DNA of 64,000 nt from Bacteroidetes bacterium ADurb.Bin008. GTDB taxonomy: Bacteria; Bacteroidota; Bacteroidia; Bacteroidales; Tenuifilaceae. The stretch spans positions 1 through 64,000 of the forward strand of contig MWFE01000024.1 in NCBI GenBank assembly GCA_002071445.1, read 5' to 3'. Numbering within the stretch: position 1 is the first letter of the stretch; every line of letters starts with the position of its first letter. Below, in pieces: positions 1-64,000 of the stretch. The notes under the pieces are model-generated. The model searched no databases and was not told where the DNA came from. It worked only from the letters and a program-made list of their open reading frames with translations. Made by a program: the position numbers and the translations under genes.

Positions 1-68
1 GATGAAATTTTAACTCCTTATCTGTTTTTCAATATGCTGATATTGTTTAACTTAATAATTATTTACGG

Positions 69-509
69 ATGAAAACATATTTATTGGCCATTGCGTGCGA
101 CCATGCGGGTTTTCAAACCAAAGAAATCCTGAAGGAGTACCTTGCCAGCCAGGGGCACACCCTAAAAGATTTTGGCACCTACTCCGAGCAAAGCGTTGAT
201 TACCCCGATTTTGCCCACCCTTTGGCCGAATCTGTGGCCTGTGGCGTGTACGATCTGGGAATAGTGCTCTGCGGTAGTGGGAATGGAGTGAATATGACAG
301 CCAATAAGCACAAGGGAATCAGGTCGGCCCTGTGCTGGACTCCTGAAATTGCTTCGCTGGCGCGACAGCACAACAATGCCAACGTTTGTGCCATTCCTGC
401 ACGCTTTGTGTCGGCCGAAATGGCCAAAAGCATTGCCCAAACCTTCCTCACCACCGAATTTGAAGGAGGACGCCATGAGAACAGGGTGGCAAAAATTGAA
501 GGGGAGTAG
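69..509 (+). CDS. rpiB: Ribose-5-phosphate isomerase B (RpiB/LacAB family)
   Basis: Interconverts ribose 5-phosphate and ribulose 5-phosphate in the cytosolic non-oxidative pentose phosphate pathway. The 146-residue product has the full length expected of the family. It opens with the phosphate-site motif ACDHAGF (residues 9-15), carries YPDFAHP near residue 45, and has the active-site loop LCGSGNGVNM, in which Cys68 is the expected catalytic base. The stretch ARQHNNANV near residue 100 supplies the conserved His and Asn residues. The ATG start gives the natural N-terminus. It reads away from the left window edge as a single gene, and the next gene converges on it. The family assignment is firm, although sugar specificity (ribose or allose phosphate) cannot be read from sequence. 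Confidence 0.95.
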   Translation: MKTYLLAIACDHAGFQTKEILKEYLASQGHTLKDFGTYSEQSVDYPDFAHPLAESVACGVYDLGIVLCGSGNGVNMTANKHKGIRSALCWTPEIASLARQHNNANVCAIPARFVSAEMAKSIAQTFLTTEFEGGRHENRVAKIEGE

Positions 510-561
510 TAATTTTATTGCTAATGCCTGTGACTGTGAATCTATTTTAACGCTTTAGGCG

Positions 562-1071
562 TTATCGTTTCTTCACAATGTAGTGCGATGGCAGGGTCAC
601 CAGCAAGGAGTGGGTGACATGCTCGATTCGTATGACCACCTTATTCTCTCCGGCTATTCTCACCAATTCACCCTCAAAACCCCTCATGGAGCCAAACTCT
701 ATTTCTACCTTCTCACCGGGGGATATGTCCTGTTCAAGAACCTCAATGTTAACCTGTTCGCCAATAAGCATTTTGAGCGTATCAATCTGCCTGTCGGGAA
801 TGGGTGCAGCCTTTCCCTCAAAGGAAATGTACCGTACCACACCCGGGGTTCCCAGTACCCTGAAGTAGTCCTTTTCCGTTATCCTCACAAAGATGTACGA
901 CCTGAGCAGGGGCTCTTCAACCAACTTCTTTCGGTCGCTCCACTGCTTCATCCGCTTTTGCAGGGGCAAAAAGGTTTCAATCCCTGCATCCACCAGACGA
1001 CGGTACACCTTCTTCTCGTTTCTGGGCTTGGTATATGCTGCAAGCCAGCGGGGTTGACGAATATCTAACAC
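562..1071 (-). CDS. UpxY-type NusG paralogue, transcription antiterminator
   Basis: A 169-residue NusG-like protein. The N-terminal NGN domain (about residues 8-110) begins with WLAAYTKPRNEKKV and includes EPLLRSYIFVRI. A KOW segment near residues 120-165 contains GEKVEIEFGSMRGFEGELV. In Bacteroides, UpxY proteins let RNA polymerase read through the leaders of long capsule operons and are encoded as the first gene of those operons. Here no polysaccharide genes follow on this strand, so the target is unknown and may lie beyond the window. An in-frame TAA lies just upstream, so the start must be the GTG at 1071. The GH97 gene lies 106 bases upstream on the same strand. Confidence 0.85.
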   Translation of the reverse strand: MLDIRQPRWLAAYTKPRNEKKVYRRLVDAGIETFLPLQKRMKQWSDRKKLVEEPLLRSYIFVRITEKDYFRVLGTPGVVRYISFEGKAAPIPDRQIDTLKMLIGEQVNIEVLEQDISPGEKVEIEFGSMRGFEGELVRIAGENKVVIRIEHVTHSLLVTLPSHYIVKKR

Positions 1072-1177
1072 GCTATGCCGTAATTATGGTTGGTACAAAG
1101 ATAGCATTCTAACGCCACCAAAGTTTTCAATTCCGTTTGATGACTGGAAAATGAATTATGTATTGATGCAGTGGTGT

Positions 1178-3241
1178 TTACAGTATTGAAATCGCTGCAC
1201 CGCCCCCCGCTGCAAGGGTTAGTGTTAGCTCGGTATTGCTATTCACAACCTGATGCTCAATACGGTAGCTGGTGGGATTCTTATCCCAGTGTGCATCCTT
1301 ACCGTCCATGTAAAGGGTGGCATTATAGGTTTTGTTTGGCTCCAAAAAGTCCAACCGAATGGTCAGGGTTCTCGGGTTCTCATTGGTAACCGCACCCACA
1401 AACCAATTCCCCGTTTCGCGCTCCTGACGGGCTATGGTAAGGTACTCCCCAATTTCGCCATTCAACACCTTGGTTTTCTCCCAGTTAACACCCACATCGC
1501 GGATAAATTGAAATGCAGGATGGTTTTGGTAATGCTCGGGCAAATCGGCTGCCATTTGCACGGGACTGTAAATGATTAGGTAGAGCGCCAACTGATGGGC
1601 CAGAGTAGTGTTTACCTGATTGTTCGGCTTATACGGCTTCAGTTTGATGTTAAAAATTCCCGGGGTATAATCCATGGGCCCGGCAAGCAAACAGGTAAAA
1701 GGGATAATGGTGTGGTGACTGGGCGGATTGCCCCCATCGGTTGACCAGGCGTTGAACTCCTGACCCCTAAACCCCTCCTGCGATATAAAGTTGGGATAGG
1801 TACGCCTCTCGCCCGTTGCCATAAACGGCTCGTGAACATTAACGGCAATTTTATACTTGGCGGCGGTTTCCAGCACCCTTCGGTAGTGATTTACCATCCA
1901 CTGCCCGTGGTGGTACTCTCCTTTGGGTATGATGGTACCCACGTATCCGGTTTTCACCGTATGGAGGCCCAGGCTCTGCATCAGGGCGAATGCCGTGTCG
2001 AGCTGCTGCTCGTATGTGGTTACTGCCGACGATGTTTCGTGGTGCATGATGAGGTCAACCCCCTTTTTGCGACCATACTCTACCACTTCCTTCAGGTTAT
2101 AATCCTTGTAGGGGGTAACAAAATCGAATACTCCCTCCCGGTCGTCAATGCCAACCCAGTTCTCCCAGCCGGTGTTCCACCCCTCCACCAGAATGGCACC
2201 TATGCCATTGGCACTGGCAAAATCGATGTAACGCTTGGCGTTTTGGGTTGTTGCGCCATGCTTGCCCCCGGCCATTTGCCATGTGGACTTGTCGATGTGC
2301 ATCTCCCACCATATCCCCATGTACTTGGTAGGCTTAAACCACGAGATATCGCCAATCTTGTTGGGCTCGTTCAGGTTCAGGATCAGTTTGGAGTCAATCA
2401 GGCCCCCCGGGCTGTCGGCAATGATAATGGTGCGCCATGGGGTGCTAAAGGGGGTTTTGGTTTTTACCTTAAAACCAAAATCGTTGCCCACCAAGCCGCT
2501 TTGCAGGCAAAGCGTTGCCGTATCAACCTTAAGGGTGATACCGGCGTAGTTGTCAACCGCAGCCTCGTGGAAGCAGAGGTACAGCCCGTCGTCGGTTTTC
2601 ATGGTAACGGGTGTGTTCACGGCATTAACGGGGATATGGGTTTGCGCCAGCACATTCTTACTCCTGGCGGCAATGGCATCAATGCGGTTCACCCGCGTTG
2701 TGTTGTAGAGATGCTCGTAGATATCCCAGTCGCCGGGCTGCCACCAGCAGGTGTGATTGCCCGTAAGTTGAAAGCAGGTATTCTCATCGGTGATGACCAC
2801 GTGCTCCATGCCTTCTTGACGGGGGAAATGGTATCGGAAGCCGATACCATCGTCGAATAGGCGGAATACAACGGAAAAGTGGCGACCGGGGGCTTCCCTC
2901 TCGCTGAGGAAAAGGGTGAGTTCGTTGTAGCTGTTGTCCACGTGGCGTTGCTCGCCCCAAGGGAGCTCCCACCTCTCGGAAAACTTGCGTGTTTGAAAGC
3001 TGTCGATGCCAATGCCCTTATCGATGGAGGGGGCCTCCTGGAAATCGAAACCCAGGTGCGAGAGCCCGATAACCTCCCGACCATTTACCGCAACGCGGTA
3101 GGCGGGTCGTCCGTCTCGGTCGGTAAGGAATTGGGCCACGATATGGCCTGATGGTGAGCTGACTGATATTTCTTTCTCCTGTCTGCACGATGTGCCCATC
3201 AGTGCAATGAGCAGTAGGGTTATTGCTGCGATTCGGGTCAT
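1178..3241 (-). CDS. Glycoside hydrolase family 97, SusB-like alpha-glucosidase
   Basis: Predicted to release glucose from alpha-glucans or oligosaccharides at the cell envelope. The 687-residue protein starts with a lipoprotein signal ending LMGTSC (Cys19). It has an N-terminal beta-sandwich (about 25-290), a TIM barrel (about 290-570) with YMGIWWEMHI and ILVEGWNTGWENW, and a C-terminal sandwich. Three Glu-bearing motifs line up with the catalytic glutamates that I recall from SusB: MHHETS, NVHEPF and SQEGFRGQEF. That pattern fits the inverting branch of GH97 better than the retaining branch, which uses Asp. No SusC/SusD pair is adjacent, so it is a stand-alone enzyme. Substrate is inferred only. 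Confidence 0.9.
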   Translation of the reverse strand: MTRIAAITLLLIALMGTSCRQEKEISVSSPSGHIVAQFLTDRDGRPAYRVAVNGREVIGLSHLGFDFQEAPSIDKGIGIDSFQTRKFSERWELPWGEQRHVDNSYNELTLFLSEREAPGRHFSVVFRLFDDGIGFRYHFPRQEGMEHVVITDENTCFQLTGNHTCWWQPGDWDIYEHLYNTTRVNRIDAIAARSKNVLAQTHIPVNAVNTPVTMKTDDGLYLCFHEAAVDNYAGITLKVDTATLCLQSGLVGNDFGFKVKTKTPFSTPWRTIIIADSPGGLIDSKLILNLNEPNKIGDISWFKPTKYMGIWWEMHIDKSTWQMAGGKHGATTQNAKRYIDFASANGIGAILVEGWNTGWENWVGIDDREGVFDFVTPYKDYNLKEVVEYGRKKGVDLIMHHETSSAVTTYEQQLDTAFALMQSLGLHTVKTGYVGTIIPKGEYHHGQWMVNHYRRVLETAAKYKIAVNVHEPFMATGERRTYPNFISQEGFRGQEFNAWSTDGGNPPSHHTIIPFTCLLAGPMDYTPGIFNIKLKPYKPNNQVNTTLAHQLALYLIIYSPVQMAADLPEHYQNHPAFQFIRDVGVNWEKTKVLNGEIGEYLTIARQERETGNWFVGAVTNENPRTLTIRLDFLEPNKTYNATLYMDGKDAHWDKNPTSYRIEHQVVNSNTELTLTLAAGGGAAISIL

Positions 3242-3498
3242 GGTTAATGGTTGTTTTGTTGGTTTAATGCTGTGTTAAGGTTTTATATATTGGTGAAGAT
3301 TATTACCCCTAAGTACCAAGAAACGAATTTCAAATGTAGTAAAATAATTCGTGGGTCTATCATAAGTAGGCTTTGCCTCTTGGTGAAACCAAGGGAAATA
3401 TAACGACAGAGGCAGAGCCGCAGCCGAACGAAATAAATTTTTAAAGACAACAAAACACATTACCATCCCTTGGGCATGTAATCAAGCTAAAAAATCCG

Positions 3499-3506
3499 TA
3501 CATTTG
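3499..3506 (+). promoter_or_regulatory. Possible -7 promoter element TAnnTTTG
   Basis: TACATTTG matches the Bacteroidota -7 consensus and lies 11 bases before the ATG of the small membrane protein. No TTG was found at the usual spacing, so this is weak support for a promoter. Confidence 0.3.
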
Positions 3507-3517
3507 GAAAAAACACC

Positions 3518-3745
3518 ATGGTAAAACTACGACATCCCAACCGACAGACCCGCGGAACCGGCGTGGGAATGAAATACTTTCTATTCCTTATTGTCGCCAC
3601 TATTGTGCTGATACTCTGGGCATACCAGCGGGTTTACACGGGCGAATCCAACGATTGGCTGCTTATCATTGCCGTGCTTCTGGCGGTGAGCGGATTTGCC
3701 CTGACGGTTATCAGCTTGTTTAAGGGCAGAAGAAAGCAAAAGTAG
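3518..3745 (+). CDS. Small two-helix membrane protein of unknown function
   Basis: A 75-residue protein with two predicted membrane helices, about residues 19-36 (YFLFLIVATIVLILWAY) and 47-67 (DWLLIIAVLLAVSGFALTVI), and a basic C-terminal tail FKGRRKQK. The first 17 residues are polar and basic. A second ATG at codon 18 would give a 58-residue form that begins right at the first helix and may be the true start. It stands alone, divergent from the GH97 gene and convergent with the cobalamin-uptake operon. I do not recognise a family and assign no function. Confidence 0.6.
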   Translation: MVKLRHPNRQTRGTGVGMKYFLFLIVATIVLILWAYQRVYTGESNDWLLIIAVLLAVSGFALTVISLFKGRRKQK

Positions 3746-3804
3746 GAATTAAGGTATTGGAACTTTGGGCAAAGCATCTGGTGCTTGCCCTGGTAATCAA
3801 CTCT

Positions 3805-4884
3805 CTAGTTAAAACAGAAACTTCCGGGGATGATGCCCACCTCGAAGCTATCAACAGGAGCCCCGTTGGGGGAGTATCGGTAAACTCTTCCCTCGCTCAT
3901 AAAATCTATGGCATCCGATACGTATAGCTCTCCGGTGAGAGGGTCGGTGGCCATGCCCCGAAAGTTTTTTCCCATTCCGGAAACGAAGTAACTCTCAGGT
4001 AGTGCAGTATCGTCAATGGACATTTTGTAGATATGGGCCTGTACGAAGTACAGGGAGTCTCCGGCAGGATTGGTGGCAATGGGTCCTGCCAAATCGTTGA
4101 GGTGGGGAAAAACGAACCTGCGCTTCACCTGCAGGGTGGTGGAGTTGATAAGCACGAGCGACGGGTTTTCCCACCCGAATGGGTTTCCCTGGTAGCCGCC
4201 ATCGTTCACAACCCAAATATTGTTGTTCCTGTCCTTTACCATGGCCATGGGCTGAATGCCCACTTCAATGGAATCGGTAACGGTGAGGCTCTCGGTGCTG
4301 ATAACCAGAACCTTATTATCAAAACTCCAGCAGTTCACAAAGATTTTGTCGCCAATGCAAATCATATTCTCAGTGGAGTGTTGGTAAAAGGGCAGTGCGC
4401 TGCTGCCCGTGGGGATTTTCCCAATCACCTTCAGGGTGGCAGTGTTAATAATGCTTATGCCTCTGGCATAGAGGTCGCTGACCAGTGCCCTGTTGTTGTC
4501 CAAAAACAGCATATGGCGTGGCGAGGGCAACCCCTCTATGGTGCCCAGGTGCAGCATGCTGTTGGCATCCACCACGTGTATGCACCCCGAATTGTTGACC
4601 ACAAGGTATCCCTTCCCGCTGTGTATCTGCATTGTGTAGGCCACATCACCCGGTGGAACCCCGTTGGCTTTTGCATAAATGTCGTTGATAACCTCTCTGG
4701 TATCAATGTCGTAGTATGAAAGGCTTGCATTGCCATAGAGGTAGTTGCCCTCGTTGACAATGAATACACCCCTGCTCCCAAAAAGGTCAACGGGCGAGGT
4801 GGGCAAAACATCGTCGTCCATGCAGCCTGCGAAGCTCAGCAGCACCGAGAGAATGGTTAGATATTTTACTATTCGTATCCTCAT
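3805..4884 (-). CDS. btuG: BtuG-like surface beta-propeller lipoprotein (YncE/DUF5074 type)
   Basis: A 359-residue lipoprotein. The signal ends LLSFAGC (Cys21) and is followed at once by MDDD, the acidic pattern that Bacteroidota use to send lipoproteins to the cell surface. The body shows repeated propeller blades such as GVFIVNEGNYLYGNASLSYY, HVVDANSMLHLGTIEGLPSP and NNIWVVNDGGYQGNPFGWEN. It is the second gene after a cobalamin riboswitch, 15 bases behind a TonB-dependent receptor. In Bacteroides thetaiotaomicron, BtuG is a seven-bladed surface propeller that captures vitamin B12 and sits on BtuB, and the gene order and fold here match that. Function is inferred from context plus fold, not from binding residues. 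Confidence 0.8.
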   Translation of the reverse strand: MRIRIVKYLTILSVLLSFAGCMDDDVLPTSPVDLFGSRGVFIVNEGNYLYGNASLSYYDIDTREVINDIYAKANGVPPGDVAYTMQIHSGKGYLVVNNSGCIHVVDANSMLHLGTIEGLPSPRHMLFLDNNRALVSDLYARGISIINTATLKVIGKIPTGSSALPFYQHSTENMICIGDKIFVNCWSFDNKVLVISTESLTVTDSIEVGIQPMAMVKDRNNNIWVVNDGGYQGNPFGWENPSLVLINSTTLQVKRRFVFPHLNDLAGPIATNPAGDSLYFVQAHIYKMSIDDTALPESYFVSGMGKNFRGMATDPLTGELYVSDAIDFMSEGRVYRYSPNGAPVDSFEVGIIPGSFCFN

Positions 4885-4899
4885 TTTTCTGGGTTGATA

Positions 4900-6918
4900 T
4901 TAAATCTCGAGCCTTACAAGCAGGCTGAAGTTGCGCCCCGGCATGGGCCTCCACAGGATGGTTTGGTAACTCTCGTCGAAAAGATTATCCACCCTGAGCT
5001 GAAATCCCAGCAGGCTGCTTCGCACCCTTAGGTCGTATCCCAGGGAGATGTTGTTCATGTAGTACGGGTAGAGGGGCCTGATGGAATTGGGATTGTTGCT
5101 GGTGGTGGTAAAGCGTTCGGAGAAGTGTGTGAACGAGTATGCCAACCGATAATTCCTTAGCTGTATGTTTGTCGAAACCCCGGCCGAGTGGATGGGAATA
5201 AAGGGAAGCTGCCGCCCCTTTGCCTCTGCACGCAATACCCCTCCGGCATCCTCCACCGTTGAGCGGGTGTAACTGTAGTTACCCAAAAACCTCAGCTTAA
5301 ACCTGCCCGGAGAGAGGGATAGGCTAATGTTTCCCTCCAGCCCGCGTGCTTTCACCTTTTCTATGTTAACCGGCTCCCAATAGCCTTTCAGGTGGGGGAG
5401 CCACATTATCCAGTGGTTGATTTCCGAGGAAAAAGCGCTTACCTCGATATTCACCCTAGAACCAAACGGGATTGCGGTGTAGCTTATTCCGGCTTCGCCG
5501 GTTATCCCCTCTTCGGGCTTCAGGTTTGGGTTGCCTCCGGGTTGCCAGTACAGGTCGTTGAGCGTCGGGTAGTGAAAATTGCGTGCCAGGCCCGCTTTAG
5601 CCATTAGGTTTTTTTGAGGAAGAAAGAGGTACTGTGCCGACAGCGAGGCCATGATTGGCGTTGTTCGATTGTCGTAAGCCTCTTCACCAGCCAGAAGCGA
5701 TAGCGAGAGCCTTTCCATGGGTTTGGCGTGAATAAACGTGCGAATACCCAGCTGGTTTTGCTTGCAGGCAATGGCTGTTGATAGCACTTCTTCGTTGCTC
5801 TCAACCCAATGAAGATTGGCATCGGCTTGAAAACCAAGGGTAAGCCAGTTGAGCACTTCTCTGTCATAGCCCAGCGTATTGTACCAGCTCCACGCATCGG
5901 AGTGAGAGTCGAGCACGGGCAGTCGGTTCCCCTCCGCTGACAGCTTTTGAAGCTGGTAGCTGAGACTCAGAAGCGACAACCCTGAAGAGAGTTTCCAATT
6001 ACCGTTCTCACGGTAACTTTGCCAAGCCACCACTGCATTGAAATTTTGGTTCTCCTGCCTGTTGACCTCGTCGTGCGAGAAGCCGGACATGAGCTTGGGA
6101 ATACCCCTGTCAGTTTGGGTAAACCATAGCTTGGCCGAAATCATGCTGTTTGCCCGGGGTCGAAAGTACAGCTCCTGCATAATGCCATGCTTGGTATAGT
6201 CGGCATTTTTCTGAACCTCAGTGGGTTTGCCAATTTTTGCCGTATTGCGATAGGTGAAGTTGTTCTGCGAGGTCTCGCGGAAAAAACGGGTTTGCCCCCT
6301 CAGGGTGTTGGTTCCATAGCCGCCATGAATGGCGGTGGAGTAGGTTTGAAAATCGCCCACGGATTGGTACAGTTTCAGCCCATACCTTTTTGACCAGTCG
6401 GGATTGCTGTCGATACTAACCAAACCGCCCAGCCCGCCACTTCCGTATGCCATGGAGGCCTGGCCGTAGAGAATGTTCACATCGTCGGCAAAGTAGAGGG
6501 GGATAAGCGAAAAGTCCACCTCGCCGCTCATGGGCGAGTTTATCCTTATGCCATTCCACAGCACCCGTGTATGCGAAGAGCTTGTTCCCCTGAACGAAAC
6601 GGTGGCTGTAGCACCTCGCCCATAGGTTTTTACAAAAATCGGGCTGTTCTCGGTAAGGAGTTCCGAAAGGCTGACCCCGGCCTTTTCCATAAGCGCCAGA
6701 CTGTCAATTCTGTGTACTTTGTACCCCGACAATGTTCCCGCAACTGGCCTTGTGCTGTATATGGATACGCTTTCCAGGCTAATGGTGTCGTTGAGGGCCG
6801 ATTGTGAACTTGCGCCCATGGCGCAACCCATCAAGAACATGGCCATAACCACGATTTTTTGCAAATCGCTGCCACAGCAGTTCATGTTCAGTACATGAGG
6901 TATAGAGAGGCCTCTCAT
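4900..6918 (-). CDS. btuB: TonB-dependent outer-membrane cobalamin receptor (BtuB-like)
   Basis: Outer-membrane transporter predicted to import cobalamin or a related corrinoid using TonB energy. The 672-residue precursor has a signal sequence near residues 25-39, a TonB-box/plug region (about 45-150) with VFVKTYGRGATATVSFRGTS and NILYGQASMAYGSGGLGGLV, and a 22-strand-type barrel closing with FSLLVRLEI, the usual aromatic-ending last strand. A cobalamin riboswitch precedes it at about 7050-7228 on the same strand, and a BtuG-like lipoprotein follows it. The substrate call rests on that riboswitch. Other ATG codons inside the first 30 codons could be the start. Confidence 0.88.
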   Translation of the reverse strand: MRGLSIPHVLNMNCCGSDLQKIVVMAMFLMGCAMGASSQSALNDTISLESVSIYSTRPVAGTLSGYKVHRIDSLALMEKAGVSLSELLTENSPIFVKTYGRGATATVSFRGTSSSHTRVLWNGIRINSPMSGEVDFSLIPLYFADDVNILYGQASMAYGSGGLGGLVSIDSNPDWSKRYGLKLYQSVGDFQTYSTAIHGGYGTNTLRGQTRFFRETSQNNFTYRNTAKIGKPTEVQKNADYTKHGIMQELYFRPRANSMISAKLWFTQTDRGIPKLMSGFSHDEVNRQENQNFNAVVAWQSYRENGNWKLSSGLSLLSLSYQLQKLSAEGNRLPVLDSHSDAWSWYNTLGYDREVLNWLTLGFQADANLHWVESNEEVLSTAIACKQNQLGIRTFIHAKPMERLSLSLLAGEEAYDNRTTPIMASLSAQYLFLPQKNLMAKAGLARNFHYPTLNDLYWQPGGNPNLKPEEGITGEAGISYTAIPFGSRVNIEVSAFSSEINHWIMWLPHLKGYWEPVNIEKVKARGLEGNISLSLSPGRFKLRFLGNYSYTRSTVEDAGGVLRAEAKGRQLPFIPIHSAGVSTNIQLRNYRLAYSFTHFSERFTTTSNNPNSIRPLYPYYMNNISLGYDLRVRSSLLGFQLRVDNLFDESYQTILWRPMPGRNFSLLVRLEI

Positions 6919-7049
6919 AAAGTAATCGCTCTAAAACGCACCCTAATCATTATTGCGCCCGACAGCAGAAAGCAAGGGAAGTTTGGATGTGGTTTGCAAG
7001 GGTCTCATCCGCGCTTTTATCCCGAAAGCGTATCTGGTGTATGGCAAGC

Positions 7050-7228
7050 AATGGCAGGTCTTCTGACTTGTTTTCCTCCTGAGCGCCTTCCCGTCCGTTC
7101 AACAACGAATAGTGGCTGGGTACTCAATCGGTTGTAAAAACTCACAGCAGCGGGAACTGTTGCCGACTTGCACGGCATTCCCTATTAATCCCTTGGGGTG
7201 GAGCCCCTGTGGAACCATTGCACGGCAA
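7050..7228 (-). promoter_or_regulatory. Cobalamin (AdoCbl-type) riboswitch
   Basis: Read on the minus strand, this leader carries the hallmarks of the cobalamin aptamer. These are the conserved core GGGAATGCCGTGCAAGTCGG (reverse complement of about 7164-7183), the following CAGTTCCCGCTGC segment, and the B12-box end AGTCAGAAGACCTGCC near 7053-7068. It lies about 130 bases upstream of the TonB receptor start, as expected for a repressing switch that shuts off uptake when cobalamin is plentiful. Exact ends are approximate. I did not resolve whether the expression platform acts on translation or termination. Confidence 0.92.
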
Positions 7229-7319
7229 AGTTAACCTTTTTACTGAACCTTTGGATTAACGGGGATGATTTTTATACATTTACTCCGATTTTATTGGAGT
7301 AATACCAAAACCATTTCCC

Positions 7320-8162
7320 ATGAAGTATGTAGGTGCACACGTTAGCGCATCGGGTGGGGTGGAGAATGCCCCAGTGAATGCCCATGCAATTGGAGCAAAG
7401 GCCTTTGGCCTGTTTACAAAGAATCAAAGGCAGTGGGTTGCCGCCCCTCTGACGGAGGGCAGCATCGAGGCCTTCCGCAACAGGTGCGAAAAGTATGGCT
7501 ATGATCCCCGACATATCCTACCCCATGCAAGCTACCTTATCAACCTTGGCCATCCCGAGGGGGAGGCGCTGGAAAAATCGAGGGCTGCCTTTTTGGATGA
7601 GATGGCCCGTTGCGAGCAGCTGGGGCTGGACAGGTTAAATTTTCACCCCGGAAGTTCGCTGGGTAAGATTGGTGATGAGGAGTGCATGAATATCATTGCC
7701 GAAAGCATTAATGTAGCCATTGAAAGAACGACTTACGCCATTGCGGTGATTGAGAACACATCGGGTCAGGGGAATAACCTGGGGTACACTTTCGAACAGT
7801 TGGCATACATCATCGGGAGAGTGAAGGATAAGTCGAGAGTCGGGGTGTGCATTGATACCTGTCATGCCTATACCGCGGGCTATGACATTACATCTAAAGA
7901 GGCGTATGACGAAACCTGGGAGAAGTTTGATAGGATAATCGGCTTCAAATACCTACGCGGTTTGCACCTGAACGACAGTAAAAAGGAGTTGGGCAGCAGG
8001 GTTGATAGGCATCACAGCATTGGGCAAGGGCTTATTGGAATTGAACCTTTCCGGTGGATAATGAACGATTCCCGATTCGACGATATTCCCCTAATCCTCG
8101 AAACCATTGACGAATCCATTTGGGCAGAGGAGATAAGGCTGCTTTACAGCCTGATAGGTTAA
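7320..8162 (+). CDS. nfo: Endonuclease IV (Nfo), apurinic/apyrimidinic endonuclease
   Basis: Cleaves DNA 5' of abasic sites in base-excision repair, using a trinuclear zinc site. The 280-residue protein is full length. It begins [13 protein letters not shown] and contains [86 protein letters not shown] and a terminal LILETID. These together provide the conserved His, Asp and Glu zinc ligands of the Nfo TIM barrel. It stands alone with its own leader and diverges from the cobalamin operon. The assignment is essentially certain. Confidence 0.97.
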
Positions 8163-8268
8163 TTAGCCGCTGAATTGTTGATAATTATTTGATACCGTGC
8201 TAAAACCTTTGTCCTTCAGAATAGTCATATAGGTCAATAAACTCAACCAATTACTTAAACCTAAATCT

Positions 8269-10227
8269 ATGGTTATGCGCAAAACATTTTTTCTTTTTCT
8301 AACTCTTCTGTTGCTTGGGGCAAGCGCTTGGGCTCAGCCTCAGGAATTGATTCGCAGAGCCGGTGATGCCAAGGATTACCCGGGTTCGGGTTACTTGCTG
8401 GTGTACGACAGTACCAGGGTGGATGTTCAGGAAACCGGGCTCAGCTACTACGTTACATCAACCCTTTACAAAGTTCTTACGCACGCCGGAGCAAAGGAGC
8501 TGTCGGCAGTGAAGTTCGATTACGACCCGCTTACTGCTTTCGTTCGCATTGAAAAGGCGAGAATAATCAGGGCCAATGGTGATATTGAGGTTTTAGGAGA
8601 TGAGAGGGTTTACGATTACCCTGCTCCCGCCTGGGGGATTTACTGGGGTGCCCGACAGAAAATGGTTGACATTGGCCGTCTCGAACCCGGCGACGGGGTG
8701 GAGGTAACCACATTTAAAAAGGGATTTTCATACGCCCTCCTTTATCAGGAGGAGCTGAGCGATGATTACTACATACCGCCCATGCGCGGACACTTCTACG
8801 ATATTGTGGAATTTTACAGCAGGGTACCCATCAAAGAGAAGGTTTATCAGGTAACCATCGATAAAGAGAAAAATCTTCAGTATAAATTTTACAACGGGGA
8901 GCATGTTGAAAAGGTGACGGAGATGAATGGCAAGGTGAATTACCTTTTCTCCGTGAAGAACATTCTCCCGTTCCAACGGGAGCTACGCATGGTGTCGCCA
9001 TCCGATGTTGCGCCCAAGCTGCTGCTTTCCACCAGTCCCGATTGGTATGCCAAATCTAAGTGGTTCTACGGGGTGAACGAGGACTATGGCAGTTTCAACT
9101 CAACACCCGAGGTGGAGAAAATAGTGAAGAAAGTGCTTAAGAATGCCAAAACGGAGTTCGACTCCATATCGCTTCTAAACCACTGGGTTGCCGATGAGAT
9201 TCGCTACAGCGGGCTTTCCATGGGCAAGGGCGAGGGCTATACGCTGCACAATGCCGATATGAATTTTAGAGACAGGTGCGGGGTTTGCAAGGACAAGGCT
9301 GGAGCCCTTATCACCCTACTTCGTGCAGCAGGTTTCGAGTCGTATGCTGCAATGACCATGGCTGGTTCGAGAATCGACAGGATTCCGGCCGACCAGTTTA
9401 ACCATTCGGTCACGGTGGTGAAGCGGAAGAATGGCGAGTACATGCTGCTGGACCCCACGTGGGTTCCCTTTCTACGCGAGGAGTGGAGCAGCAGGGAGCA
9501 GCAGCAGAACTACCTGATGGGCCTTCCCGAGGGTACCGATTTGATGGAAACACCCTTATCGCCGCCCGAAAATCACTATTTCCGTATCAACGGAACTTCG
9601 GAACTTTCGGAAGACGGAACGCTTACGGGTGAGTTTACGCTCACAGCCGAAGGCCAATCGGATGCCGCCGTCAGACGGCTTTTTACCGGGAGCAGACGCG
9701 CTGACTGGGAAGGGAATATTGAGAAGGAGCTGATGAAGATCTCGCCTAGGATTGAAATACTGAGCGTGGAGAAAACCCATCCCTACGAATATTTGCTGCA
9801 GCCGGTGAAAATCACCGTTAAGTATCGGATTCCCAACTATGCCATCGCAACCAAAGAGGAGATGGTTTTTATCCCGGTGGTGGCAACCAATCTGTTTGGA
9901 TACAGCCATAGCCACACCAGTTTCGACCCGTCGCTGCCGGCTCGCAAATACCCCTTTGCCGATGGGTGTTCGAAGTTGATAGAGTTGAACGAAACCATTA
10001 CCCTACCTGCTTCAATGACTTTGGCATACTCGCCCGAGGCAAAGAGTGTATCCGGTTCGGGAGCCGATTACGAATCTTCATACCTGCTGGAGGGGAATGT
10101 ACTGAAGATGCATCAGACCGTGAGGCTGAAAAAACGGATTTACCAACCTGAGGATTGGACCTCCTTCAATCAGGCGGTTAAGTATCAAAGCGAAATGGCC
10201 AAACAACCCGTAATACTTAAATACTAA
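8269..10227 (+). CDS. DUF3857 / transglutaminase-like secreted protein, catalytic triad intact
   Basis: A 652-residue exported protein with a signal peptide ending in GASAWAQ. The N-terminal DUF3857 domain (about 50-220) is followed by a transglutaminase-like core (about 280-400) and a beta-rich C-terminal part. The papain-like triad is visible as Cys340 in RCGVCKDKA, His379 in FNHSV and Asp395 in LLDPTW. Proteins of this build are common in Bacteroidota and are thought to act on peptide or protein substrates in the envelope, but no reaction is established. The next gene begins 5 bases later and encodes a paralogue with the triad lost, so the two probably form one operon. Confidence 0.85.
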   Translation: MVMRKTFFLFLTLLLLGASAWAQPQELIRRAGDAKDYPGSGYLLVYDSTRVDVQETGLSYYVTSTLYKVLTHAGAKELSAVKFDYDPLTAFVRIEKARIIRANGDIEVLGDERVYDYPAPAWGIYWGARQKMVDIGRLEPGDGVEVTTFKKGFSYALLYQEELSDDYYIPPMRGHFYDIVEFYSRVPIKEKVYQVTIDKEKNLQYKFYNGEHVEKVTEMNGKVNYLFSVKNILPFQRELRMVSPSDVAPKLLLSTSPDWYAKSKWFYGVNEDYGSFNSTPEVEKIVKKVLKNAKTEFDSISLLNHWVADEIRYSGLSMGKGEGYTLHNADMNFRDRCGVCKDKAGALITLLRAAGFESYAAMTMAGSRIDRIPADQFNHSVTVVKRKNGEYMLLDPTWVPFLREEWSSREQQQNYLMGLPEGTDLMETPLSPPENHYFRINGTSELSEDGTLTGEFTLTAEGQSDAAVRRLFTGSRRADWEGNIEKELMKISPRIEILSVEKTHPYEYLLQPVKITVKYRIPNYAIATKEEMVFIPVVATNLFGYSHSHTSFDPSLPARKYPFADGCSKLIELNETITLPASMTLAYSPEAKSVSGSGADYESSYLLEGNVLKMHQTVRLKKRIYQPEDWTSFNQAVKYQSEMAKQPVILKY

Positions 10228-10232
10228 CGACT

Positions 10233-12008
10233 ATGAAACGAACTTTTTTATATATACCGCTCCTGCTGGCAATCGTGCTGGCATCGTGCAGCACACCCCT
10301 GACGGAGGAACAGAAGCAGGCCGACTCGGTACTGTTCAAACAGATACATGAATATACCCTGAACCCTGATGGGAGCATGGTTTATAGGTACTACCACAAA
10401 AGGCTTTACAATACCTACCAGTCGTTTCACCGTTATTATGGCGAAACGTTTGTTTCCTTCAACCCTGATTATCAGACTCTGAAAGTAAACCTGTCGAAAA
10501 CCACAATGGCCGATGGGAAAGTGGTGCATTCGCCCGACAACGCCTTTAACGAGATTCTTCCGTTTCATGCAAGCCTTGCGCCCGCTTATAACCATTTGCG
10601 CGATATGGTTATCACCCATGTGGGGCTCGAGATAGGAGCAGTGGTTGAGCTGGATTATACCATTGAAACCAAAGCGGGCTACGTACCCTGCTTTTCTGAG
10701 GATATAATATTGAACCAAACGTCGCCCGTTAAGGATTTGGAAATTATTGTGAGGGTGCCCAAAGGGCACAGGCTTAGCAATAAGGTACTCAACGCCCCGG
10801 CCAACCTAAAAGAGAAGAGAAAAACGGAAGGCGGTTTCCAGGTGGTCAAATGGCATGCTACCGAAGTACCTCCCATTGCCAACGAAGCTTTACAGTCCGA
10901 TGGAATGGCCGATTACCATAGGTTAATGTTCAGCGAATGGGATTTGGAACAGGTTATTAACTACTACAAAAATACCTTCACGAAGGAGATTAACGATGAT
11001 CCATCGCTTGATAAGCTGCTGAACGACAAAAAGGAGGGATGGGATAAGGTTGAGGCCATCAGGAATTATGTTGTATCCAACATCAACACCTACAGGGTTC
11101 CGCCCCGGAATTGCGGGTATCAGTTTAGGTTACCCAACGATGTATGGAAAAGTAATGGCGGAACCGAGGGCGACAAGGTAATCCTGCTCTCGGCCCTGCT
11201 AAAAAAGGCGGGTTTCGATGCTCGCCCCGCCTTTGGGACATACTCACATTTAATAGACAAGGAAATTGGTTGCGCTTCGGCGTTCGACAGGTATTACGTT
11301 GCTGTTGAATTCGATGGCGAAACCCGCTATCTGAGTGCCATTGGCTACAATTCGCCCAAATCAGACTCCAGAATGGTTATTGTTTCTGCCGAACAGCTGG
11401 ACTCCATTGATGCAGAGGGGAAGAATACCGGAATGGCCACGAGCTTAATCTCAACGCTGAGTGTGGATGCCAAGGGATTTGTATCGGGAACGGGGACTCT
11501 TGCCATGAATCCTTATGATAAGGATGGGGGAATGTTGGGTGGCATACCCAGAAACTGTGTGAAAACCGAAAAGATCAGTAACGACAATGAATCTGACATT
11601 TTCTCAGTTACCATTTCCAATGCAAAATCCGAAGCCATGGGAGTCTATTTTAGCTTTACCCTGCCTGTTATTGCCCAGGGTTTTGAGTGGGTTAGAACGG
11701 GCGAACTTCCAAGCCAACGTATCACCCCTTTACATTTGCCATGGACTGTTGACGAACGTTATGATTTTACCATTTCTGCACCCGATGGGTTTACATTTGT
11801 TAACCCGGGCTACGATGAGCAACTGGAGAATGGTGTGGGGAGCGTAAAAATCGGACATAGAGTTCTGGAGAGCGGTGAGCTACACATTGAAAGGCAACTC
11901 TCAATTTACCAGAGTGTGATTCCTGCAGAGAGTTACAATGATTTCAGGGAACTTATAAATATATGGAAAGATGTGAATTTGAATAGGTTTATAGTGAAAT
12001 CGAAGTAA
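10233..12008 (+). CDS. DUF3857 lipoprotein, transglutaminase-like fold with triad lost
   Basis: A 591-residue lipoprotein (signal ends VLASC, Cys19) that repeats the DUF3857 plus transglutaminase-like layout of its upstream neighbour. Aligning GTEGDKVILLSALLKKAGFD with the neighbour's catalytic segment puts Glu where the Cys should be. The segment AFDRYYVAVEFDGETRYLSA puts Arg and Ser at the His and Asp positions. It is therefore probably a non-enzymatic partner or binding protein. It follows the active paralogue by 5 bases and is closed by a strong terminator at 12033-12072. The function of the pair is not known. Confidence 0.82.
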   Translation: MKRTFLYIPLLLAIVLASCSTPLTEEQKQADSVLFKQIHEYTLNPDGSMVYRYYHKRLYNTYQSFHRYYGETFVSFNPDYQTLKVNLSKTTMADGKVVHSPDNAFNEILPFHASLAPAYNHLRDMVITHVGLEIGAVVELDYTIETKAGYVPCFSEDIILNQTSPVKDLEIIVRVPKGHRLSNKVLNAPANLKEKRKTEGGFQVVKWHATEVPPIANEALQSDGMADYHRLMFSEWDLEQVINYYKNTFTKEINDDPSLDKLLNDKKEGWDKVEAIRNYVVSNINTYRVPPRNCGYQFRLPNDVWKSNGGTEGDKVILLSALLKKAGFDARPAFGTYSHLIDKEIGCASAFDRYYVAVEFDGETRYLSAIGYNSPKSDSRMVIVSAEQLDSIDAEGKNTGMATSLISTLSVDAKGFVSGTGTLAMNPYDKDGGMLGGIPRNCVKTEKISNDNESDIFSVTISNAKSEAMGVYFSFTLPVIAQGFEWVRTGELPSQRITPLHLPWTVDERYDFTISAPDGFTFVNPGYDEQLENGVGSVKIGHRVLESGELHIERQLSIYQSVIPAESYNDFRELINIWKDVNLNRFIVKSK

Positions 12009-12032
12009 GGCCAACGTATTACTCCAATGTTT

Positions 12033-12072
12033 CGAGGACAATCCCTGTGGGTTGTCCTCGCTTTTTTTGTTT
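12033..12072 (+). terminator. Intrinsic terminator after the DUF3857 pair
   Basis: A perfect 9-base stem, CGAGGACAA (12033-12041) with TTGTCCTCG (12052-12060), has a 10-base loop and is followed by CTTTTTTTGTTT. The poly-T tail lies on the plus side only, so it serves the genes at 8269-12008. The tail overlaps the stop codon of the convergent sensor gene. Confidence 0.92.
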
Positions 12073-14833
12073 AAGCCCTTATGGATATTACAATTATCTT
12101 ATCGACTTTCCCTTGTGCGTCCATCACCGGGGAGTAGGTTTCGTTGAGCACAATGCGCTGGCTGTTGATGGTGGCCTTGAAAAGCCTTTGTCTTATGACT
12201 CCCTTCCGCAGGTCGTTCCAAAACTCTTGATAGGCAATGTCATCGTCTGATTTCATCCTGAAAAAGTCGGAGTGGTGTTTCCCGGCAACTTCAGCGGATG
12301 TGGCTCCCAGCACGGATTGCATGGCATCGTTAATGCGTATGATAAACCCATCGGGGTTATACTCGGTAATGAAAGTGGCAGCATCCAGAGCTCTGACAAT
12401 GGCTTTGTATTCGCCCTCCTGCAGCGTGAGCATCGATTTTATTTTTTCACCCTCAGAGGCCAACTGCTGTGCCGCCATTTCGGCTTTTTTCAAATCGGTA
12501 ACTATCTTGCTGATACCCCAAGTTCCCACCACGTTGCCCTCGGCATTGAAGAGCGGCATTTTAGTGGTGGATACCCACTGGTCTGTACCATCCTCAAAGG
12601 TTTCATGAACCACTTTATCTACGACGGGGCTCATGGTTTTAATAATCTCCTGCTCTTCGTTATAGAATACCTGGGCATTTTCCTTTGAGTGGAAATCGAA
12701 ATCGGTTTTTCCGGTCAATTCATCAGATGATTCAACGTTGAACAGCTTGAGCATGGATTTGCTAACCCTGATAAACTGGCTATGGGTATCCTTAAAGTAA
12801 ATGTAGTCGGGGATATTTTGCATCAGGGCGTTAAGCAGAGTCAGCTCCTTGCTTAGATTTTGTTGTATTTCTTCCTGTTCTAAGCGTTTGCGTTCCATCT
12901 CTTCCTGAGTTGCCTGTAGTTCTTCCATATTTTGGCGCATCTCCTCATCCTGGGCCTGCATCTCCTCGGCTTGCTGCTGAGATCTTGCCAGCAGTTCGGC
13001 AGTTCGTATGTTGATCTTTACGCTCGCTATGGTAGAGGCAATGCTCTCGGCAACTTTTTCCAAAAAAACAACCTGATACTTTTCGTAAACCTTAAAGGTA
13101 GCCAATTCCAATACTCCAAGGGTATCATCATTGTTTTTGAGTGGGATCAGTATTAGGCAACGCGGGCGTTCTTTGCCCAAGCCGCTGCTAATGTTAATGT
13201 AGTCCGATGGGACATCGGTCATAAATATGGTTTTCGACTCCCGTAAACACCTTCCCACTAATCCCTCGTTCAGCTCAATGTGCTTTTGGAGGAAACGTCG
13301 GCGGTCGTATGCGTAGCATGCGGTCATCTCTATAAACGGGTGTTCCCTATCGTTCTCGTTTAATACAAAAACCCCGCCCTGATTTGACCCTGTGTAGTCC
13401 ACAAGATTTTTTATGATGTTATATGTCAGCTCGTTGAGGTCGTCATTGTCCTGCCTTAGGATATCGCCAAACATGGCCATCCCTTGGGTTGCCCAATTCT
13501 GCTTTTGCTCTTCGTCTTTGCGTTGCAACTCCTGCTCTTTGGCCTGCTTTAAACTTTTCTGCATCTCCACAAGGGCAGCACCAAGGGTATCCTTTTCACC
13601 CAACAGCTGGAATTCGGCATCGAGATTACCCTTTCCAATTTCGCGTGCAAAATTTTCTGTCAGGTTGAGCCCTTCAATCAGCTTATTCACTGAGGTTGCC
13701 ATCATTGCAATTTCATCGCCGCTGTCGATGGACATTCTCTTGCCAAGGGCAATATCGCCTTGGGCAAGATCATTTAAAACATCTGTGGTTCTGACTATTG
13801 GCTCTGTAATGCTTTTCGATATCAGGAATAGTACAAAGCCCAGTACGATGATTCCCATAATGGAGACCCAAATAGCGTTTTGCGTTGTGTTTCGCACATC
13901 GGCATAAATTTCCTGCACCGGGATTGACAAGCCAATTGCCCAAGGCGAGGAGATTTCGCCAATGAATATCGGATTGATAAAGTAAAGGTATTCCTTGCCA
14001 TCAACATCCCACTGAAATTGGAGGGGTGTCCCGCGCCGAACTTTTTGAGATATTTTATGGGCAACCTCCAGTTCGGGGTATATATCGAAAAACTCTTTCC
14101 CGGAATATATTTCATTGGTATGTGCAATTATGGTACTGTTGGTGGAGAGTAAAAAAGCCTGAGTGCCAGGGTATGGCTTAACATTCTCTATCCTTTTTTG
14201 AAATTTATCCAGGGTTATATCCACACCTGCCAAACCTACAAACCCTCCATCTTTTTGAATTGGAGAACATATGCTGGCCACCAGCACGTCGTTAACCCTA
14301 TCAACTTTTTCAAAATAGGGATCTGTTATCAATTCCTGATTTGTTGTTTTTGCTAGGTAATAGTCGCTTCCGGTGGCATCTCCAGTGAGATTTCTTTCTT
14401 CGGCACGCACATGAGGCTCTCCATCCAACATGAAAGATAAAACGATACGTCGTCCAAAGGTTTTGTGGTAATTAGGTTTAGTGGCAGAATACTCAAGGCT
14501 GAACCAGATGGTAGAATAACGGCTGTTTTCTTTAATCTGATCTTTGATAATTCTGAAATAAATAGAATCCCTTGTAGTGGAGTCTAACCTGTAAAAACCG
14601 TTGAATGCATTGGCCAAAGACCTGGAATATCCAAGGTCGAACTCCATCTCGGCACGAGCCTGATTGGCAACCTTTTCCGCATAATTTCCCACAATTTGCC
14701 GGGCATTGCCCATGGATAGTCTATATGAATGCCACTGAATGTAAAAACCGGTAACTGCAAGAACTATGATCGAAGTAATCAGAACATAAACAAGCATTTT
14801 TGTCCTGATTTTCATTTTTACTCGCATGTTCAT
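12071..14833 (-). CDS. Membrane sensor: Cache-HAMP-GAF-coiled coil-PAS-PAS, no kinase domain
   Basis: A 920-residue membrane protein. TM1 is at about 13-30, a periplasmic double-Cache sensor domain at 40-315 (includes GGFVGLAGVDITLD), TM2 at about 318-342 and HAMP at 343-395. A GAF domain spans about 470-605, a coiled coil 610-660 contains QQAEEMQAQDEEMRQNMEE, and two PAS domains follow at 665-785 and 810-920. It ends in VISIRA with no histidine kinase, cyclase or methyl-accepting output domain. The ATG at 14833 is preferred to a TTG two codons earlier. It is a close structural paralogue of the protein at 24240-26552. It diverges from a PP2C phosphatase gene, a possible partner. Signalling output is unknown. 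Confidence 0.85.
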   Translation of the reverse strand: MNMRVKMKIRTKMLVYVLITSIIVLAVTGFYIQWHSYRLSMGNARQIVGNYAEKVANQARAEMEFDLGYSRSLANAFNGFYRLDSTTRDSIYFRIIKDQIKENSRYSTIWFSLEYSATKPNYHKTFGRRIVLSFMLDGEPHVRAEERNLTGDATGSDYYLAKTTNQELITDPYFEKVDRVNDVLVASICSPIQKDGGFVGLAGVDITLDKFQKRIENVKPYPGTQAFLLSTNSTIIAHTNEIYSGKEFFDIYPELEVAHKISQKVRRGTPLQFQWDVDGKEYLYFINPIFIGEISSPWAIGLSIPVQEIYADVRNTTQNAIWVSIMGIIVLGFVLFLISKSITEPIVRTTDVLNDLAQGDIALGKRMSIDSGDEIAMMATSVNKLIEGLNLTENFAREIGKGNLDAEFQLLGEKDTLGAALVEMQKSLKQAKEQELQRKDEEQKQNWATQGMAMFGDILRQDNDDLNELTYNIIKNLVDYTGSNQGGVFVLNENDREHPFIEMTACYAYDRRRFLQKHIELNEGLVGRCLRESKTIFMTDVPSDYINISSGLGKERPRCLILIPLKNNDDTLGVLELATFKVYEKYQVVFLEKVAESIASTIASVKINIRTAELLARSQQQAEEMQAQDEEMRQNMEELQATQEEMERKRLEQEEIQQNLSKELTLLNALMQNIPDYIYFKDTHSQFIRVSKSMLKLFNVESSDELTGKTDFDFHSKENAQVFYNEEQEIIKTMSPVVDKVVHETFEDGTDQWVSTTKMPLFNAEGNVVGTWGISKIVTDLKKAEMAAQQLASEGEKIKSMLTLQEGEYKAIVRALDAATFITEYNPDGFIIRINDAMQSVLGATSAEVAGKHHSDFFRMKSDDDIAYQEFWNDLRKGVIRQRLFKATINSQRIVLNETYSPVMDAQGKVDKIIVISIRA

Positions 14834-15055
14834 ACCCAAATTATATATGTTGTACTCTAATATGTTTTAAAGTCAGGTGCGGAGAGTAGTATCCGTTTTA
14901 AAAATATTTTCCCCGTTAAAAGTACGAAATGTTTTAAAGATAAAAATCATATCTTATTGTTTGAAAAGTTTAATTTACTCACTTATTCGTAGGGTGGTTA
15001 AAATAGTTTAACTTAGCAAGCGCAAACGTGCTATTGAAAATTTACTTTTACTGTA

Positions 15056-17389
15056 ATGAATACTCCCATACGCCGACTCTTTAATGCCTTGTTTTCCGCA
15101 TTATTCTTCGTTTTTTTAAGCGTTCTTGGCTTTACTCAAGTTTCTGATCAGCAGGAAACGGCAAATCAATTCTTGCAAAAATCCATGGAGCTGACCCAAA
15201 GTGATTTGGATTCAGCAATGGTACTGGCATATAGGGTTGAGGTTATGGCCAAAAGGCTAAACGACCCAAAACTTACCGCTAAGGCATTGCACCAGTTGGG
15301 TTTCATTTACTACAGCAAAAATCAGTTTGACAAAGCCATTGAGTACTTTGAAGGGGCTAAAAAGGTGGCAAAGGAGATAGGCGATCACACCATGGAGGCC
15401 ATAGCGCTGAATAGGATTGGCAATACATATCAGCTTAAAACTAACTACTTGCTGGCTTTGGATTATTATTTAGAAGCCCTTGCGATTAATAAACAGAGCG
15501 GGAATCAGGCCGAGGTTGCGCGCACCCTCGTAAATTTGGCCAATGTGTACAGCGTTATTGGCCAGTACCAAAAATCCATTGAACTTTTCCTCGAAGCCAT
15601 GGATATTCACGAATCCATTGGTGAAAGGGAGGGTTTGGCTTGGACTTCTCTGGGGATAGCTAGGCTGTTTAAACGGCTCGACAACCTTGAAAAAGCAATG
15701 CAGTACACCGAATCAGCCTTGGATTACTATCGCGAACTTGAACTTTCTACAGGTAAAAGCATTGGTGTTACATTATGCCTGAATGAATTGGGAAGCATAT
15801 ACCATAAGATGGGAAATTTCGAAAAGGCATGGGAGTTCACACAGCAGGTTTTGGATATTAATGTAAAGAATCAGAATATCCACGGACAGGCAGCCAATCA
15901 CCTTAGCCTGGGTATTATTTCGGTGGAGAAAAAAGATTTGGCCCGTGCCCGCCAACACTTAAATAAGGCATTAACCCTTAAAGAGAATGTTGGAGACAGC
16001 ATTGATCTTTCCAGCTTATACAGATACTTGGGCGAAGTGGAATTGCTTTCCAAGAACTACGACAAGGCCCTGTCATATATTAATCAAAGCCTGCATTTCT
16101 CGGAGAAGCACAGGCTATTGCCCGAGGTGAGTGAAACTTACAAAATTTTGTCGAAAATTTATAGCCAGATGGGTTTTTACCATAAGGCTTTAGAGGCTTA
16201 CATCAACCACTCTGCGTATAAAGATAGCTTGAATTCCAGCGACATTTCGAGGTTGGAGATGCAGTATGAATTCGAAAAGCGGGAGAAGGAACAGGAACTC
16301 ATCGCACGACAAAGGGAGGCATTGCAGGAGGCGCGTCTCGAAAGGCAAAAGGTGGTAATCATATTTTTTGTCATTGCCTTCCTGCTGGCAGGAAGCTTGG
16401 CCATGATCATTTTTTTCAACTATAGGGAGAAGAAGCGAATAAACCAGATTCTTGTAGCCCAGAATAACGAGATCACCCGACAAAAGGGTGAGATTGAAAA
16501 TCAAAAGGAGGAGATTGAAAAGCAGAGGGATTTTGTAACCCGCCAAAGAGATCAAATAGCTGAACAGCAAAAACTTATCACCGATAGTTTGACCTATGCC
16601 AGTAGAATACAAAATGCTGTTCTTCCCAGCGATCAGAGGATGCTTGCCCTTCCCTGGGAATCATTCGTTTTTTATAAACCTAAAAATATTGTAAGCGGCG
16701 ACTTCTACTGGGTTTCTGAACTACCCAAGGGAAAACAGCTGATAGCTGTGGCCGATTGCACGGGGCATGGTGTTCCCGGCGCATTTATGAGTATGCTTGG
16801 AATTACCCTACTGCGCGAGGTTGCCGGGAAAGGCATAGATCTTGCCCCCGCCGGTATGCTGGCGGAGTTGAGAAAAATGGTTATTCTTTCACTTAACCAG
16901 CAGGGAGGACATGTGGATCAGGCTGATGGGATGGATATGGCCATACTCATTATCGATTCCAAAACGCTGGAAATGGAGTATGCCGGTGCTTACCTGCCGG
17001 TTATAATAGTACGCAAGGGCAATGTGGATGGCATACAGGCCGAGCAGGCCAATATTGTTGCATCTTCCAACGGCTACTCACTTATTGAATACAGGGGCGA
17101 TAAAATGCCCATTGGATTTCATGTATTGGGAGAAAAACCCTTTACCAATCACCGTTTCCAATTACTACCCAATGATACCATTTACCTGTTCAGCGATGGG
17201 TACACCGATCAATTTGGTGGCCCAAAGAATATAAAGTTTCTTCTCAACTCCCTGAAAGATTTGCTGTTGTCCATTCAGGAGCAAGATGTTAAAACGCAAA
17301 AAGATATTTTAAATAATACTATTGTTGAATATCAGGGCGACAATAAGCAGGTTGATGATATGTTGATTCTTGGAGTGAAAATTAGCTGA
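15056..17389 (+). CDS. TPR-transmembrane-SpoIIE/PP2C serine phosphatase
   Basis: A 777-residue signalling protein. It has a signal peptide (about 1-27), periplasmic tetratricopeptide repeats (about 35-400, e.g. AKALHQLGFIYYSKNQFDKA), one membrane helix (about 431-453), a coiled coil rich in NEITRQKGEIENQKEEIEKQ (about 460-520), and a C-terminal PP2C domain of the SpoIIE/RsbU class (about 525-775). The metal-binding motifs SGDFYW, VADCTGHGVPGAFMSMLG, DGMDMAI and LFSDGYTDQ are present. Such enzymes dephosphorylate anti-sigma antagonists, but no RsbV/RsbW-type gene lies nearby, so the substrate is unknown. It is divergent from the Cache-PAS sensor. Confidence 0.9.
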   Translation: MNTPIRRLFNALFSALFFVFLSVLGFTQVSDQQETANQFLQKSMELTQSDLDSAMVLAYRVEVMAKRLNDPKLTAKALHQLGFIYYSKNQFDKAIEYFEGAKKVAKEIGDHTMEAIALNRIGNTYQLKTNYLLALDYYLEALAINKQSGNQAEVARTLVNLANVYSVIGQYQKSIELFLEAMDIHESIGEREGLAWTSLGIARLFKRLDNLEKAMQYTESALDYYRELELSTGKSIGVTLCLNELGSIYHKMGNFEKAWEFTQQVLDINVKNQNIHGQAANHLSLGIISVEKKDLARARQHLNKALTLKENVGDSIDLSSLYRYLGEVELLSKNYDKALSYINQSLHFSEKHRLLPEVSETYKILSKIYSQMGFYHKALEAYINHSAYKDSLNSSDISRLEMQYEFEKREKEQELIARQREALQEARLERQKVVIIFFVIAFLLAGSLAMIIFFNYREKKRINQILVAQNNEITRQKGEIENQKEEIEKQRDFVTRQRDQIAEQQKLITDSLTYASRIQNAVLPSDQRMLALPWESFVFYKPKNIVSGDFYWVSELPKGKQLIAVADCTGHGVPGAFMSMLGITLLREVAGKGIDLAPAGMLAELRKMVILSLNQQGGHVDQADGMDMAILIIDSKTLEMEYAGAYLPVIIVRKGNVDGIQAEQANIVASSNGYSLIEYRGDKMPIGFHVLGEKPFTNHRFQLLPNDTIYLFSDGYTDQFGGPKNIKFLLNSLKDLLLSIQEQDVKTQKDILNNTIVEYQGDNKQVDDMLILGVKIS

Positions 17390-17699
17390 AACGCGAATAT
17401 TTTTAAAGGAAACCTCAACAAATAAATTGGAGGTAATAAATAGCTATCTGCGCTGACCGGAATTGAAATATCGCGTTTATTAAAAATAACATTTATAAGG
17501 TGAATCTTATCAGAAATAAAAGAATAATTTGTTTAATTTTAAGTAGAAAAACTTAATCGGCTGTTTAAAAAACGCTTATTTTAGCAGAACGATAATTATC
17601 TTTTTATTTCTTAGTTATTGTATAGTATATCGTTTTTCGGTTTTACCTTATTTTTTTCAGCGTTAATTTTTTATTTCGTCCACTAATCAGTGTAAGTTT
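17390..17699 (+). other. 310-base intergenic region, nothing recognised
   Basis: This AT-rich spacer separates the PP2C phosphatase gene from the acyl-CoA ligase. I found no open frame of note, no convincing hairpin with a T-run, and no exact TAnnTTTG element. It presumably holds the ligase promoter. Confidence 0.5.
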
Positions 17700-19484
17700 A
17701 TGGAAGCGAATATTGTAAGAATGGTTCAGGATAGAGCCGTTAAGTATAAAAATCGCGAGGTTTTTCGCTTTAAGAATAAGCAGACCAAAAATTACGATAG
17801 CATTACCTGGGACGAATTTTGGCTTAATGTGAAAGCCACAGGACGTTCATTGCTTTCAATGGGATGTGGGAACGGTGCAATGGTGGGCATCATGAGCGAT
17901 AACATGCCCTGTTGGACCATTGCCGATCTGGGGATTCTCTCGGCGCGGGGCGTGGTTGTCCCCTTGTATGCCACTTCATCCAAGGGTCAAATCAAATACA
18001 TTGTCGATCAAACCGGAATGAAGCTGTTGTTTGTGGGTAGCCAAAAGCATTTGGAGAATGCTATTTGGGCCCTGGACAATACTGAGAGTTTGAAAAAGGT
18101 AGTGGTTTTTGAGAAGGGAGTGAAGATGGAGGATGAGCGGTGTTTGACCTGGGCCGATTTTTTGCTGCTTGGCTCTAAGCCCGAATATGATGAGGAGTTG
18201 AAGCAATCCATTGATGCCATCAAAAACGATGACCTGGCCACCATTCTTTACACATCGGGAACCACGGGCGAACCCAAAGGGGTAATGCTGGGTCACGATA
18301 ATTTTACTCAATGCTTTAGCATTCACGATAGAAGGCTTCAGGTGGACGAATCCGACATTTCATTCTGTTTTCTCCCGTTGAGCCATGTCTTTGAACGAGC
18401 TTGGACGTACTACATGTTATACAAGGGTGCTGTCAATGCCTTTTTGGAAAACACTAAGGAGGTGATAGACGATATTAGGCTTGTTAAGCCTACGGTTATG
18501 TGTACCGTCCCCCGCTTTTTCGAAAAGACGTACGAAGGCATTCAGCACGAAATGCAGAAATAGCCCGTATTAAAACGAAAAATATTTAACTGGTCAATCT
18601 GCGTAGGCTACCGCGTATCGGAGTATAGAGGTAATGGTCAACCGCTACCCATGGGGATAAAAATTAGAAGGGTGATAGCCAATGCATTGGTATTCACAAA
18701 GATTAAAAAAATATTTGGGGGACAAATTAGGTTTTTTCCCTGTGCCGGTGCGGCCATTATTAATCAGCACTTGCGTTTTTTCCATGCGGCAGAAGTGTTC
18801 ATAAACTACGGTTATGGTGCTACCGAAACCACAGCCACTGTATCGTGTTACCGAACCGATAAGTATGATTTGAATACCTGCGGAACCATCATGCCCGAGG
18901 TTGAGGTTCGTTTTACCGATGAGGATGAAATTCTGGTAAAGGGAAAAACCATATTCAAAGGGTATTACAAGAATCCTCAGGCAACAGAAAGTATCCTTGT
19001 GGATGGATGGTATAAATCAGGTGATAAGGGCTATCTCTCGTCGGGCGGCGATTTGATAATGACAGACAGGATTAATGACATCTTTAAAACGTCAGTTGGT
19101 AAATTCATCTCACCACAAAAGGTCGAAATGGCCCTGCTGGCCGACCCCTTTATCGATCAGGTAGTAGTGCTTGGAGATAACCGAAAATATATCTGTGCAT
19201 TGATAGTTCCTTCGATAGAAAAACTTAGAACTGTATGGAAGATTGAAGGCATTGACGAGTATAGCAGCAGCGATTTGCTCAACCATACCCAAATAGTTAG
19301 CTTTATGGAGCAAAGAATAGAGCAATGCCAAAAAGATTTTCCGCCTTACGAAAAGGTTGTTAAGTTCAAACTTCTGGCAGAACCATTTTCAATTCAAAAC
19401 GGGGAACTAACTCATACTTTAAAAATCCGGAGAAGGCTTATCGAAGAGCGCTACAGGGATATGGTTGAGGAGATGTATGCCTAA
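17700..19484 (+). pseudogene. fadD: Long-chain acyl-CoA ligase (FadD-type) interrupted by one in-frame TAG
   Basis: Two open segments, 17700-18563 and 18651-19484, lie in the same frame. Read through, they give one continuous AMP-forming acyl-CoA synthetase of about 594 residues, the usual length in Bacteroidota. The first segment has the P-loop-like A3 motif LYTSGTTGEPKGVML and LPLSHVFERAW. The second has YGYGATETTA, GWYKSGDKGYL, TDRINDIFKTSVGKFISP and a terminal THTLKIRRR with the conserved lysine. The only break is the TAG at 18561-18563, and the 29 codons after it still read as family sequence (PVLKRKIFNW, then PLPMGIKIRR). No base is gained or lost. It is either a recent nonsense mutation, a sequence error or a readthrough case. 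TAG ends other genes here normally, so the code is not altered. Confidence 0.85.
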
Positions 19485-19495
19485 TGCAGGCCATA

Positions 19496-20365
19496 TCAAA
19501 TGGCTTTCCACCGTTTGTGTGACCATAACCAGTCCTGCGGCTTGGCCCTGATAATCTCTTCAAGCTTTTGAGCATAGCGTTTGGTAATCTCTCCATCGGG
19601 GAGAGTTTTCGGATCATCGGCAAGCACCGACAGGGTAATCTCATAAAATCCTCTCTTTACCCTTTGGATATCAATGTAAATTACGGGAATGTTGTACAAC
19701 CTGCTATACTTTTCGGGCCCGTGGAGAAATGGTGTTTCCCTATTAAAGAAATTAACACGATAGGCTTTGTGTAAACTCTTCCTTATTGTTCGCTGATCGG
19801 CAGCCATGAGAAAAATTGAAGGTTTGCTCACATTGGCTTCAAAAGCTTCGGAAGTATTGTGTAGGGTGACGAGGGTTGTTCCGTACTTTGCCCTACTTTT
19901 CCGCACCAACCTGTCAACAAATGGATTATTTATTTTTTTGTAGAACGCAATCACGTTTGTTTGTATCTGTAGGCTGGCCGAAAGGCTGCCCCACTCCCAG
20001 TTGGCGTAATGCCCGGTAACCCCAATCACGCTTATCCCATCGTTAAGGTAGGGTAAAACCAGCTCGGGATTGAGCAGCTTGTGCCGTTTGAGCACTTGCC
20101 TTTGCCCCATGGTGAATACTTTAACCCCTTCGAGTATGTTGTCCGATAGATTGCGGTAGAAATATTTCACCACCCTTTTTCTGTGATTCCCGTCAAATTC
20201 GGGAAAACACATCGCCAGATTGCTTTCAACCACCCCTCGGCGATAACGGGCAATCCTATGCAAAATGAAACCAAGAAAATTGGAAAACCAATATAGGACG
20301 GGGAAAGGCAATATCCCCACTATCACAATCCCCAAAATAAAGGCAATTGAGGTTACAATGTTCAT
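19496..20365 (-). CDS. Lysophospholipid/lipid A acyltransferase (LpxL/HtrB family)
   Basis: Membrane-bound acyltransferase predicted to add a secondary acyl chain to lipid A or a related lipid at the inner membrane. The protein has about 289 residues with an N-terminal membrane helix (NIVTSIAFILGIVIVGILPF). The family HX4-5 acid motif appears as GVTGHYANWEWGS (about residues 112-124), followed by FYKKINNPFVDRLVRKSRAKYG, a RRT/QRTI-like segment AADQRTIRKS, and a C-terminal DWLWSHKRWK typical of the family. I chose the ATG at 20365, since the longer reading frame begins with TTG and adds a polar 15-residue leader before the membrane helix. It converges on the acyl-CoA ligase gene with an 11-base gap. 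Confidence 0.9.
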   Translation of the reverse strand: MNIVTSIAFILGIVIVGILPFPVLYWFSNFLGFILHRIARYRRGVVESNLAMCFPEFDGNHRKRVVKYFYRNLSDNILEGVKVFTMGQRQVLKRHKLLNPELVLPYLNDGISVIGVTGHYANWEWGSLSASLQIQTNVIAFYKKINNPFVDRLVRKSRAKYGTTLVTLHNTSEAFEANVSKPSIFLMAADQRTIRKSLHKAYRVNFFNRETPFLHGPEKYSRLYNIPVIYIDIQRVKRGFYEITLSVLADDPKTLPDGEITKRYAQKLEEIIRAKPQDWLWSHKRWKAI

Positions 20366-20479
20366 TATGCTATTGTATCTATTGGTGTTTAAGCGGGGTA
20401 AATGTAGCAATTTAACCGTTGCTATTCTTGGTTAGAGAGTATTTTTGAAAAAGAAAAAGGTGGCTTGCCTGTAGGTGCT

Positions 20480-21256
20480 TTATATTTTAACCATCTCCCT
20501 TTGTCTCTTTGTAAATCTTGCTATTTCTTTAAATCCCAATGCTTTTAGCATGGTTAACGCATCGTCAAAGAATTGACCTACGTTTTGCTCAATATGGGCA
20601 TCGGAGCCAAGTGTTATGGGAACTTTGTGATATGCCAGCCTTTCGAGGAAGGGCACCGAAGGGTAAAACTCGTTACAGGGCTTAATGCGTCCGCTTGTGT
20701 TTAACTCTACGGCAACATTGGCCTTTTTAAAAATTTGTGCGGTTTTTTCATACAAATCGTTGAGAGAGAAGGAGGGGTAGTAGGCAAACTTTTTTGCCAA
20801 ATCGCAATGTCCGATTATATCGAAAAGTTTAGATGCTGCAGATTGTTGAACCAGCTTAAAGTACTGCCTATAGAATCGATTAATGTCAATATTGTCATAT
20901 TCAATTACATCCGTGTCAAAGTTCCAATCATCCATAAAGTGAACCGATCCGATTACGTAATCAACTGGCAATTTTGCGATTAGCTCCTGAATCTGTTTTT
21001 CCATGCCCGGGATATAGTCCATTTCAACTCCGAATTTGATAATCAACCCGTGGGCATTTTCAGCCTGAGCCGTTTGCACCCTCCTCACCATTTCGTCAAT
21101 ATTTTCGATGGGGATGGCCCATCTGGCCGGTTTAATGCTGACATGATCGGAAAATCCCATCTCCTCTATGCCCCGGTACGAGGCAGAGGCGATCATCTGC
21201 TCGTGAGTATCGCGCCCATCGGAGAGGTAGGTGTGCATATGGTAATCAATTTTCAT
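20480..21256 (-). CDS. PHP-domain phosphatase (histidinol-phosphatase type)
   Basis: A 258-residue metal-dependent hydrolase of the PHP family, HisK branch. Visible metal-site motifs are DYHMHTYLSDGRDT (residues 3-16), MGFSDHVSI, GVEMDYIPG, IGSVHFMDDW, DIIGHCDLAKKF, VELNTSGR and LGSDAHIEQNVG. Proteins of this branch dephosphorylate histidinol phosphate in histidine synthesis, but no his genes lie nearby, so another phosphoester substrate is possible. The ATG at 21256 is used rather than a TTG two codons upstream. It is divergent from the exonuclease gene. Confidence 0.88.
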   Translation of the reverse strand: MKIDYHMHTYLSDGRDTHEQMIASASYRGIEEMGFSDHVSIKPARWAIPIENIDEMVRRVQTAQAENAHGLIIKFGVEMDYIPGMEKQIQELIAKLPVDYVIGSVHFMDDWNFDTDVIEYDNIDINRFYRQYFKLVQQSAASKLFDIIGHCDLAKKFAYYPSFSLNDLYEKTAQIFKKANVAVELNTSGRIKPCNEFYPSVPFLERLAYHKVPITLGSDAHIEQNVGQFFDDALTMLKALGFKEIARFTKRQREMVKI

Positions 21257-21516
21257 AATCAATTGTTTAAAAACTGCATATTCCCGTTTTCTGTAAAACA
21301 GCCATCCATACTTTTTGCTTATTAAGCGAGGTGGTTATTCCCCGACGAACCAATGATTTCTTAAATTTTAAATATTGAATATCCGAGATTACCACCAATT
21401 GCGCCCACAGGTAAATATTTGTACCAAGATACGCAAATTCCTTTTTTTTAAACAATATTTGTAAGGTCGTTGCGCCGTTTTTCGTCAAAACAGACGATTA
21501 ATTATTAGCTGAGTTT

Positions 21517-22884
21517 ATGTATGCCGTTGTTGATATAGAAACTACGGGAGGGAGCCCTAAGACGCACAGGATAACTGAAATAGCCATTTATCTGTTCGAT
21601 GGGACCGACATTGTAGATGAGTTTGTTACGCTCGTTAATCCTGAAACATTTATCCCTTACCATATTACCCGGCTAACGGGTATTACCAACGAAATGGTTA
21701 CAGAGGCTCCCCGTTTCTATGAGATTGCTAAAAGAGTTGTTGAAATTACCAGCGATGCCCTTTTTGTAGCACACAATGTTAATTTCGATTACCATTTTGT
21801 GCAGAATGAGTTTGACCGATTGGGATATCCATTTATGCGAGAGACGTTGTGTACTGTTCGGCTATCGCGAAAATGTATTCCCGGACTGAAATCGTACAGC
21901 CTGGGAAATCTGTGTCAAAGCCTTGGTATTGAAATTAACAATAGGCACAGGGCGGCAGGCGATGCATATGCAACAGTATCGGTATTGAAAATGCTATTAG
22001 GACTAAAGCCAGAACTGTTTGCCAATGGGTTGGACATCCCCACAGGAATAATGCATTATGCCCCAAATTTTAACTACCAAAAGTTAAGGGATATCCCTGA
22101 ATGTGTGGGTGTTTATTACCTGTACAATAGTCGGGGAGAGTTAATATTCATTGGGCGAAGTGATAATATTAAGAAGAGCATTAAGGAGCAATTTGAATTA
22201 CCCCGGACCAAAAAATCAGAGCGTATGTTGGCCCAGACTGTTGACATAGATTACATGCTTACGGGTAGCGAACTTATTGCACAAATTATTGAGGCCGAGG
22301 GTATTGTGGAAAATAACCCGGAGTTCAATACCGGAAAGAGAGTTAGGCAGAGGGAAGTGGGGTTGTATGCTGTCATTGATGGCCATGGATATCTAAATTT
22401 TACCATCGACACCCTATCGGTTAAAGGCAAAGTTCCAAGGGTTAGTTTCGAATCAAAGGAGAAGGCAAAATCTGTTGTTAACTGGCTAATTAATAACTTC
22501 GGACTATGCCAAACGCTTTGCGGACAGTATGGCGGTTCGGGTCCTTGTTTCCATCGTCAAATTGGGCTTTGCATGGGGGCTTGCACTCAGGATGAATCTC
22601 CCGGACAGTATAACCTTAGAGCAAATGCCGCTTTACAAAGTTTGTCCATTGAGGGAAAAAGTTTTCTTCTGATAGACAAAGGAAGGAATTATGGTGAACA
22701 ATCTTTTTTAAAGGTAATAAATGGCCGTATAGCAGGGTACGGTTTTTTTAACCCGGAGTATGTTGGCAACAGCATTGACCTGTTGATCGAAACGGCAACC
22801 CCATGTGGACATCATAACGATGTTGTTAATGCCATTGCGGACCGTTTGGCCAACCCAACCGCATATAGAATTATCAATCTGTAA
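21517..22884 (+). CDS. DnaQ-type 3'-5' exonuclease fused to a degenerate GIY-YIG (UvrC/Cho-like) domain
   Basis: A 455-residue fusion. Residues 1-165 form a DEDDh exonuclease with VVDIETTG, FVAHNVNFDYHF and HRAAGDAYAT. Residues about 195-290 form a GIY-YIG-type module, seen as CVGVYYLYNSRGELIFIGRSDNI in two parts around Tyr200 and Gly213. In that module the second motif reads FIG (Phe211) instead of YIG, and the usual arginine of KKR is Ser221, so nuclease activity there is doubtful. Glu in the TGSELIAQIIEAEGI segment is kept. The C-terminal part contains a Cys-bearing segment (CQTLCGQYGGSGPCFHRQIG) also seen in Cho/UvrC-like proteins. It probably acts in repair or proofreading, with the exonuclease half active. 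It converges on the dgt gene. Confidence 0.85.
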   Translation: MYAVVDIETTGGSPKTHRITEIAIYLFDGTDIVDEFVTLVNPETFIPYHITRLTGITNEMVTEAPRFYEIAKRVVEITSDALFVAHNVNFDYHFVQNEFDRLGYPFMRETLCTVRLSRKCIPGLKSYSLGNLCQSLGIEINNRHRAAGDAYATVSVLKMLLGLKPELFANGLDIPTGIMHYAPNFNYQKLRDIPECVGVYYLYNSRGELIFIGRSDNIKKSIKEQFELPRTKKSERMLAQTVDIDYMLTGSELIAQIIEAEGIVENNPEFNTGKRVRQREVGLYAVIDGHGYLNFTIDTLSVKGKVPRVSFESKEKAKSVVNWLINNFGLCQTLCGQYGGSGPCFHRQIGLCMGACTQDESPGQYNLRANAALQSLSIEGKSFLLIDKGRNYGEQSFLKVINGRIAGYGFFNPEYVGNSIDLLIETATPCGHHNDVVNAIADRLANPTAYRIINL

Positions 22885-22885
22885 G

Positions 22886-24235
22886 TTAACCGGTTATTCC
22901 CGGGATGGAGATCCCTTTGAAGGTGCGGTACATTTCTAATGCATACACATCGGTCATTCCCGAAACAAAATCCAATGTAGCCATCCACCTTAAGTAGGGA
23001 GAAGGATGGGGAGTAATATACTGTCGGGGGATGAGTTGTAGTACCTTTTTAGAATATTTACTCTTCTGGTCAATCATGGCAAAGCCAATGATTTCCAAAA
23101 GGGTATTTAGAATTTGATATCCGGCAATTTCTATCTCAACCACAGTGCGATGGTTGTAAACTTGTTCAATGGCAATACTCTTTACTTGGTTATAGGCTGC
23201 ATTGGCTGCACTACTCAACTGTCCGGTTAGCGGTTGAATGGCATAGCCATTCATAATGCTTTCGTAATTCAGTTCGAAAGCAGTAGCGCACTCCCGGGTT
23301 AACTTCCCGATGGTTATCGATCTCAGGAAAGCAATCTGCTCATTGGCATCGGTTACCTCATGGAGTGTTTCTTTCACTTTAGTCAGGCTTTTTTTGTCTT
23401 CCGACTGGTCGAAAAAGTTCAGGAACAGGTGATGTACCTGCTCGGTTGACAGGATGCCCAATTTGTGAGCATCCTCAATGTCCATTACCTGATAGCAAAT
23501 GTCGTCTGCAGCTTCTACTAGGTAAACCAAGGGGTGGCGTGAGAATGCCAAAGCAGCACCCTCCTCAACAGGAATGCCAAGTGTTTGTGCAATAGAAGAG
23601 TAGCACTCCTTTTCGGTTTGGAAAAAACCGAATTTCCCTTTTGCGTTGTAAGACGATTCCCAGGGATATTTTACAATTGATGACAAAACAGGGTAGCTTA
23701 GCTTGAATCCGCCTGCCCTTTTCCCCTCCATTTTTTGGGTTAAAAGCCGTAGGGCATTAGCATTTCCTTCAAAAAATTGAAAATCTGACCACTCGGCTTC
23801 CGAGAGGTTGTTTTTAAGCGCCGATTGGTTGTTAACAAAAAAGGCTCTAATGGATTCTTCGCCACTATGGCCAAATGGCGGATTACCCAAGTCGTGTGCA
23901 AGGCAGGCTGTTGAAACAATGGTTGGTATCTGTTCCTTGAGATCGGCCGAGATGGCCGATTTTTTCCTTTCGATTATGTCGATAATGCTATTGCCTAAGC
24001 TGCGCCCAACGCTTGACACCTCGAGGCTATGAGTCAGCCGATTGTGAACAAAAATGCTACCCGGTAGCGGGAAAACCTGAGTTTTATTCTGCAGCCGTCT
24101 GAAGGGAGAAGAGAATATTATCCTGTCAAAATCCCTTTGAAAGTTGGAACGGGTCTCGTGAACTTGAGAAGAGTTCTCCTCTGCTCCGAAGCGCTGAGCT
24201 GAAAGCAAATTATCCCATTCCATCCGATATTCCAT
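22886..24235 (-). CDS. dgt: dGTP triphosphohydrolase (dGTPase, HD superfamily)
   Basis: Hydrolyses dGTP (or dNTPs) to the nucleoside and triphosphate, adjusting nucleotide pools. The 449-residue protein has the family start DRIIFSSPFRRLQNKTQVFP, then NRLTHSLEVSSVGRSLG, the HD motif CLAHDLGNPPFGHSGE, and LVEAADDICYQVMDIEDA, which together supply the metal ligands of the HD fold. It starts 4 bases after the stop of the upstream sensor gene (24240-26552) on the same strand, so they are probably co-transcribed. The segment YLVEAADDICY is typical of the Bacteroidota form. Confidence 0.93.
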   Translation of the reverse strand: MEYRMEWDNLLSAQRFGAEENSSQVHETRSNFQRDFDRIIFSSPFRRLQNKTQVFPLPGSIFVHNRLTHSLEVSSVGRSLGNSIIDIIERKKSAISADLKEQIPTIVSTACLAHDLGNPPFGHSGEESIRAFFVNNQSALKNNLSEAEWSDFQFFEGNANALRLLTQKMEGKRAGGFKLSYPVLSSIVKYPWESSYNAKGKFGFFQTEKECYSSIAQTLGIPVEEGAALAFSRHPLVYLVEAADDICYQVMDIEDAHKLGILSTEQVHHLFLNFFDQSEDKKSLTKVKETLHEVTDANEQIAFLRSITIGKLTRECATAFELNYESIMNGYAIQPLTGQLSSAANAAYNQVKSIAIEQVYNHRTVVEIEIAGYQILNTLLEIIGFAMIDQKSKYSKKVLQLIPRQYITPHPSPYLRWMATLDFVSGMTDVYALEMYRTFKGISIPGITG

Positions 24236-24239
24236 GATA

Positions 24240-26552
24240 CTATTTATCAGTTACCAGATTGGTAATGTTATTGGAAATTTTTAGGATTTTGTAAACAGTA
24301 CCCTGATCGTCTTTGAGTGGATTAAAGGTTTCTTGAAAAACAAAAAGTTTCCCGTTGACCAAAAAACGACTTGTTGTTTTCTTGGGAATGCCATTTCTTA
24401 GGTCGTTCCACATGTTACCGTATTCCTTAGCCCTTTCATCGTCGAGATCAATTTTATCCAGGTAATGGGTTCCTATTACCGTATCGCGGGATAAACCCAG
24501 TAAATCTAAATAGGCATTATTAACGGATGTAATATACCCCTGAATGTCGTATTCAACAGTATAACTCGTATAATTCAGTGCATCGATAATGCTCTGCAAC
24601 TCTGCCGTTTTTCTGAACGATTCTTCTTGAGTAGCCTGCAATTCCTCCATGTTCTGTCGCATTTCCTCATCCTGGGCTTGCATTTCTTCGGCCTGTTGTT
24701 GGGTTTTGGCTAAAAGCGAAGCAGTTTTAATATTAATCTTAACGGAGGACAACGTTGAGGCGATGGTTTCGCATATCCGTTCCACAAACTCAATTTGGTA
24801 GTCTTCAAATGGATTAAAAGATGCCACCTCAACAACTCCCAACACTGTATTGTCTAAGTTCAATGGGGCAATCAGCAGGGATTTGGGATTACTTTTGCCA
24901 AGCCCCGATGTTATTTCAATGTAACCATCAGGAATTTCTGTAAGGTATATGGTTTTCTTCTCTATGGCACATGCACCAATCAACCCTTCGCCCGGCAATA
25001 TCTTCTTCTGTTTGTACTTATACCTGTTATATGCGAAGTTGGCCATTAATTTGAAATGCGGGTCATCGGGATCATCATCGTTGAACAGGAAAAGGCCACC
25101 CTGATTGGCATCCAGCATCTCAACCAGCCCTTTAATTACCGACCTCGATAGTGCATTCATGTCATCATTATTCTGACGCAGAATATCACCAAATTTGACT
25201 ACCCCCTCGTTTGCCCATTGTCGTTGGTTATCTTCAATGCGGCGTTTCTTCTCCTCCTCCTGCGATGTTTTAATACTATGCCTCATATCGAGAAGGGCGG
25301 CACCAAGAACATCATCATTCCCCAGAGCCTTATAATCATAATCAATTTCGCCTGCTCCGATTTTTGTTGCGAAAACAACTTTTTGGTTTAATCCCTCTAT
25401 GGTTTCGTTTAGCGCTTGGGCCATTTGTCCGATTTCATCGCTTGTAGTAACCGGCAATTCCATCTCTTTGGAGATGTGCCCCAAAGCCATTCTTTTAATG
25501 ACATTAGTTGTGGATATGAGTGAGTTGCTTATGCGCGTTGAGATATAGTATGTTACCACAGCCAAGGCTATAATCCCTAAAAAACCAACGATAAGGGATA
25601 TGATAAAATTGAGTTTTGCTTTTGCGTTTACCGATGATAGTGGAACTACAATGGCCAATGACCAGTTTGTGCCGGTGTGCCCGAAAAAAATCGGTGTGAA
25701 AACGAAATACGATTTCACCCCGTTAATATCTCTGGCGACAAATGAACATGTTTCGCCATTCACAATTTTTTGGGTAGCTTCAAATTGATCAAAGGTGGAT
25801 TCGTAATCCTCAAGGACACTTTGCCCTTGTTTGTCTTGGTTGGGGTGAGAAACGTATTGAAAATCGTTGGCCATAAGGAAAGCATAGCTTCCCTTGTAAG
25901 GTTTTATTTGAAGAATAATGGGTTGATAGCGGTCGAGGCGAATGTCAACGCCCACAACACCGATAAACTTTCCATTGTCAATTATCGGCGAAATGACGCT
26001 AGTCATCAGAAGTTGGTCCTGATCCGTTTCGGAATAGCTGTAGAAATAGGGGTTTTCGATACAATCCTTGGCATTTTGCTTAACCCTGGCATAGCTGGGG
26101 CTATCGCCACTTAAACTTTGTATGGAGAAATTACTTTTTATCTGTTGTCCATCACGCCAAAATACTGTTCGATACCTTCCATACGGCTTATTATGGGTTG
26201 GGTCAAGGTGGCTTAATTCCCAGCTATCCCATACAGCCAATATTTGAGGGTTCCCTTTTAAGTATTCGTAGTACATATCTGCAAATATTTCTTTCCATTG
26301 CTTCTCAGGCATTGACTTATAAGTAAGTACTACCCTGGAAAGAGCCTGCATGGCTGAAAGATCGTTTTCGAACAGAGATTGTATTTCGGCCGAATATTTT
26401 TCAGCAAGTGTATTGGTTAGTGCAATGGCATCGTTAATAACCGTTTTCTTAGCGCTAATGCTAATATATCCAATGGCCAGCGAAAAGGCAATGATTGAAA
26501 CGCCAAGGATGGCAATAAGTAGTTTATGCTTAATTGTTAAAATTCGCTTCAT
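24240..26552 (-). CDS. Membrane sensor: Cache-HAMP-GAF-coiled coil-PAS, no kinase domain
   Basis: A 770-residue membrane protein. TM1 is at about 9-28, a double-Cache domain at 35-310 (GKFIGVVGVDIRLD), TM2 at about 315-337 and HAMP at 340-395. A GAF domain spans about 465-600, a coiled coil 605-645 and one PAS domain 650-765, ending NNITNLVTDK. There is no transmitter, cyclase or chemoreceptor output. Its coiled coil contains the same QQAEEMQAQDEEMRQNMEE run as the paralogue at 12071-14833, and the GAF domains are also alike. The dGTPase gene follows after 4 bases. The way it signals is unknown; a partner kinase could bind the coiled coil. Confidence 0.85.
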   Translation of the reverse strand: MKRILTIKHKLLIAILGVSIIAFSLAIGYISISAKKTVINDAIALTNTLAEKYSAEIQSLFENDLSAMQALSRVVLTYKSMPEKQWKEIFADMYYEYLKGNPQILAVWDSWELSHLDPTHNKPYGRYRTVFWRDGQQIKSNFSIQSLSGDSPSYARVKQNAKDCIENPYFYSYSETDQDQLLMTSVISPIIDNGKFIGVVGVDIRLDRYQPIILQIKPYKGSYAFLMANDFQYVSHPNQDKQGQSVLEDYESTFDQFEATQKIVNGETCSFVARDINGVKSYFVFTPIFFGHTGTNWSLAIVVPLSSVNAKAKLNFIISLIVGFLGIIALAVVTYYISTRISNSLISTTNVIKRMALGHISKEMELPVTTSDEIGQMAQALNETIEGLNQKVVFATKIGAGEIDYDYKALGNDDVLGAALLDMRHSIKTSQEEEKKRRIEDNQRQWANEGVVKFGDILRQNNDDMNALSRSVIKGLVEMLDANQGGLFLFNDDDPDDPHFKLMANFAYNRYKYKQKKILPGEGLIGACAIEKKTIYLTEIPDGYIEITSGLGKSNPKSLLIAPLNLDNTVLGVVEVASFNPFEDYQIEFVERICETIASTLSSVKINIKTASLLAKTQQQAEEMQAQDEEMRQNMEELQATQEESFRKTAELQSIIDALNYTSYTVEYDIQGYITSVNNAYLDLLGLSRDTVIGTHYLDKIDLDDERAKEYGNMWNDLRNGIPKKTTSRFLVNGKLFVFQETFNPLKDDQGTVYKILKISNNITNLVTDK

Positions 26553-26575
26553 TTTCCATTACTTTTAATAAAGCA

Positions 26576-26603
26576 AAGTGCCAACTTCAACACATTGGCA
26601 CTT
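26576..26603 (-). terminator. Probable weak terminator between the stress-protein and sensor genes
   Basis: A perfect 9-base inverted repeat, AAGTGCCAA (26576-26584) with TTGGCACTT (26595-26603), has a 10-base loop. On the minus strand it follows the universal stress protein gene and is trailed by TGCTTTATT. The T-run is short, so it may only attenuate. Confidence 0.5.
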
Positions 26604-26638
26604 GTATTATTTAAGTTTACTACATCTACGGCTGAACG

Positions 26639-27481
26639 TTAATAAAAGCCTTGGAATTTACGGGGCAGAGGTGTGATACACATAATGGGCACTCTGGAAG
26701 TAGCCTTTTCTTTGCTCTGAACGTAGTAATTGTATTTATCTGCCATGATGAGGATAAGGTCGGCATCAATATTATTGGCAAATTTAAAGACTTCATCTTT
26801 AAATACATTTTGCCTTTTAGCCGTTTTGATACCATAGATAATCTTATTCCCATCGAGCATTTTCTTCGTAAAGTAAATGTTGTTGGACATATTCTTTTTC
26901 TTACCCTCGTCGGTGATGAAGGGCTTAATCAAGTTTATGTTGCACTTGTAATACTTCGATAGGTAGATAATCCAGTGAAGGGTCTCCTTATACTTCTTAT
27001 CGTAATCAATGGGAATAACAATCTCGATGTAGTGATTATGAAGTGGGGGTGCCTCAGCAATTAGAAAAGGCACGCTGGCATTTTTTAAGCTGATTTTTTT
27101 TAAGAATGAGATTGACTCTATGCTTTTTTTAGCGTGAGTATAAGTTTTCCCGGCAACAATAAGGTTGATATTGGCAGTGATTATCAATTCGTTGAGAAGT
27201 TTTGGGGGATTCCCTTCAAGAACCATGGTGATAGGAGTGAATCCATGTTCAGCGTTGATTCTATCGGCAATAATTTCAAGGTTTTTCTTTAACTCTTCTG
27301 TTTCAAGTTGTTTAGCACTTTCAGATTTTCCAATAATGTTCCACCAGAACTTTGGAATTAAATGGAGCAGTAATATTTCATTGCCCGCAACGCTTGCAAG
27401 CTGTATGGCATGCTTTAAGGCATTTTCACACTCCTTTGTGAAATCCCACGGTACTAATACCACCTTTTTTGAAGTTTCCAT
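26639..27481 (-). CDS. Universal stress protein, tandem UspA domains
   Basis: A 280-residue protein made of two UspA-like halves. The first begins KKVVLVPWDFTKECENALKH and includes ILLLHLIP and NLIVAGKTYTHAKKS. The second begins near residue 150 with IEIVIPIDYDKKYKETLHWI and ends ADLILIMADKYNYYV. The nucleotide-binding glycine motif of ATP-binding Usps (G-2x-G-9x-G-S/T) is not clear in either half, so ligand binding is open. It has its own good promoter at 27553-27582. It lies directly downstream of a predicted adenylate cyclase gene, with another Usp gene on the far side. Some mycobacterial Usps bind cAMP, which makes a functional link possible but unproven. Confidence 0.85.
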   Translation of the reverse strand: METSKKVVLVPWDFTKECENALKHAIQLASVAGNEILLLHLIPKFWWNIIGKSESAKQLETEELKKNLEIIADRINAEHGFTPITMVLEGNPPKLLNELIITANINLIVAGKTYTHAKKSIESISFLKKISLKNASVPFLIAEAPPLHNHYIEIVIPIDYDKKYKETLHWIIYLSKYYKCNINLIKPFITDEGKKKNMSNNIYFTKKMLDGNKIIYGIKTAKRQNVFKDEVFKFANNIDADLILIMADKYNYYVQSKEKATSRVPIMCITPLPRKFQGFY

Positions 27482-27552
27482 AGATGGGCTGTATTAAGAA
27501 AAATTGCGATAGAAATACACGTTAAATGTAGCAATAATTATTATATATCAAG

Positions 27553-27582
27553 CAAAACTAAGGATAAAAATTTAAATTTCAA
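27553..27582 (-). promoter_or_regulatory. Bacteroidota-type promoter for the universal stress protein gene
   Basis: On the minus strand, TTG (27582-27580), a 19-base spacer and TAGTTTTG (27560-27553) match the -33/-7 consensus with the exact preferred spacing. The -33 element overlaps the stop codon of the cyclase gene. A leader of about 65 bases precedes the Usp ATG. Confidence 0.6.
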
Positions 27583-30500
27583 TTTCTATCCATCCATGCT
27601 CTTAGCTTATCCAGCTGACTTTGTTTGTTAACATTCCTCTGTTTTCGTGCTGTTTTTGTAAAGTAAAAATGGTTGTTTATGAACTTAATCTGCATTTCAT
27701 TCCACTCACGTTCTGTGCCAATCTTTCCATGCTCATGCAACTCTTTATACAGCGTATTGGAAACGGGTAAAAAATCCTGGCGTCCAAGATAATCAAGATC
27801 AGCATCGCACATAATCTCCTCAAGGAGATTGGTAGGATTGGGTGGAAGCTTCGTGGCCATGATGAGTTGAGCAATTATGTTGATCTGTCTTTCGCTATAC
27901 TGATACTGTGGAAGTATTTCATTTACCAGCTTCACTGACATCTCTTCATGGGTGTCGTAATCAATTAAATGTCCGGCATCGTGGAACAGGGCAGCCGTTC
28001 GTAAAAGTAAAAGTTCCTCTTTGGTAACATTTTCAGAGCGGCCTATAAGCTCTACCTGAGTATAAACATCAATTGTATGTTTTAAATTGTGGTAGTAAAG
28101 ATTTTTGGGAAGACCTTTTTCCAACTTGTCCAATATGAAGCTTTCCAAATCACCTAAGCGGATGAGTTGGAGTTGAATAAAAAAATCCTGGTTAGGAACA
28201 ATACCCTGCATTTTCTCCGACAGGCTCGGCTTGATGCCGTTTACAAAGTACATCTGTATATCCCCTTTGTTTTTGATGGGAATCTTGCCTCGGAAGGAGC
28301 AGATGAAAAAATCCTTAACCAGCATGTGAGTGTTCTCGGATATGTTGATATGACCAGCCTCGCCTGAAGACTCCATACGACTGGCAGTATTCACTGTACT
28401 TCCCCATATGTCATAAGAGAGTTTATTTCGCCCCACAACTCCTGCAATAACAGGACCAGTGTCAATGCCAATGCGTAAATCCCATACTTTGCTTTTTTGC
28501 CTTTTATTTGCGGTGATATGCTTCATATACAGCATCATCTCCAGTGCTACCAATACCACTTCAATGGGGTTGGTTTGGTTCTTTTTGGGGATACCTCCTG
28601 CGCACATATAGGCATCGCCTATGGTTTTTATTTTTTCAATGCCGTACTTTTCAACCACCGAATCGAAGTAGAGGAAGAATTGATCCAGCTGGTCAATTAG
28701 GACTTCGGGATTAATTTCGTCGGTTATCTTCGTGAATCCCTCAATGTCACAAAAAAGTACCGTTACCAGTTGAAAACGTTGAGTGCTTACCCTGCCCTTT
28801 TCTTTCAACTCCACGGCTGTTTCCTTTGGTAATACACGGGCGAGAAGGTTTTCAGTCTTCTCCTTTTCTTTGACAAGCTCTTCTGTTCGTTTGTTGATTA
28901 TGCTTTCCAGCTTAAAACGGGTTTTGGCATGTAAAAATCTGGTCCATTGGAATAGCATAAGAATTGAAACCAAAAACAGAACGATAAGACCAATGATAAA
29001 AAATCGGGTTTGGTAATACTTTGGTAAAACCGTAAAAGCAATGGCCTCAATGTCCGATTCTTCACCGGTAAAAGTCCGGGATTTTACGTATAACGTATAT
29101 TCTCCGGGGGATAGTCGATAAACATCGCGAGTGGGTGTGCTTGTCCACATGGTCCATTCGTAATCATGACCGTCTAAAAAGCTCGAATACTGAACTTTCC
29201 CATGTGCTAAACCCCATTCGCTGCAGTCGATAGAAGCCAAAGAGAACCTTAGGTTGCGATTGGCTGAATACAATTTTGTCTTTTTGGCCTCGTAATTATC
29301 AACAACATAGCCATTCTTTAGGTATGTACTGTTCTTTTCAGAGTTAAGGCTAAGCCTAAAAATTGAAACGTTTGACCCAAACGCTTTGCTCAACATTTTG
29401 CTTTGCGAAAAGTAGTAGAGCCCGGTAGTTGATGATATGAATAAAGTGGAGTCGGGAAGGAGCAACGCCTGACTTATCGATTCGTTGGCCGGAAGAGTGG
29501 CAGCAAGCCTAAAAACACCCTTGGGTGGGTTATCTGTTGATGAGTTGTATTGCCAAATGGAGAAGAATTCAGGGAATTCCCTGCAAAACCGCTTGACAAA
29601 TAGGGTTTCGCCCATTTCAAAAAGTGGCTGATAAGTGCTGAGCGAATCTGCGACAAAAACAGGTGTGAGCGTACTATTCAGAAAATCGAATCGGTAGAGT
29701 GCCCCTTTTTGGTAGGTAAATACATTTTGCCCTTTACCTGACGGCAGGCACAAATTGGGGATTTCGCCTAATTGGGTAAAAAGTTTTGTCCAATCAACCT
29801 TGCCCATGAATAGGTTGGCGCTATACCAATTACCATCTGTGGATTTTGCCATGACTGAGCCATCGAGGGCCCATAGATTTTCAACCTGACTTGGAGTGGT
29901 AAGGAAAGGCATTTGAATTGGATGCTGAGCATTGTCGGAAATGCAGTAAGCCACAACACCATCGCCTTGTGCAGCCACCAACCACAGGTTATTGTTGTGT
30001 TCAATGAAGTTGAAGTATCTCAATCCTTCAGCCGGAATCAGGGTTTGAATGGCCCTTGACTCAAAATCATGAATAATGAAAACTCCGGCTTTGCCAGCTG
30101 CAAACAGCGTGTTTTTGTATGTATAAAAAACTTCGATGGAGCCATGAATGCCTTTCACTTTCTTGAATGATAATGCATTGGGACGAAAATTGGAATGATT
30201 TGCTCCATAAACCGCGGTCCCGTCAGCGCAGTAAAGAATGTCATTGTGGAATGCAATCCCTGCGGGTGAAGAAGAAAAATCCCTGTTGGTGGGGTAGTAA
30301 CCTGCGGCATCGGGGTAGAAGACCCTGAGTACCGATGTTTTGGTAAGAACGAGCGTTGAACTTTCCGAAATGGGGAGTATGTCGATTGCTTGTATCAATC
30401 CCAGGGTTGCATTGTCCCTGATGAACGATATCGGCTCCATCTCTGTGGTTATGGCGATTATCCCTTCGGTGTCGGTTAAAATGCTGATTTTACCATGTTT

Positions 30501-31283
30501 TTCTTTTACTTTCAGTATTCGGGTATGCTTAGACCGAAAACAATGCTCAAATTTCGCTAAGGTTTTTCCGGTATTCAAATTGATTATCCACGGGTAATCG
30601 CTGACAACTACATGCAGCTGTCCGTTTATTGTTAATATGCGGATTGGTTTTTTCGAGGTTAGCCCTTCCCCTTTGTTGTAAATAAGTTCAGGTCCGGAGG
30701 TGATATTGTATTTGAAAAACTCTTTTCCATCCTTTACATAAAAAATTTCATCCTCATTATCCAGTAGATATAGCGTACACATTGAGGAGTCAATGGGGCA
30801 AAGGGTATCAGAGTATTTCCAAAGCATGTTGCCTGTAGTAAAAAGGAGGTCGCCGTTAGGTGCAATATGCAGTTTTGTAACAGGGTCATTCTTGGGAATC
30901 AAAGGGGAGTCAACCGCTGTACTGCGCGCGAAGCCCCCTCTCCCGTTAGGGAGTAATTGCTCAATGCGGCCATTGGTTAGGAAGAAAGTCCGGCCTGTAC
31001 TATCGGCAACAGGCAGTGCCTTCCCTATGGTTGCTATCCATTCCCAGTTTATACCATCAAAAATTAGAAGCTGATTATCGCCAGAGGCAAGCAACATTCC
31101 ATCACCAATAGTTGTTACACTTGAGAACGAGTTGATGTAACCACCGGGCAGGGTGGAAATAACCGAGATGAGGGGTTCGGGGAGTTCCTCTCCACGTGGT
31201 TGAATGGCTTGGGATGCACATATCGCAGGGACTGCTGCAAAAAAAAGTAGAATTTGAGCAAAAAATAGGTTGAGAAAATTCAT
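27579..31283 (-). CDS. Receptor-type adenylate cyclase with beta-propeller sensor and C-terminal HD domain
   Basis: A 1234-residue membrane protein. It has a signal peptide, a periplasmic propeller region (about 30-680), a Y_Y_Y-like domain (about 690-755, ending GEYTLYVKSRTFTGEES), one membrane helix (about 760-785), a short coiled coil, a class III cyclase domain (about 835-1015), and an HD domain (about 1040-1210). In the cyclase the metal residues Asp846 (FCDIEGFT) and Asp890 (IGDAYM), the catalytic Asn965 and Arg969 (VNTASRMES), and Lys886 with Asp958 (YDIWG) are all present. The Lys/Asp pair indicates ATP rather than GTP. The HD domain has YYHNLKH, LFHDAGH (His1101, Asp1102) and CDADLDYLG, so it may hydrolyse phosphodiesters. 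It is flanked by two Usp genes. Confidence 0.88.
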   Translation of the reverse strand: MNFLNLFFAQILLFFAAVPAICASQAIQPRGEELPEPLISVISTLPGGYINSFSSVTTIGDGMLLASGDNQLLIFDGINWEWIATIGKALPVADSTGRTFFLTNGRIEQLLPNGRGGFARSTAVDSPLIPKNDPVTKLHIAPNGDLLFTTGNMLWKYSDTLCPIDSSMCTLYLLDNEDEIFYVKDGKEFFKYNITSGPELIYNKGEGLTSKKPIRILTINGQLHVVVSDYPWIINLNTGKTLAKFEHCFRSKHTRILKVKEKHGKISILTDTEGIIAITTEMEPISFIRDNATLGLIQAIDILPISESSTLVLTKTSVLRVFYPDAAGYYPTNRDFSSSPAGIAFHNDILYCADGTAVYGANHSNFRPNALSFKKVKGIHGSIEVFYTYKNTLFAAGKAGVFIIHDFESRAIQTLIPAEGLRYFNFIEHNNNLWLVAAQGDGVVAYCISDNAQHPIQMPFLTTPSQVENLWALDGSVMAKSTDGNWYSANLFMGKVDWTKLFTQLGEIPNLCLPSGKGQNVFTYQKGALYRFDFLNSTLTPVFVADSLSTYQPLFEMGETLFVKRFCREFPEFFSIWQYNSSTDNPPKGVFRLAATLPANESISQALLLPDSTLFISSTTGLYYFSQSKMLSKAFGSNVSIFRLSLNSEKNSTYLKNGYVVDNYEAKKTKLYSANRNLRFSLASIDCSEWGLAHGKVQYSSFLDGHDYEWTMWTSTPTRDVYRLSPGEYTLYVKSRTFTGEESDIEAIAFTVLPKYYQTRFFIIGLIVLFLVSILMLFQWTRFLHAKTRFKLESIINKRTEELVKEKEKTENLLARVLPKETAVELKEKGRVSTQRFQLVTVLFCDIEGFTKITDEINPEVLIDQLDQFFLYFDSVVEKYGIEKIKTIGDAYMCAGGIPKKNQTNPIEVVLVALEMMLYMKHITANKRQKSKVWDLRIGIDTGPVIAGVVGRNKLSYDIWGSTVNTASRMESSGEAGHINISENTHMLVKDFFICSFRGKIPIKNKGDIQMYFVNGIKPSLSEKMQGIVPNQDFFIQLQLIRLGDLESFILDKLEKGLPKNLYYHNLKHTIDVYTQVELIGRSENVTKEELLLLRTAALFHDAGHLIDYDTHEEMSVKLVNEILPQYQYSERQINIIAQLIMATKLPPNPTNLLEEIMCDADLDYLGRQDFLPVSNTLYKELHEHGKIGTEREWNEMQIKFINNHFYFTKTARKQRNVNKQSQLDKLRAWMDRN

Positions 31284-31436
31284 AACTTAGACCCCGATAA
31301 TGACAGCCAGCCTTATCTTAAAATGGCATCAATTTGCTAAAGTTAAAATATTGTGCCAAGATATCATATATTATTTTTTGACGAACGATATTTAGCATTA
31401 ATTCGTGTGTAAACACACCTAAAAATATGAAATCCC

Positions 31437-32234
31437 ATGAAAAAGACAAAAAAAACCATACTGGTTCCCACAGATTTTTTGCAGGTGTCGCGCTATGCAC
31501 TTCAGCATGCAGTTAATGTTGCTCAGGTTGTGAATGAGGGAATAACGTTGCTCCATGTGGTGAAATTGCAGAGTGAAGTGGGCGAGGCAAAAGCAAAACT
31601 CGCCATGCTTGCCCAGGAAACTAATGAAAAATATGGATTAAAACCCGATTCCGTTGTTGCCCTTGGGGATATTGCCACAGAAATAGCGCGAGTTTCTGCC
31701 GCATTCGATGTCAGCATGGTGATTATGGGGTCTGAGAGCATAAAAGGAAAGGATGCTCTCACTGAGACGAGGACATTAAAAGTAATCACCAGTTCGCAGG
31801 TACCCTTTGTAACCATTCAGGAACCTCCCATCAATAAAAGGTATGACGAGATTGTTTTTCCCATCGATTTTACCGTTGAAAACAAGGAGAAACATGGCTG
31901 GATATCCTATTTTAGCGATTACTATGTTTCCCGGTTCCACCTGATTAAGCCCAATATTTCTGACCCTGAGCTCATAGCCAAAGTTGACCTTAACATGGCA
32001 TCGGCCATTAAGCATCTTGATGATAAAGGAGCTAAGTATGAGATTTATACAGTTGCAGGAGAAAAACCCTATGCGCAAGAGGTTCTCGAAATGGCCGTTA
32101 ATATTCGGGCCGATCTGATCGTAATAATGACTACCAAAATTGCCAAGAGCTCTAAATTTGTACTTGAGCCACATGAGCAGTATATCATTGGATTTGCCGG
32201 ACACATTCCCGTTATGAGCATCAATCCAAGGTAG
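31437..32234 (+). CDS. Universal stress protein, tandem UspA domains
   Basis: A 265-residue two-domain Usp protein. The first half starts [20 protein letters not shown] and includes [10 protein letters not shown] and [17 protein letters not shown]. The second starts near residue 138 with [20 protein letters not shown] and ends [10 protein letters not shown]. It is a paralogue of the protein at 26639-27481 and is divergent from the cyclase gene. The rdgB gene starts 10 bases after its stop, so the two are probably co-transcribed. Usp proteins of this length are common in Bacteroidota, and their ligands are mostly unknown. Confidence 0.87.
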
Positions 32235-32244
32235 GGTAAAGGTT

Positions 32245-32838
32245 ATGGGTAATGATTATCACAAAATTGTTTTTGCAACAAACAATTTGCATAAAATCAG
32301 CGAAGCCAGGAAAATATTGGGCGATAGGTTCAACCTGCTATCGCTTAGCGATATCGACTATAGTGTTGAAATCCCTGAGGATTATGATACCATAGAAGAG
32401 AATGCATTGCAGAAAGCAGGATTTATATACAAAAAGTTTTCTCTTGATTGTTTTGCCGATGATACCGGACTTGAGGTTGATGCGTTGAACGGAGCCCCGG
32501 GAGTATTCTCGGCACGATATGCTGGTCATCGATGCACCTATGCAGATAATGTGAATAAACTGTTGGCAAACCTCGAAGGGAAAACCCTGCGTACTGCACA
32601 ATTCAGAACGGTAATCGCGCTGATCCTGAAAGGGAAAGAGTACCTGTTCGATGGAGTAGTCAAAGGCGAAATCATCACCAAACCAAGAGGGGGGCAAGGT
32701 TTTGGATACGATCCGATTTTCCAGCCCCTGGGGTATAGTCAGACATTTGCGGAGATGCCAATTGAATTGAAAAATTCCTTAAGCCATAGAGGAATAGCGC
32801 TGCGGAAATTGGCCGATTTTTTCCTTTCGTTGCCGTGA
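32245..32838 (+). CDS. rdgB: Non-canonical purine NTP pyrophosphatase (RdgB/HAM1)
   Basis: Removes dITP, XTP and similar deaminated purine nucleotides from the pool, releasing pyrophosphate. The 197-residue protein is full length. It has the family start [19 protein letters not shown], the metal-binding [21 protein letters not shown] split over residues about 72-92, and the nucleotide-binding [10 protein letters not shown] (about 152-161) with [10 protein letters not shown] near the C-terminus. It follows the universal stress protein gene by 10 bases. The assignment is firm. Confidence 0.95.
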
Positions 32839-32961
32839 ACATAATAGTATGGTATAGTAGCTTCAGCCAATTCTCCATTGGTTTGATTTGGATTTATCGA
32901 ATTGCCCAAATAATATTTCTTGTGTTTTATGGTTTGTATCATGTATTGTAATGGCTGAACA

Positions 32962-35259
32962 ATGAAAAAAAAGACAATTATTTGGCTCTTCCTGTTGGTG
33001 GCGGGTGTGAGCAATGCTCAAATCCCTGTTGATTCGTGGCGCGAGCATTTTACCTTTCTACCTACCATAGTGGCAACCCAGGGTAACGGAAAAGTTTTTG
33101 CAGCATCGGCATTCGGGATTTTTTCCTACAACTCCGCCGACGGTACCATTGGTAAAATTACACGCATAAACGGCCTTTCCGATGTTGGAATCAGCGCTAT
33201 TGCGTACTCTCCATATAAGGATCTGCTCCTTGTGGGATACGAGAATGGCAACGTGGATTTGGTATATGAACGAACTGTTATCAATATCCCATACATTTTG
33301 CAAAAACCCATGTCGGGCTCCAAAAGGATTAACCACTTTTTTTGCACTCAGGATGATAAAGCCTACATATCCACTGGTTTTGGAATTGTTGCATTGAATT
33401 TAGAGAAAAACGAAATACTTGATACCTATTTCATTGGTTCCGGAGGGAGTGAACTGTGGGTTAATCAGGTTGTCGTACACGACAATATGATTTATGCTGC
33501 CACAGCCAATGGGCTTTTCTATGCCCCTAAGGACGATCCCCTTTTAATCCATTATGACAAATGGAGTGTGGATGTAAGCATTCCAAACTACCAGTTTGAG
33601 ATTAGCGCTTTGGTAGCATTCAACGGGCAACTTGTTTTATCGCAAATTCAAGAGGATTCATCGCCCGATGTTATTTGGTATAAAGACGATTTGGGCTGGA
33701 CCATTCTTCCCAATGCCTATCAGCAGATTCGAAACCTTTGGGCAAGCGATAACTCATTGACCGTTTGTTCGCGCCAAGGGATTTCAATCTTTCAAAACTT
33801 GCAGACGCAACCAATGGTAATTGACGAATACCCCGGGTATGGCGGATTTAAACCGAATTATGCACTTGTCGATGGGCAGGACAACATTATTGTTGCCGAC
33901 GATTACTACGCACTGATGTACAAATCGCCAGATCGTTGGATTCAAGTTTCTCCCAATTCCCCTTCAAACAGCAGGGCTTACTATGTGCTGCCAACCGAAA
34001 CGGATGTTTTGGTAGTTGGTGGTTCGCGCAATAGCGCCTGGGGTAATATGTGGTATCCGTTGACACTGCATAGTTTTTCCAATCAGAGTTGGAGTACATT
34101 CATTAACTCCGATTATTTCGACCCTGTCCGGATTATTGCCAGCCCTTTTGCGAAGAACGAATACTATGTGGGAAGTTGGGGGCACGGAGTGATTGTGTAT
34201 AAAGATGGTGAAATCACGGAATGGTATAACCCAGAGAACAGCTCTTTGGAAACGGTTATTCCCGGGGCCTTTTGCAGAATTGGAGGCATGGTCTTCGATA
34301 AAAACAATAATCTATGGGTTACAAATGCAGGGGTTAACAATGCGCTTTCAATGCGAACCCCTGAAGGAACATGGAAGGGTTTCCCGTATCTCAACCAGAT
34401 TGGGTCAAACAGGATTTCCGATATATACACCACCCCTTGGGGGCATCTTTGGGTGGTTTTGCCATCGGGGGGTGGATTGTTTGTTGTTGATCCCGGCGAC
34501 TCGCCCGAAATCATGAGTAGCCACAAGACTCAGAAATTGCAGCTTAAAGATAAGGACGGAGCTTCCCTTTCAAACGATGTATTTTGCCTGGCTTTTGATA
34601 GGGATGATTACCTCTGGATAGGAACAAGCGAAGGGGTTGTCGTAAGTTACAATCCCGAGAAAGTATTTGAACCGGGCGGTATGTCCATGCAAAGGATAAA
34701 GGTACCTGATATTTTACCGGGATATGCTGCCTTTCTGTTGGAATACGAAGCGGTTACATCCATTGCCATTGATGGCGCCAACCGAAAATGGTTCGGAACA
34801 TCAAAATCGGGTGTTTTTCTTCAATCGGCTGATGGGGTTAGGGCAATAAAGCACTTTACCAAGGAGAATAGCCCTTTGCCTTCGAATACCATAAATCACT
34901 TGGCCATTCACCCAAAAACCGGAGAGGTTTTCATTGTTACAGATATGGGCATTGTATCGTACAGGGGGGATGCCACTGAGCCCGAAGAAATATTTAAGAA
35001 CGTGTACGCATTCCCAAACCCTGTCCGTCCTGATTATGATGGCATTATAACCATCACCGGGCTTATGGACAAAACAAATGTTAAAATTACCGATGTGGCA
35101 GGGAACCTTGTTTACGAAACGAAAAGTTTGGGAGGTCAGGCAACTTGGGATGGCAAGAACAAGCAGGGAGAGAGGGTTGCCACCGGTGTTTACCTGTTTT
35201 TCTGTGCCGATAGCAAGGGTGAACAATCGGCTGTGGGCAAGATACTTTTTATTAGATGA
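32962..35259 (+). CDS. porZ: PorZ-like type IX secretion system surface protein
   Basis: A 765-residue exported protein. The signal peptide ends VAGVSNAQ, and the mature N-terminus IPVDSWREHFTFLP is characteristic of PorZ. Two beta-propeller domains follow with repeats such as DYLWIGTSEGVVVSYNPEK, and a C-terminal domain (about 680-765) contains FPNPVRPDYDG and GVYLFF, resembling the type IX sorting fold. In Porphyromonas gingivalis, PorZ is a surface part of the attachment complex that helps deliver A-LPS to cargo. Its ATGA overlap with recO shows tight coupling. It implies that the organism secretes and anchors proteins such as the adhesin at the right edge. Confidence 0.88.
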   Translation: MKKKTIIWLFLLVAGVSNAQIPVDSWREHFTFLPTIVATQGNGKVFAASAFGIFSYNSADGTIGKITRINGLSDVGISAIAYSPYKDLLLVGYENGNVDLVYERTVINIPYILQKPMSGSKRINHFFCTQDDKAYISTGFGIVALNLEKNEILDTYFIGSGGSELWVNQVVVHDNMIYAATANGLFYAPKDDPLLIHYDKWSVDVSIPNYQFEISALVAFNGQLVLSQIQEDSSPDVIWYKDDLGWTILPNAYQQIRNLWASDNSLTVCSRQGISIFQNLQTQPMVIDEYPGYGGFKPNYALVDGQDNIIVADDYYALMYKSPDRWIQVSPNSPSNSRAYYVLPTETDVLVVGGSRNSAWGNMWYPLTLHSFSNQSWSTFINSDYFDPVRIIASPFAKNEYYVGSWGHGVIVYKDGEITEWYNPENSSLETVIPGAFCRIGGMVFDKNNNLWVTNAGVNNALSMRTPEGTWKGFPYLNQIGSNRISDIYTTPWGHLWVVLPSGGGLFVVDPGDSPEIMSSHKTQKLQLKDKDGASLSNDVFCLAFDRDDYLWIGTSEGVVVSYNPEKVFEPGGMSMQRIKVPDILPGYAAFLLEYEAVTSIAIDGANRKWFGTSKSGVFLQSADGVRAIKHFTKENSPLPSNTINHLAIHPKTGEVFIVTDMGIVSYRGDATEPEEIFKNVYAFPNPVRPDYDGIITITGLMDKTNVKITDVAGNLVYETKSLGGQATWDGKNKQGERVATGVYLFFCADSKGEQSAVGKILFIR

Positions 35260-35990
35260 TAGTCAAATCGAAGGCCATAGCGCTGCACAGCACAAGGTTT
35301 GGAGAGAAAAGCCTTGTGGCATACCTTTATACTCAGGAATTCGGCAGGGTAACTCTGATGGTTAATGCTGCCTTTGGCAGAGGGAAGGAAAGCAAAAAGG
35401 CTATCTTTTTCCATCCGCTAAATCTGATTGATACCGTTTTTTATAAGGCAAACAGTGAAACAGGCATGGGCCGATTGCGCGAAGTGTCGTCGGCTTATGA
35501 CATTTCATCCATCCGTTTTCAAAACGTTAAGCGCGCCATTGCCGTTTTTTTGGGCGAAGTAATCTATCGGACTGTAAGGGAAGAGGAGAGAAACCATAGC
35601 CTGTTTGCTTTTTTAGAAAATTCAATCCTTGCCCTGGAAGCGATGGACGAAGGGGTGCAAAACTTTCATATCCTCTTTTTGGCCCAACTCTCTAAATACT
35701 TAGGCTTTTTTCCTGGCGGAACCTATTCAGCTGATACCCCATATTTTGACTTAAAAGGCGGAGTTTTTATAAGCCATGCACCCAACCATCCTGTATTTTT
35801 AGGCCAAGAGCAGAGCAGTTTGCTTTACAAAGCCCTGCACACAAACTACATGAACGCTTCGGATTTACAACTCAATGGTAAACAACGCAATCTTTTTTTA
35901 GGCAACATGCTCAATTACTACTCTTTTCATATCGGTTCATTCTCCGAAATCCTTTCATTGCCGGTATTGAAACAAGTTTTTGAAGACTAA
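35256..35990 (+). CDS. recO: DNA repair protein RecO
   Basis: Loads RecA onto SSB-coated single strands together with RecR in gap repair. The 244-residue protein starts MIVKSKAIALHSTRFGEKSLV, the typical N-terminal OB fold opening. It continues with TLMVNAAFGRGKESKKAIFFHPL and an alpha-helical C-terminal part with LAQLSKYLGFFPG. The zinc-finger cysteines found in some RecO proteins are absent, as is usual for Bacteroidota. Its ATG overlaps the porZ stop codon (ATGA), so the two are translationally coupled. Confidence 0.92.
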   Translation: MIVKSKAIALHSTRFGEKSLVAYLYTQEFGRVTLMVNAAFGRGKESKKAIFFHPLNLIDTVFYKANSETGMGRLREVSSAYDISSIRFQNVKRAIAVFLGEVIYRTVREEERNHSLFAFLENSILALEAMDEGVQNFHILFLAQLSKYLGFFPGGTYSADTPYFDLKGGVFISHAPNHPVFLGQEQSSLLYKALHTNYMNASDLQLNGKQRNLFLGNMLNYYSFHIGSFSEILSLPVLKQVFED

Positions 35991-36095
35991 TTTTGCTAAA
36001 AATCCCCTGACATAGAGTAAATATGTAAAGGAACTATTTGAACATGGCATGGGCTTTGACACCTGAGGAGGCTTAATGAATTATCGATTTTTTTC

Positions 36096-36103
36096 TATAT
36101 TTG
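36096..36103 (+). promoter_or_regulatory. Possible -7 promoter element of the GH3-family gene
   Basis: TATATTTG matches TAnnTTTG and lies about 72 bases before the ATG at 36176. At the -33 position the sequence is only a partial match (CTTAATG). Confidence 0.4.
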
Positions 36104-36175
36104 TTCTGAGGCTGGTTATAGATATTTTAAAAATTTCGAAATGGTATTATTTACCCTACATTAATAGCAGATTCA

Positions 36176-37699
36176 ATGTCTTTCATTACGTCCGTAGTTG
36201 GCTGGCTGAATACCAAAAGGCTGCATCAAATTGACCTGTTTCGGAAGTTCCCTCTCCAAACGCAGGAGGAGGTTCTTTTCAAGTTAATCGAAAGGGCGAA
36301 AGACACGCAATTTGGAAAAGCACATGGTTTTGCAAGCTATAAAGGGATTCACGATTTCCAAAAAAATGTCCCTTTAACCGATTACGATGCGCTTAAGCCT
36401 TATGTTGACAGGCTTAGACAGGGTGAATTCGATTTGCTCTGGCCGGGGGATATCCGTTGGTTTGCCAAGTCGTCGGGGACAACCGGTAATAAGAGCAAGT
36501 TTATCCCTGTGAGCAGGGATACGTTGGAAGATTGCCACTTCAGGGGAGGGAAAGACGTGCTGGCAATTTATACCGATAATAATATCGATTCTCGAATCTT
36601 CTCGGGCAAAGGGCTTACCCTGGGAGGTAGCCATCAAATAGATAATTTTTACAACACCTCATACTATGGCGACCTTTCGGCCATTCTCATTGAAAATATT
36701 CCATGGTGGGCCGATTTCATTAGAACGCCACGAAGAGAGGTGGCTCTCATCCCTGAATGGGAAAGTAAGTTGGAGCAGTTGGCCAGAGAGGCCATTAGGG
36801 AGAATGTAACCAACATTGCAGGGGTTCCCTCCTGGAACCTTGTTATGATAAAGTATATACTCGACTACACAGGAAAAAAGAACCTGCTGGAGATTTGGCC
36901 TGATCTTGAACTCTTTACCCATGGAGGGGTTTGCTTCACCCCATACAGAGAGCAGTTTCGCAAGGTTATTCCATCTCCCGATATGCACTATTTAGAGGCC
37001 TACAATGCCAGCGAAGGTTTTTTTGCCATACAGGACGAACCTTTACGCGACGATATGCTGCTTATGCTCGATTATGGAATTTTTTACGAGTTTATCCCTT
37101 TGGAGCAGATGAATAGCCCCAATCCCAAGGCCTATACTGTTGCCGATGTGGAATTGAACAGGAACTATGCTATGGTAATTAGCACAAATTCAGGCCTTTG
37201 GAGGTATCTTATAGGTGATACGGTTGAGTTTACATCCACATTCCCGCACAAAATAAAAATTACGGGAAGAACTAAACACTTTATCAATGCCTTTGGAGAA
37301 GAGTTAATCATTGACAATGCAGAAAAAGCCCTGAAAGTAGCGTGCGATAGAACAGGTGCGATTATCAATGAGTACACTGCAGCTCCTATTTTTATGGATG
37401 AGAACAGCAAGGGGGCGCACGAATGGCTGATTGAGTTCGAAAAGGAACCCGACGATTTGAACTTTTTTATTGATACGCTGGATCGGACGTTATGCTCCTT
37501 GAACTCCGATTATGAAGCCAAAAGGTATAAGGGTATTACACTTGGCCTACCCGTCATTCGGCCCATGGGTAAAGGAACCTTTTATAGCTGGATGAAAAAA
37601 AATGGCAAGTTGGGAGGGCAGAATAAGGTACCCCGTTTGAGCAACAACCGCGAATACGTTGACTCCCTCCTCGAAACTTCTGAAGTTGAAACCATTTAG
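36176..37699 (+). CDS. GH3-family adenylating enzyme (acyl-acid amido synthetase-like)
   Basis: A 507-residue member of the GH3 family, relatives of plant jasmonate/auxin-amino acid synthetases within the adenylate-forming superfamily. The ATP-binding motif FAKSSGTTGNKSKFIPVS (about 98-115) is clear. Further conserved segments are GVPSWNLVMIKYIL, THGGVCFTPYREQF, YNASEGFFAIQDEP, YRYLIGDTVEFTS-like (GLWRYLIGDTVEF) and the hinge TGRTKHFINAFGEELI. Bacterial members are widespread in Bacteroidota, but their acid and amine substrates are not known. The next gene starts one base after the stop, so an operon with 37701-38483 is likely. Confidence 0.88.
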   Translation: MSFITSVVGWLNTKRLHQIDLFRKFPLQTQEEVLFKLIERAKDTQFGKAHGFASYKGIHDFQKNVPLTDYDALKPYVDRLRQGEFDLLWPGDIRWFAKSSGTTGNKSKFIPVSRDTLEDCHFRGGKDVLAIYTDNNIDSRIFSGKGLTLGGSHQIDNFYNTSYYGDLSAILIENIPWWADFIRTPRREVALIPEWESKLEQLAREAIRENVTNIAGVPSWNLVMIKYILDYTGKKNLLEIWPDLELFTHGGVCFTPYREQFRKVIPSPDMHYLEAYNASEGFFAIQDEPLRDDMLLMLDYGIFYEFIPLEQMNSPNPKAYTVADVELNRNYAMVISTNSGLWRYLIGDTVEFTSTFPHKIKITGRTKHFINAFGEELIIDNAEKALKVACDRTGAIINEYTAAPIFMDENSKGAHEWLIEFEKEPDDLNFFIDTLDRTLCSLNSDYEAKRYKGITLGLPVIRPMGKGTFYSWMKKNGKLGGQNKVPRLSNNREYVDSLLETSEVETI

Positions 37700-37700
37700 T

Positions 37701-38483
37701 ATGGAAAAAGGCACTTCTGAAAAGTTTTTGGTAATTCTCCTTATGGGGATTTTTTCCTGTTTTACAGGGGTTTTTGCTCAATACCCAAGGTTAACAATCG
37801 ATGCGCTTGGCAACTATTGGCATATTTCAAAAAAGGGTGTTCAAAAGCTAAACTCACAGGGAAAAATTCTAAGGCACTATTCAAATGTCATCCTGGGAGA
37901 ACCAACCTTCATCGATCCATCCGACCCGTTTAAGATCATGGCTTTTTATTATCAAAGCCAACAATTGCTGTTTCTTAATAATGATGCGGCTGCCATTGGA
38001 AAGACTGTAAATCTCTACGATTTGGGCTTGGGGGAGGTGGTAATGGCATGCCGAAGTGCACTTGGAGGCGTTTGGCTTTACCATCGCGAAACGGGTGAAC
38101 TGCTTCGGTATAATAGCCGCCTCGATTTTGTTGAGCAAAGGATTAGCCTGGATCAACGGTTTATCAAACACAATTCGCTTTGCATGTGCGAAAGCGGCGG
38201 AATCCTTTATGTGGGTGTCGACCATGGTGCAATCGCCCGTTTCGATACCTATGGTGCTCAATTAATACCCCTTAAGATTCCCAATGAGGGTTTTTTTAGG
38301 ATTGAGACTAACTACCTGTGGGTTCAGAACAGAGGAGTATATTATAGATATTTCCTCCAAACCCCCGAGGCAGAACCGGAGATCTTCAATTGCCCTTGCA
38401 GTGATTTACCCCTCTCCATTGATAAGCGTGTTGTTTGCTTTGACGGGAGGGAATTTGTTTTTTGCGAAAAAAGCTTACCCTAA
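37701..38483 (+). CDS. Secreted protein of unknown function, propeller-like repeats
   Basis: A 260-residue exported protein with a signal peptide ending FTGVFAQ and a mature part starting YPRLTIDALGNYWHISKKG. Short blade-like units (LGNYWHISKKGVQKLNSQGK, GGVWLYHRETGELLRYNS, ILYVGVDHGAIARFDTYG) suggest a beta-propeller. The ATG at 37701 is chosen because the longer frame begins with TTG inside the GH3 gene. Only one base separates it from the GH3 stop, and the deoxynucleoside kinase gene follows. I do not recognise the family. Confidence 0.72.
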   Translation: MEKGTSEKFLVILLMGIFSCFTGVFAQYPRLTIDALGNYWHISKKGVQKLNSQGKILRHYSNVILGEPTFIDPSDPFKIMAFYYQSQQLLFLNNDAAAIGKTVNLYDLGLGEVVMACRSALGGVWLYHRETGELLRYNSRLDFVEQRISLDQRFIKHNSLCMCESGGILYVGVDHGAIARFDTYGAQLIPLKIPNEGFFRIETNYLWVQNRGVYYRYFLQTPEAEPEIFNCPCSDLPLSIDKRVVCFDGREFVFCEKSLP

Positions 38484-38560
38484 CAGCATATTCCCCATTA
38501 AGTTTTTTATCTTTATCTGTTCGAAAAGGCAATCCTTGGAAAACGATTACTAACCTTTAA

Positions 38561-38568
38561 TATATTTG
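38561..38568 (+). promoter_or_regulatory. Possible -7 element immediately before the deoxynucleoside kinase
   Basis: TATATTTG ends 6 bases before the ATG at 38575, and a TTG lies 22 bases upstream of it (38536-38538). If used, the transcript would be leaderless or nearly so. Confidence 0.3.
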
Positions 38569-38574
38569 AAAATC

Positions 38575-39189
38575 ATGCATATAGCTGTTGCAGGGAATAT
38601 TGGTTCGGGAAAAACAACCTTAACACGCCTCCTTTCTAAGCATTATGGCTGGAAGCCCCATTTTGAAGATGTGGATGATAATCCGTATCTGAATGATTTT
38701 TATGAAGACATGCAGCGATGGAGTTTCAACCTGCAGATATACTTCCTCAATAGCCGTTTCAACCAGATTGTGGAGATTCGCCGTACCGGCGATAAGGTAA
38801 TACAAGACCGCACCATCTACGAGGACGCACACATATTCGCACCCAACCTGCATTCCATGGGCTTGATGTCCACCAGGGATTTTAACAACTATCTTAGCCT
38901 TTTTAATTTGATGTGCTCTCTAATCCAACCCCCTGATTTGCTAATCTACCTCAGGGCAACTGTGCCTACGCTGGTTAATCAGATTCAAAAACGGGGCAGA
39001 GAGTATGAGAAGAGCATCAGGCTTGATTATCTGCAGCGGCTAAATGAGCGGTACGAAGCATGGATAGAGAATTATAAATTGGGAAAGTTGCTCATAATTG
39101 AGGTGGATAATTTGAACTTCCCTGAAGTTCCTGCCGATCTTCGGTCGATTATCACCCGCATCGATGCGCTGATACATGGGTTATTTTAG
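38575..39189 (+). CDS. Deoxynucleoside kinase (deoxyadenosine/deoxyguanosine type)
   Basis: Phosphorylates deoxynucleosides for nucleotide salvage. The 204-residue protein begins MHIAVAGNIGSGKTTLTRLL, with the P-loop GNIGSGKT at residues 7-14. It contains FEDVDDNPYLNDFYEDMQRW, the substrate-site DRTIYEDAHIFA (a DRS-like motif), and the LID arginines in QIQKRGREYEKSIRLDYLQRL. The ATG at 38575 gives the natural N-terminus, while the longer frame would begin at a TTG three codons earlier. Bacterial enzymes of this group use dA, dG or dC, and specificity is not visible. Confidence 0.92.
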   Translation: MHIAVAGNIGSGKTTLTRLLSKHYGWKPHFEDVDDNPYLNDFYEDMQRWSFNLQIYFLNSRFNQIVEIRRTGDKVIQDRTIYEDAHIFAPNLHSMGLMSTRDFNNYLSLFNLMCSLIQPPDLLIYLRATVPTLVNQIQKRGREYEKSIRLDYLQRLNERYEAWIENYKLGKLLIIEVDNLNFPEVPADLRSIITRIDALIHGLF

Positions 39190-39275
39190 GGCAGTGAATT
39201 TACCCTACCCCTTTTTTCTTTACCATCGGATATGCCATTTGTTTTCCATAACCTTGTAATTGTTTTTGTATAGCG

Positions 39276-40508
39276 ATGTTCAGGATTTGGATTGCAGCCA
39301 TTCTGATTACTTTATGCCATTTTGCTGTTAAAGCACAGTTGGAGGACTCGGCAAAAAAACAGAGTCTAACATTGATGTTTGTGGGCGATGTGATGGGGCA
39401 TGGCATGCAGATTAAGGGTGCTTACAACGAGGAGACCGATACATATCAGTATGACGATGTATTTTCGAGAGTTTCATCAGTATTCCATTTGGCCGATATT
39501 ACCATTGCCAACCTAGAGGTAACCCTTGCCGGGCCTCCATACGCCGGATATCCGCAGTTCAGCTCGCCCGACGAGCTGGTTGACGGGCTGACCAATGCCG
39601 GTGTTGACATGCTGGTAACAGCCAATAACCACACCATTGACAGGGGTAAAGAGGGCATTATTAGAACTATTAATGTGTTGAGAGACAAAAGCATTCCCTT
39701 CGCCGGGACTTACATGGACGTTTTAGACAGGGATACATCGTACCCGTTGATTATTGAGCGGAATGGCATACGGTTGGCCCTGCTAAACTATACCTATGGA
39801 ACCAACGGTATCCCGGTGCCACACCCTACTTTTGTTAACCTTATCGATACGGCGCAAATTCGCACTGATTATAATAATGCCCTTTTGCATAATGTGGATG
39901 ATGTTATTGCATTCATGCATTGGGGTGTAGAGTATGATCGTTCGCCTAACCTTGAACAGCTTATGCTAACCCGCTTTCTTCACGACTTGGGCATAAGGCT
40001 GGTGATTGGCTCACATCCTCACGTACTTCAACGCATGGAGGCATCCTTCGATACCGATACTACCGAGGGGAGGGTTGTGGTTTTCTCACTGGGTAATTTT
40101 GTGTCCAATCAGCGCCCGAGGTATAGAAATGGGGGTAGCATTGTGGCCATTAACATTGAAAAGGAGAATGGCATAACCCGCATTACCGATGCCGGTTACA
40201 TTTTGGTTTGGATACACACCCCAACCATTGATGGGAAGCAGAGATTCCGAGTTGTGCCTGTTTCTCAGTATGAGAAAAAGGAGGAGTTTTTCAGCCAAGA
40301 AGATAGGGAGCTCTTCGACGAGTTTGCCTCCGATTCGAGAGAACTGCTCAATAGCGAGAATTATAATTTTCCAGAAATAGTCTATCGCGGTGGTAAATGG
40401 TTAATTCCTTGGAAAATAAGGGAAACACTAAACCTTTTTCCCATTCAAAGGGTTGAACCGTGGAAAACCATCCATTCCTATCCCAAAGATTTACGCTTGG
40501 GAGTATGA
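39276..40508 (+). CDS. CapA-like metallophosphatase-fold protein
   Basis: A 410-residue exported protein (signal peptide about 1-21, ending AVKAQ). It belongs to the family of the poly-gamma-glutamate synthesis protein CapA. Conserved motifs are LMFVGDVMGHG (about 32-42), DITIANLEVTLAGPP, DMLVTANNHTIDRGKEGI, AFMHWGVEYDRSPN and LVIGSHPHVLQRMEA, which give the Asp, Asn and His residues of a calcineurin-like metal site. No capB/capC genes are nearby, so polyglutamate synthesis is not implied. Many Bacteroidota carry this gene alone. It converges on the TPR gene. Confidence 0.85.
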   Translation: MFRIWIAAILITLCHFAVKAQLEDSAKKQSLTLMFVGDVMGHGMQIKGAYNEETDTYQYDDVFSRVSSVFHLADITIANLEVTLAGPPYAGYPQFSSPDELVDGLTNAGVDMLVTANNHTIDRGKEGIIRTINVLRDKSIPFAGTYMDVLDRDTSYPLIIERNGIRLALLNYTYGTNGIPVPHPTFVNLIDTAQIRTDYNNALLHNVDDVIAFMHWGVEYDRSPNLEQLMLTRFLHDLGIRLVIGSHPHVLQRMEASFDTDTTEGRVVVFSLGNFVSNQRPRYRNGGSIVAINIEKENGITRITDAGYILVWIHTPTIDGKQRFRVVPVSQYEKKEEFFSQEDRELFDEFASDSRELLNSENYNFPEIVYRGGKWLIPWKIRETLNLFPIQRVEPWKTIHSYPKDLRLGV

Positions 40509-40535
40509 ACGGTAATATAGGTTAATGCCTAATCA

Positions 40536-41774
40536 CTATTTTTTTGGGCAATACATTTTCAACATGGCTTCAGCCGGTTGAAAGTTAAGTTCTACAGCCT
40601 TTTGAAAATCTTCGCATGCACCCTCGGTATCATGCACATTCATCCTGGAAATCCCTCTGTTATAGTAGGCTTCGGGATTTTTTGGATCCTTGAGAATGAT
40701 ATAATCATAGTCGGGTAAAGCTCCCTGATGATCGCCCAGAATGGCCTTGGACACAGCACGGTTGTAGTATGCTTGTGCATAGTTATTATCCAGCTCTATC
40801 ACCTTGTTAAAATCGGCAATGGAACCCCTATAGTCCTTAGATAATGCCTTGGCAATACCCCTCCCGAAATAGGCTCTTGTGTATTTATCATTAATGGATA
40901 TGGCCTTATTGAAATCGTTGATGGCCTGCTTATAGTTTCCCAGTTTAATGTGTGATCCTCCTCGCAAACCGTATGCTACATCATAGTTTGGATCCAACTT
41001 AAGTGCTTTATTGTATAGATCTAAGGCCTCATCGTTTTTGTCCAGATTACTTTTTGTCCATCCCAGTTGGTAGTAAATCTCCTTGTCATCTTTTTCATGG
41101 AGCAGAGCTTCTGTTAAATCTTTCTCGGCACCCGGATAATCCTGAATTTGAAACTTGAAGATTCCCCTTTGTTTATATGCATACCCCGATGCTTCAGATG
41201 ATTCAATCATTTTGTCATAATCCGCAATGGCCCCTGCGAAATCATCAATGAATGCTCTGGCCTCGCCACGGGTTTGGAACGCTTCAAGGTTATGCCCATC
41301 CAGCTCTATGCTCCTGTTGTAGTCCAGAATGGCCTCGTTGTATTGATGTTGGGCAGCCTTAAGCAAGCCCCTTTGATAGTATGCTCTGGCACATGAATCG
41401 TTAAGTGCGATGGCCTTGTCAAAATCCACCATGGCCTTTTGGTAATCCGTTAGCTTTCGGAACGATATTCCCCTGTCAATATAAAAATCCGGGATTTCGG
41501 GGTTTATTTCAATGGCCCTATCAAAATCCACAATGGCTGCTGAATCCTTTGCCTGTGAGGCCAAGGCCAAAGCCCTGGCATGGTAAAACTTATCAACCTT
41601 TTTGTTGAACCGTATTGCCCGCGTAAATTTTTCTACCGCTTGTTCATAAAGGGACGAATCGGAAAGGGCGATACCCTCATTGTAATTCTTGACTGCTAGC
41701 CTGGGCCTAAGAATTATAAATACTGTTCCGGCAAGTAAAATGAGAATGATTAGAATATAGATTACCTTTTTCAT
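40536..41774 (-). CDS. Membrane-anchored tetratricopeptide repeat protein
   Basis: A 412-residue protein with one N-terminal membrane helix (KVIYILIILILLAGTVFIIL, residues 3-22), followed by about ten TPR units of 34 residues running to the C-terminus. Examples are AIVDFDRAIEINPEIPDFYI and AIADYDKMIESSEASGYAYK. TPR arrays are protein-binding scaffolds, and nothing here points to a partner. The ATG at 41774 starts directly before the helix. The longer frame begins at a TTG and adds 12 polar residues. It lies downstream of the sdh operon terminator and is transcribed separately. Confidence 0.82.
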   Translation of the reverse strand: MKKVIYILIILILLAGTVFIILRPRLAVKNYNEGIALSDSSLYEQAVEKFTRAIRFNKKVDKFYHARALALASQAKDSAAIVDFDRAIEINPEIPDFYIDRGISFRKLTDYQKAMVDFDKAIALNDSCARAYYQRGLLKAAQHQYNEAILDYNRSIELDGHNLEAFQTRGEARAFIDDFAGAIADYDKMIESSEASGYAYKQRGIFKFQIQDYPGAEKDLTEALLHEKDDKEIYYQLGWTKSNLDKNDEALDLYNKALKLDPNYDVAYGLRGGSHIKLGNYKQAINDFNKAISINDKYTRAYFGRGIAKALSKDYRGSIADFNKVIELDNNYAQAYYNRAVSKAILGDHQGALPDYDYIILKDPKNPEAYYNRGISRMNVHDTEGACEDFQKAVELNFQPAEAMLKMYCPKK

Positions 41775-41834
41775 GCTATCTGCTTTTAATTCAGGTGCAA
41801 AGTTAAACAAATTTGGACTGTGTAGATTATTTTT

Positions 41835-41867
41835 AAAAAAAATGCCCGTTGAGGTAACCAGCGGGCA
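41835..41867 (-). terminator. Intrinsic terminator of the succinate dehydrogenase operon
   Basis: Read on the minus strand, the stem TGCCCG/CGGGCA with a 13-base loop is followed by eight T residues. It lies 24 bases after the stop codon of the iron-sulfur subunit gene. Confidence 0.88.
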
Positions 41868-41890
41868 GTATAAGAAATTATATCCGTTTT

Positions 41891-42634
41891 TTAATCAGAG
41901 AATTTGGCTGCGTAATACTCTCGATTTAGCCTGGCAATGTGCGAAATGGATATGCCCTTTGGGCATTCGGCCTCACACGCACGGGTATTGGTACAACCAC
42001 CAAATCCCAATTCATCCATCTTGGCCACCATCCTTTTAACCCTTTCTTTGGCCTCTATTCTACCCTGCGGGAGAAGTGCCAGTTGTGATACCTTGGCTGC
42101 AATAAATAGCATGGCCGATGAATTTTTGCAGGCGGCAACGCATGCGCCGCAACCGATACACGAAGCAGCATCAAATGCCTCGTCGGCATTCGGCTTGGCC
42201 ACAGGAATGGCATTGGCATCCTGAGCAGCACCTGCATTGGTTGAAATGAACCCTCCTGCCTGCATAATCTTTTCGAAAGCATGGCGGTCAACCATCAAAT
42301 CCTTTATCACGGGGAACGAAGCAGCCCTCCAGGGCTCAACAACAATGGTACAGCCATCCTTAAAATCGCGCAGATGTAGTTCGCAGGTTGTCGTTTTGCC
42401 CTTCAGACCATGTGGTCGCCCGTTGATGTAAAGCCCGCAGCTGCCGCATATCCCCTCGCGGCAATCGTGTTCAAATGCGATGGGATCTTCACCCTTTAGA
42501 ATCAGTTGACTGTTGAGGTAATCGAGCATCTCAAGGAATGACATTTCTGGCGATACGCTGTCAAGGTAATAGGTTTCAAATTTGCCCTTGCTTTTGGCAT
42601 CCTTTTGCCGCCATATTTTAAGTTTTAACTTCAT
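41891..42634 (-). CDS. sdhB: Succinate dehydrogenase/fumarate reductase iron-sulfur subunit
   Basis: Carries electrons between the flavoprotein and quinone site of complex II. The 247-residue protein has the [2Fe-2S] ferredoxin domain (cysteines in [18 protein letters not shown] and the later TTTCEL) and a C-terminal domain with [13 protein letters not shown] and [17 protein letters not shown] for the [4Fe-4S] and [3Fe-4S] clusters. It is the last gene of a three-gene operon, 35 bases after the flavoprotein gene, and is closed by a terminator at 41835-41867. In Bacteroidota this enzyme often runs as fumarate reductase, and direction cannot be read from sequence. Confidence 0.96.
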
Positions 42635-42669
42635 ATCCTTTTGTGATTAGAATGGCAATAATAAATGAC

Positions 42670-44589
42670 TTAGGTATAACTTCTCTCCTGAAGTTTGACG
42701 TATTCAAATGTAAGTGGTTCCTTGTGTAAGGTGGGTTCTTTATCGGGTCCATTGTATTCCCATGCAGCAACGTAAGCGAATTCCGAATCGATACGTTTTG
42801 CTTCACCTGTGTCGGTTTGGCTTTCCTCGCGGAAATGGGCGCCACAACTTTCCTTACGGTTCAAGGCATCAGTACAGAGCAATTTGGCCATTTCAAAATA
42901 ATCGGCCACCCTACATGCCTTTTCCAACTCCTGATTCACCCCTTCGATTGAACCGGGTACCTTCACGTTTTTCCAAAACTCCTCCTCAAGCTCTTTGATT
43001 AATGTCAAAGCTTTTTTCAATCCCTCTTCATTGCGATACATACCGCAGTAATCCCACATGATTTTCCCTAAACGTTTGTGGAATGAGGTAACGGTTTCTT
43101 TTCCGTTTACTGCCAAAAGTTTGTCAATTCGTCCCTTAACGTTGTTGGCAGCCTCTTCAAACTCAGGGCGTTTTGTATCGAAGCGTGCAACTTTAATCTG
43201 ATTGGATAGGTAATCGGCTATGGTGTATGGGATAATAAAGTATCCGTCGCCGGCGCATTGCATCAGCGAACTGGCCCCAAGGCGATTGGCACCATGGTCA
43301 GAAAAATTAGATTCGCCTATGGCGAAGAGGCCGGGAATGGTGGTCATCAGGTTGTAGTCAACCCACAGTCCGCCCATGGTGTAGTGTCCTGCAGGGTAAA
43401 TACGCATGGGGGTATTGTAGGGCGATTCGCCGGTAATCTTCTCGTACATTTCGAAAAGATTGCCATACTTGTTTTCTATGGCTTTTGCCCCCTGTTTTTG
43501 AATGGCATCCCGAAAATCGAGGTAAACCGACAAGCCCGTATCGCCCACTCCGTAGCCGGCATCGCATCGCTCTTTCGCTGCCCTCGAGGCAACATCGCGG
43601 GGAACAAGGTTCCCAAAAGCAGGGTAACGGCGTTCGAGGTAGTAATCACGATCCTCTTCGGGGATATCGTTGGGGTTGCGCTTATCGCCCTTTTCTTTGG
43701 GGACCCATACCCGCCCGTCGTTCCTCAGCGATTCGCTCATAAGGGTGAGTTTACTCTGAAACTCATTGAGAACGGGAATTGAGGTGGGATGGATTTGAAT
43801 GAAACTTGGGTTGGCAAAGAGGGCTCCCTTTTTATATGCCTTCCAGGCAGCAGATCCATTGGAGTTAACCGCCAGAGTTGACAGGTAGTATATCGTGCCG
43901 TAACCACCCGTGGCCAGAACAACAGCATGTGCTGCGTGGCGCTCGATTTCGCCCGTGATAAGGTTGCGGGCGATGATTCCGCGTGCCCTCCCTTCCACAA
44001 CAACAATATCGAGCAACTCCCTACGGGAGTACATGGTAACGGTTCCTGCCTGAATCTGTCGGGTAAGTGCGCTATACCCACCCAAAAGGCATTGCTGACC
44101 GGTTTGCCCTTTGGCATAAAAAGTTCGGCTAACCTGAACCCCGCCAAACGAGCGGTTGTCGATAAGACCACCATAGTCGCGGGCGAAGGGCACACCGATG
44201 GCGGTGTAGTGATCGATAACCAGATTGCTCACCTCGGCAGCCCGGTAAACGTTCGCCTCGCGGGCTCTGTAATCGCCCCCTTTCATCATGTCGTAGAACA
44301 ATCGGAAAACGCTATCGCCATCGTTCTTGTAGTTTTTGGCAGCATTTATACCACCCTGAGCTGCAACAGAGTGAGCACGTCGTGGGGTGTCCTGATAGCA
44401 AAAGACTTTAACATTATAGCCCAACTCTCCAAGGGTTGATGCGGCCCCCGATCCGGCCAAACCTGTTCCCACAACAATTATATCCAACTTTTTCCTATTC
44501 GCGGGATTTACCAATTTTAGTGATGCTTTATGCCTTGTCCATTTTTCAGCAAGGGGACCATCGGGTATTTTAGCGTTGAGTTTATTCAT
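42670..44589 (-). CDS. sdhA: Succinate dehydrogenase/fumarate reductase flavoprotein subunit
   Basis: Catalytic subunit with covalently bound FAD. The 639-residue length and features fit the Bacteroidota/epsilon-type complex II. It has the dinucleotide fold [21 protein letters not shown] (in two halves near residues 33-53), the flavin-linking His in [17 protein letters not shown], and the substrate loop HPTSIP. It also has the catalytic-arginine region [26 protein letters not shown] and [11 protein letters not shown]. It is preceded by the cytochrome b gene (59 bases) and followed by the iron-sulfur gene (35 bases). Confidence 0.97.
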
Positions 44590-44648
44590 GGTGGTGTTTT
44601 TTTCAGTGAGGAATATCCAATACGTTACTATTCACAAATTAGCCGTAC

Positions 44649-45314
44649 TTAACGTGCAAACCAAAAGTAGATGGGGATTATGGTAAAGCCAACGGCAACA
44701 ATAACGGCATAAACATACGCAAATGATTCTAACCTGTTCAACCACTTGTTGTTATTTAGTCCAATGGTGTGAAAAGCGCTCCAAAAACCGTGGCTTAAAT
44801 GCAGGCCAAGGAGAACGGCCGAAATAACATAAATAAGGTTATACCACCAGTACTTGGCAAAAAAGCTGGAGACAAGCAGATAGGTATTGTGCATTTCGGT
44901 TCCCTCTACATAGGGAGCTTCACCAAAACGAAGTTTCAGGAAAAAGTTAATCAAATGTAAAACCAGGAAAGCCAGAATGGCAAATCCGAGGATATACATA
45001 TTCTTCGAAGGCCAGGTTGTAACCCGATTTGATGCCGTTTTGTTGTATCCAATGGGCCTTGTTCTTTGGTTTTTAAGCGTGATAATGGTGGCGTAAACAA
45101 TGTGAAAGAAAAAACCAAATGCCAGCAAAAATTCAACAATCCTTAGCAGGGGAATTGTGGCCAGAGCATGCGCTGCTCTGTTGTATAAGGAACCATCCCC
45201 AACCAAAAGTAGTAGGTTTGTGGTAAGATGAACTACCAAAAAGAGCATCAGGAATAATCCGGTGATGCTCATAATCAGTTTTTTACCAAGCGAAGAGCTG
45301 AATATTCCACTCAT
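44649..45314 (-). CDS. sdhC: Succinate dehydrogenase/fumarate reductase cytochrome b subunit (b558 type)
   Basis: Membrane anchor of complex II that binds haem and quinone. The protein of about 221 residues has five membrane helices, the first two being MSITGLFLMLFLVVHLTTNL and IVEFLLAFGFFFHIVYATII. Conserved histidines in these helices, in FLVLHLINF and in LLGLHLSHGFWSAF are candidate haem ligands. The ATG at 45314 gives the typical start MSGIFSSSLGKKLIMSITG, and the longer frame would need a TTG. It is the first gene of the sdh operon. Confidence 0.95.
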   Translation of the reverse strand: MSGIFSSSLGKKLIMSITGLFLMLFLVVHLTTNLLLLVGDGSLYNRAAHALATIPLLRIVEFLLAFGFFFHIVYATIITLKNQRTRPIGYNKTASNRVTTWPSKNMYILGFAILAFLVLHLINFFLKLRFGEAPYVEGTEMHNTYLLVSSFFAKYWWYNLIYVISAVLLGLHLSHGFWSAFHTIGLNNNKWLNRLESFAYVYAVIVAVGFTIIPIYFWFAR

Positions 45315-45484
45315 AGTTAGTTTAATTTTTTTGGTCAACAAGTTAAGTTTTTCTCAGGAATAACAATGTTTTTAAGTGTTTTTTAAAACGTGTTTTTAAA
45401 CATTCAGTAATAAGAAATTCTTTCAAAGTAGAGTAACCAAAAAACTATAAAAAGATGTTTAGGGCATATTCAGCGAATTAAAAA

Positions 45485-46192
45485 CTATCCCATTAATTTC
45501 AAGTATTTATTTTTAATGGCTATTAGCTTATCTGCTGTTAGGTTCTCCCTATAGATTCTTACCAAGTCATTGATAACCCTGTTCTTATAAATGAATGCAG
45601 TTGCAGCATCGAAGTATAGCAATTCGGTATCGTATTTTACCTCCGTTGTAAGTTTTCGAAAGTCCTTCCATTCAATGCGTTCGGGAATTGTAAAGTAGCC
45701 AAAATTGGGATTTGCATGTTCGAGGTATGCTCCATCGCCCAGCGGGATCAACGAAAAGAATCTATGATTTTTAATCATAGCCATTTCGTTTTGGAATGAT
45801 TTCACCTTCTTTTTAAAAATAATGCCATGGTCGCGGTAAAGCTCTTGCAAAATGGCAATTTGATTATACTTGGGAATATCGAATAGACGAATGACAGGAC
45901 ATGTTTGGTTAAACAGGGTAACATTTCCGGTTATGGCATCGATGGGGAATTTTACCCTTTCCTGAATGGTGAGGGTAATTCGTATGATCGTTTCAAGCGA
46001 AACGAATTCCTCGGTAACCAAATAGAGCACTTGTGGTTTTGTGGAATACTGAACCTGGCTATAGTAGCCGAAAAAGGGAGAGACGGCCTCTAATACACAG
46101 GTATTTTTAAGCAGCAAATCATTTTCTACACAGGATAAAGGCTCTTCTTTGGTTATGCCACCAAAATATTCAATTACATTTTGCCCGCTCAT
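45485..46192 (-). CDS. Conserved-looking protein of unknown function
   Basis: A 235-residue soluble protein with no signal peptide or membrane helix. It looks like a real gene from its length, codon use and clean ATG start. Segments such as CPVIRLFDIPKYNQIAILQE and LIPLGDGAYLEHANPNFGYF do not match a family I know. It sits 170 bases upstream of the sdh operon on the same strand, but the spacing suggests separate expression. No function is offered. Confidence 0.7.
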   Translation of the reverse strand: MSGQNVIEYFGGITKEEPLSCVENDLLLKNTCVLEAVSPFFGYYSQVQYSTKPQVLYLVTEEFVSLETIIRITLTIQERVKFPIDAITGNVTLFNQTCPVIRLFDIPKYNQIAILQELYRDHGIIFKKKVKSFQNEMAMIKNHRFFSLIPLGDGAYLEHANPNFGYFTIPERIEWKDFRKLTTEVKYDTELLYFDAATAFIYKNRVINDLVRIYRENLTADKLIAIKNKYLKLMG

Positions 46193-46681
46193 AGTTTGTG
46201 TGTTTTAGTTTTTTACGAAAAATTCATGATACGTAAAGAAAGCCACAATTGCACGGCAATCTCGTGTGTAAGACTCCTCCGTGAGGTTGCAGACGACTTA
46301 ATGCAAGCTATGGATTACGATAAAAACTTCAGTCCATGTATTGCAACCGCATATCCTTAGTTGATTGAATAGACAAAAACTCCAGTGCAGTAAAGAACGT
46401 TTTTTCAGGCTTATATCCTGATAGTACAACTATTACAATGGCTTCACTGTGAGTAGCCAAGTAAATAGTAAAGAAAACACATGGATCACATTTAACAAAT
46501 ATATAATTCTTTTTTTGATTCAGGTATAGAGTGCAATAAAAACGTTCGTTTTGCCTATGAGTTGTTGTGGCATAAATTGCCATAATCACTCTGTAAAACA
46601 AGTTGGTAATAGTGTTTACAAAAAACTTATCCTGGCAATACCCGTTGAATTTGCCCCAAATTTTAAACTCTACCTGCTGCT
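46193..46681. other. 489-base intergenic region with only a doubtful small frame
   Basis: The region between the unknown protein gene and the S41 protease gene is AT-rich. A minus-strand frame of 84 codons (46329-46583, starting MAIYATTTHRQNERF) is open but has an odd Tyr/Phe/Thr/Cys-rich composition and no recognisable family, so I treat it as unproven. I see no RNA gene or mobile-element end here. Confidence 0.4.
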
Positions 46682-48298
46682 TTAACGGTTATTATCCTCT
46701 TTTTTGAGAATGTCCATGGCATATAACAGGGTGGTGTCAATCCTTTTGATGATAGGGTAGTACCCCTCATTATCAATAAGGTTTCTGGCAATGGCTGCTC
46801 TTAACTGTGTTTCGATTAGCTCTTTAGATTTTTCAATTTGCGTTTTCTCGGGTTCGACGCCGCGCTTTTTCGAAAATTCAATAAAGCGATTGAGCAGATT
46901 AACCTTGTCCAGATATTTTTCTATGGCAACGTAGTCGTGTAGGCCGGACATCTCTTTTCTGTATGTGTCGGCGAAATCAAAGGCAAAGCGATAGATTAAA
47001 CCTCTGTTGGCCACCATGTTAAAATAAGGGGTGATCCCGGAGGTATCCAGGGGAACGAAATAGTCGGGCATAATACCCCCGCCCCCGTACACAGTGCGCC
47101 CGCCGGGCGTGGTGTATTTCAGAGAATCGGAGAAATGAATGCTATCCTGTACCTGGAATTCGCCGTGTAAATATCTGTTGCTTATATCGTAGTAGTATTC
47201 ATCGTCCCCCGGAGCATAGGGCTTTTGGATACTCCTGCCTGTGGGAGTATAGTATCTTGCTATGGTTAGCCTTAGTGCCGAACCGTCGGAGAAAAGAATT
47301 TGCTCCTGAACCAATCCCTTACCAAACGATCTTCTGCCAATTACGAGACCCCTGTCGTTGTCCTGGATGGCACCGGCCAAAATTTCGCTTGCCGAGGCGG
47401 CAAATTCGTCGATAAGAATTGCAACCTGAGTATTTGTGCATTGCCCCTTCGAATCGGAGTAGATGTTATGGCGTGGGCGGGCTTTCCCCTGGGTATAGAC
47501 GATTAACTTCCCTTCGGGAAGAAATTCATTGGCTATGTTGGTGGCGGCATCAAGATATCCGCCATTGTTTCCTCGCAAATCAACGATTAGCTTAGTCATG
47601 CCTTGCTTTTGGAGTTTGCTAACCGCATCGATAAATTCTTTATAGGTTGTGCGGGCAAACCGCGAAATTTTAATGTACCCCATTTCGTCATCGAGCATTA
47701 AGCTGATATCAATGCTGTAAATGGGTATTTTATCCCTCACAATCTCAAATACCATGATTTCATCAACGCCTTTTCGGACAATGCCCACTTTCACCCTCGT
47801 TAAATTTGGGCCTTTCAGCAACTTAACCACTTCATCCTGAGGGAAACCAATACCTGCTACGTTTTGGCCATCAATGGTTACAATCCTGTCGCCAGCCAAA
47901 AGACCAATTTTCTCCGAGGGACCTCCCTGTACCGTGCTTACCACCACAATGGTATCGTTAGGCATATTGAAAGTTATGCCAATGCCATCGAAACCCCCGT
48001 CGAGAGGCTCGTTTACAGCTTTCAACTCCGAGGCAGGGATATATACCGAGTGGGGGTCGAGGTTCTTCAGCAGTACGGGGATAGTATTCTCAACCAAAGT
48101 GCTTACCGATACGGTATCTACATATTGGTCTTCGATGTACTTTAGTACGTTGGTGAGCTTATCTGCGCGTGGGTAAACCGTCAGGCTTGGTCTTCCGGGA
48201 GCCTGTTGAAGTTTAATGCCAATTACTATGCCTGCTATCAGTACAAGCGCCAACCCCAGTGGATAAATGATATCCTTTGGTTTATTGATGTATTTCAT
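46682..48298 (-). CDS. S41-family C-terminal processing peptidase (CtpA-like)
   Basis: A periplasmic serine protease of 538 residues. It has an N-terminal membrane anchor (YPLGLALVLIAGIVIGIKL), a PDZ domain (about 85-170, GFDGIGITFNMPND and GDRIVTIDGQNV) and an S41 catalytic core (about 190-380). The nucleophile Ser lies in DEFAASASEILAGAI and the Lys base in GRRSFGKGLVQEQ. The C-terminal 150 residues are helical. Such proteases trim the C-termini of envelope proteins. The dCMP deaminase gene lies 55 bases upstream on the same strand. The ATG at 48298 is used rather than the adjacent TTG. Confidence 0.93.
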   Translation of the reverse strand: MKYINKPKDIIYPLGLALVLIAGIVIGIKLQQAPGRPSLTVYPRADKLTNVLKYIEDQYVDTVSVSTLVENTIPVLLKNLDPHSVYIPASELKAVNEPLDGGFDGIGITFNMPNDTIVVVSTVQGGPSEKIGLLAGDRIVTIDGQNVAGIGFPQDEVVKLLKGPNLTRVKVGIVRKGVDEIMVFEIVRDKIPIYSIDISLMLDDEMGYIKISRFARTTYKEFIDAVSKLQKQGMTKLIVDLRGNNGGYLDAATNIANEFLPEGKLIVYTQGKARPRHNIYSDSKGQCTNTQVAILIDEFAASASEILAGAIQDNDRGLVIGRRSFGKGLVQEQILFSDGSALRLTIARYYTPTGRSIQKPYAPGDDEYYYDISNRYLHGEFQVQDSIHFSDSLKYTTPGGRTVYGGGGIMPDYFVPLDTSGITPYFNMVANRGLIYRFAFDFADTYRKEMSGLHDYVAIEKYLDKVNLLNRFIEFSKKRGVEPEKTQIEKSKELIETQLRAAIARNLIDNEGYYPIIKRIDTTLLYAMDILKKEDNNR

Positions 48299-48353
48299 CA
48301 AAATCAGTGTTTTATCGGGTCGATCTATTGATTCGTATCAACCGATCCGGTTA

Positions 48354-48791
48354 CTATAATTTAATTATTTCAATTTTTGCCCTTTTCAGCAAATCGATGC
48401 CTTCGGCAATGCGGTAATCGTCGTTGTAAACAACTCTTGTGATACCCGCTTGGATAATGAGTTTGGCACACTCCAGACAAGGGGAAGAGGTTACGTACAG
48501 GGTTGCCCCTTCGCTGCTGTTGTTCGATTTGGCTACCTTGGTTATGGCATTGGCTTCAGCATGCAAAACGTAGGGTTTGGTTTTACCCGACTCATCTTCA
48601 CAGACGTTTTCAAAACCACTGGGCGTGCCGTTGTAACCATCGGAAATAATCATTTTGTCCTTAACGATAAGCGCACCAACCTGCCTGCGTTTACAGTAAG
48701 AATTTTGTGCCCATATTTGGGCCATTTCGAGGTAGCGACGATCGAAATCGGGCTGCTTATCTCCATATGGATATTTCTTCGATTCTTTCAT
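48354..48791 (-). CDS. dCMP deaminase family protein
   Basis: Zinc-dependent deaminase of about 145 residues, predicted to convert dCMP to dUMP for thymidylate synthesis. The zinc site is complete: HAEANAI (His and the proton-shuttling Glu) and SSPCLECAKLII (two Cys ligands). The segment CKRRQVGALIVKDKMIISDG and the loop GTPSGFENVCED are typical of the family. The longer frame begins with TTG, and the ATG at 48791 (MKESKKYPYGDKQPDFDRRY) is preferred. It is followed by the S41 protease gene, a pairing seen in other Bacteroidota. Confidence 0.92.
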   Translation of the reverse strand: MKESKKYPYGDKQPDFDRRYLEMAQIWAQNSYCKRRQVGALIVKDKMIISDGYNGTPSGFENVCEDESGKTKPYVLHAEANAITKVAKSNNSSEGATLYVTSSPCLECAKLIIQAGITRVVYNDDYRIAEGIDLLKRAKIEIIKL

Positions 48792-48874
48792 ATTGCGCTG
48801 TAACTGTACCGATAAAAATAGTTCTCTAAGGGTCAAAGGTATAAACTTTGCAGTGGTTTTAAACCGATTAAAAT

Positions 48875-48903
48875 AAAAAAACCTCGAGTAATCGAGGTTT
48901 TTT
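48875..48903 (-). terminator. Intrinsic terminator after tRNA-Leu
   Basis: On the minus strand AAACCTCGATTACTCGAGGTTT forms a hairpin (stem AACCTCG/CGAGGTT) followed directly by a run of T residues. It starts just after the 3' end of the tRNA. Confidence 0.9.
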
Positions 48904-48904
48904 G

Positions 48905-48988
48905 TACCCGGGGCCGGGGTCGAACCGGCACAGTATTGCTACCACTGGTGTTTGAGACCAGCGCGTCTACCAATTCCGCCACCCGGGC
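48905..48988 (-). tRNA. tRNA-Leu (anticodon CAA)
   Basis: An 84-base class II tRNA folds cleanly on the minus strand. The acceptor GCCCGGG pairs with CCCGGGT (one G-U), and the D-arm contains GGTAGACGCGC. The anticodon stem CTGGT/ACCAG holds the loop CTCAAAC, giving anticodon CAA. A long variable arm follows, and the T-arm is CCGGTTCGACCCCGG. The discriminator is A, and CCA is not encoded. It decodes UUG leucine codons. It is followed by its own terminator. Confidence 0.96.
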
Positions 48989-49244
48989 AATCACGTTAAG
49001 AACGTATCGGGCTGCGAAGATAAAAGGTTTTTTTGTTTTGCACAAGAAAAATTAAAGCATTTGTTAGTTGATCTCATCGGGCTTTTAAAAGGCTACAGAT
49101 AATACAGAATTAAATATTAATTAACCAACTACGAATGTGTTCCAAGCCATTCTATTCAATCACGAACTAGTTTAAGCATGATACTAATTAAGAATTTGCA
49201 AGCACTTTAGTCTATCTTAAAATTTAACTTGATTTTTGGCTTAA

Positions 49245-49514
49245 AAAGGCATTAAAATTACGGAAGAGTCTGCCGGCCTCACGGCTCGATTAATTCCCGA
49301 AATTAAGAGAAATGTCTCTCTTGCTCAGGAAATAACATCAGCAAGTATTGAACAGAGTTCTGGTTCAGATCAAATTAGCTATGCCATTCAGCAGTTGAAT
49401 TCGGTTACCCAGCAAAATGCCTCGGCAAGCGAGCAGCTGGTTGAATATTCACAGAAACTGAAGGAGCAATCGGAAAAATTGGAGATGATTATACAGTTTT
49501 TCAAAACCAGCTAA
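49245..49514 (+). pseudogene. Remnant of a methyl-accepting chemotaxis protein (C-terminal end)
   Basis: An open frame without a start codon encodes about 89 residues and ends at TAA 49512-49514. It reads EITSASIEQSSGSDQISYAI (in the middle) and QLNSVTQQNASASEQLVEYS, finishing IIQFFKTS. That is the C-terminal helical end of a chemoreceptor signalling domain, including the IQQLN-x-VTQQNA-A-SE pattern. An in-frame TAA lies immediately upstream (49242-49244), and the sensor and the signalling hairpin tip are missing. It therefore looks like a decayed 3' fragment rather than a working gene. It sits between tRNA-Leu and dxs, and no other chemotaxis genes are in the window. Confidence 0.8.
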
Positions 49515-49568
49515 CAACACATCATCCTTAAATGGCAGATTTACTAAATGAGAGGCAGAAATTGGGGA

Positions 49569-51488
49569 TTATATTACATTGCCAATTACCCTTGGGCTAA
49601 CGGTTTTTCGTACAATCTCACAGATCCCTTCGAGATCCATTCCGCACTCGCGATATAGTTCGGCCTGAGTGCCATGTTCAATAAACCTATCGGGAATTCC
49701 CAGACGGATAACCCTGGTTGTAAAACCATTATCGTTCAGCCATTCAAGCACAGCCGACCCAAATCCTCCCTGAATGGAGCCATCTTCAAGCGTGACAATA
49801 GTTTTAAATTTTTTGCCGATTCTTGCAAGCGTTTTCCCATCCAAAGGCTTTACAAAGCGCATGTCGTAATGTGCAACACTGATTCCCTCTTCACCCAGCT
49901 TATCAGCAGCCTTTGATGCTGTAATCCCCAAAGGTCCAAGAGAAAGAATGGCAAGATCATCACCTTGCCGAAGCATACGTGCCTGCCCCACGGTTATTGC
50001 GGTGAAAGGTTTTCTCCAGTTAATCATTGAGCCATTGCCGCGAGGGTAGCGAATACTCCATGTGCCCATGCCCGGCAACTGAGCGGTGAACATCATGTTG
50101 CGCAATTCCTCTTCGTTCATGGGCGAACAAATGGTAAGGTTGGGAATAGCCCGCATGTAGGAAATGTCGAATGCGCCATGATGGGTTGCACCATCATCTC
50201 CAACAAGTCCGGCGCGATCGAGGCAGAAAACAACAGGTAGGTTTTGTAGGGCTACGTCATGGATTACCTGATCGTAGGCACGCTGCATGAAAGAGGAGTA
50301 GATGTTACAGAAAGGAATCATGCCTTCGGCAGCAAGACCTGCCGAAAAGGTAACTGCGTGTTGTTCGGCAATTCCCACGTCGAATGCGCGCTCTGGCATT
50401 TTTTCCATCATAATGCAGAGAGAGCAGCCCGTGGGCATGGCCGGTGTAATGCCAACTATTTTTGGGTTTTTCTCAGCCAACTCAACCAGAGTATGCCCAA
50501 AAACATCCTGAAAACGGGGAGCAGCCGACTCTTCGGTTGAAATGGAAATCCGCTCTCCGGTTACTTTATCGAATATCCCGGGGGCATGCCAAAGCGTTTG
50601 GTTTTTTTCAGCCGGAGTAAACCCTTTCCCTTTAACCGTAATGCAGTGAAGCAATTTGGGTCCGGGGATATTTTTCAAATCGTTAAGGATACGGGTAAGG
50701 TAAACCACATCGTGCCCGTCAACCGGGCCAAAATATCGAAATCCCAACGATTCGAACAGATTGCTTTGTTTGAAGATGGTGGACTTAATGGCATTTTCCA
50801 ACTTTTGAACCAACGATCGGGCCCCGGGACCTATGCCATCCAACTTTCCCAATAGATCCCAAACATCCTTCTTCAGCTTGTTATATGTCTTTGAGGTGGT
50901 TATGTCTAAAAGATATTCTTTCAGCGCCCCCACGTTGGGATCGATGGCAATGTTATTGTCATTGAGTATAACCAAAAGGTTGGTTTGCTTCGAGCCCCCA
51001 TTGTTGAGTCCCTCAAATGCCAGGCCGCTGGTCATCGAGCCATCGCCAATTACCGCTATGGTTTGCCTTTCTTCACCTTTCAGATCCGATGCCATGGCCA
51101 TTCCAAGTGCAGCCGAAATGGAAGTCGAGCTGTGCCCTGTGCCAAAAGAATCGTATTCGCTTTCGCTCCGCTTGGGAAAACCGCTGATACCCTTATATTT
51201 CCTGTTGGTGTGAAAGACTCCCCGTCTTCCGGTAAGTATCTTATGCCCATAGGCTTGATGCCCGACATCCCAAATTATCCTGTCGTTTGGGGTGTTAAAA
51301 ACGTAATGCAGGGCAATGGTAAGCTCCACAACACCGAGGCTGGCTCCAAAATGGCCCGGATTGCTGGAAACGACGTCAATAATGAATTGCCTTAACTCCC
51401 TGCTTAATTGCACAAGGTCGTCTGTCCCAAGTTTTTTCAGATCTTCGGGAGAGTTAATTTGATTCAAAATAGAGCCTTCAAAATCCAT
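49569..51488 (-). CDS. dxs: 1-deoxy-D-xylulose-5-phosphate synthase
   Basis: First enzyme of the MEP isoprenoid pathway; joins pyruvate and glyceraldehyde 3-phosphate using thiamine diphosphate. The 639-residue protein is full length. It has [36 protein letters not shown], the ThDP motif [16 protein letters not shown]-x-GS (about 150-170) and [14 protein letters not shown]. The transketolase domain 2 follows, with [16 protein letters not shown] and [19 protein letters not shown]. The C-terminal domain contains [21 protein letters not shown] possible -7 element TAACTTTG lies at 51506-51513, just upstream of the ATG. Confidence 0.97.
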
Positions 51489-51505
51489 GATTTAATCTTA
51501 TCCGG

Positions 51506-51513
51506 CAAAGTTA
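51506..51513 (-). promoter_or_regulatory. Possible -7 promoter element of dxs
   Basis: On the minus strand TAACTTTG matches TAnnTTTG and lies about 17 bases before the dxs ATG. No TTG sits at the standard distance. Confidence 0.35.
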
Positions 51514-51663
51514 CAATAAAAAACACAATTAATGATAATTGCTGCAGTACGCGCTTCGTCTGATACTAAGTCAATTATTTATGAGGTTAACGAACTTAAA
51601 AGCCAATTGTTTTGTTGAGTTTATCTTTTAAATATTGAGATGAACAACAAGTATAATTATTTA

Positions 51664-51671
51664 TATCTTTG
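51664..51671 (+). promoter_or_regulatory. Possible -7 promoter element of the OmpA lipoprotein gene
   Basis: TATCTTTG matches TAnnTTTG and lies 31 bases before the ATG at 51703. Its place inside the longer reading frame (ATG at 51640) argues that 51703 is the true start. Confidence 0.45.
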
Positions 51672-51702
51672 TCAGCAACATGACACCTACACAGCACGAA
51701 CC

Positions 51703-52734
51703 ATGATAAACAGAACATTTTACCTGGGCATTGTAATCATAGCGGTTTTCCTTTTCGATTCATGCGTACCGGTTAAGGAGTTTCAAACCTTACAGGATAA
51801 TAATACAAAGTGCGAAGAGGAAAGGGAGAAGTTTTCCATTGAGAACGAGTCGCTTGGAGTTAAAACTCGGGAATTGGAGGCCAAACTTAAGGTACTTACC
51901 GATGAGGTTGAGCGGCTTGTTGCCGACAGCGCGAAACGGTCGGTTGAACTCAACAGGCTAAAGGACGAGAATGAGAAGCTGACATCGAGGTATGGACAGT
52001 TGGAGGATTTACAAAAAAGCTTCATGTCCGGCAGTCAGCAGGAAACGCGTAAAGTTTTAGCCCAACTTCAAAAAACTCAGGAAGAGCTGCAGGTCAAAGA
52101 GGATGCCCTTAAGGAGTCTGAGCGCAGGCTGAACCTCAGGAGGAAGAATCTTGAGGAACTTCAAACTTACCTTGACCAGCTGAAAAAGGATTTGGACGAT
52201 CGCAATGCCCGTTTGGTGGAATTAGAGCAAATACTTGCCCGCAAAGATTCTGCGGTGATGGCACTCAGGCGAAAGGTTTCGGATGCCCTGTTCGGTTTTG
52301 AGGGCAAGGGGCTGAGCGTAAAGTTGCAGAATGGCAAGGTTTACGTTTCGCTTGACGAACGGCTGATGTTTAAATCGGGAAGCCACGTTGTGGATGCCAA
52401 CGGTGTGGCAGCCATGAAGCAACTTATCCCTGTGCTGGAGCAAAACCCCGATATCAATATTATGGTGGAAGGGCATACCGATGATGTGCGTTTCCCTGAG
52501 CGCGGAGAGCTGCTTGATAACTGGGATTTAAGCGTTAAAAGGGCAACCTCTATCGTGCGAATACTGTTGGATGGCACAAAAATATCGCCCGTTCGGATAA
52601 CGGCGGCAGGCCGTAGCCAATTCCTTCCGGTTGACCCTGCAAAAACGCCTGAAGCCCGTCAGAAGAACAGACGCACTGAAATAATACTCACACCCAAATT
52701 GGATGAGCTGTTTGAAATTTTAGAGTCAAACTAA
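51703..52734 (+). CDS. OmpA-family lipoprotein with long coiled coil
   Basis: A 343-residue envelope lipoprotein predicted to tie the outer membrane to peptidoglycan. The signal ends VFLFDSC (Cys at about residue 21 from this start). A coiled coil (about 30-200) is rich in Glu, Lys and Leu, and an OmpA peptidoglycan-binding domain (about 220-335) has IMVEGHTDDV, NWDLSVKRATSIVRILL, and NRRTEIILTPK. I chose the ATG at 51703 because the longer frame places 21 polar residues before the lipoprotein signal and overlaps a promoter-like element. The radical SAM gene follows by 30-36 bases. Confidence 0.9.
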   Translation: MINRTFYLGIVIIAVFLFDSCVPVKEFQTLQDNNTKCEEEREKFSIENESLGVKTRELEAKLKVLTDEVERLVADSAKRSVELNRLKDENEKLTSRYGQLEDLQKSFMSGSQQETRKVLAQLQKTQEELQVKEDALKESERRLNLRRKNLEELQTYLDQLKKDLDDRNARLVELEQILARKDSAVMALRRKVSDALFGFEGKGLSVKLQNGKVYVSLDERLMFKSGSHVVDANGVAAMKQLIPVLEQNPDINIMVEGHTDDVRFPERGELLDNWDLSVKRATSIVRILLDGTKISPVRITAAGRSQFLPVDPAKTPEARQKNRRTEIILTPKLDELFEILESN

Positions 52735-52770
52735 GAGCAGCCTTATTAGGATAATCAACCTGACTTGGGG

Positions 52771-53793
52771 GTGAAAGAGTTTTTCCTTTACCTGTCGCAC
52801 CTGACTTTCAGCAGGGTATTAAACCTGCTCCTGTGTGGAGTTGGTTACCTGTTTTCGCAAATCCTGCGCTACCCCGTTGTTCTTGGCAAACCCTGGAGTG
52901 TTTCCATTGAACCTACAACCCGCTGTAATTTTCAGTGCCCCGAATGTCCAACGGGAATAGGAGAACTTGGCAGGCGGGCAGGCGATATGGCTTTGGATCG
53001 TTTTATCGATATCATTAATGAGATTGAGCATACGACTTTAACCGTTCTGTTGCATTTTCAAGGCGAACCATTGATGAATCCGGATATTTACAAAATGGTT
53101 GAATATGCTTCCTCAAAACGCATTATCACTGAAATGGCTACTAACGCTACGCTGCTGGATAAAGAGGCATCGGAAAAATTAGTGAAAAGCGGCCTGAAAA
53201 AGATTGTTATATCCATTGATTCGCCATCCGAAAAAGAGTTTGGAATGTACCGCAAAGGGGGGCAGTTGACCGGAGTGCTCTTGGGGATTGAGAACATCCA
53301 ACAGGCTAAGCTGAAATATAAAACGGGGTATCCTTTGCTTTGCTTAGAGTTGCTTGCATTTAAAAATAATGTGTCCCGGATTGAGGATTTCGTCACGCTT
53401 GGCAAATCATTGCGAGCCGATGTGATAAGGGTAAAAACTGTTCAACTGTTAAATCTTGAGGATGCCGCTGACAAAATTCCCATTGGTACCAAGTATTGCC
53501 GTTACGAAAAACGGGTTGATGGAAGTATCGCTTTGAAGGGGAAAGCCAACTCACCTTGCTCTGTCCCTTGGTATAAATGCTCGCTAACTCACGATGGATG
53601 GATTGTACCGTGCTGTTTCGATAAAAGCGCAACCTATCTTTTGGGTTCAATTAACACACACTCGTTGAACGAGGTGTGGTATTCAAAACATTACAATAAT
53701 TTTAGAAAAAGGTTAATCAGGCATCGGCGGCTTATGCCGGTTTGTTCAACCTGTCCTCAGGGCCGGGTTAAAATAGATTTCAACGTTGGGTGA
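52771..53793 (+). CDS. Radical SAM/SPASM-domain enzyme of unknown substrate
   Basis: A radical S-adenosylmethionine enzyme of about 340 residues. The [4Fe-4S] motif CNFQCPEC (CxxxCxxC) follows SIEPTTR near residue 50, and a C-terminal SPASM-like region has CSVPWYKCSL, VPCC and CSTCPQG for auxiliary clusters. A hydrophobic stretch near residues 12-30 (FSRVLNLLLCGVGYLFSQIL) suggests membrane association. SPASM enzymes often modify peptides or proteins, but no precursor peptide is adjacent. The start is uncertain: GTG at 52771 is used, with a TTG two codons earlier as the alternative. It follows the OmpA lipoprotein gene. Confidence 0.87.
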   Translation: MKEFFLYLSHLTFSRVLNLLLCGVGYLFSQILRYPVVLGKPWSVSIEPTTRCNFQCPECPTGIGELGRRAGDMALDRFIDIINEIEHTTLTVLLHFQGEPLMNPDIYKMVEYASSKRIITEMATNATLLDKEASEKLVKSGLKKIVISIDSPSEKEFGMYRKGGQLTGVLLGIENIQQAKLKYKTGYPLLCLELLAFKNNVSRIEDFVTLGKSLRADVIRVKTVQLLNLEDAADKIPIGTKYCRYEKRVDGSIALKGKANSPCSVPWYKCSLTHDGWIVPCCFDKSATYLLGSINTHSLNEVWYSKHYNNFRKRLIRHRRLMPVCSTCPQGRVKIDFNVG

Positions 53794-54030
53794 ATTGCCG
53801 TTCTGCATACGCGTTAAATGTGATCTGAAATAATAAAAGCAAAGCAAGAAAAAACCAATGATTGCGGTGTGAATAGTTCATTTTTAGGTGCATTGTGATA
53901 GGTAAGGAACCTGATTGCAGCTGCATTTTCCAAACGTATTTCCCTATGATAAAGCAACCTTTTCCCGCCAAATTATATCTGTGTTATAATATACTTTACT
54001 TATTTTTCGTTTGCTTAACATCTTGATTTA

Positions 54031-54060
54031 TTGCATTCCTTTTAAAAAATAGTATTTTTG
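54031..54060 (+). promoter_or_regulatory. Bacteroidota-type promoter for the DUF2723 gene
   Basis: TTG (54031-54033), a 19-base spacer and TATTTTTG (54053-54060) match the -33/-7 consensus. The ATG lies 25 bases downstream. Confidence 0.62.
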
Positions 54061-54085
54061 CCCTCTTAATTTCAAACCCAACTCA

Positions 54086-57000
54086 ATGCAGCCATTCAGT
54101 CAAAGCAGATTTAGGCAAATAAATTGTATTAGCGGCTGGTTTGCTTTTGCAATAGCAGCCATCGTATATCTTCTCACCATAGAGTCCTCGGCCAGCTTTT
54201 GGGACTGCGGCGAATTCATTGCTAGTGGCAATAAACTATTGGTTGGGCACCCTCCCGGAGCCCCTTTCTTTATGTTAATGGTGAGGGTTTTTACCATGTT
54301 GTCACCAAGCAAGGAGTTAATTCCTGTTTTGGCTAATTCGCTTTCGGCTCTTGCCAGCGCTTTCACTATCCTTTTCCTGTTCTGGTCTGTTACTCATCTG
54401 GCGCGGAAAATGGTGAAAACCGATGACGGTAATTATTCCCTGTCCCAAATGGTATTGATTATAGGCTCAGGTTTAGTTGGGGCGTTAACCTATACTTTTT
54501 CCGATACCTTTTGGTTTTCGGCCGTTGAAGCCGAGGTTTATGCCACCTCTTCACTTTTCACCGCATTGGTTTTCTGGGCAATTTTAAAGTGGGAAGATGT
54601 GGCCGACGAACCCCATGCCAATAGGTGGATTATCCTGATAGCATACCTCATGGGTTTGTCAATTGGTGTTCACCTCCTGAACTTATTGGCCATTCCGGCC
54701 ATCGTTATGGTTTACTACTTCCGTAAATATCAGGTTACTACAAGGGGCGTTGTCAAGGCTTTGGCATTGGGAGTTCTCCTTTTGGCCGTGATGATGTATG
54801 GGATAATTCAAGGTTTTGTTGTTCTGGCCTCCAAGTTTGAACTGCTATTTGTCAATGGATTTGGATTGCCCTATTCATCAGGTGTTTTCTTCTATTTTGC
54901 CGCCATTGCCGCCCTGCTAATTTGGGGAATTCGCTATTCGCATATTAAGGTTAACCCCATACTGAATACCGTCCTGTTGAGCTTTGCGGTCATTATCATT
55001 GGCTATATTTCATTCGCAGTTATTGTTATCCGATCCTCTGCAAAGCCGCCCATGGATCAGAATAGCCCCAACAATATGTTCTCGTTGCTGTACTACCTGA
55101 ATCGCGAGCAGTATGGCGATCGCCCATTGTTTAAGGGGCAATCTTTCGATGCCCCTTTGGTTGACAGGCAGGAGGGGAGCCCTCAGTACATACAGAAAGA
55201 TGGGAAATACGTTGTGGCATCGCGGAAGTCAAAATTGGTTTTCGATGATCGTTTTGTAACTTTTTTCCCCAGAATGTATAGCTCCGAAGCACGCCATGTT
55301 GAGGCGTATAAGCAGTGGACAAATTTTAAGGGTCATGCTGTTCGGGTTGTTGGGCGCGATGGAGAGCCGGAGATTAAATATGTGCCGACCTTTGGTGAAA
55401 ATTTAAGGTTTTTCTTTTCCTATCAGTTGGGTCATATGTACTGGCGCTATTTTATGTGGAATTTCGCCGGAAGACAAAATGATATTCAGGGTAATGGCGA
55501 AATTGTTAAAGGGAATTGGATCAGCGGAATACCTTTTATAGATACTCCACGGCTGGGACCACAGCAGGATCTCCCTTTTACTTTTCGCAATAAGGGGCAC
55601 AACAGGTATTATCTGCTGCCATTGCTATTGGGTATAGCCGGGCTTATTTGGCACTACTCCCGCAATCAGCAAGACTTTTGGGTGGTATCGCTGCTGTTTG
55701 TCTTAACGGGTATTGCCATTGTGGTTTACCTTAACCAAACACCCTATCAACCGCGCGAACGTGATTATGCATATGCAGGGAGTTTTTATGCTTTCAGCAT
55801 TTGGGTTGGACTTGGAGCAATAGCATTGTTCCAACTTATTAAGAAAGCCATTGATAAAACCCCCGGAGCAGTGTTGACGGTTTTGCTTAGCCTGATCTTT
55901 GTCCCCGGCATCATGGCATATGAGAATTGGGACGACCACGATCGGTCGGGAGGTTACCTTGCGGTAGATTTTGCCAACAATGCCCTTAACACCTGCGAAC
56001 CCAATGCAGTCATCTTCACCTATGGCGACAACGACACTTTCCCTCTTTGGTACGCCCAAGAGGTTGAGGGGGTGAGGAACGATGTGAGAGTGTGCAATTT
56101 GAGCTATCTGCGTGCCGATTGGTACATCGATCAAATGCTGCGTAAGGCATACGATTCCAATCCCTTGCCTGTAAGCATGACTTCGGACAAATATGTTGCC
56201 GGGACACGTGAGGTGGTATTGGCGCTCGACCGTATCCCCCAGCAAATAAACGTTAAGCAGGCGGTTGATTTTGTCCTAAGCGAAGACCCGAATACCAAAC
56301 TCAATTCACCATTCGAGAGGAACCAGAAGGTTGATTTTTTCCCTTCCAGAAGTTTATACTTACCCGTAGATAAGCGCATTGTAGAGGAGAAAGGCGTTGT
56401 GCCCAAAAGTAAGATGGGAATGGTGGTTGATACAATGAAATGGCGACTCCCTACCAATTATGTTTTAAAAGATGGGCTTTTCCTTATGGATCTTATGGCT
56501 CACAACAACTGGGAGCGTCCCGTATGCTTTGCCATTACGGTTAGTTCGGATACTTACCAAAATTTAGATAAATACTTTCAGATGGAGGGCTTGGCCTACA
56601 GGATTGTGCCCATTGAGGCCAAAAGGACAGGGGGTAGGTATGGCACCGTGGATAGCGAAAAGCTGTATGAATTGTTGATGAACCAATATCTTTACAGGGG
56701 TATTGATGATCCCAAGGTGTATATCAATGAGAATAGCAGTAGGATTATTTCAAACTATCGCAATTTGTTTGGACGGCTTGCACAAGCGTTGGCTGATGAG
56801 AACAAAAAGGATTCGGCCATTCTAGCCCTCGATCGTTGCATGACGGTAATTCCTCCAAAACTGGTGCCTTTCAACTTTTTTGCTTTGTCTTTGATTGATG
56901 GATACTACAGGGCAGGAGCCAATGAGAAGGCTGTGGAGGTTTCGAAAATCTACGTTGATCAATGTGCCGAAGAGTTAAACTATTTCCTTTCTCTGCCCGA

Positions 57001-57154
57001 TAAGTTGTTTAGAAAGGTGCAGAACGAAACCGAATTGAACCTTTACATACTTCAGGAATTGCATAAAATGGCCTCGTCATATGGGCAGAATGAGCACAAG
57101 GAGGAGATTGAAAATGTATATGGATTGGTTGCCCAAAAATATTCTTTTGAATAG
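54086..57154 (+). CDS. DUF2723 multi-pass membrane protein (TMEM260/O-mannosyltransferase-like)
   Basis: A 1022-residue membrane protein. The N-terminal DUF2723 region (about 15-330) has many helices and the family segment [30 protein letters not shown] (here around residues 30-60, cited in part), with an acidic residue in the first loop as in GT-C glycosyltransferases. More helices occur at about 510-620, and a soluble C-terminal half contains [18 protein letters not shown] and [17 protein letters not shown]. Human TMEM260 of this family is a protein O-mannosyltransferase. The bacterial substrate is not known, but a role in O-glycosylating exported proteins fits. It is followed after 6 bases by a NodB deacetylase gene. 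Confidence 0.88.
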   Translation: [1022 protein letters not shown]

Positions 57155-57160
57155 TTTTTT

Positions 57161-57787
57161 ATGATTAACCTTAGCCCTCCGAAGTTTTTTACTGATCTTT
57201 TTCCAAACCCCATTTGGAGGATGCCCGGTAACAATAGTACCGTTTATCTTACATTTGATGATGGCCCCACGGAAGGGGTAACTCCTTGGGTGCTGGATAA
57301 ACTTAAAGAGCACAGTGCCCGGGCAACATTTTTCTGCTTGGGCAAAAAGGTGGAAATGCATCCTGATATCTATCAACGGATCCTTGATGAGGGCCATGCT
57401 GTGGGTAATCACAGCTATAGTCATCTTAAGGGGTGGGAAACCCGCACAGGTCAATATGTTCAGGATGTTGATTTGGCCGCCGATTTGATTAATAGTAAAC
57501 TATATCGTCCTCCCTATGGGAGGATAAAAAGATCACAGTTCCGCATACTGAACGAGCGCTACAAGATAATACTGTGGAATGTGCTGAGCATGGACTATAA
57601 CCGCTGGGTTACACCAAAGCGGTGTGCCAATATTGTGCTCAACAATATTCATCCCGGAGCCATAGTGGTATTCCATGACTCAAAAAAGGCTGAAAAAAAT
57701 ATGAAGTATGGCCTTGAGAAAACCCTTGAGGAGATAAAGAAAAGGAACTTTAATTATGGCTTGATCACCGAGGAGTCGTTTTTATAG
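57161..57787 (+). CDS. Polysaccharide deacetylase (NodB/CE4 family)
   Basis: A 208-residue CE4-fold hydrolase predicted to remove acetyl groups from an N-acetyl-hexosamine polymer. All five family motifs are present: TFDDGP (catalytic Asp and metal Asp), HSYSH (metal His pair), RPPYGR, the LWNVLSMDYNRW segment, and VVFHDS (catalytic His). It lacks an obvious signal peptide. It starts 6 bases after the DUF2723 gene and is probably in its operon. Its stop overlaps that of the convergent nucleotidyltransferase gene by 6 bases. Confidence 0.93.
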   Translation: MINLSPPKFFTDLFPNPIWRMPGNNSTVYLTFDDGPTEGVTPWVLDKLKEHSARATFFCLGKKVEMHPDIYQRILDEGHAVGNHSYSHLKGWETRTGQYVQDVDLAADLINSKLYRPPYGRIKRSQFRILNERYKIILWNVLSMDYNRWVTPKRCANIVLNNIHPGAIVVFHDSKKAEKNMKYGLEKTLEEIKKRNFNYGLITEESFL

Positions 57788-58906
57788 TTTTCGCCCCTCC
57801 CTGCGTTTACCAAACTTTCTTTTGTAAGCATTGAAATGTTCCCTGTACCAATGCCTGTTTCCCAGGCGGGCAAAAACGTAATTCCTTGCGTTTTTATCAA
57901 ATAGTGTCCTGAATGGGAGGACAACGTACTTTATCAGTGAGTTTATTATAAAGTGATGAAACACAAGTTGCCGATGGCTCATGGATAGTATTCTGTCGTG
58001 TCTTTTTATGAGCAGCGAACGGCTCCGGGTAAGTTTCTCGGGAAGGGGAAGATCAAATACCCTATACATCAATTTGAGGTATGCCATGCTTTTGCGCTCG
58101 AAGTGCTTAAAATGGCCTAATGCTTTGAAGGCATCCTCCCTTTGATTCAAAAGCAGCATGTCGTAAAGGTTTCGCAGCGAGACATCGGCATGGTAATGGG
58201 CGTTGTGCATCAGCTGCGAGTGTATGAAATTGTGAATGATTTTGTTGGTGTCGCTCATCACCCAAAAACCGGCATGGGTTGGAGACTCTTTTTTGGTTTC
58301 AAAAACCTTTTCCCCGGGGAACGATTTAATATAATGGTATTGTACGGGTAGCCTATGCAGTTCCACCCCTGCCATAAAATCTTCGCGTATCAGCACTGGG
58401 AAGTGCATGGTTGACGGGTAGGCCAATGGATTAAAAACCTTGTGCGTTTTAAATCCACTATCCATAAGAATCTGAGCGGCTTCTAACATTCTCTCGCCAT
58501 CAATGAGAATATCCATGTCATAAAGCATTCTCTCACCCATGTCGTGGTATAGCCCATCCAAAATGTTCCCGACGCCTTTCATGAAAACACACCGAATCCC
58601 ACTGCCATCGAGCAGTGCTTGTACATATTTTGCCTGATTGATAATACTGGTGTTTCGCTCCACGTTCATCCCATGTATTTGACTAAGGTATTGCGAGAGG
58701 TCTATTGGTAGATATGACAACAGCCGATTATCCCTAAGGGTAACATAAAGGGATTGGAGTACAAGGTTGTCGCTACCCACCCGTACCCATTTTTCCCAAT
58801 CGCTTTTCTCCTTGGGCAGGTTTGTAATGACGGTATCAATCCTATCGGCCTTGACATGGAGTGACAGGATGAGCGAAAGAAGGTGGTAAATTTGTTTCTT
58901 GTTCAT
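57782..58906 (-). CDS. Nucleotidyltransferase-fold protein (PF14907 type)
   Basis: A protein of about 374 residues. The central nucleotidyltransferase-like part (about 95-190) reads CVFMKGVGNILDGLYHD and then GERMLYDMDILIDGERMLEA, in which DMD supplies the two metal-binding aspartates. The segment GFKTHKVFNPLAYPSTMHF and HRLPVQYHYI follow. A basic C-terminus ends KRKFGKRREGRKL. The ATG at 58906 follows the kinase-like gene's stop almost directly (an ATG at 58927 is the alternative, overlapping it). PF14907 proteins co-occur with HprK-like kinases in some lasso-peptide clusters, where they extend phosphate groups. Here it is the last gene of the peptide cluster. Confidence 0.83.
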   Translation of the reverse strand: MNKKQIYHLLSLILSLHVKADRIDTVITNLPKEKSDWEKWVRVGSDNLVLQSLYVTLRDNRLLSYLPIDLSQYLSQIHGMNVERNTSIINQAKYVQALLDGSGIRCVFMKGVGNILDGLYHDMGERMLYDMDILIDGERMLEAAQILMDSGFKTHKVFNPLAYPSTMHFPVLIREDFMAGVELHRLPVQYHYIKSFPGEKVFETKKESPTHAGFWVMSDTNKIIHNFIHSQLMHNAHYHADVSLRNLYDMLLLNQREDAFKALGHFKHFERKSMAYLKLMYRVFDLPLPEKLTRSRSLLIKRHDRILSMSHRQLVFHHFIINSLIKYVVLPFRTLFDKNARNYVFARLGNRHWYREHFNAYKRKFGKRREGRKL

Positions 58907-58908
58907 GG

Positions 58909-60018
58909 CTACTCTACTAACGAGCATAGTGCCTCAATGGCCTTATCGTTATTACCATATTCCAATCTGTGGAAATTCAGCGTGGAAAACCAATCGATGA
59001 ATTGCTGTGCCCGTTTAATATCATTACCCACCCACGATTCGTTGAGGAAAAGGGCAAGAGCATCAAGCGTTGATACTTTTTCAAAAAGCAATTCCTTCTC
59101 CTTGCAATACTTGATGAACACTATATTCTTAACCTTCCCGTGAGTCACTTTTTGGTTTTCAGGGTTATGTTTGGCAAAGCCAATTTTGCCCTGTGAAAAG
59201 GTTTGGATTACCATGCCTTTACCCTTCATCAGTTCAATGGCATCGTTCTTAAGGGATAGTGCAGCAGGGAATGCATATACCCTTTGGCTGTCTGACTCAA
59301 TGGGTACGTAATCATCGGAAAGGAATGTGAGCCCCCTTAGCATTAGAAGTGCTGCCATGGTGCTTTTCCCCGAACCTTCAGACGAAGTGAGGATTAGCAC
59401 ATTGTCATTTTTGGCCAATGCCGATCCGTGAACAAATGAAAGCCAGCCGTCCTCATTCTTATCGTAGAGATAATTGGTAAGTTCCAGGTAGAGTAAACGT
59501 TTTATCTGCCCTGATTCGTCGGCCAACCTGCATTCTCCGCCAGGGCCATTGATCCTAAGCGCATAGCGCTTTTCAAAGGGGAATACTTCAAGATTAAAAT
59601 TACACCTGTCATGGGTATCAGTCTCAAGGTGGGCCAATGGCCAATGGATATATCGTTGGAGTTGTGGTGAGCCGTAGGTGATAGAAAACGATTTTCCCAG
59701 GTGGCTATAAAATCTTGTTTTCTTGCCTTGCAGCACATAACCCGAGGCTTTCTCAGCATTTAGCGAAAAGTTTGGTAAATCGAAAGGGGGATTGAAAAGG
59801 GCATCCAACGATTGGTAAATACTTTCGACCATGGATTTAGCCTTTTCTTCTGCCATTGAAAAGCGAGAGGCAACTTGGACAGTGGCGGTAACTTGTGCAA
59901 TCCCTTGCTCATAAAAACAAAAGATGAGCCATTGCAGCTCATCAAATTGTACCCACTGATTGCTCGCCTCAATCCACAGAATATAGGCCTGCCCTATTCT
60001 CTTAACTATATATGCCAC
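58909..60018 (-). CDS. HPr-kinase-like protein with PqqD-like N-terminal domain
   Basis: A 369-residue cytosolic protein. Residues about 1-75 (GQAYILWIEASNQWVQFDEL, then a helical part ending KSMVESIYQSLDAL) resemble the PqqD fold, which binds leader peptides of modified peptides. Residues about 190-345 resemble HPr kinase: the P-loop TSSEGSGKSTMAALLMLRG (Lys218), FLSDDYVPIE with the paired aspartates, and AFPAALSLKNDA. It lacks the HPr-contacting C-terminal signature I would expect in a true HprK. The GTG start at 60018 lies 32 bases after the small peptide gene, and the nucleotidyltransferase follows directly. Predicted to phosphorylate a peptide or small molecule, by inference. Confidence 0.8.
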   Translation of the reverse strand: MAYIVKRIGQAYILWIEASNQWVQFDELQWLIFCFYEQGIAQVTATVQVASRFSMAEEKAKSMVESIYQSLDALFNPPFDLPNFSLNAEKASGYVLQGKKTRFYSHLGKSFSITYGSPQLQRYIHWPLAHLETDTHDRCNFNLEVFPFEKRYALRINGPGGECRLADESGQIKRLLYLELTNYLYDKNEDGWLSFVHGSALAKNDNVLILTSSEGSGKSTMAALLMLRGLTFLSDDYVPIESDSQRVYAFPAALSLKNDAIELMKGKGMVIQTFSQGKIGFAKHNPENQKVTHGKVKNIVFIKYCKEKELLFEKVSTLDALALFLNESWVGNDIKRAQQFIDWFSTLNFHRLEYGNNDKAIEALCSLVE

Positions 60019-60050
60019 TTGTGGTGGTTACTGCTTTATTGTAACAAGGT

Positions 60051-60251
60051 TTAATCCCACTCCCAACCTCCACCGGGATCACCGGGATCGCCAGGGCTCT
60101 GGGCGTAAACCTTGGTTGGGTTATTCAGCAATAGAAACATGGTGGAAGCCGCAAAGGCAGCATACCCCATCTTACGAATGGCTTCCCTTCTCGTAATCCC
60201 CTCCTTTTCTTCGCGATCCCTGCCTATTTCTATTTCTTTGTCGTTCTTCAT
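60051..60251 (-). CDS. Small exported peptide with twin-arginine-like signal, candidate modified-peptide precursor
   Basis: A 66-residue product. A charged N-terminus (KNDKEIEIGRDREEKEG) is followed by the Tat-like motif TRREAIRKMGYAAFAAS (about 19-35), a hydrophobic stretch and an AxA-type site VYA at residues 48-50. Cleavage there leaves a 16-residue tail, QSPGDPGDPGGGWEWD, with a PGD repeat and two Trp residues. It is too short to be an enzyme. It is followed after 32 bases by the PqqD/HprK-like gene and then the nucleotidyltransferase, the layout of a small peptide-modification operon. Whether the tail is modified is unknown. It could instead be an ordinary small Tat-signal peptide. Confidence 0.72.
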   Translation of the reverse strand: MKNDKEIEIGRDREEKEGITRREAIRKMGYAAFAASTMFLLLNNPTKVYAQSPGDPGDPGGGWEWD

Positions 60252-60265
60252 GATGCAAATTTATA

Positions 60266-60273
60266 CAAATATA
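60266..60273 (-). promoter_or_regulatory. Possible -7 promoter element of the small-peptide operon
   Basis: On the minus strand TATATTTG matches TAnnTTTG, 14 bases before the ATG at 60251. It lies in the 113-base AT-rich gap after the adhesin gene. No TTG was found at the usual spacing. Confidence 0.4.
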
Positions 60274-60364
60274 ATGTACAATTAACAGTATTTTTTACTA
60301 ATTACTCGCTAATTAACATTAACAAACCATTATTCACCATTTATTAACGTAAAAATACACTTTC

Positions 60365-63300
60365 TTAATTTATAACGATTCTTCTTGTGACTTTGTTTTT
60401 ACCATCGCCGATAGTAATCAGGTAAACTCCCTTGGATCTATCCTTTAGTCTAATGGTCTCCTGAATGTTGCCGTCGGAGGTATTGAAATAGTTGTGGAAA
60501 ATAGTTTGCCCAACGGCATTATGTATCGTAACACTTACCCTTTGTGACGATAAACCGCTAATGTTAATGTTTATGTCTCCATTTGTTGGGTTGGGATAAA
60601 GATTCAAAATCCACGAAGTGTGCGTATCAATGCCCGTAGGCCCTACGTTGACCACAGCACTATCACGAGTGGAACAGCCAAACTCGTTGGTAACCTCTGC
60701 CCAGACATCAAATGTACCCAGGCCCCATTCCGATCCCACAAAGAGATATGTTTGATTTGTTGAACCATCGAACCAGAGGTATTCGGCGAATCCTTCACCC
60801 GCATCGAACAGGTACTCTTCAGCAACAGTGATGTTTATATCATCATTGGCAAGAATAAACTCGGGGAGCGGATTTACGGTAACGGTAACCTCGGCGGTTG
60901 TCTCACAACCCGTGGCTGTGTATGTGGCCGTAGCAATATAGGTGGCGGTTTGTTCCGGGATGAACTCCTCCCCGTTAACCACACCATTGTTCCAGTCAAA
61001 CACATCGGCATTGCCCGTGGCGGTTAGCGTAACGGGCTCGCCGTGGCAAACGGCAAAGTTGTCGGGTACTTCGATGGTGGGAAGCGGATTTACCGTAACG
61101 GTAATCTCGGCGGTTGTCTCACAACCCGTGGCTGTGTATGTGGCCGTAGCAATATAGGTGGCGGTTTGTTCAGGGATGAACTCCTCCCCGTTAACCACAC
61201 CATTGTTCCATTCAAACACATCGGCATTGCCCGTGGCGGTTAGCGCAACGGGCTCGCCGTGGCAAACGGCAAAGTTGTCGGGTACTTCGATGGTGGGAAG
61301 CGGATTAACCGTAACGGTAACCTCGGCGGTTGCCTCGCAACCGGTGGCGGTATTCACTGCCGTTAGAATGTAACTTGTGGTTTGCTCAGGGATAAACTCT
61401 GCCCCATTGACCACGCCATTGTTCCACTCAAACACATCGGCATCGCCTGTAGCGGTTAGCGTAACCGATTCACCGTAACAAACGGCAATATCTTCGGGGA
61501 GGGAAATGGTGGGCAATGCGTTTACCACGATTACCTCCGGGTTTGATTCTGCATGGGATCCGCCAACCGAAACCATCACGCTATAGCTGCCCTCCTCAGT
61601 GGCATGGTAAGTTTTAAGGGTTGCACCAGCTATTGGCTCCTCGTTTTTATACCACTGGTAGTTAACCCCATCAACATCGGCTGTGAATGTTACATCAATG
61701 GCATCGCCTTGACAGTAGTTCAGATTATCTGTAGTGCTGATTGCCACCTCGTTAACACCCCTGCCAATATGCAGGAAGAACCTTCCCAGTGCCTCGGTAT
61801 TGGCGGCAATGGTTGCTGAGTAGCTTTCGCTGCTAAGGGTGGTGAAAATACCTGTTTCCCTGTCTTCCAGCCATGCGGTGATATCCTGCGGTAAGGAGTT
61901 TGATACGGCCGAAAAGACAATTACTCCGCTTGAATTATTGGTAAATCCAAGAGGAATAATTAAAACATTTTCAAAATTATCGGGCAAAGCCTGAATGGCA
62001 AATTCCATATCATTATCCTCTTCCTGTGATGCACTGAAAAACCTAAAGTTAACATTGTCAGTGTAGAGCCCTGCGTCAAAACCTTTATCAATACCGTAAG
62101 TCATTTCGCTATTAAAGGCAATAGCCGTATTTAAAACCTTTCCGGAGGAATTTTGTGCCATTAAATCAACGATATGCCAATCCTCAACTTTATCGGATTT
62201 ATAAAATGTTGGGTTTTCATGTGCCCTCATTCCGGATTCAAGGGTAACGGTTCCCGGATCAATTTTAGCCTTTACCAAGAACCCTTGGGCAGATGCCAAA
62301 TATTTTTGGGATAAGCCGGGTACACCGTTAATCACTTGGTACTGACCGGAAGTTCCCGATGGTACCCAGATGTATAAACCTGAATATTGAGTATCAAATT
62401 GACCATTATATTTTCGGTAGAAGCCCCCTGTTCCCTCGTTGGCATTTAAGCCGGAGGCAAATGGGTTACCAATGGCATTCCAACCACTGCTGGTTTCGGT
62501 CCGTACCAACTCAATGGTTTTACTTGTGCTGGTTAAAAGCCCTTTATAAGTTATTGTTCCCGGAGAAGCAAGCCCAATGGCGTAGGTAGTTCCTGGCACA
62601 AGATTGCCTGCCTGATTTGCAGGGTAAAAGGATGACCATGTACCTGTTGTCTCAATGTAGTGCCTCATGGCATATACGTTATTGGTCGAATTGTATGCAA
62701 GCACTCCTGAGTTTTCGGCAATAAAATTTGCAATGGTTTGTCCCTCCACAGGGGTGGAAATTAGGTGGAATTGCTGCGTGCCCGGAACGTAACGCTTAAC
62801 TGTAGCCGGTACATTTTCGGTATTGTGTATTATGGTTGCCGAACCATCTTCATCTGATTCTAGCACAAGCCCCTCGAAACCATTGTTGTTGTTAAGTGAT
62901 CCTGTGCTGGTTATTTTGCCTTGCGGCTCAACAATAACCTGGCCTCTGATGCAAAGCTGATCGGTGGAGGTTAAATGTCCTGTTGACGAAATGGTAAGGG
63001 TTGCCCCTCTCGCAACATTGGTAATGTTTAACGATAACTGTCCGGATAAAACAGGAAAAACGGATTCCTCGTTTTTTCTGATAAGCACATTACTTCCTGC
63101 GGTTGGTACCCCGCTTGACCAATTCCCACTTTTACCCCAGTCTGTTCCGGAGTCCCCTGTCCAGTAGTTACAGTCGCTTGCTGGAAATTCATAGTCTTCC
63201 TGCCAAAGCAAGAAGGGGTATTTACCATTATCATGAGTATTAATGCCCCAAATCTGACAGGTGAAGTGCCAACCCGCATTGGTAAAAGTAGATTCAGTTT

Positions 63301-64000
63301 GCATCTGTGCTGTTGTACGGGCAGTGCCCCCTTGAGAGCCAATACTACCGAAAGAAGTTTCATCCCAAAAACTGTTGGTAATAGTACCAGTATTGCTAAT
63401 ACAGAATCCGGCTATGCTACCTCCTGAAATAGTACCCTGTGCATAGCAATTAGTAATAGTCCCTTCATTTTCCCAAACAAATCCACTTGCAATAGTCTCA
63501 TCATCTGGGTCATCAGAAGTCTCAATGGTTCCTCTAAAATATGAGTTGGTTATATTCCCAGTGGAGGTATTTGACCCTACAAAACCACCCCCCGTAATTT
63601 CGGATATGTCAGAATCAATGTAAACGTTAGAATAACATTGGTCGATATAAGATGTGTTTCTTCCAACCAATCCCCCGAAAACGGAACTTTCAAAAGAAGG
63701 CGTTAAAGAACCTTTTGCGTAACTTGTGTTAATGGTACCTTCATTCTCGCCTACTAAACCCCCACTACTGGTTCTCCCTTCTATAGTACAATTGGCAAAA
63801 CAATTGCTTACAACACCGGAATTAAGATTTTTGCCTATCAAACCTCCGGTAGGGGTTCTCCCCGTAACGCTTCCCGTTGCTGAGCAGTTTTCTACAACTC
63901 CACGGTTATATGCAACCAGACTTCCCATGTAATTTCGCCCTGTTATGCTAACATCTGTTAATACTACATTTTTAATAACAGCTGTTGAGGATGTTGCAGC
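60365..64000 (-). CDS. Giant type IX-secreted adhesin with GLUG repeats (5' end beyond window)
   Basis: Only the C-terminal 1211 or so residues are in the window; the frame stays open to base 64000. From the N-terminal side there are GLUG-type repeats (e.g. GGLVGENEGTINTSYAKGS, GGLIGKNLNSGVVSNCFANC) up to about 63250, then a long beta-rich part with AKGFDAGL-like stretches. An Ig-like unit follows (YQWYKNEEPIAGATLKTYHA), then three tandem 72-residue repeats. The type IX C-terminal sorting domain comes last, starting LYPNPTNGDININISG and ending GVYLITIGDGKNKVTRRIVIN (cited in part). The PorZ gene in this window fits secretion by that route. It probably acts as a surface adhesin or matrix protein. 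Confidence 0.9.
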   Translation of the reverse strand, partial: AATSSTAVIKNVVLTDVSITGRNYMGSLVAYNRGVVENCSATGSVTGRTPTGGLIGKNLNSGVVSNCFANCTIEGRTSSGGLVGENEGTINTSYAKGSLTPSFESSVFGGLVGRNTSYIDQCYSNVYIDSDISEITGGGFVGSNTSTGNITNSYFRGTIETSDDPDDETIASGFVWENEGTITNCYAQGTISGGSIAGFCISNTGTITNSFWDETSFGSIGSQGGTARTTAQMQTESTFTNAGWHFTCQIWGINTHDNGKYPFLLWQEDYEFPASDCNYWTGDSGTDWGKSGNWSSGVPTAGSNVLIRKNEESVFPVLSGQLSLNITNVARGATLTISSTGHLTSTDQLCIRGQVIVEPQGKITSTGSLNNNNGFEGLVLESDEDGSATIIHNTENVPATVKRYVPGTQQFHLISTPVEGQTIANFIAENSGVLAYNSTNNVYAMRHYIETTGTWSSFYPANQAGNLVPGTTYAIGLASPGTITYKGLLTSTSKTIELVRTETSSGWNAIGNPFASGLNANEGTGGFYRKYNGQFDTQYSGLYIWVPSGTSGQYQVINGVPGLSQKYLASAQGFLVKAKIDPGTVTLESGMRAHENPTFYKSDKVEDWHIVDLMAQNSSGKVLNTAIAFNSEMTYGIDKGFDAGLYTDNVNFRFFSASQEEDNDMEFAIQALPDNFENVLIIPLGFTNNSSGVIVFSAVSNSLPQDITAWLEDRETGIFTTLSSESYSATIAANTEALGRFFLHIGRGVNEVAISTTDNLNYCQGDAIDVTFTADVDGVNYQWYKNEEPIAGATLKTYHATEEGSYSVMVSVGGSHAESNPEVIVVNALPTISLPEDIAVCYGESVTLTATGDADVFEWNNGVVNGAEFIPEQTTSYILTAVNTATGCEATAEVTVTVNPLPTIEVPDNFAVCHGEPVALTATGNADVFEWNNGVVNGEEFIPEQTATYIATATYTATGCETTAEITVTVNPLPTIEVPDNFAVCHGEPVTLTATGNADVFDWNNGVVNGEEFIPEQTATYIATATYTATGCETTAEVTVTVNPLPEFILANDDINITVAEEYLFDAGEGFAEYLWFDGSTNQTYLFVGSEWGLGTFDVWAEVTNEFGCSTRDSAVVNVGPTGIDTHTSWILNLYPNPTNGDININISGLSSQRVSVTIHNAVGQTIFHNYFNTSDGNIQETIRLKDRSKGVYLITIGDGKNKVTRRIVIN
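60865..61512 (-). repeat. Three tandem 216-bp repeats inside the adhesin gene
   Basis: The copies start at about 60865, 61081 and 61297, each 216 bases (72 codons). The first two are nearly identical in DNA and the third has diverged. Each encodes a unit with VCHGEPV or VCYGESV, LTATG, ADVFEWNNGVVNG and TATGCE. The near-identity points to recent duplication and to likely length variation by recombination. Confidence 0.9.

Follow-up and report, generated by a model that had tools for sequence, protein, structure and literature searches.

Related systems

The closest described counterparts of the enzymes considered here occur in lasso peptide biosynthesis, where HprK-like kinases such as PadeK, ThcoK and PsmK target a C-terminal Ser of a ribosomal precursor peptide and a His-Lys-Asp-Asp tetrad is necessary (PMC9266682). 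In the case of pseudomycoidin, PsmK phosphorylates a Ser and PsmN is required for the placement of a hexose on that phosphate (PMC9266682). An HprK-related kinase is also combined with a PqqD-like fold in HPr-rel-A (TIGR04352, NCBIfam), and this fold is that of the RRE, as represented by PqqD and by the lasso protein TfuB1 (6jx3). Enzymes fused to an RRE normally act on the peptide whose leader they bind, and RiPPs are frequently secreted effectors.

The second relevant field is type IX secretion (T9SS). Cargo of type A carries a sorting domain (CTD; TIGR04183/PF18962) and undergoes PorU-dependent transpeptidation, for which the normal acceptor is the amine of an N-seryl sugar (PMC10202324). 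In P. gingivalis without A-LPS, PorU-dependent processing attaches free peptides that begin with small residues (PMC4560394). Cargo of type B is paired in gene order with a cognate PorP/SprF gene, and a review asks if differing T9SS sorting signals imply differing fates (PMC10202324). No T9SS route with a dedicated modified peptide, and no pairing of an exported peptide with a T9SS surface protein, was found described in the literature. Searches for HprK combined with PqqD and nucleotidyltransferase, and for HprK-related kinase, returned nothing, a search for T9SS with RiPP and phosphorylation returned incidental papers only, and the RRE survey literature searched makes no mention of kinases.

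Organization of the locus

The window, i.e. the whole stretch of 64,000 nucleotides analysed here, belongs to a 3.06 Mb draft genome (G000) whose nearest named relative is a Bacteroidota MAG (L051). The relevant features are:

57782..58906, minus strand: PF14907 nucleotidyltransferase gene, 374 aa, ATG start, with invariant D-x-D and K-G motifs
58909..60018, minus strand: gene for a fusion of an RRE (PqqD-like) domain and an HprK-like kinase, 369 aa, GTG start
58909..59451, minus strand: HprK-like catalytic core of the kinase, residues 190-369, containing a P-loop (SEGSGKST) and an SDD motif
59779..60018, minus strand: predicted N-terminal RRE/PqqD-like domain of the kinase, residues 1-80, from AF2 topology, PF05402 and TfuB1
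60051..60251, minus strand: precursor peptide gene, 66 aa, with charged N-terminus, signal segment TRREAIRKMGYAAFAASTMFLLLNNPTKVYA and predicted tail QSPGDPGDPGGGWEWD
60054..60101, minus strand: predicted mature tail of the peptide, with Ser52 as its sole Ser/Thr/Tyr
60365..64000, continuing to ~64315 beyond the window, minus strand: partner gene, whose secreted product is large (1316 aa) and carries a T9SS type A sorting domain

Peptide, kinase and nucleotidyltransferase genes adjoin one another where the first-pass annotation placed them, with 32 bases between the peptide stop and the kinase start and 2 bases between the kinase stop and the nucleotidyltransferase ATG. That annotation was right about these three genes, but it overlooked the sorting-domain gene directly upstream, which, judged from the gene order described below, is part of the peptide unit. 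Kinase and peptide are each present in a single copy in this genome, and the neighbours of the unit within the window encode a TMEM260-like protein, a polysaccharide deacetylase and the sorting-domain protein. PADLOC gave no match at the locus, so that nothing points to a known defence system.

Assignment to a lasso peptide cluster was considered and rejected: no PF13471 leader peptidase or cyclase lies among the window neighbours, and no further enzyme gene recurs in the 34 related loci collected, in agreement with the earlier remark that the lasso cyclase and peptidase are missing. A lasso-type locus is present elsewhere in the same order (L047), where a 299-residue HprK-like kinase adjoins a PF13471 protein.

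Conservation of the gene set

The gene set recurs across Bacteroidota. A peptide profile built from first seven and then 21 members finally yielded 34 distinct peptide sequences. Across the 34 loci, drawn from genomes of the family and order and from a collection of named genomes, the kinase family is represented 30 times, the nucleotidyltransferase 26 times, the peptide 19 times (by clustering) and the secreted protein 14 times, with no other gene family above 7. The peptide adjoins the kinase from close relatives out to kinases that are ~25% identical, and several loci hold kinase and nucleotidyltransferase with no peptide detected. Many Bacteroidota have a member of the peptide family next to the kinase, which shows that the small frame did not arise by chance. 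The three genes thus belong together as a conserved module, in support of the first-pass annotation, which had treated them as one candidate system.

Kinases related to that of the window were found in 3 of 27 genomes of its family and in 27 of 295 genomes of its order at a loose cut-off, at which many of the weaker matches in the order are other HprK-like proteins. Separate searches of a 395-genome phylum sample with the peptide and the kinase profiles both matched the same five genomes only (G000, G448, G583, G882 and G962), which represent fewer than five independent events because three of them belong to one genus. Furthermore, the kinase is present in all 12 genomes checked, four of which had been found via the peptide.

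The putative modifying enzymes

An AF2 model built with 20 homologues gives the kinase a mean pLDDT of 90.8. Residues 1-80 are predicted to form three strands (3-8, 11-16 and 21-25) followed by three helices (27-37, 42-52 and 57-75), the same order as in PqqD and TfuB1. A fold search with the whole model was dominated by the kinase core, and the N-terminal domain was judged from topology and profiles. When 20 kinase members were scanned singly, nine matched PF05402 (PqqD), the best with an E of 2.1e-4, and every other family was matched by one member at most, while the N-terminus of the window kinase alone gave no PF05402 match. The N-terminal profile matched the lasso RRE TfuB1 with an E of 0.011 and TbiB1 lower, with an E of 1.1, in a search in which an unrelated chain outranks both; hhalign against the TfuB1 fragment gave a probability of 92%. 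Predicted fold and profiles thus support the PqqD/RRE-like N-terminus that had been suggested on first reading, here fused to a kinase and with leader binding as a putative function.

The catalytic core (residues 190-369) matches Lactobacillus casei HprK/P (1kkl) with a VIA Z of 13.0 and an rmsd of 2.8 over 130 residues, and residues 82-369 match PEP carboxykinases with a Z of ~14 and an rmsd of ~5 over 270 residues. H197, K218, D235 and D236 are invariant in 20/20 kinases and correspond to the lasso-kinase tetrad, so that the assignment to an HprK/PEPCK-like core stands, although the HPr_kinase_C match is sub-threshold. The likeness to HPr-rel-A drawn in the first-pass annotation does not extend to membership, as TIGR04352 scores 67.4 bits against an equivalog cut-off of 200. 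Both systems share an HprK-related kinase and a PqqD-like fold, whereas here the PqqD-like domain is fused and the unit includes a peptide and a T9SS protein.

The second enzyme is a PF14907-type nucleotidyltransferase, as first annotated, with 98.7 bits against a gathering cut-off of 31.2. Its model (pLDDT 88.1) matches ANT(2'')-Ia (4wqk) with a Z of 13.4 and an rmsd of 3.0 over 163 residues, and also MenT toxins; a PDB sequence search gave nothing useful. The K-G and D-x-D motifs, including the catalytic aspartates, are invariant in the alignment.

The unit resembles the lasso pairs (PadeK, ThcoK and PsmK-PsmN; PMC9266682) in its HprK-like kinase with intact tetrad, in a nucleotidyltransferase type of enzyme encoded with a ribosomal precursor peptide and in a Ser as the likely acceptor. 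In contrast to these pairs, it has no B2 peptidase or cyclase, its RRE is fused to the kinase, its conserved Ser starts the tail instead of lying at the C-terminus, and it has a signal peptide instead of a leader cut by a protease, along with a T9SS partner.

The precursor peptide

The leader varies least within the peptide and has a consensus of roughly [ST]R[KR]xA[IL]KKxGYxAxxAxTMMxLLxxPxKAxA in which R21, A24 and G29 are invariant, and the tail varies in length from 3 to 59 residues. The window peptide does contain the Arg-Arg of a Tat signal, as had been noted, but this is not a rule of the family, since 29 of 34 peptides have Arg-Lys. With TatC found in 12/12 genomes, Tat export of the peptide is plausible.

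Tail starts were set by a simple heuristic A-x-A cleavage rule, and 33 tails were scored. Predicted tails are often ~10 residues long (ASPEAPGEGF, ASPAPPPPW, SSPEVPGSGF; also ASPEPPGSGF and VSAPPPPPPW) and certain others are long and rich in Gly, Asn and His. They mostly begin with Ala or Ser and have a Ser at positions 1-3, and a near-constant Ser lies just behind the predicted signal cleavage site. A Ser occurs among the first five residues in 30/33 tails, compared with a mean of 19.1 and a maximum of 28 in 2000 within-tail shuffles, and an aromatic residue among the last four in 30/33 (shuffle mean 11.7, maximum 20); as the related sequences are not independent, these figures describe conservation and not a probability. 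The first-pass annotation had named Ser2 of the tail as a possible kinase target, and with a near-constant Ser in the family and no other hydroxyl residue in the window tail, this residue (Ser52) appears to be the best candidate for the phosphate acceptor.

The T9SS partner and its sorting domain

The window partner contains GLUG and Ig-like repeats, its full open reading frame being seen in L050, and its sorting domain scores 51.9 bits with PF18962 and 47.3 bits with TIGR04183 (cut-off 23); TIGR04183 is above its cut-off in 7/7 partners tested. In 26 of the 32 cases that could be scored, the peptide gene comes immediately 3' of a sorting-domain gene in the same orientation: among the 34 peptides, 24 were paired by script and two (L068) by inspection, six were unpaired and two lay at contig edges or were truncated. 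The unpaired cases, which lack such a gene immediately upstream, are five Prolixibacteraceae peptides and that of L076. As sorting-domain matches number just 47 in G000 and 75 in G583, chance pairing is very unlikely. In the flavobacterial genomes G583 and G962 the enzymes are encoded apart from all peptides, and each peptide lies behind a sorting-domain gene or a sister copy, one of them being a second tandem copy. The N-terminal regions of the partners are unrelated (YDG, LTD, LRR_5, HYR, Calx-beta, GLUG, fn3) and the sorting domain alone is common to them.

The six partner CTDs of G583 lack the PNP motif and group in a single clade that excludes 20 other CTDs of that genome, with a mean identity of 46% within the clade and 22% to those outside it. 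With a profile built on flavobacterial partner CTDs, seven G583 proteins, six of which have a peptide, score 84-112 bits and the rest at most 43 bits. The same profile, trained on no G962 sequence but on close relatives of it, gives 79-101 bits for six G962 proteins, five of which have a peptide, and five relatives without the kinase reach at most 46 bits. Proteins of this subtype without a neighbouring peptide are one in G583, its counterpart in G962 and most of those in G882, which has a single peptide and in which several intermediate subtype proteins stand without one. Nearly all partners from outside the window's family have a hydrophobic-x-hydrophobic-x-Gly pattern in place of the N-terminal PNP motif of type A cargo, the Bacteroidales partners there being also without PNP; in the sequences compared, loss of PNP is the discrete feature of the subtype. 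The partners of the window and of G020 keep PNP within an ordinary YPNP-bearing CTD, and the subtype is thus frequent but not universal. A single cross-order profile was rejected, as a Bacteroidales-trained profile separates flavobacterial partners from others just moderately (AUC 0.71, with a non-partner sample biased to high Pfam scorers).

The arrangement is analogous to that of T9SS type B cargo, in that a CTD class has a helper of its own, linked to it by gene order (PMC10202324), but there the helper is an outer-membrane protein and here it would be a tiny, putatively modified peptide, with a CTD of type A.

Proposed function and alternatives

On balance, the locus is probably a RiPP-like modification cassette, in which a peptide is phosphorylated in the cytoplasm and exported to serve T9SS surface proteins, with a presumed chemistry and a presumed role. 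The precursor peptide would be synthesized in the cytoplasm, where the RRE fused to the kinase may bind its conserved leader and the HprK-like core may phosphorylate the Ser that borders the site of signal cleavage, which in the window is Ser52. Next, the PF14907 enzyme might transfer a nucleotide onto the phosphate or help with sugar addition, comparable to PsmN acting after PsmK. Subsequently, the signal segment would export the peptide by the Tat or Sec route, signal peptidase would release a tail of ~10-16 residues, and the tail may work with the T9SS cargo encoded upstream, most likely in a sorting, anchoring or display step.

A specific form of this step, in which the modified peptide is the sortase acceptor and PorU or a paralogue removes the CTD and joins the partner C-terminus to the N-terminal amine of the peptide, is suggested by the recurrent pairing of cargo and peptide, by the CTD subtype special to many partners, and by tails in which, for the most part, the first residue is Ala or Ser and a Ser lies at 1-3, comparable to known PorU acceptors; it is nevertheless quite unlikely, as is its corollary that the modified peptide serves as tag or anchor on surface proteins instead of A-LPS. 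There is a somewhat better, still small chance that the tail is a secreted signalling or antimicrobial phosphopeptide, i.e. a pheromone or toxin, for which the T9SS protein would serve as receptor at the surface, as binder or as processing enzyme. Such a function agrees with the short tails and their conserved core, with the presence of several paralogues per genome that each have a large surface protein of their own, with the frequent effector role of RiPPs and with histidine-kinase-type genes near certain loci, whereas the unrelated N-terminal regions of the partners count against a receptor fold and no transporter, protease or immunity gene recurs in the 34 loci.

The small protein could also be a recognition tag or activator, with the enzymes working on something else, for instance the T9SS protein or a lipid or sugar carrier. 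The constancy of the leader, the variable tail length and the partner pairing would fit this, but it is unlikely given the usual action of RRE fusions on the peptide that they bind, the conservation of the tail Ser and terminal aromatic residue beyond shuffles, and the fact that phosphorylation of the partner would have to precede its crossing of two membranes. Descent from a lasso cluster that retained the tailoring kinase and nucleotidyltransferase and lost cyclase and peptidase is highly improbable: the enzyme types are paired as in pseudomycoidin and the RRE-like domain is near TfuB1, but a leader peptidase or cyclase is neither in or beside the window unit nor recurrent in relatives, the 33 tails have no conserved ring acid at positions 7-9 and no conserved C-terminal Ser, and the lasso-type locus L047 is built differently.

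If the proposed modification cassette is correct, it would define a RiPP-like family founded on an RRE-kinase fusion with phosphorylation as the founding step, and it would tie peptide modification to type IX secretion, a link that was not found described. A CTD subtype to which a helper peptide and two enzymes are tied genetically would furthermore make the question of sorting signals and fates testable. Named strains that carry the gene set are Maribellus maritimus (L056) and Sunxiuqinia elliptica (L063).

Sorting-domain partners and the peptides beside them

The large secreted protein encoded directly upstream of the window's peptide gene (60365-64000) and its relatives carry a T9SS sorting domain (CTD) of the ordinary YPNP type, while the partners of other families differ. 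The partner-type CTD, a subtype without the PNP motif defined on flavobacterial partners, is present in one protein beside which a recognisable peptide is absent, as it is beside the counterpart at locus L179 (genome G962):

L178:3467-5713 (genome G583), protein of 748 residues with a partner-type CTD

At locus L062, from a Prolixibacteraceae MAG, a single kinase-nucleotidyltransferase pair has a peptide on each side, only one of which is paired with a sorting-domain gene. Some divergently placed peptides bear long Gly/Asn/His-rich tails.

L062:7189-7473, peptide
L062:10504-10725, peptide

Neighbouring genes

Exported proteins with a phage tail collar domain (PF07484, tested for L059 and L105) are encoded immediately upstream of sorting-domain/peptide pairs at three loci, in Bacteroidales and flavobacteria alike.

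L059:3258-5003, tail collar protein
L105:2593-3252, tail collar protein
L106:2183-2839, putative tail collar protein

Two genes lie convergent to the window's unit, and genes of these kinds are retained next to it in three loci (L050, L060 and L034).

Window 54086-57787, convergent to the unit, TMEM260-like O-mannosyltransferase-type protein and small polysaccharide deacetylase

The same kinds of flanking gene adjoin L047:7616-9940 in another Bacteroidales genome, where the gene for an HprK-like kinase of 299 residues precedes one for a lasso B2-type protein (PF13471).
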